Assembly (NCBI GenBank): GCA_026785945.1
Contig: JAJAZD010000127.1
Location: 1-37,939, forward strand
From: Pseudonocardia sp.
Lineage (GTDB): Bacteria > Actinomycetota > Actinomycetes > Mycobacteriales > Pseudonocardiaceae
Reading direction: 5' to 3'
Length of the DNA stretch: 37,939 nucleotides
Positions 1 through 37,939 of the stretch are shown piece by piece. The notes below the pieces were generated by a model. That model was not told the origin of the DNA, did no database searches, and saw nothing but the letters and a program-made list of their open reading frames with translations. Both the position numbers and the translations under genes were made by a program. Position 1 is the stretch's first letter. Each line of letters opens with the position of its first letter.

Positions 1-403
1 CCACCGCCAGGGCGGCGGGCCGGGGGGCGCCGCGGGCCCGCTCTATGTGGGCCGGCGCGGGCGGCACCGCCGCGGTGTCGACGACACCGGGCACGTCGGC
101 GAGGGTGCGCAGGGCCACGAGCAGCGCCGTCGCCTCGGCCGTGGTGAGCCGCAGCGGCCGCCGCATCCCGGCGTCCTCGATGACCGACACGGTGTCGCCG
201 GCGAACGAGAGGTCCACGAGGTCACCGGGCCCGTAGCCGGGCAGCCCGCACATCCACAACAGCTCCAGGTCGCGGCGCAGCTGGCGTTCGCCGATCCCGA
301 AGTCGGCGGCGGCCTCGGCGATCGGGATGCCGGGCCGGGCGAGCAGGTAGGGCACCAGCGAGAGCAGCCGGGGAAGCCGATCGGCCACCCCGCCCGTGCT
401 CAC
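1..403 (-). CDS. pafC: PafC, WYL-family transcriptional activator (5' part only, cut by window edge)
   Basis: About 134 N-terminal codons are present; the rest lies beyond base 1. The start is GTG at 403, 13 bp after the pafB stop; a GTG overlapping that stop runs straight into TGA. The N-terminus reads as a winged helix-turn-helix (residues about 8-60, with IAEAAADFGIGERQLRRDL) followed by the start of the WYL region. PafC works with PafB as a heteromeric activator of RecA-independent DNA-damage genes in mycobacteria, binding the RecA-NDp promoter. It is cotranscribed with pafB. The identity rests on pairing with pafB beside pafA and on the HTH type. The WYL motif itself lies outside the window. 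Confidence 0.88.
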   Translation of the reverse strand, partial: MSTGGVADRLPRLLSLVPYLLARPGIPIAEAAADFGIGERQLRRDLELLWMCGLPGYGPGDLVDLSFAGDTVSVIEDAGMRRPLRLTTAEATALLVALRTLADVPGVVDTAAVPPAPAHIERARGAPRPAALAV

Positions 404-416
404 GGGTGCACCCGTG

Positions 417-1409
417 TCACAGCGGCACCGGTGCGACGCCGTGCGCCGCAGCGGCCGCCGCCCAGTTGTCGCGGACCCGTGCGACGAGCACCGGGGGGGC
501 GAGTACCACCACGTCGGGACCGTGTCCGGCGAGCCAACGGGCGACGGTCTCGACGCTGCGCAGGTCCAGTTCCAGCTCCTCGCCGGGCATGCCCCGATGG
601 GCGTGCGGGCCGAGCACCCGGCCGAGCCTGCGCAGGCCGTGCGCCCGCCCGGCGGCGACCCACACCCGTGCGGTTCCCACGGCGGGAGGCGGTTCGACGT
701 CGCGGCGGACCATCGACATGAGGTCGACACCCCCGGGCACGGTGACGGCACCGGCAGGCCCGGTGGGCGTGACGGGCATGCTGATCCGCGAGAGGCGGAA
801 CGACCGTGGTGCGGCGCGGTCGCGGTCGTGCCCGACGAGGTACCAGCGGCCCCGCCACGAGACGACCCCCCACGGCTCGACGGTGCGGCGCGCGATCTCG
901 CCCCCCGGCCCGCCGCGGCGGTGGTCGAAGGTGACCACCCGCCCGGTCTGCACCGCGGCCAGCAGGGGGGCGAACGCCGGTTCGGTGGTCTGCACCCGCG
1001 GCTGGACGCGGCCCTGGTCCTCGTCGACCTCCACGCCGGCGGCACGCAGCTTGAGCAGGGCGCCGTGGGCCGGTCCCGCCAGCTCCGGGGAGTCCCACAG
1101 GCGGGCCGCGAGCGCGACGGCCGCGGCCTCGTCCGGCTCGAGGTCGATCTCGCCGAGCTCGTAGTCCTGGCGGGCGATCCGGTAGCCGTCGGCGGTGTCG
1201 TAGCCCGACAGCCGGCCGGTCTCCAACGGCACGCCCAGCTCGCGGAGCTCGGTCTTGTCGCGCTCGAACATGCGGAAGAACGCGTCGTCGCTCGGGGCGT
1301 CGGCGTAGCCGGGGACGATCGAGCGGATGCGCTCGGCGGTGAGGAACGCCTTCGTCGACAGCAGGCAGAGCACCAGGTTCACCAGCCGCTCGGCCCGCAC
1401 GGAGGACAC
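417..1409 (-). CDS. pafB: PafB, WYL-domain transcriptional activator of the DNA-damage response
   Basis: The protein has 330 residues, the usual size. It starts SSVRAERLVNLVLCLLSTK, the typical PafB winged-HTH opening, followed by FLTAERIRSIVPGY and DAFFRMFERDKTELRELG (HTH to about residue 75). The WYL-type region centres on VEPWGVVSWRGRWYLVGHD (about residue 185) with DHRRGG before it, and a C-terminal WCX-like part follows. PafBC activates genes with TTGTCRGTG-N8-TANNNT promoters when single-stranded DNA accumulates in mycobacteria. The GTG start at 1409 lies 6 nt after a TACTAT hexamer, so the mRNA is probably leaderless. The last bases of that leader and the GTG spell ATGTCGGTG, which resembles half of the PafBC motif (see findings). 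pafC follows after 13 bp. Confidence 0.95.
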   Translation of the reverse strand: MSSVRAERLVNLVLCLLSTKAFLTAERIRSIVPGYADAPSDDAFFRMFERDKTELRELGVPLETGRLSGYDTADGYRIARQDYELGEIDLEPDEAAAVALAARLWDSPELAGPAHGALLKLRAAGVEVDEDQGRVQPRVQTTEPAFAPLLAAVQTGRVVTFDHRRGGPGGEIARRTVEPWGVVSWRGRWYLVGHDRDRAAPRSFRLSRISMPVTPTGPAGAVTVPGGVDLMSMVRRDVEPPPAVGTARVWVAAGRAHGLRRLGRVLGPHAHRGMPGEELELDLRSVETVARWLAGHGPDVVVLAPPVLVARVRDNWAAAAAAHGVAPVPL

Positions 1410-1421
1410 ACCGACATAGTA
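1410..1421 (-). promoter_or_regulatory. Leaderless -10 element of pafB
   Basis: TACTAT (1421-1416) is followed by 6 nt and then GTG at 1409. This fits a -10 hexamer whose transcript begins at or next to the start codon. No Shine-Dalgarno sequence is present. Confidence 0.45.
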
Positions 1422-1547
1422 GGACCGGCTCCGGGCCGACCGTGGCCGACCGGGGAGAACCCGCCGGGCGTCTCACTCTGCGACACCCGCGCCCGCACGT
1501 GGGATCACGGTGCGACGCTCGCCGGACCGCGACCGGGGAGTGACCTC

Positions 1548-1784
1548 ATGGACGACGCAGCCGAGACCTTCAACCCGTGGACCGTGGTGAACCTGGTGTT
1601 CCACCACCTCGCCCATCAGGGGCTGCATCCGGTGCTCGGCGAGGCCGGTGATCCGGCTGTGCCCGCGACGGCCCTGCTGCGGTCGTTCGGCATCGAGCCC
1701 GGTCGCAACGACGAGGCGCTCACCTCGGCGACCGTGCAGGAGGAGCTGGCCGAGATCCGCGCGAAGATGCTCGGCGAGCGCTGA
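1548..1784 (+). CDS. Conserved actinobacterial protein of 78 residues, unknown function
   Basis: A small gene with ATG at 1548 and a clear ribosome site GGGGAG about 7 nt upstream. It encodes 78 residues beginning MDDAAETFNPWTVVNLVFHHLAH, then LHPVLGEAGDPAVPATALLRSFGI, and ends EELAEIRAKMLGER. It has no signal peptide or membrane segment. The acidic N-terminus, central hydrophobic helix and C-terminal helix suggest a small soluble helical protein. I recognise it only as a conserved small protein found beside pafA in actinomycetes and know of no assigned function. It is divergent from pafB and convergent with pafA. A partner role in the Pup system is possible from position alone, but nothing in the sequence shows it. 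Confidence 0.8.
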   Translation: MDDAAETFNPWTVVNLVFHHLAHQGLHPVLGEAGDPAVPATALLRSFGIEPGRNDEALTSATVQEELAEIRAKMLGER

Positions 1785-1794
1785 CCCCGGACGC

Positions 1795-1815
1795 CCCGCC
1801 CACCGTGCCGGCGGG
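1795..1815. terminator. Possible short bidirectional hairpin between convergent genes
   Basis: CCCGCC (1795-1800) pairs with GGCGGG (1810-1815) across a 9-nt loop. It sits in the 62-bp gap between the 78-residue gene and the pafA 3' end. It has no T-tract and the stem is short, so this is tentative. Confidence 0.25.
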
Positions 1816-1846
1816 CGGCGGCCTGCTGTGCCGTGCCGACGGCGAC

Positions 1847-3208
1847 CTACAGGGAGGCGATCAGCCGGTCCACCCGCTCGTCGACCGAGCGGAAGGGGTC
1901 CTTGCACAGGACGGTGCGCTGGGCCTGGTCGTTGAGCTTGAGGTGCACCCAGTCGACGGTGAAGTCGCGGCCCGCGGCCTGAGCGGCCGCGATGAAGTCG
2001 CCGCGCAGCTTGGCCCGTGTGGTCTGCGGTGGCGTGTCCTTGGCGGCCTCGATCTCGCCGTCGTCGGTGACCCGCTCGACCATGCCCTTGCGTTGCAGCA
2101 GGTCGAACAGACCGCGGCCGCGCCGGATGTCGTGGTAGGCGAGGTCGAGCTGCGCGATGCGGGGGTTGGCCAGCTCCATGTCGTTGCGCAGGCGGTAACG
2201 CTCGATGAGCCGGTTCTTGATCGCCCAGTCGACCTCCCGGTCGATGAGCGAGAGGTTCTGGCTCTCGACCGCGTCGAGCGTGCGGCCCCACAGCTCGAGC
2301 ACCCGCGCCGTCGTGGGGTCCTCGCTGCCCCGGGTGGCGACGTGCTCGACGGCTCGGGCGTAGTACTCGCGCTGGATGTCGAGCGCGCTGGCCTCCCGGC
2401 CCCCGGCGAGCCGGACGGTGCGCCGGCCCGTGAGGTCGTGGCTGATCTCGCGGATCGCGCGGATGGGGTTGTCGAGGGTGAAGTCCCGGAACTGGACGCC
2501 CGCTTCGATCATCTCCAGGACCAGCGTGGCGGACCCGACCTTGAGCAGGGTCGTGACCTCGGACATGTTCGAGTCCCCGACGATGACATGCAGCCGCCGG
2601 TACCGCTCGGCGTCGGCGTGCGGCTCGTCGCGGGTGTTGATGATCGGCCGGGACCGGGTGGTGGCCGACGACACACCCTCCCAGATGTGCTCGGCCCGCT
2701 GCGAGAGGCAGTACGCGGCCCCGCGCGGGGTCTGCAGCACCTTGCCGGCGCCACAGATGAGCTGGCGGGTGACGAGGAAGGGCAGCAGGACATCGGCGAT
2801 CCGGGAGAACTCGCCTGCCCGCGCGACCAGGTAGTTCTCGTGGCAGCCGTAGGAGTTGCCCGCCGAGTCGGTGTTGTTCTTGAACAGGTAGATGTCACCG
2901 CCGATGCCCTCGTCGACCAGCCGGCGCTCGGCGTCCACGAGCAGGTCCTCGAGGATCCGCTCCCCCGCCTTGTCGTGTGCGACGAGCTGGGCGAGGGAGT
3001 CGCACTCCGCCGTGGCGTACTCGGGGTGGCTGCCCACGTCCAGGTAGAGCCGTGCACCGTTGCGCAGGAAGACGTTCGAGGAGCGCCCCCACGACACGAC
3101 GCGACGGAACAGGTAGCGCGCCACCTCGTCCGGGGAGAGGCGCCGCTGTCCGTGGAAGGTGCAGGTGACCCCGAACTCGGTCTCCACACCGTAGATCCGC
3201 CGCTGCAT
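1847..3208 (-). CDS. pafA: Pup-protein ligase PafA
   Basis: The protein has 453 residues, the family length. PafA phosphorylates the C-terminal Glu of Pup with ATP and joins it to a lysine side chain of a target protein. Visible signatures are the N-terminal GVETEFGV (Mg/ATP-binding Glu9 and Glu11), [22 protein letters not shown] (nucleophile-region Asp57), [18 protein letters not shown], the [13 protein letters not shown] loop and [13 protein letters not shown]. These belong to the carboxylate-amine ligase (glutamine synthetase-like) fold shared with Dop. The C-terminus [17 protein letters not shown] is typical. The ATG at 3208 follows a TACGCT hexamer by 6 nt. In many actinomycetes the proteasome genes are adjacent; here two unrelated genes separate pafA from prcA. 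Confidence 0.97.
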
Positions 3209-3237
3209 CTGTTCAGCGTAGGCGGAACATGCGACAC
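3209..3237 (-). promoter_or_regulatory. Leaderless pafA promoter with a weak RecA-NDp-like upstream half
   Basis: TACGCT (3220-3215) lies 6 nt before ATG 3208. Exactly 8 nt upstream of the hexamer is GTGTCGCAT (3237-3229), which keeps the TGTCG core of the PafBC motif in the right register but loses GTG at its end. The -10 is reasonable; PafBC dependence is weak. Confidence 0.4.
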
Positions 3238-3376
3238 GTGGGGCGACACCGCGCCGGTCCGGTCACCGACCGGGCCCGGAATGCGGCGGGTCGGCGGCGG
3301 TACCGCACGAGGAGCAGCCCTCCACCCGTGCCCGACGCCGGCGGCCGCGGGCAGGCCGCGCGCGGGCGGCCACGGG

Positions 3377-3389
3377 TAGGGTCTGCCGG
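3377..3389 (+). promoter_or_regulatory. Leaderless -10 element of the PAP2/diacylglycerol kinase gene
   Basis: TAGGGT (3377-3382), then 7 nt, then GTG at 3390. It is divergent from the pafA promoter in the same 181-bp intergenic region, which otherwise shows no feature. Confidence 0.4.
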
Positions 3390-4934
3390 GTGATCACGTG
3401 GCTGCAGCGTGCTGCCGACCAGGTCAACCGCACCGACAGCGAGCTGTCCCGCGTTGTGTCGGCGATCCCCCGGAGCCCGTTCGACACCGCCATGAAGGCG
3501 GCCTCGACGGTGGCGAACCACGGCGTGCTGTGGTTCGTGATCGCTGTGTCCTTCGCCGCCCGCCGAGGCGCGTCACGCAAGGCGGCGTTCCGTGGTGTCC
3601 TCGCCGTCGCCGGGGCCAGCACCGTCGCGAATGCGCTGCTCAAGCCGCTGCTGCCGCGCAGGCGCCCGGCCGCCTGGGAGCTCCCGGCCTACCAGCGGGT
3701 CCAGAGCCCTCCGTTGTCGTCGTCGTTCCCGTCGGGGCACGCCGCCTCGGCCGCGGCGTTCGTGACCGCGGTCGCCCTGGAGAGCCCGCGGCTCGGCATG
3801 GCCGTGGCGCCCCTCGCCGCGGCGGTGGCCTACTCGAGGGTGCACGTGGGCGTGCACTGGGCGTCCGACGTCGTCGCCGGCGCCGCGGTGGGTACCGGTG
3901 TCGCGTTGCTGACGCGGCGCTGGTGGCCGGTTCGGAAGACCGACGAGGCGCGCGCCCGGCCGGTGGACACCGTGCCGATGCTCCCGCGCGGCGCGGGCCT
4001 GGTGATCGTGTCCAACCAGCGCTCGGGCGACCCGAACCGTGATCCCGCCGACGAGCTGAAGAGGGCACTGCCGGCGGCCGTCGTCGTCCGGGCCGAGCGC
4101 GGTCGCGATCTCGACGCCCAGTTCGACGAGGCCGTCACCGCGCAGGGGGACCGGGTCCGTGCCGTGGGCGTGGCCGGTGGCGACGGCACTGTGGCCGCGG
4201 CGGCCGCAGTCGCCGCACGGCGCTCGTTGCCACTGGTGGTGGTGCCCACGGGTACGCTCAACCACTTCGCCCGCGACGTCGGCGTCTACGACCTGCAGGA
4301 GGCCGTGGACGCCACCGGCTCTGGCCAGGCCGTCGCCGTCGACCTCGGGGTGGTCGACGTCCACTCCGACTCGGGGGCCGACTCCGACTCCGACATCGTG
4401 CGGGTCCGCTGGTTCGTGAACACCGCGAGCCTGGGCTCCTACCCCGACCTCGTGCGCCTGCGCGAGAAGTGGCAACCGCGTTGGGGCAAGTGGCCGGCGT
4501 TCGCCGCGGCGCTGGTCGTCGTGCTCCGCCGGGCCGAGCCTGTCGCCACCTGCATCGACGGACAGTGGACGTCGGTCTGGTTCCTGTTCGTCGGCAACGG
4601 GCCCTACCACCCGCGGGGCATGGTGCCGGCGTGGCGCCCGACGCTCGACTCCGGTCTCCTCGACGTCCGCTGGGTGCGCGCCGACGTCCGCTTCTCGAGG
4701 CTCCGCGTCGTGGTGGCGCTGCTGCTCGGCGCGCTCGGCCACAGCACGGTGTACGTCCAGCGGGAGGTCACCGAGCTCGGCGTGCAGCTCGAACGCCCGG
4801 GGATGCTGGCCACCGACGGCGAGGTGGTCGAGGAGGCGGGGCGCTACACGTTCCGCGTCGCGAAGGAGCCGGTGCCCGTCTACCGGCGCGACGAGGGCCG
4901 CTGGTCGGGCCGTCACCGCCCGTTCCAACCTTGA
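3390..4934 (+). CDS. PAP2-family phosphatase fused to a diacylglycerol kinase-like domain
   Basis: A 514-residue two-domain protein. Residues about 35-180 form a membrane PAP2 phosphatase with all three motifs: KPLLPRRRP (85-93, KX6RP), PSGH (114-117) and SRVHVGVHWASD (149-160, SRX5HX3D), between hydrophobic segments. Residues about 203-505 are a DAGK/NAD-kinase-like catalytic domain with GVAGGDGTVAA (GGDGT at 263-267) and VVPTGTLNHFARD. Such fusions are thought to act on isoprenoid or lipid phosphates at the membrane; the substrate is unknown. An acidic run SDSGADSDSD near residue 330 is an insertion in a loop. The gene lies between pafA and the prc genes with no evident functional link to pupylation. 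GTG 3390 is chosen because TAGGGT precedes it by 7 nt. Confidence 0.92.
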   Translation: MITWLQRAADQVNRTDSELSRVVSAIPRSPFDTAMKAASTVANHGVLWFVIAVSFAARRGASRKAAFRGVLAVAGASTVANALLKPLLPRRRPAAWELPAYQRVQSPPLSSSFPSGHAASAAAFVTAVALESPRLGMAVAPLAAAVAYSRVHVGVHWASDVVAGAAVGTGVALLTRRWWPVRKTDEARARPVDTVPMLPRGAGLVIVSNQRSGDPNRDPADELKRALPAAVVVRAERGRDLDAQFDEAVTAQGDRVRAVGVAGGDGTVAAAAAVAARRSLPLVVVPTGTLNHFARDVGVYDLQEAVDATGSGQAVAVDLGVVDVHSDSGADSDSDIVRVRWFVNTASLGSYPDLVRLREKWQPRWGKWPAFAAALVVVLRRAEPVATCIDGQWTSVWFLFVGNGPYHPRGMVPAWRPTLDSGLLDVRWVRADVRFSRLRVVVALLLGALGHSTVYVQREVTELGVQLERPGMLATDGEVVEEAGRYTFRVAKEPVPVYRRDEGRWSGRHRPFQP

Positions 4935-5008
4935 CGAGCCGTCCCCGACGGTGCGTCCGGATGGTGCGGGCCGTTGACAGCACCCCGGCCCCGGACTACC
5001 CAGGAGCG

Positions 5009-5220
5009 GTGCGCGTCGTCGGGATGGATCACATCGTGCTCGTCACCGCCGACGTCGAGCGGCTCGTCGCCTGGTACCGCGACGTCCTGGGCCTCACGCC
5101 CGAGCGGTGGGGGCGCGGCGCGGCGAGGCGCCGTTCCCGTCGCTGAGGGTCAGCGAGGCCACGATCATCGACGTGGCGCCGGACCCGACCTCCCGGTGGG
5201 CGGTCTGCGCCGCAGCTCGG
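5009..5220 (+). pseudogene. Remnant of a VOC (glyoxalase/dioxygenase) protein, frameshifted and 3'-truncated
   Basis: The reading frame from GTG 5009 or ATG 5024 gives MDHIVLVTADVERLVAWYRD then VLGLTPERWGRG, the standard first beta-alpha unit of a VOC domain. It then runs into RRRSRR and a stop at 5146. The next frame, from about 5107, continues with RRGEAPFPSLRVSEATIID, which is how this family normally continues. A small indel near 5107-5125 therefore breaks the gene. After about 5200 homology is lost and the second half of the fold is missing. It converges on prcA. A sequencing error could explain the frameshift but not the missing 3' half. Confidence 0.75.
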
Positions 5221-5238
5221 CGCGCTGCACGCCCGGAT

Positions 5239-6060
5239 CTATGTGGGATCCGGGACGCTCTCGGACCCCCCACCGGCCGGGGCGTCGTCACCGCCGGCCA
5301 CCTCCGCGGTGGCCGCGGCGTCGGCGCCGCGGTTCTCCTCGGGGAGCAGGCCCCCGAGCGCGGCGCCGGTGATGCGGCGGAACGTACGGCGGGGACGGCT
5401 CCGGTCCAGCACCGCCACCTCCAGCGCGCTCACCCCCAGAACCTTCGGGGCCGCACCGTTCCCGCTCGACGAGCCGGTCGTCGTCGGGGTGCCGGTCGCC
5501 TGCAGCGCGTCGACGGCGATCGCGACCGCGGCGTCGAGTTCCAGGCCGGGCCGGTAGGTTTCCTTGAGCTTCGTGCTGATCGGCTCGGTGGTGCCGCCCA
5601 TGACCACGAACTGCGGCTCGTCGGTGATCGACCCGTCGTAGGTCACGCGGTAGAGCTGGTCGCCCTCGGGGGTCGATCCCACACCGGCGAGGCACAGCTC
5701 CACCTCGTAGGGCTTCTGTTGCTCGACGAAAGCGGTGCCGAGCACCTGGGCGTAGAAGTTGGCCAGCATCCGGCCGGTGACGTCGCGCCGGTCGTAGGAG
5801 TAGCCGCGGACGTCGGCCATCCTGATGCCGGCGTTGCGCAGCGTCTCGAACTCGTTGTAGCGGCCCACCGCGGCGAACCCGATGCGGTCGTAGATCTCCG
5901 AGACCTTGTGCAGCGCGCTGGAGCGGTTCTCAGCGACGAAGATCACGCCGCCGGTGTAGGTCAGCACCACGACGCTGCGGCCGCGGGCGATGCCCTTGCG
6001 GGCCAGCTCCGAGCGGTCGCGCAGCAGCTGGTCGACCGAGGAGTAGAACGGCATCGTCAC
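5239..6060 (-). CDS. prcA: 20S proteasome alpha subunit PrcA
   Basis: A 273-residue proteasome alpha subunit that forms the outer gating rings of the 20S core and docks the Arc/Mpa ATPase. The N-terminus [21 protein letters not shown] is the actinobacterial H0/gating segment, followed by [19 protein letters not shown] and [17 protein letters not shown]. There is no N-terminal catalytic Thr, as expected. The C-terminus has a long Gly/Ala/Glu-rich tail ([16 protein letters not shown] through [10 protein letters not shown]), longer and more disordered than the core fold needs. The start may be GTG 6060 or ATG 6054; AGGAG lies about 8 nt before GTG 6060. It follows prcB by 46 bp in the dop-pup-prcB-prcA order. 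Confidence 0.96.
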
Positions 6061-6106
6061 GGGAGGAACTCCTGGGGGGTCGTACGAGTACGGATCATGG
6101 GGTCGG

Positions 6107-6955
6107 TCAACCCCCTGGGTTCTCGGTGCGGCCGGTGACGACGTCGCGCACGATCGCGCCGATCTCCTCCTCGGGGCGCCGCAACGCGCCCTCGGCCCCG
6201 GTGATGCTGACGACCACGGGGTAGATGCCGCGGGTGAGGTCGGGGCCGCCGGTGGCGGAGTCGTCGTCGGCGGCGTCGTAGAGCGCCTCGACGGCCGCGC
6301 GCACGGTGGTGGGCAGGTCGGCGGCCACGTCGTGGCGCTTCTTGAGCGCCGACTTCGCGAACACCGAGCCGGATCCGATGGCCTCGAAGCCCCGGCTCTC
6401 GTCGGAGCGGTGGCCGGTGACGTCGTAGGTGACGATGCGGCCCGCCTTGGACGGGTCGGTGGCGTCGACGTCGTAGCCGACGAACAGCGGGATCGCGGCG
6501 AGGCCCTGCATGGCGGCCCCGAGGTTGTTGCGCACCATGGTGGCGAGCTGGTTGGCCTTGCCGTCGAACGACAGCGGCACGCCCTCGATCTTCTCGTAGT
6601 GCTCGAGCTCGACGGAGAACAACCGGACCATGCCGACCCCGATACCGGCGGCCCCGGCGATACCCATCGCCGAGTGGGAGTCGGTGACGAACACCTTCTC
6701 GATGTCGCGCTGGGAGATCACGTTGCCCGACGTGGCACGCCGGTCGCCCGCGATGACGACGCCGTCGGCGAACTGCAACGCGACGATCGTGGTGCCGTGC
6801 GGGACCTGCAACCCCGAACCGGGCGTGACGCCCTCGGGGAGTCCCGGTAGCAGGTGTGGGGAGTGGGCGGTGACGAGATCTGTGAACGACGACGGGCCGG
6901 GCGCGAGGAACGCGTCCAGGCCGGGGGCGCGCGTGGTGCGCTCCGAGAACGACAT
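6107..6955 (-). CDS. prcB: 20S proteasome beta subunit PrcB (proteolytic)
   Basis: A 282-residue beta subunit with a propeptide of about 54 residues. Cleavage at [15 protein letters not shown] exposes Thr55 as the N-terminal nucleophile. In mature numbering the catalytic Asp17 (GDRRAT) and Lys33 (IEKVFVTDS) are both present. The [11 protein letters not shown] and GIYPVVVSI segments are typical of bacterial beta subunits. The beta rings sit inside the PrcA rings, and activity requires autocatalytic removal of the propeptide. ATG 6955 begins [30 protein letters not shown] run lies about 17 nt upstream, rather far for a ribosome site. pup is 65 bp upstream and prcA 46 bp downstream. Confidence 0.97.
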
Positions 6956-7020
6956 GGTCTGGTGCGTGCCTCTCCTCGTGCGGGTGCGGTCGAACGGGTG
7001 GAGCAGGCGGGGCGGTGCGG

Positions 7021-7218
7021 CTACTCGCCGCCCTTCTGGACGTAGGCCCGGACGAAGTCCTCGGCGTTCTCCTCCAGCACGTCGTCGATCTCGTCGAGGA
7101 TCGTGTCGACGTCCTCGCCGAGCTTCTCACGGCGCTCCTGGCCGGCCGCCGCGGCGTCGGCTCCCTCGTCGTCGTCCCCGCCGCCGCCGCCCTGACGCTT
7201 CGTCTGTTCCTGCGACAT
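7021..7218 (-). CDS. pup: Prokaryotic ubiquitin-like protein Pup, encoded ending in Gly-Gly-Glu
   Basis: A 65-residue modifier conjugated to lysines by PafA. It begins MSQEQTKRQ, has a Gly/Asp-rich disordered part, then the Arc-binding coiled-coil segment [18 protein letters not shown], and ends [12 protein letters not shown]. The last codon before TAG is GAG, so the C-terminus is already Glu rather than the Gln found in mycobacteria. Dop deamidation is therefore not needed before ligation. The ATG at 7218 is set by a strong ribosome site, GAGGAGGAGAGG, about 6 nt upstream. The 129-bp gap from dop contains a GGTAG-7nt-CTACC palindrome (7277-7293) overlapping TAGTGT, a possible pup promoter, unproven. 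Confidence 0.97.
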
Positions 7219-7347
7219 GTGCTGCCTCTCCTCCTCGCGGCCCGGGCGACGACTCGCGTGCGGCGTTCCGGGGTCCGGTAGCTGAACACTACCCAGCCGA
7301 GTCGCGACACGCCCGCCGTCACACCCGTGAAGACGGGCGGGTCGCGG

Positions 7348-8865
7348 TCAACCCCGGGTGAGGGCCTCGACGAGCTCCTCGGCCGTCCGGGAGTTGTCGA
7401 TCAGCTCCCCGACGTGGCGCTTCGTGCCCCGCAGCGGCTCCAGTGTCGGGATCCGGACCAGCGACTCCCGCCCCAGGTCGAAGATCACCGAGTCCCACGA
7501 CGCGGCGGCGACCTCGGCGGGGTACCGCTCCAGGCAGCGGCCCCGGAAGTAGGCACGGGTGTCCTCCGGCGGTGTGCGCATGGCCGCGATCACGTCCTCC
7601 TCGCTGACCAGGCGCTTCATCGAACCGCGGGTGGCGAGTCGATTGTAGAGGCCCTTCGCCATCCGCACGTCGGCGTACTGCAGGTCGACGAGCTGCAGCC
7701 GCGGGGCGTCCCAGGTGAGCCCGTCGCGCTCGCGGTAGCCCTCCAACAGGCGCAGCTTCGCCGTCCAGTCCAGCCGGTCGGCGGTGCTCAGCGGGTCTCG
7801 GTCCAGGTCATCGAGCACCTCGCCCCAGAGCGCGAGCACCTCGGCGGTGGCGTCGTCGACGTCGGCACCCATGGTGTTCTCGACGTGCTTGCGGGCCTTC
7901 TCGAAGTACGCCCGCTGGACGTCCAGGCCGGTCATCTTCCGCCCGTCGGCGAGTTCGACCGTGGTCTTCAGGGTGGGATCGTGGCTGATCCTGTGCACCG
8001 AGCGGACGGGCTCGGCGAGGCGCAGCTCGTCGAACCGCACACCGGACTCGATCATGTCGAGCACCAGCGCGGCCGTCCCGACCTTCAGGAGGGTGGAGTA
8101 CTCGCTCATGTTGGCGTCGCCGATGATCACGTGCAGGCGGCGGTACTTGTCGGCGTCGGCGTGCGGCTCGTCGCGGGTGTTGATGATGCCGCGCTTGAGC
8201 GTGGTCTCCAGGCCGACCTCGACCTCGATGTAGTCGCTGCGCTGCGCGAGCTGGTATCCCGCCTCGTCACCGGACGCGCCGAGCCCCACCCGGCCGGCCC
8301 CGCAGATGACCTGGCGCGTCACGAAGAACGGCGTCAGCCCGGACACGATCGCCGGGAACGTGGTGGACCGCGCCATCAGGTAGTTCTCGTGGGAGCCGTA
8401 GCTGGCGCCCTTGCCGTCGACGTTGTTCTTGTAGAGCTGGATCCGCGGCGCCCCCGGCACGGTGGCCGAGCGCATCGCGGCCTCCTCCATCACCCGTTCC
8501 CCCGCCTTGTCCCAGACCACGATGTCGCGCGGTGTGGTGACCTCCGGCGTGGAGAACTCGGGGTGGGCGTGGTCGACGTAGAGCCGCGCGCCGTTGGTGA
8601 GGATGACGTTGGCGGCGCCGAGGTCGTCGAGCTCGGAGTCGTTGGGGGCGTGCAGGGTGGGGGCGGACAGGTCGAACCCGCGGGCGTCGCGCAGCGGTGA
8701 CTCCACCTCGTAGTCCCATCGGGCCCGGCGCGAGCGCGGGATGTCGGCGGCCGCGGCGTAGGCCAGCACCACCTGCGTGGAGGTGATCACCGGGTTGGCG
8801 GTGGGGTCACCGGGTACCGAGATCCCGTACTCGATCTCGGTACCCATGATCCGGCGGGCGGTCAC
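7348..8865 (-). CDS. dop: Pup deamidase/depupylase Dop
   Basis: About 505 residues, the usual Dop size. Dop removes Pup from substrates by hydrolysing the isopeptide bond, and deamidates Pup-Gln in species that need it. It shares the PafA fold: [10 protein letters not shown] (Mg/ATP-binding Glu), [20 protein letters not shown] (catalytic Asp region), [34 protein letters not shown] and [13 protein letters not shown]. The Dop-specific loop after [18 protein letters not shown] is present. I place the start at GTG 8865 ([13 protein letters not shown]), with GAGG 7 nt upstream. A longer frame reaches 8922, but its extra residues do not resemble the family. Because Pup here ends in Glu, Dop is predicted to act only as a depupylase. 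Confidence 0.95.
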
Positions 8866-8990
8866 GAGCCGGCCTCGACGAGCGCAGTCATGCCCCGAGA
8901 CTATCCGGCGTCCGACGGACAAGCGGTTCGATCAGCTCCCGCGGCCGGCCGCCCCCTGCACAACGCGCACGCAAGTCGGGCCCGCAAGCC

Positions 8991-9034
8991 CGCGAGTCGG
9001 GGTCTGCGTGCGCGCGAGTCGGGGTCTGCGTGCG
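8991..9034. repeat. Perfect 22-bp tandem repeat, two copies
   Basis: CGCGAGTCGGGGTCTGCGTG plus CG occurs at 8991-9012 and again, without a gap, at 9013-9034. A degenerate partial copy (CGCAAGTCGGG) lies just upstream. It sits in the 540-bp non-coding stretch 8923-9462. Function unknown; two copies are too few to call a CRISPR or minisatellite array. Confidence 0.85.
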
Positions 9035-9066
9035 CCCTGCGCAGGCGCGAACCACCATGACCCCCA

Positions 9067-9115
9067 CGCGAGCGGCACTCCCGGGCGATAGGTTCGCGCG
9101 AGAGTGCCGCTCGCG
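9067..9115. repeat. 14-bp perfect inverted repeat around a 21-nt loop
   Basis: CGCGAGCGGCACTC (9067-9080) is the exact reverse complement of GAGTGCCGCTCGCG (9102-9115). It has the appearance of a dispersed intergenic hairpin element in an actinomycete genome, downstream of the phytase-like remnant on the minus strand. It could instead be that gene's old terminator. Confidence 0.8.
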
Positions 9116-9152
9116 CGGATCCGGGCCCTTCCGACCCGCAGGACCCTCGTGG

Positions 9153-9350
9153 TCAGCGCACAGCGACCGCGACGAACTGGGTGACCTGGGTCGGGGCGAA
9201 GTTGTCGTCGCTGACCAGCACCAGGGTGCGGGAGCCGTCGGCGCGGTCCGGGCCCCAGGCCATGCTCTCGATGTTGTCAACAGACCCGACCGGGAGGTCG
9301 GCGATGTCGCCGTCCGGGCCTCTGCGCGGGTCGACCGGCGGGCCTTCCCG
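9153..9350 (-). pseudogene. C-terminal remnant of a secreted esterase-like/phytase-like protein
   Basis: Reading the minus strand to the TGA at 9155-9153 gives GDIADLPVGSVDNIESMAWG, then PDRADGSRTLVLVSDDNF and APTQVTQFVAVAVR. This is the characteristic C-terminus of the family annotated as esterase-like activity of phytase (NIE-MAWGP and LVLVSDDNFAPTQVTQF). Only about 50-65 codons are recognisable. Upstream the frame becomes Pro/Arg-rich and runs into the promoter of the AraC gene, with no signal peptide or start. It is a 5'-deleted relic. The rest of 8923-9462 holds only the two repeats and the AraC promoter. Confidence 0.72.
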
Positions 9351-9434
9351 GTCGGGCCCCGGTTCGGGCCGGTCGGACGTTGGATGTCGAGGTGGAGATC
9401 GTCGTCCGGGGTCCTGAGCTCGGGTGCCCGCACG

Positions 9435-9462
9435 ATGTCGGTGCCGGGAGCTACGGTCACGC
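9435..9462 (+). promoter_or_regulatory. RecA-NDp (PafBC-type) promoter of the AraC-family gene
   Basis: ATGTCGGTG (9435-9443), an exact 8-nt spacer (9444-9451) and TACGGT (9452-9457) match TTGTCRGTG-N8-TANNNT with one mismatch at the first base. Five nt later comes GTG 9463. The spacing and position before the start codon are what a PafBC-activated, essentially leaderless promoter should show. Confidence 0.62.
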
Positions 9463-10209
9463 GTGGCCTATCGCGAGTTCCCGGCGCCGGTGACGCTGCG
9501 CGGCCTGGTCGAGTGCGGCTGGACGGCATCGCTCACGCCGCGGGAGTCTCCGCAGGTCCACGACGTGCTGCCCGACGGCTGTATGGACCTGGTCTGGACC
9601 GGCACCGGGCTCCTCGTCGCCGGACCGGACACGGGGCCGCATCCCGTTCGTCGCGAGCCGGGTGTGGCCGCCGCCGGCCTGCGGTTCGCTCCCGGGCAGC
9701 TGCCGGCGCTGCTCGCCGTTCCTGCGGCGGCGCTTCGCGACCAGCGCGTACCGCTCGCGGAGTTGCACCGCGACGCCGCACGCCGGGCCACCGATCGGTT
9801 GGAGCTCGGTGCCGCTGCGTCGGCGGTGCTGGCCGATCTCGCATGGGCCCTGCCCGGTCGGCCACCGGCCGTCGCGGTACGGGCCGTCGCCGTCCGGCTC
9901 GGCGCGGGCGCGTCGGCGGCGTCCACCGCCGACGCTCTCGGCTGGACCACCAGGTCGCTGCACCGCCGCTGTGTCGCCGCGTTCGGCTACGGCCCCGCCG
10001 TGCTCCGGCGGGTGCTGCGCTTCCGAAGGGCCGTCGCGCTGCTCCACGCCGGGATTCCCCCCGCCGAGGTCGCCGCCCGCGCCGGCTACGCCGACCAGCC
10101 GCACCTCTCGCGCGAGGTCCGGGCGTGGGCGGGGGTGTCGCCGGGTCAGGTCGCGAGCGGGGCGAACAGGTCCACGGTGTTGCCGTCGGGATCGTGGATC
10201 ACGGCGTAG
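9463..10209 (+). CDS. AraC-family transcriptional regulator (DUF6597-like N-terminus)
   Basis: 248 residues from GTG 9463. The N-terminal half begins AYREFPAPVTLRGLVECGWT and has VLPDGCMDLVWTGTGLLVAGPDT, typical of AraC-type proteins with a DUF6597-like sensor region. The C-terminal half (about 160-235) is a two-HTH AraC DNA-binding domain: LGWTTRSLHRRCVAAFGYGP then FRRAVALLHAGIPPAEVAAR and AGYADQPHLSREVRAWAGVSP. The tail SGANRSTVLPSGSWITA overlaps the 3' end of the convergent VOC gene by 64 bp. Target genes are unknown; the VOC gene is the nearest candidate. Its promoter matches the PafBC damage motif, so it may be a secondary regulator in that response (inference). Confidence 0.9.
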   Translation: MAYREFPAPVTLRGLVECGWTASLTPRESPQVHDVLPDGCMDLVWTGTGLLVAGPDTGPHPVRREPGVAAAGLRFAPGQLPALLAVPAAALRDQRVPLAELHRDAARRATDRLELGAAASAVLADLAWALPGRPPAVAVRAVAVRLGAGASAASTADALGWTTRSLHRRCVAAFGYGPAVLRRVLRFRRAVALLHAGIPPAEVAARAGYADQPHLSREVRAWAGVSPGQVASGANRSTVLPSGSWITA

Positions 10210-10550
10210 CGCTGCCCCCAGAACGCGTCGAACGGGGCGAGCTCACCGTGGTACCCGGCTGCGGTCAGTTCGGCGTGGAGCGCATCGACGTCCGCCGGGT
10301 CCGGGAGCGCGAAGGCGAGGCTCATGCGGCCCGCCCCCGCCGGGGGCGGCGTCCACCCGGGGTGGAACGAGCGGATCGTGTCGTCGGTGTCGAACGCGAG
10401 GCGCATCCCGCGGGCCAGCGCGACCTCGACGTGTGGTTCGTCGTCCGCGGACACCGGCGTGTCCAACCCCAGCCGTCGGTAGAAGGCAAGTGCCCGCGCC
10501 ATGTCCGCCACCACGATCCCGACCACGCCCAGCTGTGCGTCGACCGTCAT
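10146..10550 (-). CDS. VOC-family (glyoxalase/bleomycin-resistance-like) protein
   Basis: 134 residues forming one full VOC domain of two beta-alpha-beta-beta-beta units. Unit one opens LGVVGIVVADMARALAFYRRLGLDTP; unit two runs MSLAFALPDPADVDALHAEL to RYAVIHDPDGNTVDLFAPL. The terminal DPDGN-V-LF is the usual C-terminal metal-ligand strand. The substrate cannot be told from sequence; many such small proteins are annotated as glyoxalases without data. ATG 10550 follows TAGCGT by 8 nt. Its last 64 bp are read on both strands together with the AraC gene, a convergent arrangement that would give complementary mRNA 3' ends. Confidence 0.9.
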   Translation of the reverse strand: MTVDAQLGVVGIVVADMARALAFYRRLGLDTPVSADDEPHVEVALARGMRLAFDTDDTIRSFHPGWTPPPAGAGRMSLAFALPDPADVDALHAELTAAGYHGELAPFDAFWGQRYAVIHDPDGNTVDLFAPLAT

Positions 10551-10564
10551 GGAGCGGGACGCTA
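10551..10564 (-). promoter_or_regulatory. Leaderless -10 element of the VOC gene
   Basis: TAGCGT (10564-10559) is followed by 8 nt and ATG 10550. No ribosome-binding site is visible. Confidence 0.4.
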
Positions 10565-10610
10565 GAGGTCCCTGCCTCGGATGTCGTGATCAGATCGGAC
10601 ATCCGGTGCG

Positions 10611-10675
10611 GTGATCATCGATTCGGCGCGGAGCCCGGCCGGATCCGACCGGAAACGCGCCGAACCGGTGATCAC
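10611..10675. repeat. 20-bp near-perfect inverted repeat
   Basis: GTGATCATCGATTCGGCGCG (10611-10630) pairs with 10656-10675 with two mismatches across a 25-nt loop, and CCGG pairs occur within the loop. It lies downstream of arc, after the stronger terminator hairpin. It may be a secondary terminator or a dispersed repeat element. Confidence 0.7.
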
Positions 10676-10691
10676 TGCCGCGCACCGACGC

Positions 10692-10733
10692 GCCGACGGG
10701 CCCGACGCGGGATGCGCGTCCGGGCCCGTCGGC
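10692..10733 (-). terminator. Strong hairpin terminator after arc
   Basis: The arms 10692-10709 and 10715-10733 are complementary over 18 bp with one bulged base and a 5-nt loop. The hairpin begins 8 bp past the arc stop codon on the minus strand. It lacks a U-tract, as is common for actinomycete terminators. Confidence 0.65.
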
Positions 10734-10741
10734 GTGGCGAG

Positions 10742-12565
10742 CTACAGGTACTGGCCGGTGTTCGACGCGGTGTCGATCGCGCGGCCGGTGGCGTCGTTCT
10801 TGCCGGTGACCAGCGTGCGGATGTAGACGATCCGCTCCCCCTTCTTGCCCGAGATCCGCGCCCAGTCGTCGGGGTTCGTGGTGTTGGGCAGGTCCTCGTT
10901 CTCCGCGAACTCGTCGACGATCGCGTCGAGCAGGTGCTGCACCCGCAGGCCCGGCTGGCCGGACTCGAGCACCGCCTTGATCGCCGACTTCTTACCCCGG
11001 TCGACGATGTTCTGAATCATGGCACCGGAGTTGAAGTCCTTGAAGTACAGGATCTCCTTGTCACCGTTGGCGTAGGTGACCTCCAGGAACCTGTTCTCCT
11101 CGGTCTCGTCGTACATCCGCTCGACGACCCGCTCGATCATCGCGTCGATGCAGGCCTTGCGGTTGCCACCGAACTCCGCGATGTCGTCGATGTGGATCGG
11201 CAGCGTGGAAGTCAGGTACTTGGAGAAGATGTCCTGCGCCGCCTCGGCGTCCGGCCGCTCGATCTTGATCTTGACGTCGAGGCGTCCCGGCCGCAGGATC
11301 GCGGGGTCGATCATGTCCTCGCGGTTGGACGCGCCGATGACGATCACGTTCTCCAGGCCCTCGACGCCGTCGATCTCGGCGAGGAGCTGGGGCACGATCG
11401 TGGTCTCGACGTCGGACGACACGCCGGACCCGCGCGTGCGGAAGATCGAGTCCATCTCGTCGAAGAACACGATCACCGGGGTGCCCGCCGAAGCCTTCTC
11501 CCGCGCCCGCTGGAAGATCAGCCGGATGTGCCGCTCGGTCTCGCCGACGAACTTGTTGAGCAGCTCCGGACCCTTGATGTTGAGGAAGAACGCGCGACCC
11601 TCCTTGGGGTCGTCACCGCGGACTGCGGCGATCTTCTTGGCCAGCGAGTTGGCCACAGCCTTGGCGATCAGCGTCTTGCCGCAGCCGGGAGGGCCGTAGA
11701 GCAGAACGCCCTTGGGCGGGCGCAGCTCATACTCCTTGAACAGCTCCGCGTGCAGGAACGGCAGCTCCACGGCGTCGCGGATCTGCTCGATCTGACGGAA
11801 CAGGCCACCGATGTCGGAGTAGTCGACGTCGGGCACCTCCTCCAGCACGAGGTCCTCGACCTCGGCTTTGGGCACCCGCTCGTAGGCGTAGCCGGCCTTC
11901 GTGTCGACCAGCAGCGAGTCGCCGGGCTTGAGTGGCACGGCGCCGGGGTTGTCGTCGGTGCGGATCAGCGGCGCCGCCAGCCAGACGACCCGCTCCTCGT
12001 CGGCGTGCCCGATGACGAGCGCGCGACCCGCGAGCCCGTCCGTGGTGGGCTCGGACAGGACCTCGCGCAGGCCGCAGACCTCGCCGATGCGCTCGTAGTC
12101 CCCGGCCTCGACGACCGTCAGCGCCTCGTTCAGGCGCACCGTCTGACCGCTCTGCAGCTCCTCGGTGGACACCGCGGGCGAGACGGCGACCCGCATCCGA
12201 CGCCCCGAGGTGAACACGTCCACCGTCTCGTCGGGGTACCGCGCCAGGAACACGCCGTAGCCGCTGGGCGGCTGGGCGAGCCGGTCGACCTCCTCACGGA
12301 GCGCCACGAGCTGTCCGCGGGCCTCCTTGAGCGTCTCGGTCAGCTTCTCGTTGCGTGCCGAGAGCTGAGCGAGTCTGCTGGCCGCCTCCGCCAACCGCTG
12401 CTCGAGGACGCGCGTCTGCCGCGGCGACTCCGTGAGCTTGCGGCGAAGCAGACCCACCTCCTCCTCGAGGAAGCGGATCTGCGCGGTGGCCTCCGCGGGG
12501 CTGAGTTCCCCGCCGTCATGAGGGCCACCTGGTTCACGTCTGCCGGGACCGTCGTAGGGGTTCAC
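10742..12565 (-). CDS. arc: Proteasome-associated AAA+ ATPase Arc (Mpa)
   Basis: 607 residues from GTG 12565, chosen because AGGGAGG lies 5 nt upstream. The N-terminal coiled coil (about residues 20-85, [20 protein letters not shown] onward) captures Pup. Tandem OB domains follow (about 90-240, including [12 protein letters not shown]). The AAA+ module has Walker A GPPGCGKT, Walker [11 protein letters not shown] and the arginine-finger region ILRPGRLD. The C-terminus ends GQYL, the HbYX-like tail with penultimate Tyr that docks into PrcA and opens the gate. Arc unfolds pupylated proteins and feeds them to the core. It lies 103 bp downstream of trmI and is separated from dop by the AraC/VOC pair. 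Confidence 0.97.
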
Positions 12566-12668
12566 GGCGTCCTCCCTCCGCGTTCCGTTTCCATACGGTA
12601 CCTGCGAATGGGGATTGCGGCCCGCGGCGAACCGGTGATCCACCGCTCAGCCGGGAGATCCGGCGGGT

Positions 12669-14139
<1,471 letters not shown>

Positions 14140-14153
14140 CGCCGGCCAACGTA
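14140..14153 (-). promoter_or_regulatory. Leaderless -10 element of the first lipoprotein gene
   Basis: TACGTT (14153-14148), then 8 nt, then ATG 14139. Confidence 0.42.
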
Positions 14154-14192
14154 ACGGTGTCGCCCTCACCTCGCGCGCACCGGGTGCCGTGC

Positions 14193-14618
14193 TCAGGTGG
14201 GTACGAGCAGCCAGCGGCCGTCGATCCGGCGCAGTGTGTTGGTGCTGGTGCGGGGTACCCCGTCGAGGGTGGCCGTCCAGGTGATCTTGGCGTCCTCCCC
14301 GGTGACCGCGACCTCCTGGATCTGGACACTGGAGGCGATCCCGTCGGCGGTCTGGGCCGCGCCGGGCTCGGCGAAGATCGCCGCGAACGCGTCTTCGCAG
14401 GTGGGGGCCTTGACGCCCTTGGTCGCCAACGTCTCGAGCAGCCGCGCGGTCGTCTCCGGTGCGTTGACCGCGCAGACGGCGGTGAAGTCCCGGGCGAGCT
14501 GCGCCTCGTAGTAGCTGCGGAAGGCCTTCTCAGCCTGGGCCTGGGCTCCCCCGCCGGCGCAGGAACCCAGAGCGACGGCGAGTGTGGCGCCGACGAGCGC
14601 TGTGCGGATCCTTTTCAT
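14193..14618 (-). CDS. Putative lipoprotein, tandem paralogue
   Basis: 141 residues from ATG 14618 (GTG 14621 directly precedes it in frame). The signal MKRIRTALVGATLAVALGSC ends in lipobox LGSC. The mature domain opens AEKAFRSYYEAQLARDFTAVC and contains VNAPETTARLLETLATKGVK, CEDAFAA, GAAQTADGIASSVQIQEVAV and DGRWLLVPT. These segments align one-for-one with the 171-residue neighbour, showing a tandem duplication. It lacks that neighbour's Pro/Ala linker. Both keep two cysteines at equivalent positions in the domain, a possible disulphide. TAGGTT lies 7 nt before the ATG. It is divergent from the RecB-like nuclease gene. Confidence 0.85.
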   Translation of the reverse strand: MKRIRTALVGATLAVALGSCAGGGAQAQAEKAFRSYYEAQLARDFTAVCAVNAPETTARLLETLATKGVKAPTCEDAFAAIFAEPGAAQTADGIASSVQIQEVAVTGEDAKITWTATLDGVPRTSTNTLRRIDGRWLLVPT

Positions 14619-14631
14619 CACGAAAAACCTA
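14619..14631 (-). promoter_or_regulatory. Leaderless -10 element of the second lipoprotein gene
   Basis: TAGGTT (14631-14626), then 7 nt (TTTCGTG), then ATG 14618. It supports ATG over the in-frame GTG just before it. Confidence 0.42.
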
Positions 14632-14676
14632 CGGGGTGCCCGGCCCCCGCCGGGAGGGGGTCCGCGCCGACCGGGA

Positions 14677-14706
14677 GTGTCGGTGCGCTCACCTACCCTC
14701 ACGACC
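14677..14706 (+). promoter_or_regulatory. RecA-NDp (PafBC-type) promoter of the RecB-family nuclease
   Basis: GTGTCGGTG (14677-14685), an exact 8-nt spacer (14686-14693) and TACCCT (14694-14699) match TTGTCRGTG-N8-TANNNT at all but the first base. Seven nt later comes GTG 14707. A DNA-processing nuclease is a logical member of a damage regulon, and the activator genes pafBC are in this window. Confidence 0.75.
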
Positions 14707-15627
14707 GTGTCGGACTCCCTCGCAGCGGCCCCCGCCGATCCCGGCGCCGATCCCGCCGATCCCGCCGCACGCCCATGGCGCCGGCCGGCCCTGTCGCCGT
14801 CGCGGGCAGGGGACTTCAAGCAGTGCCCTCTGCTCTACCGCTTCCGCGCGATCGACCGGCTCCCCGAACGGCCCACCCGCGCTCAGGTCAGGGGCACCGT
14901 GGTGCACGCGGTGCTGGAGCGGCTCTACGAGCTGCCGGCGGTCCAGCGGGTGCCCGCCGCGGCCCGGGCGATGGTGTCACCGGCGTGGGAGGAGCTGACG
15001 GCGCTGGAGCCCGAGCTCGTCGGCCAGCTGTTCACCGGCTCCGACGACCCCGAGCTGCCCGGGTGGTTGGAGTCCGCGGGCGCGCTGCTGGAGGCCTATT
15101 TCCGGCTCGAGGATCCGCGCCGTCTCGAGCCGGAGGCCCGGGAGCTCCTCGTGGAGACCGAGCTCGACTCGGGCCTGCTCCTGCGGGGCTACATCGACCG
15201 CATCGACGTGGCGCCCACCGGGCAGCTCCGGGTGATCGACTACAAGACGGGGGCGGCGCCGCGTCAGGTCGCCGAGGCGCGGGCGCTGTTCCAGATGAAG
15301 TTCTACGCGCTGGCTCTGCTGCACCTGCGCGGCATCGTTCCCACCCAGCTGCGCCTGCTCTACCTCGCCGACACCGAGTCCTTGACCTACGAGCCGGACG
15401 AGGCGGAGCTCCGCCGCTTCGAGCGCACTCTCGACGCCATCTGGGTCGCCATCCTTGCGGCCGGCCGTACCGGTGACTTCCGCCCCAACCCCAGCCGGCT
15501 GTGCGACTGGTGCAGCCACAAGGCGCTGTGCCCGGCGTGGGACGGCACCCCGCCGGAGTATCCGGGCTGGCCGGAGGACCCGGCCGCGGCCGGCGCCGAG
15601 GAGACGCCGGTCGACCGCGCCGGGTGA
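14707..15627 (+). CDS. RecB-family PD-(D/E)XK nuclease with 4Fe-4S cysteines
   Basis: 306 residues from GTG 14707. A stand-alone PDDEXK nuclease of the RecB/Cas4-like superfamily. SPSRAGDFKQCPLLYRFRAID supplies the first cluster cysteine. GTVVHAVLERLYELP is the conserved His-containing helix. The catalytic core is LRGYIDRIDV with VIDYKTG (D...DYK), then FQMKFYALALLHLRG. The last three cysteines are in LCDWCSHKALCPAWDG, completing a four-Cys Fe-S site. Such enzymes are single-strand exonucleases thought to process DNA ends. There is no helicase domain. The promoter carries a near-perfect PafBC damage motif. The N-terminal Ala/Asp/Pro stretch (residues 5-25) is low complexity. Confidence 0.92.
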   Translation: MSDSLAAAPADPGADPADPAARPWRRPALSPSRAGDFKQCPLLYRFRAIDRLPERPTRAQVRGTVVHAVLERLYELPAVQRVPAAARAMVSPAWEELTALEPELVGQLFTGSDDPELPGWLESAGALLEAYFRLEDPRRLEPEARELLVETELDSGLLLRGYIDRIDVAPTGQLRVIDYKTGAAPRQVAEARALFQMKFYALALLHLRGIVPTQLRLLYLADTESLTYEPDEAELRRFERTLDAIWVAILAAGRTGDFRPNPSRLCDWCSHKALCPAWDGTPPEYPGWPEDPAAAGAEETPVDRAG

Positions 15628-15663
15628 GCCGCCGGGTGAGCCGCCGGGTGAGCCGCAGGGTGA
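15616..15663. repeat. 12-bp tandem repeat with an in-frame stop codon in each unit
   Basis: Two perfect copies of GCCGCCGGGTGA (15628-15639 and 15640-15651), one copy with a single mismatch (15652-15663) and an imperfect first copy (15616-15627) whose TGA is the nuclease stop codon. The 12-bp period keeps every TGA in the same frame. Confidence 0.8.
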
Positions 15664-15760
15664 AAGCCAGTGCGGGAGCCCCCGAGCGAGCCCGCTGAGC
15701 GAGCCGCGATGCCTGCCCCGGGCCGCGTGTCGTCCCGCGCGGCGAGGCACGATCGGTGAC

Positions 15761-16564
15761 GTGGCCGCCGACCCCGCACTCGAGCCCTACTACCTGGCCC
15801 TCGACGGCCCCGAGGGCGAGAGGTTCTCCGCCACCTTCTCCACCACCGGGCCGTGGTTCGCCGATGCCCAGCACGTCGGGCCGCCGTCGGCGTTGCTGGT
15901 CCGCGCGCTGGAGCGGTGCGACCCCCGGGAGGGCACCCAGCTCTCCCGCATCACGGTCGAGGTGCTCGGGCCGGTTCCGGCGGGCGAGGTGACTGTTCGG
16001 GCCGCCGTCGAGCGCCCGGGACGGGCGGTGGAGTTGCTCGCCGCGGAGATGACGGTGGGTGGCCGCGCGGTGCTGCGGGCCCGGGCGTGGCGCCTCGCCA
16101 CCGGCGACACCGCCGCGGTCGCACTCGGCGAGACGGCGCCGCTGGCCCCGCCGGCGCAGGCCATGCCCCGCGACGGACGCCCCGACGGCTGGTTGCCCGG
16201 CTTCATCGACACCCTGGAATGGCGCTGGCTTCACGGGTGGCTCGGCGATCCCGGACGGGGCGCGGTGTGGGCGCGCCAGCGGGTGGCGCTGGTGGCGGAC
16301 GAGGACCCCTCGCCACTGCAGCGACTCGCCGTGGTGGCCGACTCGGGCAACGGTGCTGCCGCTCCGCTCGACATCCGTGAGTGGTTGTTCGTCAACACCG
16401 AGCTGACGATGCACCTGCACCGCATGCCCGTCGGTGAGTGGATGGGCGTCGACGCGCAGACCGTCGTCGGGCCCACCGGGCTCGGCACGGTATCCGGCCT
16501 GCTGTTCGACGAGCGCGGCCACACGGGGCGTTCGGCCCAGGGACTCCTGGTGCGCCCACGGTAG
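15761..16564 (+). CDS. Thioesterase-family protein (double hot-dog, TesB/acyl-CoA thioesterase-like)
   Basis: 267 residues from GTG 15761. The pattern is that of actinobacterial double hot-dog thioesterases. The first half has FSATFSTTGPWFADAQHVGP and PSALLVRALERCDPREG, then SRITVEVLGPVPAGEVTVRA and AVERPGRAVELLAAEM. The second half has FIDTLEWRWLHGWLGDPGRG, LQRLAVVADSGNGAAAPLDI and WLFVNTELTMHLHRMPVGEW, ending DAQTVVGPTGLGTVSGLLFD. The likely activity is acyl-CoA hydrolysis; the chain specificity is unknown. CACGAT lies 7 nt before the GTG, a weak -10. It is convergent with hisG, leaving only 23 bp between the two stop codons. Confidence 0.82.
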   Translation: MAADPALEPYYLALDGPEGERFSATFSTTGPWFADAQHVGPPSALLVRALERCDPREGTQLSRITVEVLGPVPAGEVTVRAAVERPGRAVELLAAEMTVGGRAVLRARAWRLATGDTAAVALGETAPLAPPAQAMPRDGRPDGWLPGFIDTLEWRWLHGWLGDPGRGAVWARQRVALVADEDPSPLQRLAVVADSGNGAAAPLDIREWLFVNTELTMHLHRMPVGEWMGVDAQTVVGPTGLGTVSGLLFDERGHTGRSAQGLLVRPR

Positions 16565-16587
16565 TGGCGCGGGCAGGCAGCCGCCCG

Positions 16588-17487
16588 TCAGTCTCCGTTG
16601 CGGCCGTCCACCGCACGGCAGGAGCGGATCTCCGAGGTCAGGATCGCGCGCGCGCCGAGCGTGGCGAGATCGTCCATCACCTTGTTGGCGCTGTTCTTGC
16701 GCACCATGGTCCGCACGCCGAACCAGCCGTCCTCGGTGAGCCGGGACACGGTGGGGGCCTGCATTCCGGGAGCGATCCGTTTGGCCTGCTCCAGGACGTT
16801 CGCGGGGCAGTCGTAGTCGACCATCAGGTACTGACGGGCGTAGACGACGCCCCGCAGACGTTCGGTGAAGACGACCTTCTCGGACTTCACCTCGACGGTC
16901 TCCTCCCGGTCGGGACGCGGCTCCCGCTCGATGAGGGTGGCCTGGGACTCCGCGATCGGGTCGCCGAACGGGATGAGGCTGTGCTGGCGCAGGGTGCGGC
17001 CCGAGGACACCACGTCGGCGATGGCGTCGGCGAGGCCGAGCTGCACGGAGATCTCCACCGCGCCGTCGAGCTTGATGATGTCGGCACGCACCCGGTTGCG
17101 CGCCAGGTGCGCCCGCACGAGTCGGGGGTAGGAGGTGGCGATCTTCTTGCCTTCGAGGTCCTCGAGCACCCAGTCCCGGCCCTCGATGCCACCCGCCGGC
17201 GCGGCGAACCGGAACTTCGACACCCCGAACCCCAGCTTGATCACTGCTTTCACCTGGCTGCCCGACTCGTCCATCAGGTCCGCACCGGTGATGCCCAGGT
17301 GCAGGTCACCGGAGCCGACGTAGGTGGCGATGTCCTTGGGTCGCAGGTAGAAGAACTCGATCTCGTTCTCCTCGTCGAACATGCTGAGGTCGCGGGCGTC
17401 GGTACGCTGCCGGTAACCGCCCTCGCGCATCATGGTGGCCGCAGGTTCGGCCAGAGTGCCCTTGTTGGGCAATGCGATGCGCAACAT
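16588..17487 (-). CDS. hisG: ATP phosphoribosyltransferase HisG (long form)
   Basis: 299 residues from ATG 17487, with GGAGG about 4 nt upstream. HisG joins ATP and PRPP in the first step of histidine synthesis. MLRIALPNKGTL opens the first lobe; FFYLRPKDIATYVGSGDLHL and GITGADLM follow. The PRPP-binding segment is EISVQLGLADAIADVVSSGR. The C-terminal regulatory domain (about residues 215-290, from VVYARQYLMVDYDCP) makes this the long, homohexameric, histidine-inhibited form that does not need HisZ. hisE is 47 bp upstream in the same operon, as in mycobacteria. The C-terminal tail AVDGRNGD is slightly longer than usual. Confidence 0.97.
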   Translation of the reverse strand: MLRIALPNKGTLAEPAATMMREGGYRQRTDARDLSMFDEENEIEFFYLRPKDIATYVGSGDLHLGITGADLMDESGSQVKAVIKLGFGVSKFRFAAPAGGIEGRDWVLEDLEGKKIATSYPRLVRAHLARNRVRADIIKLDGAVEISVQLGLADAIADVVSSGRTLRQHSLIPFGDPIAESQATLIEREPRPDREETVEVKSEKVVFTERLRGVVYARQYLMVDYDCPANVLEQAKRIAPGMQAPTVSRLTEDGWFGVRTMVRKNSANKVMDDLATLGARAILTSEIRSCRAVDGRNGD

Positions 17488-17534
17488 GACGCCTCCTCGA
17501 TAGTGCGTGCGCTGCCGACGATGCAGCTGTTGAT

Positions 17535-17798
17535 CTAGAGGAACTTGTAGACGTCCTCCAGGGTGATACCCCGACCCAGCATGAGGACCTGGACCCGGTA
17601 GAGCAGCTGCGAGACCTCTTCGGCCAGCGCCGCGTCGGGCTCGTGCTCGGCCGCCAGCCACACCTCGCCGGCCTCCTCGAGCACCTTCTTGCCCTGCTCA
17701 TGAACGCCGGCATCCAGCGCCGACACGGTGCCCGATCCGTCGGGGCGGGTCGATGCCTTCTCGCTCAGCTCGGCGAACAGGCCATCAAAGGTCTTCAC
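17535..17798 (-). CDS. hisE: Phosphoribosyl-ATP diphosphatase HisE
   Basis: 87 residues. HisE hydrolyses PR-ATP to PR-AMP, the second step of histidine synthesis. It is an all-alpha MazG-like protein: [14 protein letters not shown], then [20 protein letters not shown] with the metal-binding EEAGE, and [20 protein letters not shown]. The start must be GTG 17798 because TGA lies in frame 9 bp upstream. AGGGG lies about 9 nt before it. It is the first gene of a two-gene operon with hisG. The 181-bp gap to the HAD gene shows no other feature I can support. Confidence 0.96.
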
Positions 17799-17979
17799 CT
17801 CGTGTCACCCCTCACCGCATCAGTGTCGGACGTCGTGCGTGAGCCGGCCTGATGAGCACCGCGATCGTGCTGCGCCCGGTCAGCCTTGTGCGCCCGGTGG
17901 CGCCGGCGGCGTGACACCGGTATGTGCGACGCCTCGTCGAGAGGCCCCCCGGTCGGGACGAACGGTCCACGGGCCGCCA

Positions 17980-18723
17980 TCACGCTGCGCAGTCGGCGAT
18001 GGCTCGCGCGTAGTCGGCGCGCACCTCGTCGGCGGTGAGGTCGACGAGGGAGTCGCGGTGGACGCGTCGTGGCCCACCCGGTACCGGGATCTCGCACGGC
18101 ACGACCAGCACCGCGGCGCCGGCGCGCTCCGCCGCCAGCACCCCGGTGGGTGAGTCCTCCACCGCGAGGCACGCGCTCGCGGGCACACCGAGCAGTTCGG
18201 CGGCCCGGAGGTAGGGGTCGGGATCGGGCTTGGCGCGCGGGACCTCGTCCCCGCAGACCGTGACGGTGAAGTGCTCGCGTCCGATCCCGTCGAGTGCGAG
18301 CTCGGTGAGTGCGCGGCCGGTGTTGGTGACCAGGGCCGTCGGCCACCCGGCGGCACGGACGTTGCGCAGCGCCTCCTGCGCCCCCGGTCGCCACTCCAGG
18401 CCGTCGGCGAACAGCTCGGCCGTGCGCGTGAGGATCACCTGCTCGGCCTGCGCCATCCGGGCGGGCTCGCGAGGCAGGCCGAGATCGTCGAACATGATCA
18501 CGAGGGTCCGCGGGAGGTCGGACCCGATGATCGCCGACCGCGCCGCCGAACTCAGCGTGCCGCCCAGCTCCCGAGCCGCGTCGGCGAGGGAGATCGTCCA
18601 CACCTTCTCGGAGTCGACGAGTGTGCCGTCCATGTCCCACAGCACGGCCAGCGGGCCCTCGTGGGAGATCGTGTGCCCGTGCCGCCGCTCGCCTGCGCTC
18701 CGGCGGACCGCGTCACCCTGCAT
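17980..18723 (-). CDS. HAD-superfamily hydrolase (subfamily IA phosphatase-like)
   Basis: 247 residues from ATG 18723. The four HAD motifs are present: WDMDGTLVDSE (nucleophile Asp and acid Asp), ALVTNTGRA (motif II Thr/Asn), RAKPDPDPYLRAAELLGV (Lys) and CLAVEDSPTGV (Asp pair). The helical cap between motifs I and II is of the beta-phosphoglucomutase/phosphoglycolate phosphatase type. The substrate is unknown. The ATG lies inside the metH 3' end and the two genes overlap by 11 bp, which suggests translational coupling and cotranscription with metH. The first 25 residues (QGDAVRRSAGERRHGHTIS) precede the fold, so the real start could be slightly downstream. Confidence 0.9.
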   Translation of the reverse strand: MQGDAVRRSAGERRHGHTISHEGPLAVLWDMDGTLVDSEKVWTISLADAARELGGTLSSAARSAIIGSDLPRTLVIMFDDLGLPREPARMAQAEQVILTRTAELFADGLEWRPGAQEALRNVRAAGWPTALVTNTGRALTELALDGIGREHFTVTVCGDEVPRAKPDPDPYLRAAELLGVPASACLAVEDSPTGVLAAERAGAAVLVVPCEIPVPGGPRRVHRDSLVDLTADEVRADYARAIADCAA

Positions 18724-21700
18724 TGAAGTACTTCGCCTCCGGGTGGTGGGCCACCAGCGCGTCGGTGGACTGCTCGGGGTGCAGCTGCAGCTCCTCGGAG
18801 AGCTCGACGCCGATCCGGCCCGGCTGGAGCAGGTCGACGATCTTGGCCCGGTCCTCGAGGTTGGGGCAGGCGCCGTAGCCGAGCGAGTAGCGGGCACCCC
18901 GGTAGCCGAGCTTGAAGAACTCCTCGACGTTCGACGGGTCCTCGGCGGCCACCGCGCCGCCGGCCGGGAACACCAGCTCCTCACGGATGCGGCGGTGCCA
19001 GAACTCGGCCAGCGCCTCGGTCAGCTGCACGCCCAGGCCGTGGACCTCCAGGTAGTCGCGGTAGGCGTCCTTCTCGAACAGCTCGTTCGCGTAGTCGGCG
19101 ATCGCCTGGCCCATCGTCACCAGGTTCAGGGGCAGCACGTCGACCTCGCCGCGCTCGATCGCGACCGACCGCGGGCGCCAGAAGTCGGCCAGGCACAGGT
19201 GCCGGTCGCGGCGCTGGCGCGGGAACGCGAGCCGGTAGCGTTCCGGCGCGTCCGGCACCGGATCGGTGAGCACGACCAGCGCATCACCCGAGGAGACCGC
19301 CGGGAAGTAGCCGTAGACGACCGCGGCGTGCGCGAGGACGCCCTCGGTGGCGAGCCGGTCGAGCCAGTACCGCATCCGTGGACGGCCCTCGGTCTCCACC
19401 AGCTCCTCGTAGCTCGGTCCGTCGGCGCCCTTCGTGCCGCGCAGCCCCCACTGGCCCAGGAACAGGGCGCGCTCGTCGACCATGCCGGAGTACTCGCCCA
19501 GCGCGACACCCCTGACGACCCGGGTCCCCCAGAACGGCGGGGCGGGCAGCGGGTTGTCGACCGTGACGTCGGATCGGTCCGGCATCGGGCCGGCCACCAG
19601 CGCCTCGGCGGCCTTGCGCTTCGCCGCGACCCGCTGGGACTTGTCGTGGCGGGCCTTGCGCTCGGCCTTGGCGGCCTCCTCCTCCGGGGTGGTCTCGGGG
19701 ACCTCGCCGCGGCGGCGCGCCATGGTGGCGTCCATCAGGCGCAGGCCCTCGAACGCGTCCCTGGCGTAGGCGACGCGGCCCTCGTAGACCTCCTGGAGGT
19801 CGTTCTCCACATACGAGCGGGTGAGCGCCGCACCACCGAGCAGCACCGGGAGTGTCGCGGCGACACCCCGGGAGTTCATCTCCTGGAGATTCTCCTTCAT
19901 GATCACCGTCGACTTGACGAGCAGGCCGGACATGCCGATCGCGTCGGCTCGGTGCTCCTCCGCCGCGGTGAGCATCGTCGAGATCGGCTGCTTGATGCCG
20001 AGGTTGACGACGGTGTAGCCGTTGTTCGTCAGGATGATGTCGACGAGGTTCTTGCCGATGTCGTGCACGTCGCCCTTGACCGTGGCCAGCACGATCGTGC
20101 CCTTGCCCGTGTCGTCCTCGGCGCGTTCCATGTGCGGCTCCAGGTGCGCCACCGCGTTCTTCATCACCTCGGCGCTGGCCAGCACGAACGGCAGCTGCAT
20201 CTGCCCGGAGCCGAAGAGCTCACCCACGGTCTTCATGCCCGACAGCAGGGTGTCGTTGATGATCTCCAGAGCGGGGCGGGAGGTCAGGGCCTCCTCGAGG
20301 TCGACCTCGAGGCCGATGCGCTCACCGTCGACGATGCGTCGCTCCAGGCGCTCGAACAGCGGGAGTCCGGCGAGCTCCTCGGCCCGGCTGGCGCGCGCGG
20401 AGGACGCGGTCACCCCCTCGAAGAGCTCCATGAACCGGTTGAGCGGGTCGTAGTCATCGCGGCGGCGGTCGTAGATCAGGTCGAGCGCGACCGAGCGCTT
20501 CTCGTCGTCGATCTTGGCCATCGGCAGGATCTTCGCCGCGGACACGATCGCGGTGTCCAGGCCGGCGTTCACGCACTCGTGCAGGAACACCGAGTTGAGC
20601 ACCTGGCGCGCGGCGGCGTTGAGCCCGAACGACACGTTGGAGACCCCGAGGGTGGTCTGCACGTCGGGGTAGCGGCGCTTGAGCTCGCGGATGGCCCCGA
20701 TGGTCTCCAGCGCGTCGCGGCGCACCTCCTCCTGCCCGGTCGTGATCGGGAAGGTGAGGGTGTCGACGACGATGTCCTCGACGTGCATGCCGTGATTGGT
20801 GGTCAGGTCGCGGATCAGCCGGTCGGCCACCCGCACCTTCCACTCCGCGGTGCGGGCCTGGCCCTCCTCGTCGATGCAGAGCGCCACGACGGCCGCGCCG
20901 TGCTCGCGGACCAGCTCCAGCGCACGCTGGAAGCGCGAGTCGGGACCGTCGCCGTCCTCGTAGTTGACCGAGTTGATGATCGATCGGCCGCCGAGGCGCT
21001 CCAGCCCGGCGCGCAGCACCTCGGGCTCGGTGGAGTCGAGCATCACCGGCAGGGTCGACGCCGTGGCCAGGCGTCCGGCCAGCTCCGCCATGTCGGCGAC
21101 TCCGTCGCGGCCGACGTAATCGATGCACAGATCGATGAGATGCGCGCCGTCGCGGGTCTGGTCGCGGGCGATCCCGACGCAGGCCTCCCAGTCGTCCTCC
21201 AGCATCGCGTCGCGGAACTTCTTGGAACCGTTGGCGTTGGTGCGCTCGCCGATCATGAGCACGGACGTGTCCTGGCGGAACGGGACCGGCGCGTACAGCG
21301 AGCTCAGACCGGGCTCCGGACGCGCGTGGCGCCGGGCGGGCACGACGTTGCGGACGGCCTCGGCGACGGCGGTGACGTGGGCGGGCGTCGTGCCGCAGCA
21401 GCCGCCGACGAGCCGCAGCCCGTAGTCGCGGACGAACGTCGCGAGCGCCTCGGCCAGCCCGTCGGCGTCGAGCGGGTACTCCGCGCCCTTCGGGCCGAGC
21501 ACCGGCAGGCCCGCGTTGGGCATGACCGACAGGGGGATGCGCGCGTGCTTGCTCAGCGTGCGCAGGTGCTCGCTCATCTCGGCGGGGCCGGTGGAGCAGT
21601 TCAGGCCGATCAGGTCGATGCCGAGGGGTTCGAGCGCCGTGAGCGCCGCACCGATCTCCGAGCCCAGCAGCATCGTGCCGGTGGTCTCCATGGAGACCTG

Positions 21701-22300
21701 CGTGATCAGTGGGATGCGGCGACCCTCGGCCGTCATCGCCCGCTTCATGCCGAGCACCGCCGCCTTGACCTGCAACAGGTCCTGGCAGGTCTCGATGAGG
21801 ATCGCGTCCGCGCCGCCGGCGAGCAGGCCGCGCCCGCACTCGGCATAGGCGTCACGCAGGCTGGCGAACGTGGCGTGGCCCAGCGTCGGGAGCTTCGTTC
21901 CGGGCCCGACCGACCCCAGGACGTAGCGCGGCCGGTCGGGCGTGGACATCTCGTCGGCGACCTCCCGCGCGAGCTGCGCACCCTTCAGGGCCAGCTCGTG
22001 GATCCGCTCCGGGATGTCGTAGTCGGCGAGGTTGGGCAGGTTCGCCCCGAACGTGTTGGTCTCCACCGCGTCCGCGCCGGCCTCGAAGTAGGCGCGGTGG
22101 ATGTGCCGCACCACATCGGGGCGGGTGTCGTTGAGGATCTCGTTGCACCCCTCCAATCCGGCGAAGTCGTCCAGGACCAGGTCGGCCGACTGAAGCATCG
22201 TGCCCATCGCGCCGTCGGCGATCAGCACCCGCTCGTCGAGGGTGTCCAGGAAACTGGTGTCGAACTTGTGCGGCTGCACATTGCTCATCTCGAGTGGCAC
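18713..22300 (-). CDS. metH: Cobalamin-dependent methionine synthase MetH
   Basis: About 1195 residues, full length. It methylates homocysteine to methionine using methyltetrahydrofolate and methylcobalamin. Domains in order: homocysteine/zinc domain (DGAMGTMLQ, GLNCSTGP, GGCCGTTPAHV with the Zn cysteines), folate domain (MIGERTNANGSKKFRDAMLE), cobalamin cap and Rossmann domain (KGDVHDIGKNLVDIILTNNG with the axial His), and the C-terminal AdoMet-activation domain with ELVFPAGG and YGACPNLEDRAK. TACCGT lies 7 nt before GTG 22300, so I prefer that start. ATG 22288, four codons on, aligns equally well with relatives. No cobalamin riboswitch fits in the 67-bp upstream gap. Confidence 0.97.
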   Translation of the reverse strand: MPLEMSNVQPHKFDTSFLDTLDERVLIADGAMGTMLQSADLVLDDFAGLEGCNEILNDTRPDVVRHIHRAYFEAGADAVETNTFGANLPNLADYDIPERIHELALKGAQLAREVADEMSTPDRPRYVLGSVGPGTKLPTLGHATFASLRDAYAECGRGLLAGGADAILIETCQDLLQVKAAVLGMKRAMTAEGRRIPLITQVSMETTGTMLLGSEIGAALTALEPLGIDLIGLNCSTGPAEMSEHLRTLSKHARIPLSVMPNAGLPVLGPKGAEYPLDADGLAEALATFVRDYGLRLVGGCCGTTPAHVTAVAEAVRNVVPARRHARPEPGLSSLYAPVPFRQDTSVLMIGERTNANGSKKFRDAMLEDDWEACVGIARDQTRDGAHLIDLCIDYVGRDGVADMAELAGRLATASTLPVMLDSTEPEVLRAGLERLGGRSIINSVNYEDGDGPDSRFQRALELVREHGAAVVALCIDEEGQARTAEWKVRVADRLIRDLTTNHGMHVEDIVVDTLTFPITTGQEEVRRDALETIGAIRELKRRYPDVQTTLGVSNVSFGLNAAARQVLNSVFLHECVNAGLDTAIVSAAKILPMAKIDDEKRSVALDLIYDRRRDDYDPLNRFMELFEGVTASSARASRAEELAGLPLFERLERRIVDGERIGLEVDLEEALTSRPALEIINDTLLSGMKTVGELFGSGQMQLPFVLASAEVMKNAVAHLEPHMERAEDDTGKGTIVLATVKGDVHDIGKNLVDIILTNNGYTVVNLGIKQPISTMLTAAEEHRADAIGMSGLLVKSTVIMKENLQEMNSRGVAATLPVLLGGAALTRSYVENDLQEVYEGRVAYARDAFEGLRLMDATMARRRGEVPETTPEEEAAKAERKARHDKSQRVAAKRKAAEALVAGPMPDRSDVTVDNPLPAPPFWGTRVVRGVALGEYSGMVDERALFLGQWGLRGTKGADGPSYEELVETEGRPRMRYWLDRLATEGVLAHAAVVYGYFPAVSSGDALVVLTDPVPDAPERYRLAFPRQRRDRHLCLADFWRPRSVAIERGEVDVLPLNLVTMGQAIADYANELFEKDAYRDYLEVHGLGVQLTEALAEFWHRRIREELVFPAGGAVAAEDPSNVEEFFKLGYRGARYSLGYGACPNLEDRAKIVDLLQPGRIGVELSEELQLHPEQSTDALVAHHPEAKYFNAG

Positions 22301-22313
22301 GGGAGACACGGTA
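22301..22313 (-). promoter_or_regulatory. Leaderless -10 element of metH
   Basis: TACCGT (22313-22308), then 7 nt, then GTG 22300. It lies back to back with the PAC2 gene promoter. Confidence 0.4.
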
Positions 22314-22355
22314 GTCGGCCGGGGGAGGCGTCCGTCGTGACGGCGGGCGCGCCCG

Positions 22356-22367
22356 TAGGCTGGTCCG
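22356..22367 (+). promoter_or_regulatory. Leaderless -10 element of the PAC2 gene
   Basis: TAGGCT (22356-22361), then 6 nt, then ATG 22368. Confidence 0.42.
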
Positions 22368-23258
22368 ATGACCGATCGCCAGCCGGAACCCGGAGCGGAG
22401 ACCGAACTGCCCCGCCTCGTCGACCCGGTGATGATCGCCGCGTTCGAGGGATGGAACGACGCAGGCGAGGCCGCCAGCACCGCGCTGGAGCACCTCGAGT
22501 TGAGCTGGTCCGCCGAGCCGCTGCTCTCGATCGATCCCGAGGAGTACTACGACTTCCAGGTCACGAGGCCGCATGTCCGCCACGCCGAGGGCGTCACCAG
22601 GAAGATCGAGTGGCAGACCACGCGACTGTCCGTGGCCACCCTGCCGGGCACCGAGCGTCACGTCGTGCTGGTCAACGGGATCGAGCCGAACATCCGGTGG
22701 CGCGCGTTCTGCCGGGAACTGCTCGGTTATGTGGAGCGGCTGGGAGTGACGAAGGTCATTACACTCGGCGCCCTTCTGACCGATACACCCCACACGCGGC
22801 CCACCCCGGTCAGCGGCATCTCCTACGACAGGTCGTCGGCCGGCGAGCTGCAGGTCGAGCCGTCGACCTACCAGGGACCGACCGGCATCGTCGGGGTGTT
22901 CCAGAACGCCTGTGTGGAGGCGGGGATCCCGGCGGTCTCGTTCTGGGCGGCCGTGCCGCACTACGTCTCGCAGGCGCGCGTGCCCAAGGCGGCCGTGGCG
23001 CTGCTGCACCGCGTCGAGGAGGTCCTCGACGTCGAGGTGCCCCTCGGTGCGCTGCCCGAGCAGGCCGAGGAGTGGGAGCGCACCGTCTCGGAGATGGCCG
23101 AGGCCGACGACGAGGTGCGCGAGTACGTCCGCCAGCTCGAGGAGCAGGCCTCCCTGGACGCTGCCGACGCACCGCTCCCCGAGGCCGACGGTGACGCGAT
23201 CGCGGCCGACTTCGAGCGCTACCTGCGGCGCCGGGGCACCGGGGGCATGGGCAACTGA
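22368..23258 (+). CDS. PAC2-family protein (proteasome assembly chaperone-like fold)
   Basis: 296 residues from ATG 22368. PAC2 features include VMIAAFEGWNDAGEAASTAL near the N-terminus, EEYYDFQVTRPHVR, VVLVNGIEPNIRWRAFCREL, TLGALLTDTPHTRPTPV and VSFWAAVPHYVSQARVPKAA. The C-terminal 70 residues are acidic and helical (EQAEEWERTVSEMAEADDEV). In eukaryotes and archaea, members of this fold help assemble or bind proteasome subunits. The role of the actinobacterial proteins is not established as far as I know, although they occur in proteasome-bearing genomes and, as here, close to the Pup locus. It is divergent from metH. The MFS gene follows immediately. Confidence 0.92.
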   Translation: MTDRQPEPGAETELPRLVDPVMIAAFEGWNDAGEAASTALEHLELSWSAEPLLSIDPEEYYDFQVTRPHVRHAEGVTRKIEWQTTRLSVATLPGTERHVVLVNGIEPNIRWRAFCRELLGYVERLGVTKVITLGALLTDTPHTRPTPVSGISYDRSSAGELQVEPSTYQGPTGIVGVFQNACVEAGIPAVSFWAAVPHYVSQARVPKAAVALLHRVEEVLDVEVPLGALPEQAEEWERTVSEMAEADDEVREYVRQLEEQASLDAADAPLPEADGDAIAADFERYLRRRGTGGMGN

Positions 23259-24388
23259 GCCCGGCCGCGCCGACGCACGGCCTCGCCCGGGCGGGTCTGT
23301 ACGGGGGTGCGTTCCTCGGCCCGTTCGGCGGGGGCGTCACGGTGGCGATGTTGCCGGAGCTGGGCGCCGCCTTCGGGGTGTCGGCGAGCACGGCGTCGAT
23401 GTCGGTCACCGCGTACCTGCTGCCGTTCGCGGCCGTGATGCTCGTGTCCGGGACGTGGGGCGAACGCTGGGGGCGGCGGCGCACCGTCGCCGCCGCCTAC
23501 GCCCTGTACATGGTCGCGTCGGTCGCCTGCGTGATCGCGACGACCTGGCCGCTGTTCCTCGCCGCCCGAGCCCTGCAGGGCGTCGCCAACGCGTTCACCA
23601 CGCCGCTGCTGCTCGCCGCGCTGGCCGCCGCCGCTCCGCCCGGGCGGCTGGGTCGCTCACTGGGATGGTTCGGCGCACTGCAGGCGGCCGGTCAGACCTC
23701 GGCACCGCTGGTCGGCGGGCTGGCTGCGGAGTTCGACTGGCGGTTCGCTTTCGGTGGGGTGGCGCTGGTGGCGGTGCTGCTGGGCGTCGCGGGCATCCCA
23801 CCCGGTGACGTCGGCGACGGGCAGCGGCCGCGGCTGCGCAGCGCATGGCGTCCGGACGTGCTGCGCCTCGGTGTGGTCGCCGCCGTCGGCTGGGGCTGCC
23901 TGGCGGGGCTGAACTTCCTGGTCGCACTGCGGCTGGAGGACGAGTTCGCCCTCGGTGCCGGTGCCCGCGGGTCGGTGCTGACCGGGCTCGGCGTCGCCGG
24001 GCTGCTGACGGCGCGACTGGTGGGCGGCGGGGTCGACCGGATCGGTCCGCGGCGCTGCGTGCGCCTCGGCGCGGCACTCGGGGTCCTGGTGGTGGGCGGG
24101 GTGGGCCTCGCGCCCGCGGTGTGGCTGGTCGCCGCGGTCTGGACGCTGGGCGGGGTGGCCACACAACTCGTCCTCGTCGGGGTCAACACCCTGGTGCTCG
24201 GATCGACGGCGGCCAACCCCGGCGGGTCCATGTCGACGGTGCAGGCCGTCCGCTTCGGTGGCGGGGCAGTGGCCCCGCTCGCGATCACCCCGGTCTACGC
24301 CGCCGACCCGGTGGCCGGCTTCCTCCTGCCCGCCGCGCTCCTGGCGACGGCCGTCCCCCTGGCCCTCCCCCGCCCCCACTCCCCCTGA
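23255..24388 (+). CDS. MFS transporter (probably 12 helices); start codon uncertain
   Basis: A DHA1-type major facilitator. The first standard start is GTG 23342, but that removes helix 1: in-frame codons upstream read GLYGGAFLGPFGGGVTVAML, clearly the first membrane segment. The only start-like codon before it is CTG at 23255, whose bases form CTGA with the PAC2 stop, like an ATGA overlap. I therefore place the start there provisionally (377 residues). Motif A appears as GTWGERWGRRRTVA between helices 2 and 3, and LFLAARALQGVANAF marks helix 4. Proline-rich end ALPRPHSP. The substrate is unknown; drug or metabolite export is usual for the group. Probably cotranscribed with the PAC2 gene. Confidence 0.82.
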   Translation: MSPAAPTHGLARAGLYGGAFLGPFGGGVTVAMLPELGAAFGVSASTASMSVTAYLLPFAAVMLVSGTWGERWGRRRTVAAAYALYMVASVACVIATTWPLFLAARALQGVANAFTTPLLLAALAAAAPPGRLGRSLGWFGALQAAGQTSAPLVGGLAAEFDWRFAFGGVALVAVLLGVAGIPPGDVGDGQRPRLRSAWRPDVLRLGVVAAVGWGCLAGLNFLVALRLEDEFALGAGARGSVLTGLGVAGLLTARLVGGGVDRIGPRRCVRLGAALGVLVVGGVGLAPAVWLVAAVWTLGGVATQLVLVGVNTLVLGSTAANPGGSMSTVQAVRFGGGAVAPLAITPVYAADPVAGFLLPAALLATAVPLALPRPHSP

Positions 24389-24399
24389 CCTCCCTGGCA

Positions 24400-24711
24400 G
24401 GTGGCAGGCCGGCCACCCCGCTGCGGATGGCCCTTGACCTCGCACTCGACCGGGCGTTGCCGGACGCGGTGGCCGACCTCGACGCGGTGCTGCGCGCCGG
24501 CCTCGTCGACCGGACCGAGCTCGCGGCCCTCGTCGCGCAGCGGTCGGATCGTGGCATCGTGTCGGCCCGGCGTGCCGTCGGCCTGACCGATGCCCGGGCC
24601 GGGTCACGACCGGAGTCGAAGGTGCGGGTCTGGCTGGTCCTCGCCGGTCTCCGACCGAAAAAGATGATCTACACGGTGGAAGCCGCCCCGCTCGCGGCGT
24701 CACGACCCTGA
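24400..24711 (+). pseudogene. Internal fragment of an AbiEi/DUF559-type protein
   Basis: The frame ending at 24711 reads ATPLRMALDLALDRALPDAV then DLDAVLRAGLVDRTELAALV, and RGIVSARRAVGLTDARAGSR followed by PESKVRVWLVLAGL. This is the linker between the antitoxin-like part and the C-terminal nuclease-like (DUF559) part of a common actinobacterial protein family. The N-terminal HTH and the catalytic domain after LVLAGL are absent; the frame drifts into RPKKMIYTVEAAPLAASRP and stops. It is therefore a deletion relic, with no start codon context. A long inverted repeat begins 4 bp after its stop. Confidence 0.65.
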
Positions 24712-24715
24712 GCGT

Positions 24716-24772
24716 CACATGGACACCTGTGGTGCCGTGGCGTCGGTCATGACGACCACCGGTGTCCATGTG
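24716..24772. repeat. 12-bp perfect inverted repeat, extendable to 18 bp
   Basis: CACATGGACACC (24716-24727) is the reverse complement of GGTGTCCATGTG (24761-24772). After one mismatch, five further pairs extend the stem inward. It lies between the gene remnant and the 3' end of the small minus-strand gene. It may be a terminator for that operon or a dispersed hairpin element. Confidence 0.75.
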
Positions 24773-24788
24773 GCACGGCTGCGGGGGG

Positions 24789-25187
24789 TCACACGGTCAG
24801 GGTGGCCAGGAGTGCTCGGGCGTAGGCCCGTTCTGCGTCGGTGTCGACGTGCCGTTGTTGCGTGCCGTCCTGCTCGGTGACCACGGCCCAGCCGTCGCCG
24901 ACCGGTTCCAGGCGACGGAAGGCCGACCCCAGGAGCGCGCGGAGCTGGCCCTCGCGGGGCAGCCACACCACGGCGTCCTGCTCCACGCTGTCCAGGGCCC
25001 ACTCGGTGGTCCCGTTGAAACGGATCAACCGTCCGGTCGGGGCCTCGTGGACATCGACCGTCAGCTCGCTGACCACGAACACGTCGGCATCCATGCCGCG
25101 GCTCGCGATGACGAACCGGTCGCCGGACACCGGCGTCCAGTCGAGCCCCGCGTCGCGCAGGCGCAGGGCCAGCTCAGCCGTGATCAT
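24789..25187 (-). CDS. Conserved actinobacterial protein of 132 residues, unknown function
   Basis: 132 residues from ATG 25187, which overlaps the stop of the upstream DUF2237 gene by 4 bp (ATGA), implying translational coupling. It begins MITAELALRLRDAGLDWTPV, then SGDRFVIASRGMDADVFVVS, IRFNGTTEWALDSVEQDAVV and WLPREGQLRALLG, and ends AERAYARALLATLTV. There is no signal peptide or membrane segment. I recognise a family sometimes labelled pilus assembly CpaE in automatic annotation, but this is not the CpaE ATPase, as no Walker motif is present. As the third gene of the mshC operon it may relate to thiol metabolism, by position only. Confidence 0.82.
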   Translation of the reverse strand: MITAELALRLRDAGLDWTPVSGDRFVIASRGMDADVFVVSELTVDVHEAPTGRLIRFNGTTEWALDSVEQDAVVWLPREGQLRALLGSAFRRLEPVGDGWAVVTEQDGTQQRHVDTDAERAYARALLATLTV

Positions 25188-25552
25188 CCCGGCGGGGTGA
25201 CGGCGTGGCGCCGCAGATCGTCCAGGTCGATCCATTCGACGGTGCGGGCGTGGGTCGCCTCCAACACCACAGGGGGTGCGACGCCCGCCGCGAGGGCCTG
25301 CGCCCAGCGGTCGGCGCACAGGCACCACCTGTCGCCCGGCGCCAGGCCGGCGAACCCGAACTCGGGCCGGGGGGTGGACAGGTCGTTGCCGGCACGGACG
25401 CTGAACTGCAGGAACTCCGCCGTGACCCGGGCGCAGACGGTGTGCACCCCCTGGTCCTCGGCGCCGGTGTCACAGCACCCGGTGCGGTAGAACCCGGTCA
25501 TCGGGTCGGTGCCGCATGTCTCCAGCTCGCCGCCCAGCACGTTACGGGCCAT
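25184..25552 (-). CDS. DUF2237-family protein
   Basis: 122 residues from ATG 25552, 2 bp after the mshC stop. The sequence is characteristic of DUF2237: ARNVLGGELETCGTDPMTGF, YRTGCCDTGAEDQGVHTVCA, FLQFSVRAGNDLSTPRPEFG, GFAGLAPGDRWCLCADRWAQ and AGVAPPVVLEATHARTVEW. It has six cysteines, including a Cys-Cys pair and CLC, conserved in the family, which suggests metal or redox chemistry. No function is established that I know of. Its tight coupling behind mshC, the enzyme that adds cysteine in mycothiol synthesis, is noteworthy. Confidence 0.9.
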   Translation of the reverse strand: MARNVLGGELETCGTDPMTGFYRTGCCDTGAEDQGVHTVCARVTAEFLQFSVRAGNDLSTPRPEFGFAGLAPGDRWCLCADRWAQALAAGVAPPVVLEATHARTVEWIDLDDLRRHAVTPPG

Positions 25553-25554
25553 CG

Positions 25555-26793
25555 CTACAGCACCACGCCGAGCAGGCCGTCCAGCGCGTCGCGGACCAGC
25601 CGTGGTGCGCTCGCGTCCCTGCCACGCCGCTCCAGCGTCCCGGCCGCCCACGCGTCGACGGCGGCGAGCGCGGCCGGGGTGTCGAGGTCGTCGGCAAGAT
25701 GCGTGCGCATCCGCAGCACCAGGTCGTCGGCGGCCGGGGCGGCGTCGAGCGCGACGGCCTCGCGCCAGCGGGCCAGCCGCTCGGCGGCCCGGCCGAGCAG
25801 GTCGTCGGTCCACGCGCGGTCGGTGCGGTAGTGCCCGGCCAGCAGGGCGACGCGAACGGCGTTGGGGTCGACGTCCTGGGCGCGCAGCTTGGAGACGAAC
25901 ACCAGGTTGCCGCGCGACTTGGACATCTTCGCACCGTCGAGCCCGATCATCCCGGTGTGCGTGTAGTGCCCGGCGAAGGGGTGCACACCGGTGAACGCCT
26001 CCGCGTGCGCGGCGCTGCACTCGTGGTGCGGGAAGATCAGGTCGGAGCCGCCGCCGTTGAGGTCGATCCGGGGGCCGAGCCGGTTGAGCGCGATCGCCGC
26101 GCACTCGACGTGCCACCCCGGCCGGCCCGGACCCAGATCCGACTCCCACGACGGCTCGCCCGGCCGGGCCGTGCGCCACAGGAGCGGGTCGAGAGCGCGG
26201 CGCTTGCCCGGGCGGTCCGGGTCGCCGCCGCGCTCGCGCGACAGCTCGGTCATCGTGGCCTCGTCGTAGTTCGACTCGTAGCCGAAGTGCCCGGTGACGC
26301 CGCTGTCGAAGTAGACGTCGGGGCACTCCGCGTCGTCGACCCGGTAGGCGGCGCCCTGCGCGAGCAGCTTCCCGACCAGCTCGGCGATCTCCCCCATCGC
26401 CTCGACGGCGCCGACGAACTGCCGCGGGGGGATCACGCGCAGCGCCTCCATGTCCTCCCGGAACAGGGCGGTCTCGCGCATGCCGAGCACCACCCAGTCG
26501 TCCTGGTCACGGGTGGCGCGCTCGAGCAGCGGGTCGTCGATGTCGGTGACGTTCTGGACGTAGTGCACGTCGTGTCCCAGGTCGCGCCACACGCGGTTGA
26601 CCAGGTCGAACGCCAGGTAGGTGGCGGCGTGGCCGAGGTGGGTGGCGTCGTAGGGGGTGATGCCGCAGACGTACATCAGGGCCGTCCGACCGGGGGCGGT
26701 GGGCCGCACGCGTCCGGTTGCGGTGTCGTGCAGGCGCAGCGGCGGACCGCTGCCGGCAATCCGGGGGACGTCGACGGGTGCCCAGGTCTGCAT
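25555..26793 (-). CDS. mshC: Mycothiol ligase MshC (cysteine:GlcN-inositol ligase)
   Basis: 412 residues from ATG 26793. MshC uses ATP to activate cysteine and joins it to the amino group of GlcN-Ins in mycothiol synthesis. It is related to cysteinyl-tRNA synthetase but lacks the anticodon-binding domain. [20 protein letters not shown] holds the Zn cysteine and the HIGH-like [40 protein letters not shown] and KMSKSRGN follow. It begins [19 protein letters not shown], typical of MshC. TACGTT lies 7 nt before the ATG. It heads a three-gene operon with the DUF2237 gene and the 132-residue gene. Its presence confirms a mycothiol-producing actinomycete. Confidence 0.96.
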
Positions 26794-26806
26794 GACGGAC
26801 AACGTA
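26794..26806 (-). promoter_or_regulatory. Leaderless -10 element of mshC
   Basis: TACGTT (26806-26801), then 7 nt, then ATG 26793. It is identical to the hexamer of the first lipoprotein gene. Confidence 0.42.
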
Positions 26807-26879
26807 CGCGGTCGGCGCCGGGCGCCGGGTCTCCGCGGTGCGCCGCGCCTCGACCCGGTCGACGCGGGAGCCGGCGCGG

Positions 26880-28826
26880 TCACCGCCGGGTACGCAGGTA
26901 GTCCGCCACCACCTCGGCGCCGAGGCCGTCCAGCGACGGGGCCACCACCCGTCCCCCGCAGCGGCGGGCGACGCCGTCGACGAATGCCGCGAGCCGCGGG
27001 TCGTCACCGAGCATGAAGAACGTGATGGAGGCACGCAGCGCGGCGAGCCGGTCGATCTCCCCGACCGTCGCGCGGAGCGTCTCCGGGGCGGGTGGATAGT
27101 CGAAGACCGCGTGACCGTCGGGCTCCAGATGCGCCGTGGGTTCCCCGTCGGTGACGACGAGGACGACGGGCTGCGCGTCGGGATGCCGACGCAGGTGCTG
27201 CTCGGCGAGCAGCAGCGCGTGGTGCAGGTTGGTGCCCTGCTCCCAGGCGCCGTCCAGGCCCACCAGCTCCCCCAGCTCCACCGACCGCGCGTGGCGGCCG
27301 AACGTGACCAGCAACAGGTCGTCGCCGCGGAACCGTGTGGAGATGAGCTGGTGCAGCGCGAGCGCGGTGCGCTTCATCGGCACCCAGCGCCCGTCCTGCA
27401 CCATCGACCACGACGTGTCGACGCACAGAGCCACCACCGCGCGGGTCCTCTGCTCGGTCTCGACGATCTCCACGTCGGTGACGTCGAGGCGCCGCGGGTC
27501 CCCGCCGGCCCGCCGCAGCTGCGCGTTGAGCAGCGTGCGGGAGACGTTCCAGGCCTCCGTGTCGCCGAACGCCCACGGGCGGGTGGCGCCGGTGGCCTCC
27601 CCGGCCGCACCGGAGCGGTGGGTGTCCCGCTCACCGCGACGTGCCCCGATCCGGTCGACGACGTCGCGCAGGGCCGACTCCCCCAACCGTCGCAACGCCT
27701 TGGGTGAGAGCTGCAACGAACCGTCGGCGGCCCGTTCGAACAGGCCCTGGCGCTGCAGCTCGCGCTCCAGGTCGGCCAACGCGCGGGCATCGACGCGGGC
27801 CTGGTCGCCGAGGTGTTCGCCCAACGCGTCGAGGTCGATGTCCTCCAGCCGCGCACCCGGATAGCTCTGGGCGAGCTGCTCGGCCAGGGCGTCGAGCTGC
27901 CCGAGCTGCTCCATCGCGCGGGTCGCCTCGCCCAAGCCCATGGGGTTGTCGCCGCGGAAGCGGCCCTGCCCGTCCCAGTCCTCGCCGGGCCGCAGTCCCT
28001 GGAGCTGCGCGTCGAGCTGGGCGAGGGCCTGGGACAGACGCGGGTCGCCGAACGCCTGCTGGGAGAGCTCCATCAGCTCGGCACGCTGCTCGGGTGTCAT
28101 CGAGTTGAGCATCCGCTGGGCGGCCGCCGCGCGCTGCGCGAGGAGATCGACCAGCTCCGCGGTGGTCTGCGGGTTCTCGGGGAAGAACTCGCCGTGCTCG
28201 GCCATGAACTCGGAGAACTGCGTCTGCGTGTCCTGCCCGGCCGCGTGGTCGGCCAGCAGGCCGTTGAGGGCGTCGAGCATCTCGCGGATGCGCTCGACGT
28301 CCTGGGGCGTGGCGTTCTCCATCGCCTGCTTCATGCCGGCGAAGCGCTGGTCGAGCAGCTCGCGTCCGAGCAGGTCGCGGATCTCCTCGTACGCCTCGCG
28401 GGCGTCGGCGGACTGCCAGTCGTAGGAACCCAGCTCACGGACCGCGCCGCCGGCGTCGGACGGCAGCGCGTCGAGCTGCATCTCCCGGAACCGGGCGTCG
28501 TCGGTGTCCTGGCGGCCCAACGAGTCCCGTTCCGCATCGAGGGCACGTTGCAGCAGCTCGCGGACCTGCTGCAACGTGCCGTCGATCCGGTTCTCCCGCT
28601 GCAGCCTGCTGCGGCGCTGCCAGATCTCGCGCGTCAGCTCGTCGAGACCGCGCCGGTTCTCCATGCCGCGTCGCATCAGCTCCTGCAGGGCGCTCCGCGG
28701 GGAGGCGCCCTCCATCACGTCACGGCCGATCTCGTCCATCGCCGTGCGCAGGTCGAACGGCGGCGCGAGCGGGTCGGGCCCGTCGGTGTAGGGCCCGTAC
28801 GCGTAGCGGCGGTTGCGTCTAGCCAC
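26880..28826 (-). CDS. VWA-domain protein, partner of the MoxR-type ATPase
   Basis: 648 residues from GTG 28826. The first 400 residues are helical, rich in Gln/Glu/Leu and charged (RREIWQ-type segments, [39 protein letters not shown]), and the C-terminal 200 form a von Willebrand A domain. The metal-site motif is [12 protein letters not shown] (DxSxS), with [16 protein letters not shown] and [17 protein letters not shown] supplying the further Thr and Asp. There is no signal peptide, so it is cytoplasmic. MoxR AAA+ ATPases and VWA proteins typically act as a chaperone-like pair, and this pair matches Rv0958/Rv0959 in type. It follows the ATPase gene by 81 bp, with a perfect hairpin between them. 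No ribosome site is evident. Confidence 0.9.
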
Positions 28827-28853
28827 AGCGCCGCCCGGTCGGTCGAACCAATG

Positions 28854-28886
28854 GCAGTCTCGTCCAGCTGTGCCGGACGAGACTGC
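28854..28886 (-). terminator. Perfect 12-bp hairpin between the ATPase and VWA genes
   Basis: GCAGTCTCGTCC (28854-28865) and GGACGAGACTGC (28875-28886) pair perfectly across a 9-nt loop. It lies inside what looks like an operon, so it may be a partial terminator, an mRNA processing site or a stabilising structure that lowers VWA expression. No U-tract. Confidence 0.5.
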
Positions 28887-28907
28887 TGTTCGTTGCTGTG
28901 GGGCGGC

Positions 28908-30296
28908 TCATCCGTAGCTCACCGTGTCGCCGTCGTCGGAGGAGTCCTTCGCCAGGCGTCGGGTCAGGAACAGCAGCTCCAGCGCGAGTTCGGCGGCGCT
29001 CGCCATCGGGCCCGGCTCCTCGGTGCCGACGGCGTCGAGCCGTTTCGCCACCTCCGTGAGGGCGCCTACGACCGGCAGGGCCGCGACGACCTCGGCGGCG
29101 GGGACGCGCTCCCCCGTCCGCACCGGGGCGCCCGCGACGGCCTCGGCGAGCGGGTTGAGGTCGATGCCGCGCAGCCGCGCACGGGCGGTGTCGGCGACGG
29201 CACGGCGCAGCAGGTGGTCGAGATGCTCGGCCTCGCGGCCCTCCTCGCCCGAGGCGAACTCCAGCTTGCCCCGCAGCACCGCGGGCACCGACTCCAGATC
29301 GACCGGACGCGCGACCGCGTGCACCTCGCCCGTGATCGCGGCGCGGCGCAGGGCCGACGCGGCCACCGTCTCGGCCGCGGCGACGGCGAACCGCGCCGAG
29401 ACCCCCGACCCCTGGTCGATGGCCGTGGACTCCCGCAACGCCCGCGTGAACCGCGCGATGACCTCCAGCAGGTGGCCGGGCACGGTCGCGACCAGGTCCG
29501 CCTCCTGCTCGACCAGCGCGATCTCGTCGCGCAGCTCGAGGGGGTAGTGGGTGCGGACCTCGGCACCGAAGCGGTCCTTGAGCGGGGTGATGATCCGCCC
29601 GCGGTTCGTGTAGTCCTCGGGGTTGGCCGAGGCGACGAGCAGCACGTCCAGCGGCAGGCGCAGGGTGTAGCCGCGGACCTGGATGTCGCGCTCCTCCATC
29701 ACGTTGAGCAGCGACACCTGGATGCGCTCGGCGAGGTCGGGCAGCTCGTTGATCGCGACGACACCGCGGTGCGCGCGCGGCACCAGGCCGTAGTGGATCG
29801 TCTCCGGGTCGCCCAGCGAGCGGCCCTCGGCGACCTTGACCGGGTCCACGTCGCCGATCAGGGCGGCGACGGCGGTGTCGGGGGTCGCGAGCTTCTCGGT
29901 GTAGCGCTCGTCGCGGTGCCGCCAGACGACCGGCAGCTCGTCGCCCAGCTCCTCGGCGCGGCGCCGGGCGGCGGGCGTGATCGGCGCGTAGGGGTGCTCG
30001 CCCAGCTCGGAGCCCTCGATGACGGGTGTCCACTCGTCGAGCAGGCCGGTGATGGAGCGCAGCAGCCGCGTCTTGCCCTGGCCGCGCTCGCCCAGTAGCA
30101 CGACGTCGTGACCGGCGATGAGGGCGCGCTCCAGCTGCGGGAGCACGGTGGACTCGAACCCGACGATGCCGGGCCAGGGATCACGCCCCTCACGGAGCGC
30201 GTCGATCAGGTTGTGGCGGATCTCGACCTTGACGCCACGCAGTTCGTGGCCGGACGCGCGTAGGGCGCCCAGGGTACGGGGAAGATCATGGGGCAC
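28908..30296 (-). CDS. MoxR-type/magnesium-chelatase-like AAA+ ATPase
   Basis: 462 residues from GTG 30296. Walker A is VVLLGERGQGKTRLLRSI, Walker B RGVVAINELPDLAERIQVSL, and sensor 1 lies in VLLVASANPEDYTNRGRII followed by TPLKDRFGAEVRTHYPLE. These are features of the helix-2-insert AAA+ clade that includes magnesium chelatase ChlI and MoxR. The helical lid holds LLEVIARFTRALRESTAIDQ. It is not part of a chlorophyll pathway; no other such gene is present. With the adjacent VWA gene it likely forms a remodelling complex for an unknown client. TACCGT lies 6 nt before the GTG, so the mRNA is probably leaderless; longer upstream frames are Arg/Pro-rich and not conserved-looking. Confidence 0.92.
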   Translation of the reverse strand: MPHDLPRTLGALRASGHELRGVKVEIRHNLIDALREGRDPWPGIVGFESTVLPQLERALIAGHDVVLLGERGQGKTRLLRSITGLLDEWTPVIEGSELGEHPYAPITPAARRRAEELGDELPVVWRHRDERYTEKLATPDTAVAALIGDVDPVKVAEGRSLGDPETIHYGLVPRAHRGVVAINELPDLAERIQVSLLNVMEERDIQVRGYTLRLPLDVLLVASANPEDYTNRGRIITPLKDRFGAEVRTHYPLELRDEIALVEQEADLVATVPGHLLEVIARFTRALRESTAIDQGSGVSARFAVAAAETVAASALRRAAITGEVHAVARPVDLESVPAVLRGKLEFASGEEGREAEHLDHLLRRAVADTARARLRGIDLNPLAEAVAGAPVRTGERVPAAEVVAALPVVGALTEVAKRLDAVGTEEPGPMASAAELALELLFLTRRLAKDSSDDGDTVSYG

Positions 30297-30308
30297 GATC
30301 CCACGGTA
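30297..30308 (-). promoter_or_regulatory. Leaderless -10 element of the MoxR-type ATPase gene
   Basis: TACCGT (30308-30303), then 6 nt, then GTG 30296. Confidence 0.42.
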
Positions 30309-30394
30309 CGCCCGGCCGGTCGGTTCGGCGCGCCTGCCGGATGGGCCCGACCTCGTTCTGGACCCGGGTGGGCGGGCGACCCGCGACCCGGGGA

Positions 30395-31741
30395 ATGCGG
30401 GCGACGCGGCCGGTGGTTGCCACTCTCGTGTCGTCACCCGGGCGTTCTGCCGTCCTGCTCGGCCTCCTGTTCGGCCTCGCCGGCACCGGTACGTCGGCGG
30501 TGACCGTGGCCCTTCCCGACCTCGCCCGCGATCTCGCGGTCACCCCGTCGACGGCGGCGTGGATCGTGAGCGCCTACGCCGTCGCCCTCGCCGTGGCCAC
30601 CCCGCTGCACGGCCGGCTGGCCGACATGGCCGGCATCCGGCTACCGCTGTGCGTGGGTGTCGCCGCCATGGCGACAGGTGCGGCGGTCGCCGCGATCGCC
30701 CCGAACTTCCCGGTCCTGTTGGCCGCGCGTGTGCTGCAGGGCGCCGGTGCCGCCGCGATCCCGGTGCTCGCGACGGCGCTGATCAGCGCTCGCTGGCAGG
30801 GCGCCGACCAGGCGGCCGCGCTCGGCCGGGTCGCCGGGGTCGCGGCGACGTTCAGCGCGCTGGGCCCGCTGCTCGGCGGTGGGCTGGAGGCGGTGGGCAG
30901 CTGGCGTTGGGCGTTCGTCCTGCCGTTGCTCGGCGTGCTGGCCATCCCGGTGCTGTGGCGTGTCGCCCCGACGGGCGGCACCGGCGAACCCGTGGACCGC
31001 GTGGGGGCCGTGCTCGTCGCGCTGGCCGCGTCCGGACTGGTGCTGCTCATCCAGTCACCCTCGGCCGGTGTGCTGGCCGCCGTCGTCGGCGCCGTGCTGC
31101 TGGTGGCGGGTGTGCCGGCCGTCACCGCCTGGGTCCGCCACCGGCCGGACGGCTTCCTGCCTCGCTCGATCATCACCAACTCGACCGTGTTGACCAGCGC
31201 GTTCGCCGCCGCCGCCGTGCCGGCCAGCTGGTTCGCGCTGCTGCTCGGGGTGCCGCTGACGGCCGCGGCGTGGGGCTGGACGCCGCTGGCGACCGGGCTG
31301 CTGTTGCTGCCCGCGGCCGTGGTCGGTTTCGTGTCGCCGCCGATCGCGCGCGTGCTGCTCGCCCACCTGGGTGCCCGGCGGTCCCTCGCGCTCGCCTGCC
31401 CGACGGCGGTGGTCGCGCTGCTCGTCGCGGCGATGGGGGGTGCGACGGCCTCCCCGGTGCTGCTCGCACTCGCTGTCGCACTGGTCACCGTCGCGTTCGG
31501 GGTGGGGCAGCCCGCCATGATCTCCGCGGTCGGTGGCGCGGTGCCCGCCACCCAGCGCGGTGTCGCGCTGGGCATCGCCACCCTGGTGTTCCTCGTCGGC
31601 GCGAGCGTGGGCGCGGCCCTGATCGGCGGGCTGGCCGACATCGTCGGCATACCGGGCGCGTTCCTGGTCCTGATCGTGCTCCCGGTAGCCGGCATGACGA
31701 CCCTGCTCCTGAACCGGGCGAAGGTCCCCGCACCGGCCTGA
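30395..31741 (+). CDS. MFS drug-efflux-type transporter (DHA2-like)
   Basis: About 448 residues from ATG 30395; an in-frame ATG at 30341 is possible, and neither has a good ribosome site. Helix 1 is AVLLGLLFGLAGTGTSAVTV, leading into ALPDLARDLAVTPSTAAWIV. Motif A is HGRLADMAGIRLPLCVG, atypical in having no basic residues after the Asp. VLQGAGAAAIPVLATALISA is helix 4, and ALGPLLGGGLEAVGSWRWAF is motif C with the usual W-R-W turn. The family exports drugs or metabolites; the substrate is unknown. It is divergent from the MoxR ATPase gene and convergent with the M56 peptidase gene, with a strong hairpin at that boundary. Confidence 0.88.
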   Translation: MRATRPVVATLVSSPGRSAVLLGLLFGLAGTGTSAVTVALPDLARDLAVTPSTAAWIVSAYAVALAVATPLHGRLADMAGIRLPLCVGVAAMATGAAVAAIAPNFPVLLAARVLQGAGAAAIPVLATALISARWQGADQAAALGRVAGVAATFSALGPLLGGGLEAVGSWRWAFVLPLLGVLAIPVLWRVAPTGGTGEPVDRVGAVLVALAASGLVLLIQSPSAGVLAAVVGAVLLVAGVPAVTAWVRHRPDGFLPRSIITNSTVLTSAFAAAAVPASWFALLLGVPLTAAAWGWTPLATGLLLLPAAVVGFVSPPIARVLLAHLGARRSLALACPTAVVALLVAAMGGATASPVLLALAVALVTVAFGVGQPAMISAVGGAVPATQRGVALGIATLVFLVGASVGAALIGGLADIVGIPGAFLVLIVLPVAGMTTLLLNRAKVPAPA

Positions 31742-31773
31742 CACGACCCCTGTGCTCCCCTTCGACGACCGAC

Positions 31774-31793
31774 GCCCCCCGTAGACGGGGGGC
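31774..31793. terminator. Bidirectional GC-rich hairpin terminator
   Basis: GCCCCCCGT (31774-31782) and ACGGGGGGC (31785-31793) are perfect reverse complements with a minimal loop (in practice about 8 bp around TAGA). It lies in the 82-bp gap between the convergent MFS and M56 genes. Confidence 0.7.
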
Positions 31794-31823
31794 ACGGCCT
31801 CGATCGGGGGGCACGGGTGCGGG

Positions 31824-32744
31824 TCAGGGGGTCAGGAGGAGCGCTGTCGGTAGTGCGACCAGGGCCAGTGCGCCTATCCGGACCGCTACCCGCACGGCAG
31901 CGGGCAGGGGGGCGGGTGGCGCGGTGACGCGGGCGAGCCTGCAGTCCAGGGCCGCGGTGAACGAGCTCAGCGCCGCGGCCGGCGCGGCGCCACCCATCGA
32001 TCGCAACGCTCCCGTCAGCACCCCGGGCGCCACCCGGGTGGAAGCGACGTCGTCGGCCCGCATCTCGACCAGGGCCGCGACGGCGATCTGCGCGCACACC
32101 ATCCCGCGGACGAACGGCGCGGTGGCGCCCCAGGCCACGAACGGCAGCACCACGAGGTCGTGCCGTTCCCGCAGGTGCGCCCGCTCGTGGGCCAGCACCG
32201 CACGCACGCCGGGCGGGTCGAGCGCGTCCAGAACCCCCGCGGACAGGACCAGGCGCGAGCGCAGGCCCGGCAGGCAGTAGGCGACGGGCGTCGGATGGTC
32301 GAGCACCCGGGCACCCGGTACGGCGGGCCACGGGGTACCGAGCAGGTCGAGCAGGTCACGGTGGTGGCGGCGGGCCCGCAGCGTGCGGAAGGTGACGGCG
32401 GCGAGCACCCCGACCAGCCGCAGGCCGAGCGCGACCGCCGCGCAGAGCGAGAGGACGTGCGCGACGTCGAGCCCGGCGGGCCAGCGGCGGTCCGTGAGCG
32501 CCTGCAGGAACACCCACCCGGCGGCGAGCGGCGACGGCCCGAGCGGCGCCAGCCCGTACACGGCGCCCGCGCCCAGCAGGGCCAGACCGCCGGCCAGCCC
32601 GATGGCCTGCCATGCGAGGAGCCCGCCGACCGGATCACGGGCCGGCCAGTCGGCGCGGGCGAGCCAGCGGCTCACCGGTTCGGCCAGCGCCACGCCCAGG
32701 AACAGGAGCGCGAGCGCCGTCAGCTCCATCCGGGGCTGATCCAT
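31824..32744 (-). CDS. M56-family (BlaR1/MecR1-like) membrane metalloprotease
   Basis: 306 residues from ATG 32744 (ATG 32729 also possible). It has about four or five membrane segments, such as LTALALLFLGVALAEPV, GGLLAWQAIGLAGGLALLGA and VLSLCAAVALGLRLVGVLAA. The cytoplasmic metalloprotease motif is RAVLAHERAHLRERHDL (HExxH), with VEMRADD as the likely third-ligand glutamate. There is no extracellular penicillin-binding sensor domain, unlike staphylococcal BlaR1; this is the short actinobacterial form. Such proteins cleave or inactivate the cognate BlaI repressor after a signal. The BlaI gene lies 10 bp upstream in the same operon. Confidence 0.92.
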   Translation of the reverse strand: MDQPRMELTALALLFLGVALAEPVSRWLARADWPARDPVGGLLAWQAIGLAGGLALLGAGAVYGLAPLGPSPLAAGWVFLQALTDRRWPAGLDVAHVLSLCAAVALGLRLVGVLAAVTFRTLRARRHHRDLLDLLGTPWPAVPGARVLDHPTPVAYCLPGLRSRLVLSAGVLDALDPPGVRAVLAHERAHLRERHDLVVLPFVAWGATAPFVRGMVCAQIAVAALVEMRADDVASTRVAPGVLTGALRSMGGAAPAAALSSFTAALDCRLARVTAPPAPLPAAVRVAVRIGALALVALPTALLLTP

Positions 32745-32754
32745 GCGCGCCGGA

Positions 32755-33096
32755 TCAGCCCAGCAGGTCGCGCAGGGAGGCCCGCTCGGCGGCCGGGATC
32801 GAGCCGAGGAACCTGGCCAGCGCAGCACCGCGGTCCGGTGTGGCGTCGAGGGCGTCGTTCATGAGCTCGGCGACGTGGTCCTCCCGGCTCGCGACGGAGC
32901 GGTAGCGATGCGCGCGGCCCTCCCGCTCCCTGCTGACCAGACCCTTGCGCTCGAGCCGGCCCAGCACCGTGAGCACCGTGGTCGTGGCGAGGTCGCGGCC
33001 GGCGAGCGCGTCCTGGACGTCACGGGCCGTGAGGGTCGACGCGGCGGACCACAGGGTTTCCATGACCGCACGTTCCAGCTCACCCAAGGTCGCCAC
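32755..33096 (-). CDS. BlaI/MecI/CopY-family repressor
   Basis: 113 residues from GTG 33096. Winged-HTH repressor: LGELERAVMETLWSAASTLT, ARDVQDALAGRDLATTTVLT (recognition helix in TTTVLTVLGRLERKG), wing LVSREREGRAHRYRSVASRE, and a C-terminal dimerisation and cleavage segment HVAELMNDALDATPDRGAAL. It represses its own operon and often genes for beta-lactamase or respiration in mycobacteria. A 17-bp palindrome overlaps the -10 hexamer TAGAAT that lies 6 nt before the GTG, direct evidence for autoregulation. The M56 protease gene follows after 10 bp and is the expected inactivator. No beta-lactamase gene is nearby. Confidence 0.94.
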   Translation of the reverse strand: MATLGELERAVMETLWSAASTLTARDVQDALAGRDLATTTVLTVLGRLERKGLVSREREGRAHRYRSVASREDHVAELMNDALDATPDRGAALARFLGSIPAAERASLRDLLG

Positions 33097-33120
33097 CCGA
33101 CCATTCTACACACGGTAGAA
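33097..33120 (-). promoter_or_regulatory. BlaI-type operator overlapping the blaI promoter
   Basis: TTCTACACACGGTAGAA (33104-33120) is a palindrome: TTCTAC and GTAGAA around 5 bp. Read on the minus strand, its last bases overlap TAGAAT (33108-33103), the -10 hexamer 6 nt before GTG 33096. A TAC-n-GTA core is typical of BlaI/MecI operators. Confidence 0.68.
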
Positions 33121-33134
33121 CGGTCCGGGCCGGG

Positions 33135-33326
33135 TCACCGGACCTGTACCTCGTCGCCGACCTGGACGAAGGTGAACCAGGCGACCGCGTCCTTGCCGAG
33201 CAGCTTCACGCACCCCGCCGAGAAGGTGTTCTGGCGGCCCTGGTGTAAGGCGATGCCACCCTCGGCGAAGAACACCGGGTAGGGCATCTCGACCAGGTAC
33301 TCGCGGCTCGTCCACCGGACGATCAA
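33135..33326 (-). pseudogene. 3' remnant of an L,D-transpeptidase (YkuD) gene
   Basis: The last 63 codons read SREYLVEMPYPVFFAEGGIA then LHQGRQNTFSAGCVKL and LGKDAVAWFTFVQVGDEVQV. This is the C-terminal half of a YkuD domain with the catalytic HxG...SxGCxKL intact. The N-terminal half (the TPxGxF sheet), the linker and the signal peptide are absent. Upstream the frame is open but unlike the family, with no start codon beyond a TTG. A 63-residue piece cannot form the fold, so I call it a 5'-deleted relic. It lies between blaI and the enoyl-CoA hydratase gene. Confidence 0.72.
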
Positions 33327-33383
33327 CGACGCGCGCCTGTGAGGGTGACGACCCGCGGTACGCCCGGGTCGGCCCGTCCCCTG

Positions 33384-34109
33384 TCAGCGGCCGGTGAACA
33401 CCGGGGGCCGCCGCTGCGCCCGCGCCCGGCGGCCCTCGACGAGGTCCGCGCTGGCCCAGCAGCGCTCGAACGCCCCCACGAGGAGCGGATGGTCCGCGGG
33501 CAGGTCGGTGCGGTCGAGGGCCAGCTTGTTGTAGCGGAGCGTGAGAGGGGCGAGGGTGGCCAGCTCGCCGGCGAGGGCGAGGGCGTCCTCCCGGCCACCC
33601 AACCGGTCGGCGAGACCGCGGACGTGGGCCTGTCCGGCCTCGATCTGCTGACACGCCAGCAGCAGCGCGCGCGCCGTGCCCCCGCCGGCCAGCTGCGCGA
33701 GACGGTGCACCGTCCACGGGTCGACCGCCAGCCCGATACGCGCCGTCGGCACCCCGAACAGCGCCGTCGGTGCGGCCACCCGCAGGTCACAGGCGATCGC
33801 GAGCTGGGTGCCGGCACCGATGGCCGGCCCGTTGACGGCGGCCACCACCGGGACGGGCGCATCCGCCACCGCGTCCAGGGCGGTACGGAGTGAGTCGCGG
33901 AACCCGTCGCCGTACACCTCGTCGAGGTCCGCGCCCGAGCAGAAACTACTGCCGGCCCCGGTCACGACGAGGGCGCGGGCGCCGCCGGCCACCGTGTCCC
34001 CGACCGCGTCGACCAGCCCCCGACAGTGCTCGACGTCGAGGGCGTTGCGGCGTTCCGGACGGTCCAGCTCGATGACGCCGACACCGTCGACGACCGAGAT
34101 GTTGATCAA
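33384..34109 (-). CDS. Enoyl-CoA hydratase/isomerase family protein (TTG start)
   Basis: 241 residues. The start is TTG 34109, fixed by AAGGAG 6 nt upstream; it gives INISVVDGVGVIELDRPERRNALDV, the standard crotonase opening, and no ATG or GTG fits. The oxyanion-hole segments are GAGSSFCSGADLDEV and AAVNGPAIGAGTQLAIACDL. The catalytic positions, usually Glu in hydratases, read FGVPTARIGLAVDPWTVHRL; the first Glu is replaced by Thr, and Asp occupies the region of the second. Activity as a true enoyl-CoA hydratase is therefore uncertain. It is shorter than the usual 255-260 residues but ends normally at ERCWASADLVEGRRAR and RRPPVFTGR. Confidence 0.9.
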   Translation of the reverse strand: MINISVVDGVGVIELDRPERRNALDVEHCRGLVDAVGDTVAGGARALVVTGAGSSFCSGADLDEVYGDGFRDSLRTALDAVADAPVPVVAAVNGPAIGAGTQLAIACDLRVAAPTALFGVPTARIGLAVDPWTVHRLAQLAGGGTARALLLACQQIEAGQAHVRGLADRLGGREDALALAGELATLAPLTLRYNKLALDRTDLPADHPLLVGAFERCWASADLVEGRRARAQRRPPVFTGR

Positions 34110-34185
34110 ATGCTGCTCCTTCCGCGGGGCCGCCGGCACAGCGAGCACGGCCTCGACGGAGGCTACGACGTGGGTCAGGGGTGGG

Positions 34186-34545
34186 TCAGGTTCCCCACGG
34201 CGCGGTCGAGGGACCGGCGGCCAGTGCCACACAGGCTTCCCGCGCGGCCGCCCGGACGATCGACGGGTCCTCGGCGCGGGCCTGCTCGACGATCCGCTCC
34301 AGCGCGTCGGCCTGCCCCGAAGTCAGCCCCATGTGCTGGTAGTCGTATCCCCGGTCCGGCCCGCCGGACAGCGGCTCGCCCGCCCAGTGTTCGAGCTGGC
34401 TCGCGCACGCCGCGACCGGGTCGGGGGGTGGCGGTAACCGCGGCGTGGGATCCGGGCCCGCGGCCGGCGCCACCGGGGCCCCGCACGCCACGAGCCCGAC
34501 CAGGAGGATCACAGCCGCGGCCTGTGCCGGTATGCCGGTCGTCAC
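34186..34545 (-). CDS. Putative small lipoprotein
   Basis: 119 residues from GTG 34545. The signal TTGIPAQAAAVILLVGLVAC ends in lipobox LVAC (Cys21), followed by a Pro/Ala-rich linker (PVAPAAGPDPTPRLPPPPDP). The mature domain has VAACASQLEHWAGEPLSGGP, GYDYQHMGLTSGQADALERI and VRAAAREACVALAAG, with two more cysteines that could form a disulphide. I do not recognise the family. It is divergent from the DHA2 transporter gene and lies 76 bp upstream of the hydratase gene, possibly in one transcript with it. The sequence GAAACT, 7 nt before the GTG, is a weak -10. Confidence 0.78.
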   Translation of the reverse strand: MTTGIPAQAAAVILLVGLVACGAPVAPAAGPDPTPRLPPPPDPVAACASQLEHWAGEPLSGGPDRGYDYQHMGLTSGQADALERIVEQARAEDPSIVRAAAREACVALAAGPSTAPWGT

Positions 34546-34620
34546 CGTTCCGAGTTTCCCGCGCCGAGTTCGACCGTGTCCACTCTCCCCCTACGCTGCG
34601 GGTCGGCGTGAGGAGGAACG

Positions 34621-36111
34621 GTGGCGCAAGCGGGCGAACTGCGGATGGGTACGGCGGCGGGGCGCTGGGTCCTGCTCACCACTGTCCTGGGCTCCGGGCT
34701 GGTCATGATCGACGGCACGGTCGTGAACGTCGCGTTGGAGAGCATCGGCACCGAGCTCGACGCCGGGTTCACCGGTCTGCAGTGGACGGTGAACGCCTAC
34801 ACGCTCACCCTGGCCTCGCTGATCCTGCTGGGCGGCTCGCTCGGGGACCGCTACGGGCGGCGACGGGTCTTCCTGATCGGCGTCGTGTGGTTCGCGCTGG
34901 CCTCCGTCGCGTGCGGGCTCGCGCCCGACATCGGAACGTTGATCGCCGCCCGCGCCCTGCAGGGTGTCGGTGGCGCGCTGCTCACGCCCGGAAGCCTGGC
35001 ACTGATCTCGGCGTCGTTCCACGGGCCGGACCGCGCCGCCGCCGTCGGGGCCTGGTCCGGGCTCGGCGGCATCGCCGGCGCGATCGGCCCGTTCCTGGGT
35101 GGATGGCTCGTCGAGTGGAGCTGGCGGGTGGTGTTCCTCATCAACCTGCCACTCGCGGTACTGATCGTGGTCGTCGCTCTCCGGCACGTCCCCGAGAGCA
35201 TGGACGTCGAGTCGGCACCGGGGCTGGACGTCACGGGCACCGTGCTGGCCGTCCTCGGGCTCGCGGGGCTGACCTACGGGCTCACGGGGCTCACCGAGTC
35301 CGGCCCCACGCCCGCGCTGATCGTCGCGCTCGTGGTCGGGGTACTGGCGCTCGTCGTGTTCGTACTGGTGGAGCGCCGTTCCCCGCATCCGCTCGTCCCG
35401 CCCACCCTGTTCCGCAACCCGATCTTCAGCGCTGCCAACATCGTCACGCTGCTGATCTACGGCGCGCTCGGCACCGTGTTCCTGGTGCTGGTGCTGCAAC
35501 TGCAGATCGTTGCCGGGTTCAGCCCGCTGCAGGCCGGTACGGCGTTGCTGCCCGTCACCGCGGTCATGCTCCTGTTCTCCGCCCGGGCGGGTGCGCTGGC
35601 CGGGCGCATCGGGCCGCGACTGCCGCTGACGATCGGTCCGCTGGTGAGCGCGGCCGGCCTGCTCCTCATGACGCGCGTGGGCGAGGGTGCCACCTGGCTC
35701 ACCGAGGTACTGCCCGCCGTGCTGGTCTTCGGGGCCGGGCTGGCGCTGACCGTCGCCCCGCTCACCGCCACCGTGCTCGACGCCGCGCCCGACCGGTTCG
35801 CCGGATCCGCCTCAGGGGTGAACAACGCCGTCGCCCGCGCGGCCGGGCTGCTCGCGGTGGCCGTCATCCCGGGACTCGCCGGCATCAGGGGCGAGGTCTA
35901 CACGGATCCGGTCGCGTTCGACGCCGGCTTCCGCACGGCGATGCTGATCGGTGCGGGCCTGCTGGTCGCCGCGGCCCTCGTGGCGTTCACGCTGGTCCGC
36001 CGGCCGCTCGACGCCGGCACGCCGCCCCCCGACCGCGTGCGGATCGAGGAGTACGTCCACTGCGGTGTGACGGGCCCCCAGGTGCACCCCGCGCAGTCGA
36101 GACGGAACTGA
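34621..36111 (+). CDS. MFS transporter of the DHA2 (EmrB/QacA) type, 14 helices
   Basis: 496 residues from GTG 34621, with GAGGAGG about 5 nt upstream. Helix 1 is VLLTTVLGSGLVMIDGTVVN (motif D1-like, V-IDGTVVNVAL), motif A GGSLGDRYGRRRVFLIGV, helix 4 LIAARALQGVGGALLTPGSL, and motif C IAGAIGPFLGGWLVEWSWRV. The length and pattern fit 14-helix drug/proton antiporters. The C-terminal tail VHCGVTGPQVHPAQSRRN is short and polar. The substrate is unknown. No TetR- or MarR-type regulator sits beside it, unlike many efflux genes. The lipoprotein gene is divergent from it. A 104-bp gap with a PafBC-type promoter separates it from the FAD oxidoreductase gene. Confidence 0.93.
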   Translation: MAQAGELRMGTAAGRWVLLTTVLGSGLVMIDGTVVNVALESIGTELDAGFTGLQWTVNAYTLTLASLILLGGSLGDRYGRRRVFLIGVVWFALASVACGLAPDIGTLIAARALQGVGGALLTPGSLALISASFHGPDRAAAVGAWSGLGGIAGAIGPFLGGWLVEWSWRVVFLINLPLAVLIVVVALRHVPESMDVESAPGLDVTGTVLAVLGLAGLTYGLTGLTESGPTPALIVALVVGVLALVVFVLVERRSPHPLVPPTLFRNPIFSAANIVTLLIYGALGTVFLVLVLQLQIVAGFSPLQAGTALLPVTAVMLLFSARAGALAGRIGPRLPLTIGPLVSAAGLLLMTRVGEGATWLTEVLPAVLVFGAGLALTVAPLTATVLDAAPDRFAGSASGVNNAVARAAGLLAVAVIPGLAGIRGEVYTDPVAFDAGFRTAMLIGAGLLVAAALVAFTLVRRPLDAGTPPPDRVRIEEYVHCGVTGPQVHPAQSRRN

Positions 36112-36186
36112 TCCGCACGGAACTCGCGCGGCGGCGCCTCGGCCGGGATGACGCACCTCGGCCCGACTGTTCGGGCATTCCGGCGA

Positions 36187-36215
36187 GTGTCGGTGACCGC
36201 ATTTAAGGTCGTGAC
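36187..36215 (+). promoter_or_regulatory. RecA-NDp (PafBC-type) promoter of the FAD oxidoreductase operon
   Basis: GTGTCGGTG (36187-36195), an exact 8-nt spacer (36196-36203) and TAAGGT (36204-36209) match TTGTCRGTG-N8-TANNNT except at the first base. GTG 36216 follows after 6 nt. The 9-mer is identical to the one before the RecB-family nuclease. Confidence 0.75.
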
Positions 36216-37763
36216 GTGAGCCGACAACTTTCCTCCCGCGCGGCCCCGCTGCGGATGCGCCCCCGAGTGCTCGTCGCCGCCGACCCGACCCGACCCGACG
36301 ACGTGCCCGAGGGCACCGAGGCCGTGGTCATCGGCGCCGGCGTGGCCGGGGTGAGCGCGGCCGTGGTGCTGGCCGAGCGCGGTGTGGCCGTCACCCTGCT
36401 GGAGGCCGCACCGACGCTCGGCGGGCGGCTGGGGGCGTGGCCGCACACGCTGCCCGACGGCACCGAACAGGTCGTCGAACACGGGTTCCACGCATTCTTC
36501 CGGCACTACTACACGTGGCGGGCGGTGCTGCGACGTGTCGATCCCGAGTTGGGGTTCCTGCGCCCGGTGGGCGGCTACCCGGTGATCTCGCGGGAATGGC
36601 CGCCCGAGGACCTCACCGGACTTCCCGGCGCCCCGCCGCTGAACCTGCTGGCCCTGTTCGCCCGCTCCCCCAGCCTCGGACGGCGCGACATCCTCGGCTG
36701 CGACCAGGCGTTGGCCGCGGAGCTGCTGGCGTATGACCGCGGGCGCACCACGGCGTTGTTCGACGCGATGCCGGCGGCGGAGTTCCTGCAGCGCCTGGGC
36801 ATGTCCGACCGCGCCCAGGCCATGCTGTTCGAGGCGTTCGCCCGGTCGTTCTTCTGCAACCAGGCCGGGTTGTCGGCCGGCGAGCTGATCGCGATGTTCC
36901 ACTACTACTTCCTGGGCAACCCCGAGGGCATCGGCTTCGACGCGCCCGACACCGACTACCTGACGTGCATCTGGGCCCCGTTCACCGCGTACCTGGAGAA
37001 GAACGGCGCGCAGGTGCGCACCGGCACCGCGGCCCGCGCGATCGCCCCCACCGACAGCCACCGCTGGCGCGTCGAGCTGGCCGACGGCGCACCGCTGCAG
37101 ACCCGCCACCTCGTGCTCGCCACGGAACCGGGCGCGCTGCGCGGCCTGCTCGCGGCCTCACCCGAGGCCGCCGCGGCCGCGCCCCGGCTCGCGGAGAAGG
37201 CCGCGGCGCTCACCGTCGCGCCGCCGTTCGCCGTCAGCAGGCTGTGGCTCGACCGCGACGTCGACGCCGCCCGGCCCACCTTCAACGCCGTGAGCAGGGA
37301 GCCGACGCTGGACTCGGTGACCGTCTACTCCCGGTTGGAGCGCCCGTCGGCGGAGTGGGCGGCCCGCACCGGAGGTGCGGTCGTGGAGCTGCACTCCTAC
37401 TCCTGCGACGCAGCGGGCGTCGACGAGGCCACCGCGCGGATGCGTGCCGAGCTCGCCGTGCTGTGGCCCGAGACGGCCGACATCGGTGTCGTACACCTCC
37501 AGCAGCGGCTCGAGGCCACCGCACCGGCGTTCCCGCCCGGTTCGGCCGGTACCCGCCCCCACGTCGCCGGGGAGGCCAGGGGGGTTCGCGTCGCGGGCGA
37601 CTACGTCGCCACCCCCTTTCTCACCGGGCTGATGGAGCGCGCATCGGTCTCGGGCGTGCTCGCCGCGAACGATGTCCTGGCCGAGGTCGGCGCCGGGCCC
37701 GAGGAGATCCGTGGGGTGCCACAGCGCGGGCTGCTCGCGGGCCTGCTGCCCACCCGACGCTGA
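36216..37763 (+). CDS. FAD-dependent oxidoreductase, CrtU/phytoene-desaturase-like
   Basis: 515 residues from GTG 36216. The Rossmann FAD site is EAVVIGAGVAGVSAAVVLAE (GxGxxG at 40-45), then LLEAAPTLGGRLGAWP, and the C-terminal FAD motif lies in GVRVAGDYVATPFLTGLMER. The middle part (EHGFHAFFRHYYTWRAVLRR, SFFCNQAGLSAGELIAMFHY and YFLGNPEGIGFD) resembles actinobacterial isorenieratene-synthase/CrtU proteins, which are fused to or derived from carotenoid desaturases. No carotenoid genes are in the window and no Rieske motif is visible, so the substrate is open. The PafBC-type promoter and the probable polymerase gene 2 bp downstream suggest a damage or light-stress role (inference). Confidence 0.85.
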   Translation: MSRQLSSRAAPLRMRPRVLVAADPTRPDDVPEGTEAVVIGAGVAGVSAAVVLAERGVAVTLLEAAPTLGGRLGAWPHTLPDGTEQVVEHGFHAFFRHYYTWRAVLRRVDPELGFLRPVGGYPVISREWPPEDLTGLPGAPPLNLLALFARSPSLGRRDILGCDQALAAELLAYDRGRTTALFDAMPAAEFLQRLGMSDRAQAMLFEAFARSFFCNQAGLSAGELIAMFHYYFLGNPEGIGFDAPDTDYLTCIWAPFTAYLEKNGAQVRTGTAARAIAPTDSHRWRVELADGAPLQTRHLVLATEPGALRGLLAASPEAAAAAPRLAEKAAALTVAPPFAVSRLWLDRDVDAARPTFNAVSREPTLDSVTVYSRLERPSAEWAARTGGAVVELHSYSCDAAGVDEATARMRAELAVLWPETADIGVVHLQQRLEATAPAFPPGSAGTRPHVAGEARGVRVAGDYVATPFLTGLMERASVSGVLAANDVLAEVGAGPEEIRGVPQRGLLAGLLPTRR

Positions 37764-37765
37764 GC

Positions 37766-37939
37766 GTGCGGATCGCGCTCGACCCGGGCCCGACCGACGG
37801 CGTCGCCCGGGTGCGGCTCCTGCACGACGACGGCACCCCGCTGGGCCCACCCGAGACGCTGCCCGGTCTCGGTGCGGTCGCCGCATTGGAGCGCCGACAC
37901 GCTCCGCGGTGGGTGTTCGCGCGCCCGCGCACCTACCGG
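37766..37939 (+). CDS. Probable bifunctional 3'-5' exonuclease/DNA polymerase (5' end only)
   Basis: The last 58 codons of the window, from GTG 37766, 2 bp after the FAD gene stop and open to the edge. The translation begins VRIALDPGPTDGVARVRLLH and has LPGLGAVAALERRHAPRWVF then ARPRTYR. This resembles the N-terminus of actinobacterial family-A enzymes annotated as bifunctional exonuclease/polymerase, which open with an RIA strand and have a PRWVWA-type segment about 50 residues in. The fragment is too short for catalytic motifs, so the call is tentative. If right, it would be cotranscribed from the PafBC-type promoter at 36187. Confidence 0.45.
   Translation, partial: MRIALDPGPTDGVARVRLLHDDGTPLGPPETLPGLGAVAALERRHAPRWVFARPRTYR

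Follow-up and report, generated by a model that had tools for sequence, protein, structure and literature searches.

Introduction

The regulon of PafBC, described in mycobacteria, and the PolA2/APEX group of actinobacterial family-A DNA polymerases are among the described systems closest to the locus analysed here. According to the available part of the mycobacterial work, PafBC activated by single-stranded DNA sets the sigma-A RNA polymerase on its promoters (PMC11804915), for which the accessible sections of another report give the consensus TGTCGG-N10-TA-N3-T (PMC8151990). In 2022, a study stated in its accessible part that an initial motif search suggested that the PafBC motif of M. smegmatis was not conserved in Streptomyces venezuelae (PMC9380542). 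The available sections of a PolA2/APEX survey describe these polymerases as having an inactivated 3'-5' exonuclease and the clamp motif QxxLF, which was a feature reported after the grouping by phylogeny and clustering and not a criterion of that grouping (PMC12926913). The same sections, which do not mention PafBC, called the cellular role of PolA2 "to be established" in 2026, with mutagenic repair being suspected (PMC12926913). Within the literature searched, no paper joined PafBC with Pseudonocardia. The name APEX was reportedly given by a 2023 paper.

Here, we describe a locus of the soil bacterium Pseudonocardia sp. in which a candidate PafBC-type promoter precedes a carotenoid-desaturase-type flavoprotein gene and a gene probably encoding PolA2. 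The window, that is, the whole stretch of DNA analysed, was one entire contig (C127) of 37,939 bases from an assembly of 4.46 Mb in 380 contigs.

Results

The candidate promoter and its counterparts in the genome

The predicted promoter was located at 36188-36209 of the forward strand and matched exactly the pattern TGTC[AG]G-N10-TANNNT, which follows the accessible part of the consensus report (PMC8151990). Lined up with the orthologous promoters, it consisted of the -26 element TGTCGGTG (36188..36195, +), the 8-nt spacer ACCGCATT (36196..36203, +) and the -10 hexamer TAAGGT, of the form TANNNT (36204..36209, +). An earlier note on this DNA had described the nine bases GTGTCGGTG (36187-36195), the 8-nt spacer and TAAGGT (36204-36209) as a damage-type promoter lying 6 nt before GTG 36216, followed by a second gene 2 nt behind the first, and all of these elements were present. 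The flavoprotein gene (36216..37763, +) had a predicted leaderless start at this GTG, 6 nt after TAAGGT, and the second gene started at GTG 37766, with a gap of 2 nt after the flavoprotein stop codon. By these features, 36188-36209 is predicted to be a PafBC-type damage promoter of a leaderless mRNA.

When up to one mismatch was allowed, TGTCGGTG-N8-TANNNT was found three times in the window, each time as an exact match, against 0.16 sites expected, and none of 100 shuffled windows had at least three sites. The whole genome contained 20 exact sites and none of the reversed pattern; summed over 41 genomes, of which one had no site, the counts were 438 versus 14. A chance motif was ruled out by the shuffles, the reversed-pattern controls and the orthology. 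The genes behind strict sites of this genome included those of RecA, UvrB, UvrC, the NAD-dependent ligase LigA and a DEDD exonuclease, all over their NCBIfam cut-offs, as PafBC predicts. A RecB-like nuclease (a weak AddB match) and a SNF2-type helicase, both below the cut-offs, also stood behind strict sites. Less expected were a P-type ATPase and a TIGR02677 protein, both over the cut-offs, as well as AraC-type regulators, an ECF-like sigma factor, a DinB-like protein and HisD, which were named from their translations alone. No clear gene was found behind the remaining sites among the 20.

The other two strict sites of the window were at 14678-14699, 7 nt before GTG 14707 of the RecB-like nuclease gene with the weak AddB match, and at 9436-9457, 5 nt before the GTG of a gene that by translation encodes an AraC-type regulator and had no NCBIfam match. 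On another contig, a strict site (L004 1501-1522; G000:C80:5690-5711) was found 37 nt before the start of the TIGR02677 gene (551 bits), whose product we take to be a Wadjet-type (JetA) defence component, and damage control of a plasmid-defence operon is a possible reading of this site.

A further element, CATTCC (36176..36181, +), was located 5' of the -26 element and was typical of the flavoprotein-PolA2 operon. Among the 28 PolA2-linked flavoprotein loci, 17 had it, at distances that varied, and elsewhere it was rare, being found in 2 of 52 other flavoprotein loci and 2 of the 100 PolA2 loci of the Pseudonocardiaceae set described below; one of the two non-linked flavoprotein loci that had it was L108, on a cut contig, where the promoter motif was also present. 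The excess in linked loci (17/28 versus 2/100 family PolA2 loci) and the suitability of a pigment-type enzyme for photo-oxidative stress would fit a photo-oxidative stress unit, in which the motif is no PafBC site or a second regulator, such as an oxidative- or light-stress factor acting via CATTCC, dominates. This explanation is extremely improbable in our judgement, with the same strict pattern also marking recA, uvrB, uvrC and ligA in this genome and the motif agreeing with the consensus in the accessible part of the published account (PMC8151990).

A PafB-like regulator, with WYL and WCX domains by Pfam, was encoded at 417..1409 (−) beside pafA (1847-3208, −; NCBIfam), and it is the likely activator of the 36188-36209 promoter. 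Beyond the PafB gene the contig contained only 416 bases, and four further WYL matches were located elsewhere in the genome. These genes were part of a Pup-proteasome locus (417-12643, −) comprising pafB, pafA, prcA/prcB, pup, dop and a proteasome ATPase, about 24-36 kb from the operon, in which pafA and the ATPase were named by NCBIfam, pafB by Pfam and the rest by eye.

The flavoprotein belongs to the carotenoid desaturase superfamily

The first gene encoded a FAD-dependent flavoprotein of carotenoid-desaturase type with 515 aa, which was 83% identical to its P. nigra counterpart and had its closest kin in Pseudonocardia. Its profile matched the phytoene desaturase 5mog along almost the entire length (positions 21-481 of 499; E 4e-25), and the Pfam Amino_oxidase match was 79 bits. 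Among the best 25 of 138 NCBIfam models, none reached its cut-off; assignment to the hydroxysqualene dehydroxylase HpnE was rejected, as TIGR03467 scored 129.9 bits with the cut-off of 283.05 unmet. By its sequence, the protein is a member of the carotenoid desaturase superfamily with candidate activity on a carotenoid.

In Mycolicibacterium, and in a few Pseudonocardia, relatives of the flavoprotein were encoded next to homologs of CruF, CruG or CrtD, of which those of CruF and CruG scored below their cut-offs. These carotenoid-cluster relatives were 65-76% identical to the flavoprotein, with those of Mycolicibacterium at 65-68%. The earlier designation as a CrtU-like FAD enzyme was thus right as to the carotenoid-desaturase type, but CrtU is not the closest kin, since the candidates L083-L085, which are presumed to be CrtU-type from their neighbours, were only 39-41% identical. 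Alignment columns conserved to at least 90% in both the PolA2-linked and the cluster group numbered 216, of which 214 were identical and two differed between the groups. With so few differences, the chemistry of the flavoprotein is probably the same as that of its cluster relatives.

The comparison covered the window and the best 80 of 124 relatives (named loci). In the tree, from which L157 was excluded for its short frame, the PolA2-linked rows formed two supported clades, one with 26 rows (21 linked, four 'cut' and one unlinked) and the other with six, and the cluster-linked rows formed one main clade (29/30) and a separate pair (L104 and L107); the order among these branches carries no support. 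Both copies, one in each context, occurred in P. autotrophica, P. halophobica, P. terrae, P. kujensis and RYN_114. Among these two-copy genomes, the P. autotrophica and P. halophobica copies were identical, and the site of RYN_114 was a loose match.

The genome under study had a crtI-family gene adjoining a prenyl diphosphate synthase homolog, and also a CruF homolog. A pigment role would be less plausible had the carotenoid pathway been lost, but no such loss was seen: a crtI-family gene over the cut-off was present in 37 of the 41 genomes searched. CruF as an obligatory partner was not supported, being found in just 12 of the 41 genomes and in 4 of 25 in the genus. No match to CruF, CruG, the flavoprotein or PolA2 was found in the 14 crtI regions fetched, and together with the scarcity of CruF in the genus this leaves the pathway partners of the flavoenzyme uncertain. 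The low frequency of CruF (4/25) and the stable association of the flavoprotein with a polymerase behind a damage-type promoter could also suggest that the enzyme no longer acts on carotenoids and instead acts alongside PolA2 or upon some product of damage, such as in redox reactions of DNA, nucleotides or quinones. We regard such a role as very unlikely, because all but two of the 216 columns conserved in both groups are the same as in the carotenoid-cluster relatives and the crtI-family gene is so widely kept.

In Pseudonocardia the promoter follows PolA2

PolA2 matches numbered 42, in 40 of 62 genomes of the genus, the split gene of the window being uncounted. In 28 of the 30 best-scoring loci among these matches, the flavoprotein gene was directly upstream of PolA2, and the junction of the two genes was overlapping or close in many of them; of the other two loci, L358 had a partial and distant flavoprotein match and one had none. 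The motif TGTCNNNN-N8-TANNNT was found within 150 nt in 22 of the 28 PolA2-linked flavoprotein loci, 12 of which were strict, so that motif, flavoprotein and polymerase do stay together in the genus, as the earlier note had asked. Each of these 22 had its in-frame start codon 6-7 nt behind the -10 element, and a leaderless mRNA is predicted from this distance. Ten of the 28 linked loci departed from TGTC[AG]GTG, mostly as TGTCGGGG. The counts at all loci were made over related genomes and are hence non-independent.

The pattern was absent from six other loci of the 28 linked ones (L086, L095, L105, L112, L114 and L116). Near-matches were seen by eye at L095 and L112, and none in the P. dioxanivorans group (L105, L114 and L116). 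Upstream of 6001 at L086, just a few bases separated the -26 element TGTCGG from the start codon, as if spacer and -10 element had been deleted.

At flavoprotein loci without PolA2, the motif was found in 0 of 49 (31 carotenoid clusters and 18 others). This count excludes four loci classed as 'cut', namely L090, which had no upstream DNA, and L092, L108 and L142, of which only L108 had the motif; L092 is not truly cut downstream and had neither PolA2 nor motif, and with it the unlinked count would become 0/50. Two genomes, G020 (L101) and G019 (L092; 88% complete), were located inside the linked clade and had the flavoprotein, with no PolA2 seen and no -26 element. Upstream of the flavoprotein at L101, L092 and L142, a TANNNT -10 element near the GTG persisted and the TGTC was gone. 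Conversely, G364 had PolA2 without the flavoprotein upstream, and TGTCGGGG-N8-TAGACT was located there 6 nt before the in-frame GTG of PolA2 itself. A promoter owned by the flavoprotein was therefore rejected, with the motif missing from all 49 unlinked copies and present at PolA2 genes without flavoprotein. On this comparison of loci, the promoter goes with PolA2 and not with the flavoprotein. The claim of a promoter of a flavoprotein and polymerase operon thus stood insofar as the site precedes both genes, but the site was apparently the polymerase's originally.

A promoter that tracks PolA2, and a PolA2 locus without the flavoprotein (1/30 in the genus), would also be expected if the flavoprotein were a passenger behind the PolA2 promoter, co-expressed and with no damage role, so that only PolA2 matters. 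This is unlikely, since 28 of 30 loci share the gene order, with the junction often overlapping or close, and the flavoprotein has retained almost every residue that is conserved among its carotenoid-cluster relatives, whereas a gene without a use should decay.

The second gene and its orthologs

The window contained the 5' end of the second gene, 58 codons (37766..37939, +) cut by the contig end, which was 78% identical to PolA2 of P. nigra and alone gave no Pfam or NCBIfam match. On contig C252 of the same assembly, positions 4819-5088 of 5089 matched the C-terminal 90 residues of the family and were 84% identical to P. nigra PolA2. The two pieces probably belong to one gene, which is known here from its two ends, the middle not having been found in the assembly. 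The name PolA2 rests on full-length orthologs and not on the fragment of the window.

The full-length ortholog of P. nigra (L058) scored 659 bits with NF011538, whose cut-off is 389. Among the 60 of 70 PDB matches listed, the profile of the family aligned with the polymerase region of chains such as Taq and Klenow, and in the orthologs the polymerase motifs A and C retained their catalytic acids, including in the alignment to Taq. No exonuclease domain was found by Pfam in two orthologs. Of the family-A exonuclease/polymerase suggested earlier, the polymerase part was supported by the L058 match, but the exonuclease part was not, as the protein appears to be of the PolA2/APEX kind, whose exonuclease is inactivated according to the available sections of the survey (PMC12926913). 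Taking taxon, domain content, the NF011538 match and the QxxLF site together, we infer that the group of the downstream gene is PolA2/APEX. The LF of the clamp motif was kept in 57 of 57 proteins (27 from named Pseudonocardia loci, 30 drawn from the 101 loci of the family), and its Q in 24 of the 30 from other Pseudonocardiaceae and in none of the 27 from Pseudonocardia (L086-L157), the window copy ending before this site. The replacement of Q in Pseudonocardia PolA2 coincides with the flavoprotein operon.

PolA2 promoters outside Pseudonocardia

PolA2 over the cut-off was present in 103 of 150 genomes of the family. The set analysed contained 100 of 101 loci (L218, a badly placed region, was dropped), and two of the 103 genomes were left out, G164 because its match spans the gene only in part and G005 because the Pseudonocardia set already included it. 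The pattern TGTC[AG]NNN-N8-NANNNT, followed after 4-9 nt by an in-frame start, was found at 87 of these 100 loci, including the site of L343 (-128), which was unlike its relatives and probably occurred by chance; shuffles gave 0.1 per set, and the same pattern was found at 7 of 514 neighbouring genes, called with a simple script, of other loci. One of the 100, L266, was a Pseudonocardia locus with the flavoprotein upstream and no motif, so that the count for other genera was 87/99, and no flavoprotein match was found upstream of PolA2 in these 99 loci. The -10 element of the family PolA2 loci was mostly CACAAT (40) or CAGAAT (27) and never TANNNT. In 60 genomes, TGTCRGTG-N8-CASAAT had 43 sites against one of the reversed pattern, and 14 of the 43 were at PolA2 by coordinates.

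Outside the family, the leaderless motif was found at 37 of 59 PolA2 loci. It was frequent in f30 (13/15), f31 (11/12) and f28 (9/13), was found at the single loci of f8 (1/1) and f15 (1/1), and was scarce in f35 (1/8), f44 (1/7), f18 (0/1) and f36 (0/1). Its near-absence in f35 and f44 counts against the explanation put forward below. The PolA2 promoters of f30 (L286-L314), which has large genomes and is possibly Streptomyces, mostly had TGTC[AG]... with CACACT, CAGACT or a similar -10 element and leaderless starts. This variant -10 element may explain why the mycobacterial motif was missed in Streptomyces, as reported in the available part of the 2022 study (PMC9380542), and may be a reason to re-examine that genus for the PafBC motif.

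Discussion

The explanation that we consider probable is that 36188-36209 is a PafBC-dependent, RecA/LexA-independent promoter of a leaderless two-gene operon, in which a desaturase gene ended up between polA2 and its ancestral promoter. By analogy with mycobacteria, DNA damage would expose single-stranded DNA, and PafBC activated by it would bind and bring the sigma-A RNA polymerase to 36188-36209. The induced transcript would be a bicistronic leaderless mRNA starting at or next to GTG 36216, and its products, judged by family membership, would be a membrane-acting FAD-dependent desaturase of carotenoid type and a PolA2 without working proofreading. PolA2 probably serves error-prone gap filling or lesion bypass. 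That a damage switch apparently controls the two-gene unit suggests that PolA2 is a damage-response enzyme. As to the evolutionary direction, the promoter would ancestrally have been that of polA2, and in Pseudonocardia a copy of the flavoenzyme gene of the carotenoid cluster would have come between them. The modification of a carotenoid or another polyprenoid would then be co-induced with a repair polymerase, and a damaged cell could possibly gain from the quenching of reactive oxygen, from photoprotection or from a change of the membrane. The early steps of this mechanism follow from the promoter pattern and the published mycobacterial work, and the last step from family membership.

A broader version of this explanation is offered tentatively and is rather doubtful: PolA2 could be PafBC-inducible across a large part of the Actinobacteria via a leaderless promoter with a CANNNT -10 element, and the carotenoid enzyme captured in Pseudonocardia could have left its pigment partners and now work in the damage response. 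Such a -10 element, if true, would escape searches made with the mycobacterial consensus. With a PafBC-type promoter on PolA2 in 87 of 99 other Pseudonocardiaceae loci and in several other families, the suspected role in mutagenic repair becomes testable. The Pseudonocardia operon would, moreover, directly link a pigment-type membrane enzyme to DNA repair genetically. The kinds of parts are known, and their combination and the regulation of PolA2 appear to be new within the literature searched.

Compared with the known systems, the locus resembles the PafBC regulon with its RecA-NDp or P1 promoters of mycobacteria in the -26 element, the 8-nt spacer after TGTCGGTG and the TANNNT -10 element, as well as in the repair genes that the pattern precedes elsewhere in the genome and in the position of PafB beside PafA. 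It differs in its target, since a flavoprotein/PolA2 pair was not met in the accessible parts of the published accounts searched, and in the predicted leaderless mRNA, unlike the recA site of this genome, from which the start codon is 51 nt away. In other genera, the -10 element of PolA2 departs from the TANNNT of the regulon, being CANAAT or similar. The polymerase is like PolA2/APEX, as described in the available sections of the survey (PMC12926913), in being an actinobacterial family-A enzyme with a match to NF011538, no exonuclease domain match and the acids of motifs A and C, and is unlike it in that the Q of QxxLF is replaced in all 27 Pseudonocardia examined and the operon is shared with a flavoprotein. 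The flavoprotein shares with the FAD protein of the Mycolicibacterium carotenoid clusters 65-68% identity and 214 of the 216 jointly conserved columns, yet the latter is located in a pigment cluster, whereas the Pseudonocardia copy is located with PolA2 under a damage-type promoter. CrtU, the carotenoid ring desaturase/methyltransferase, belongs to the same superfamily, but at 39-41% identity to its candidates the flavoprotein is more distant from them and has other downstream neighbours.
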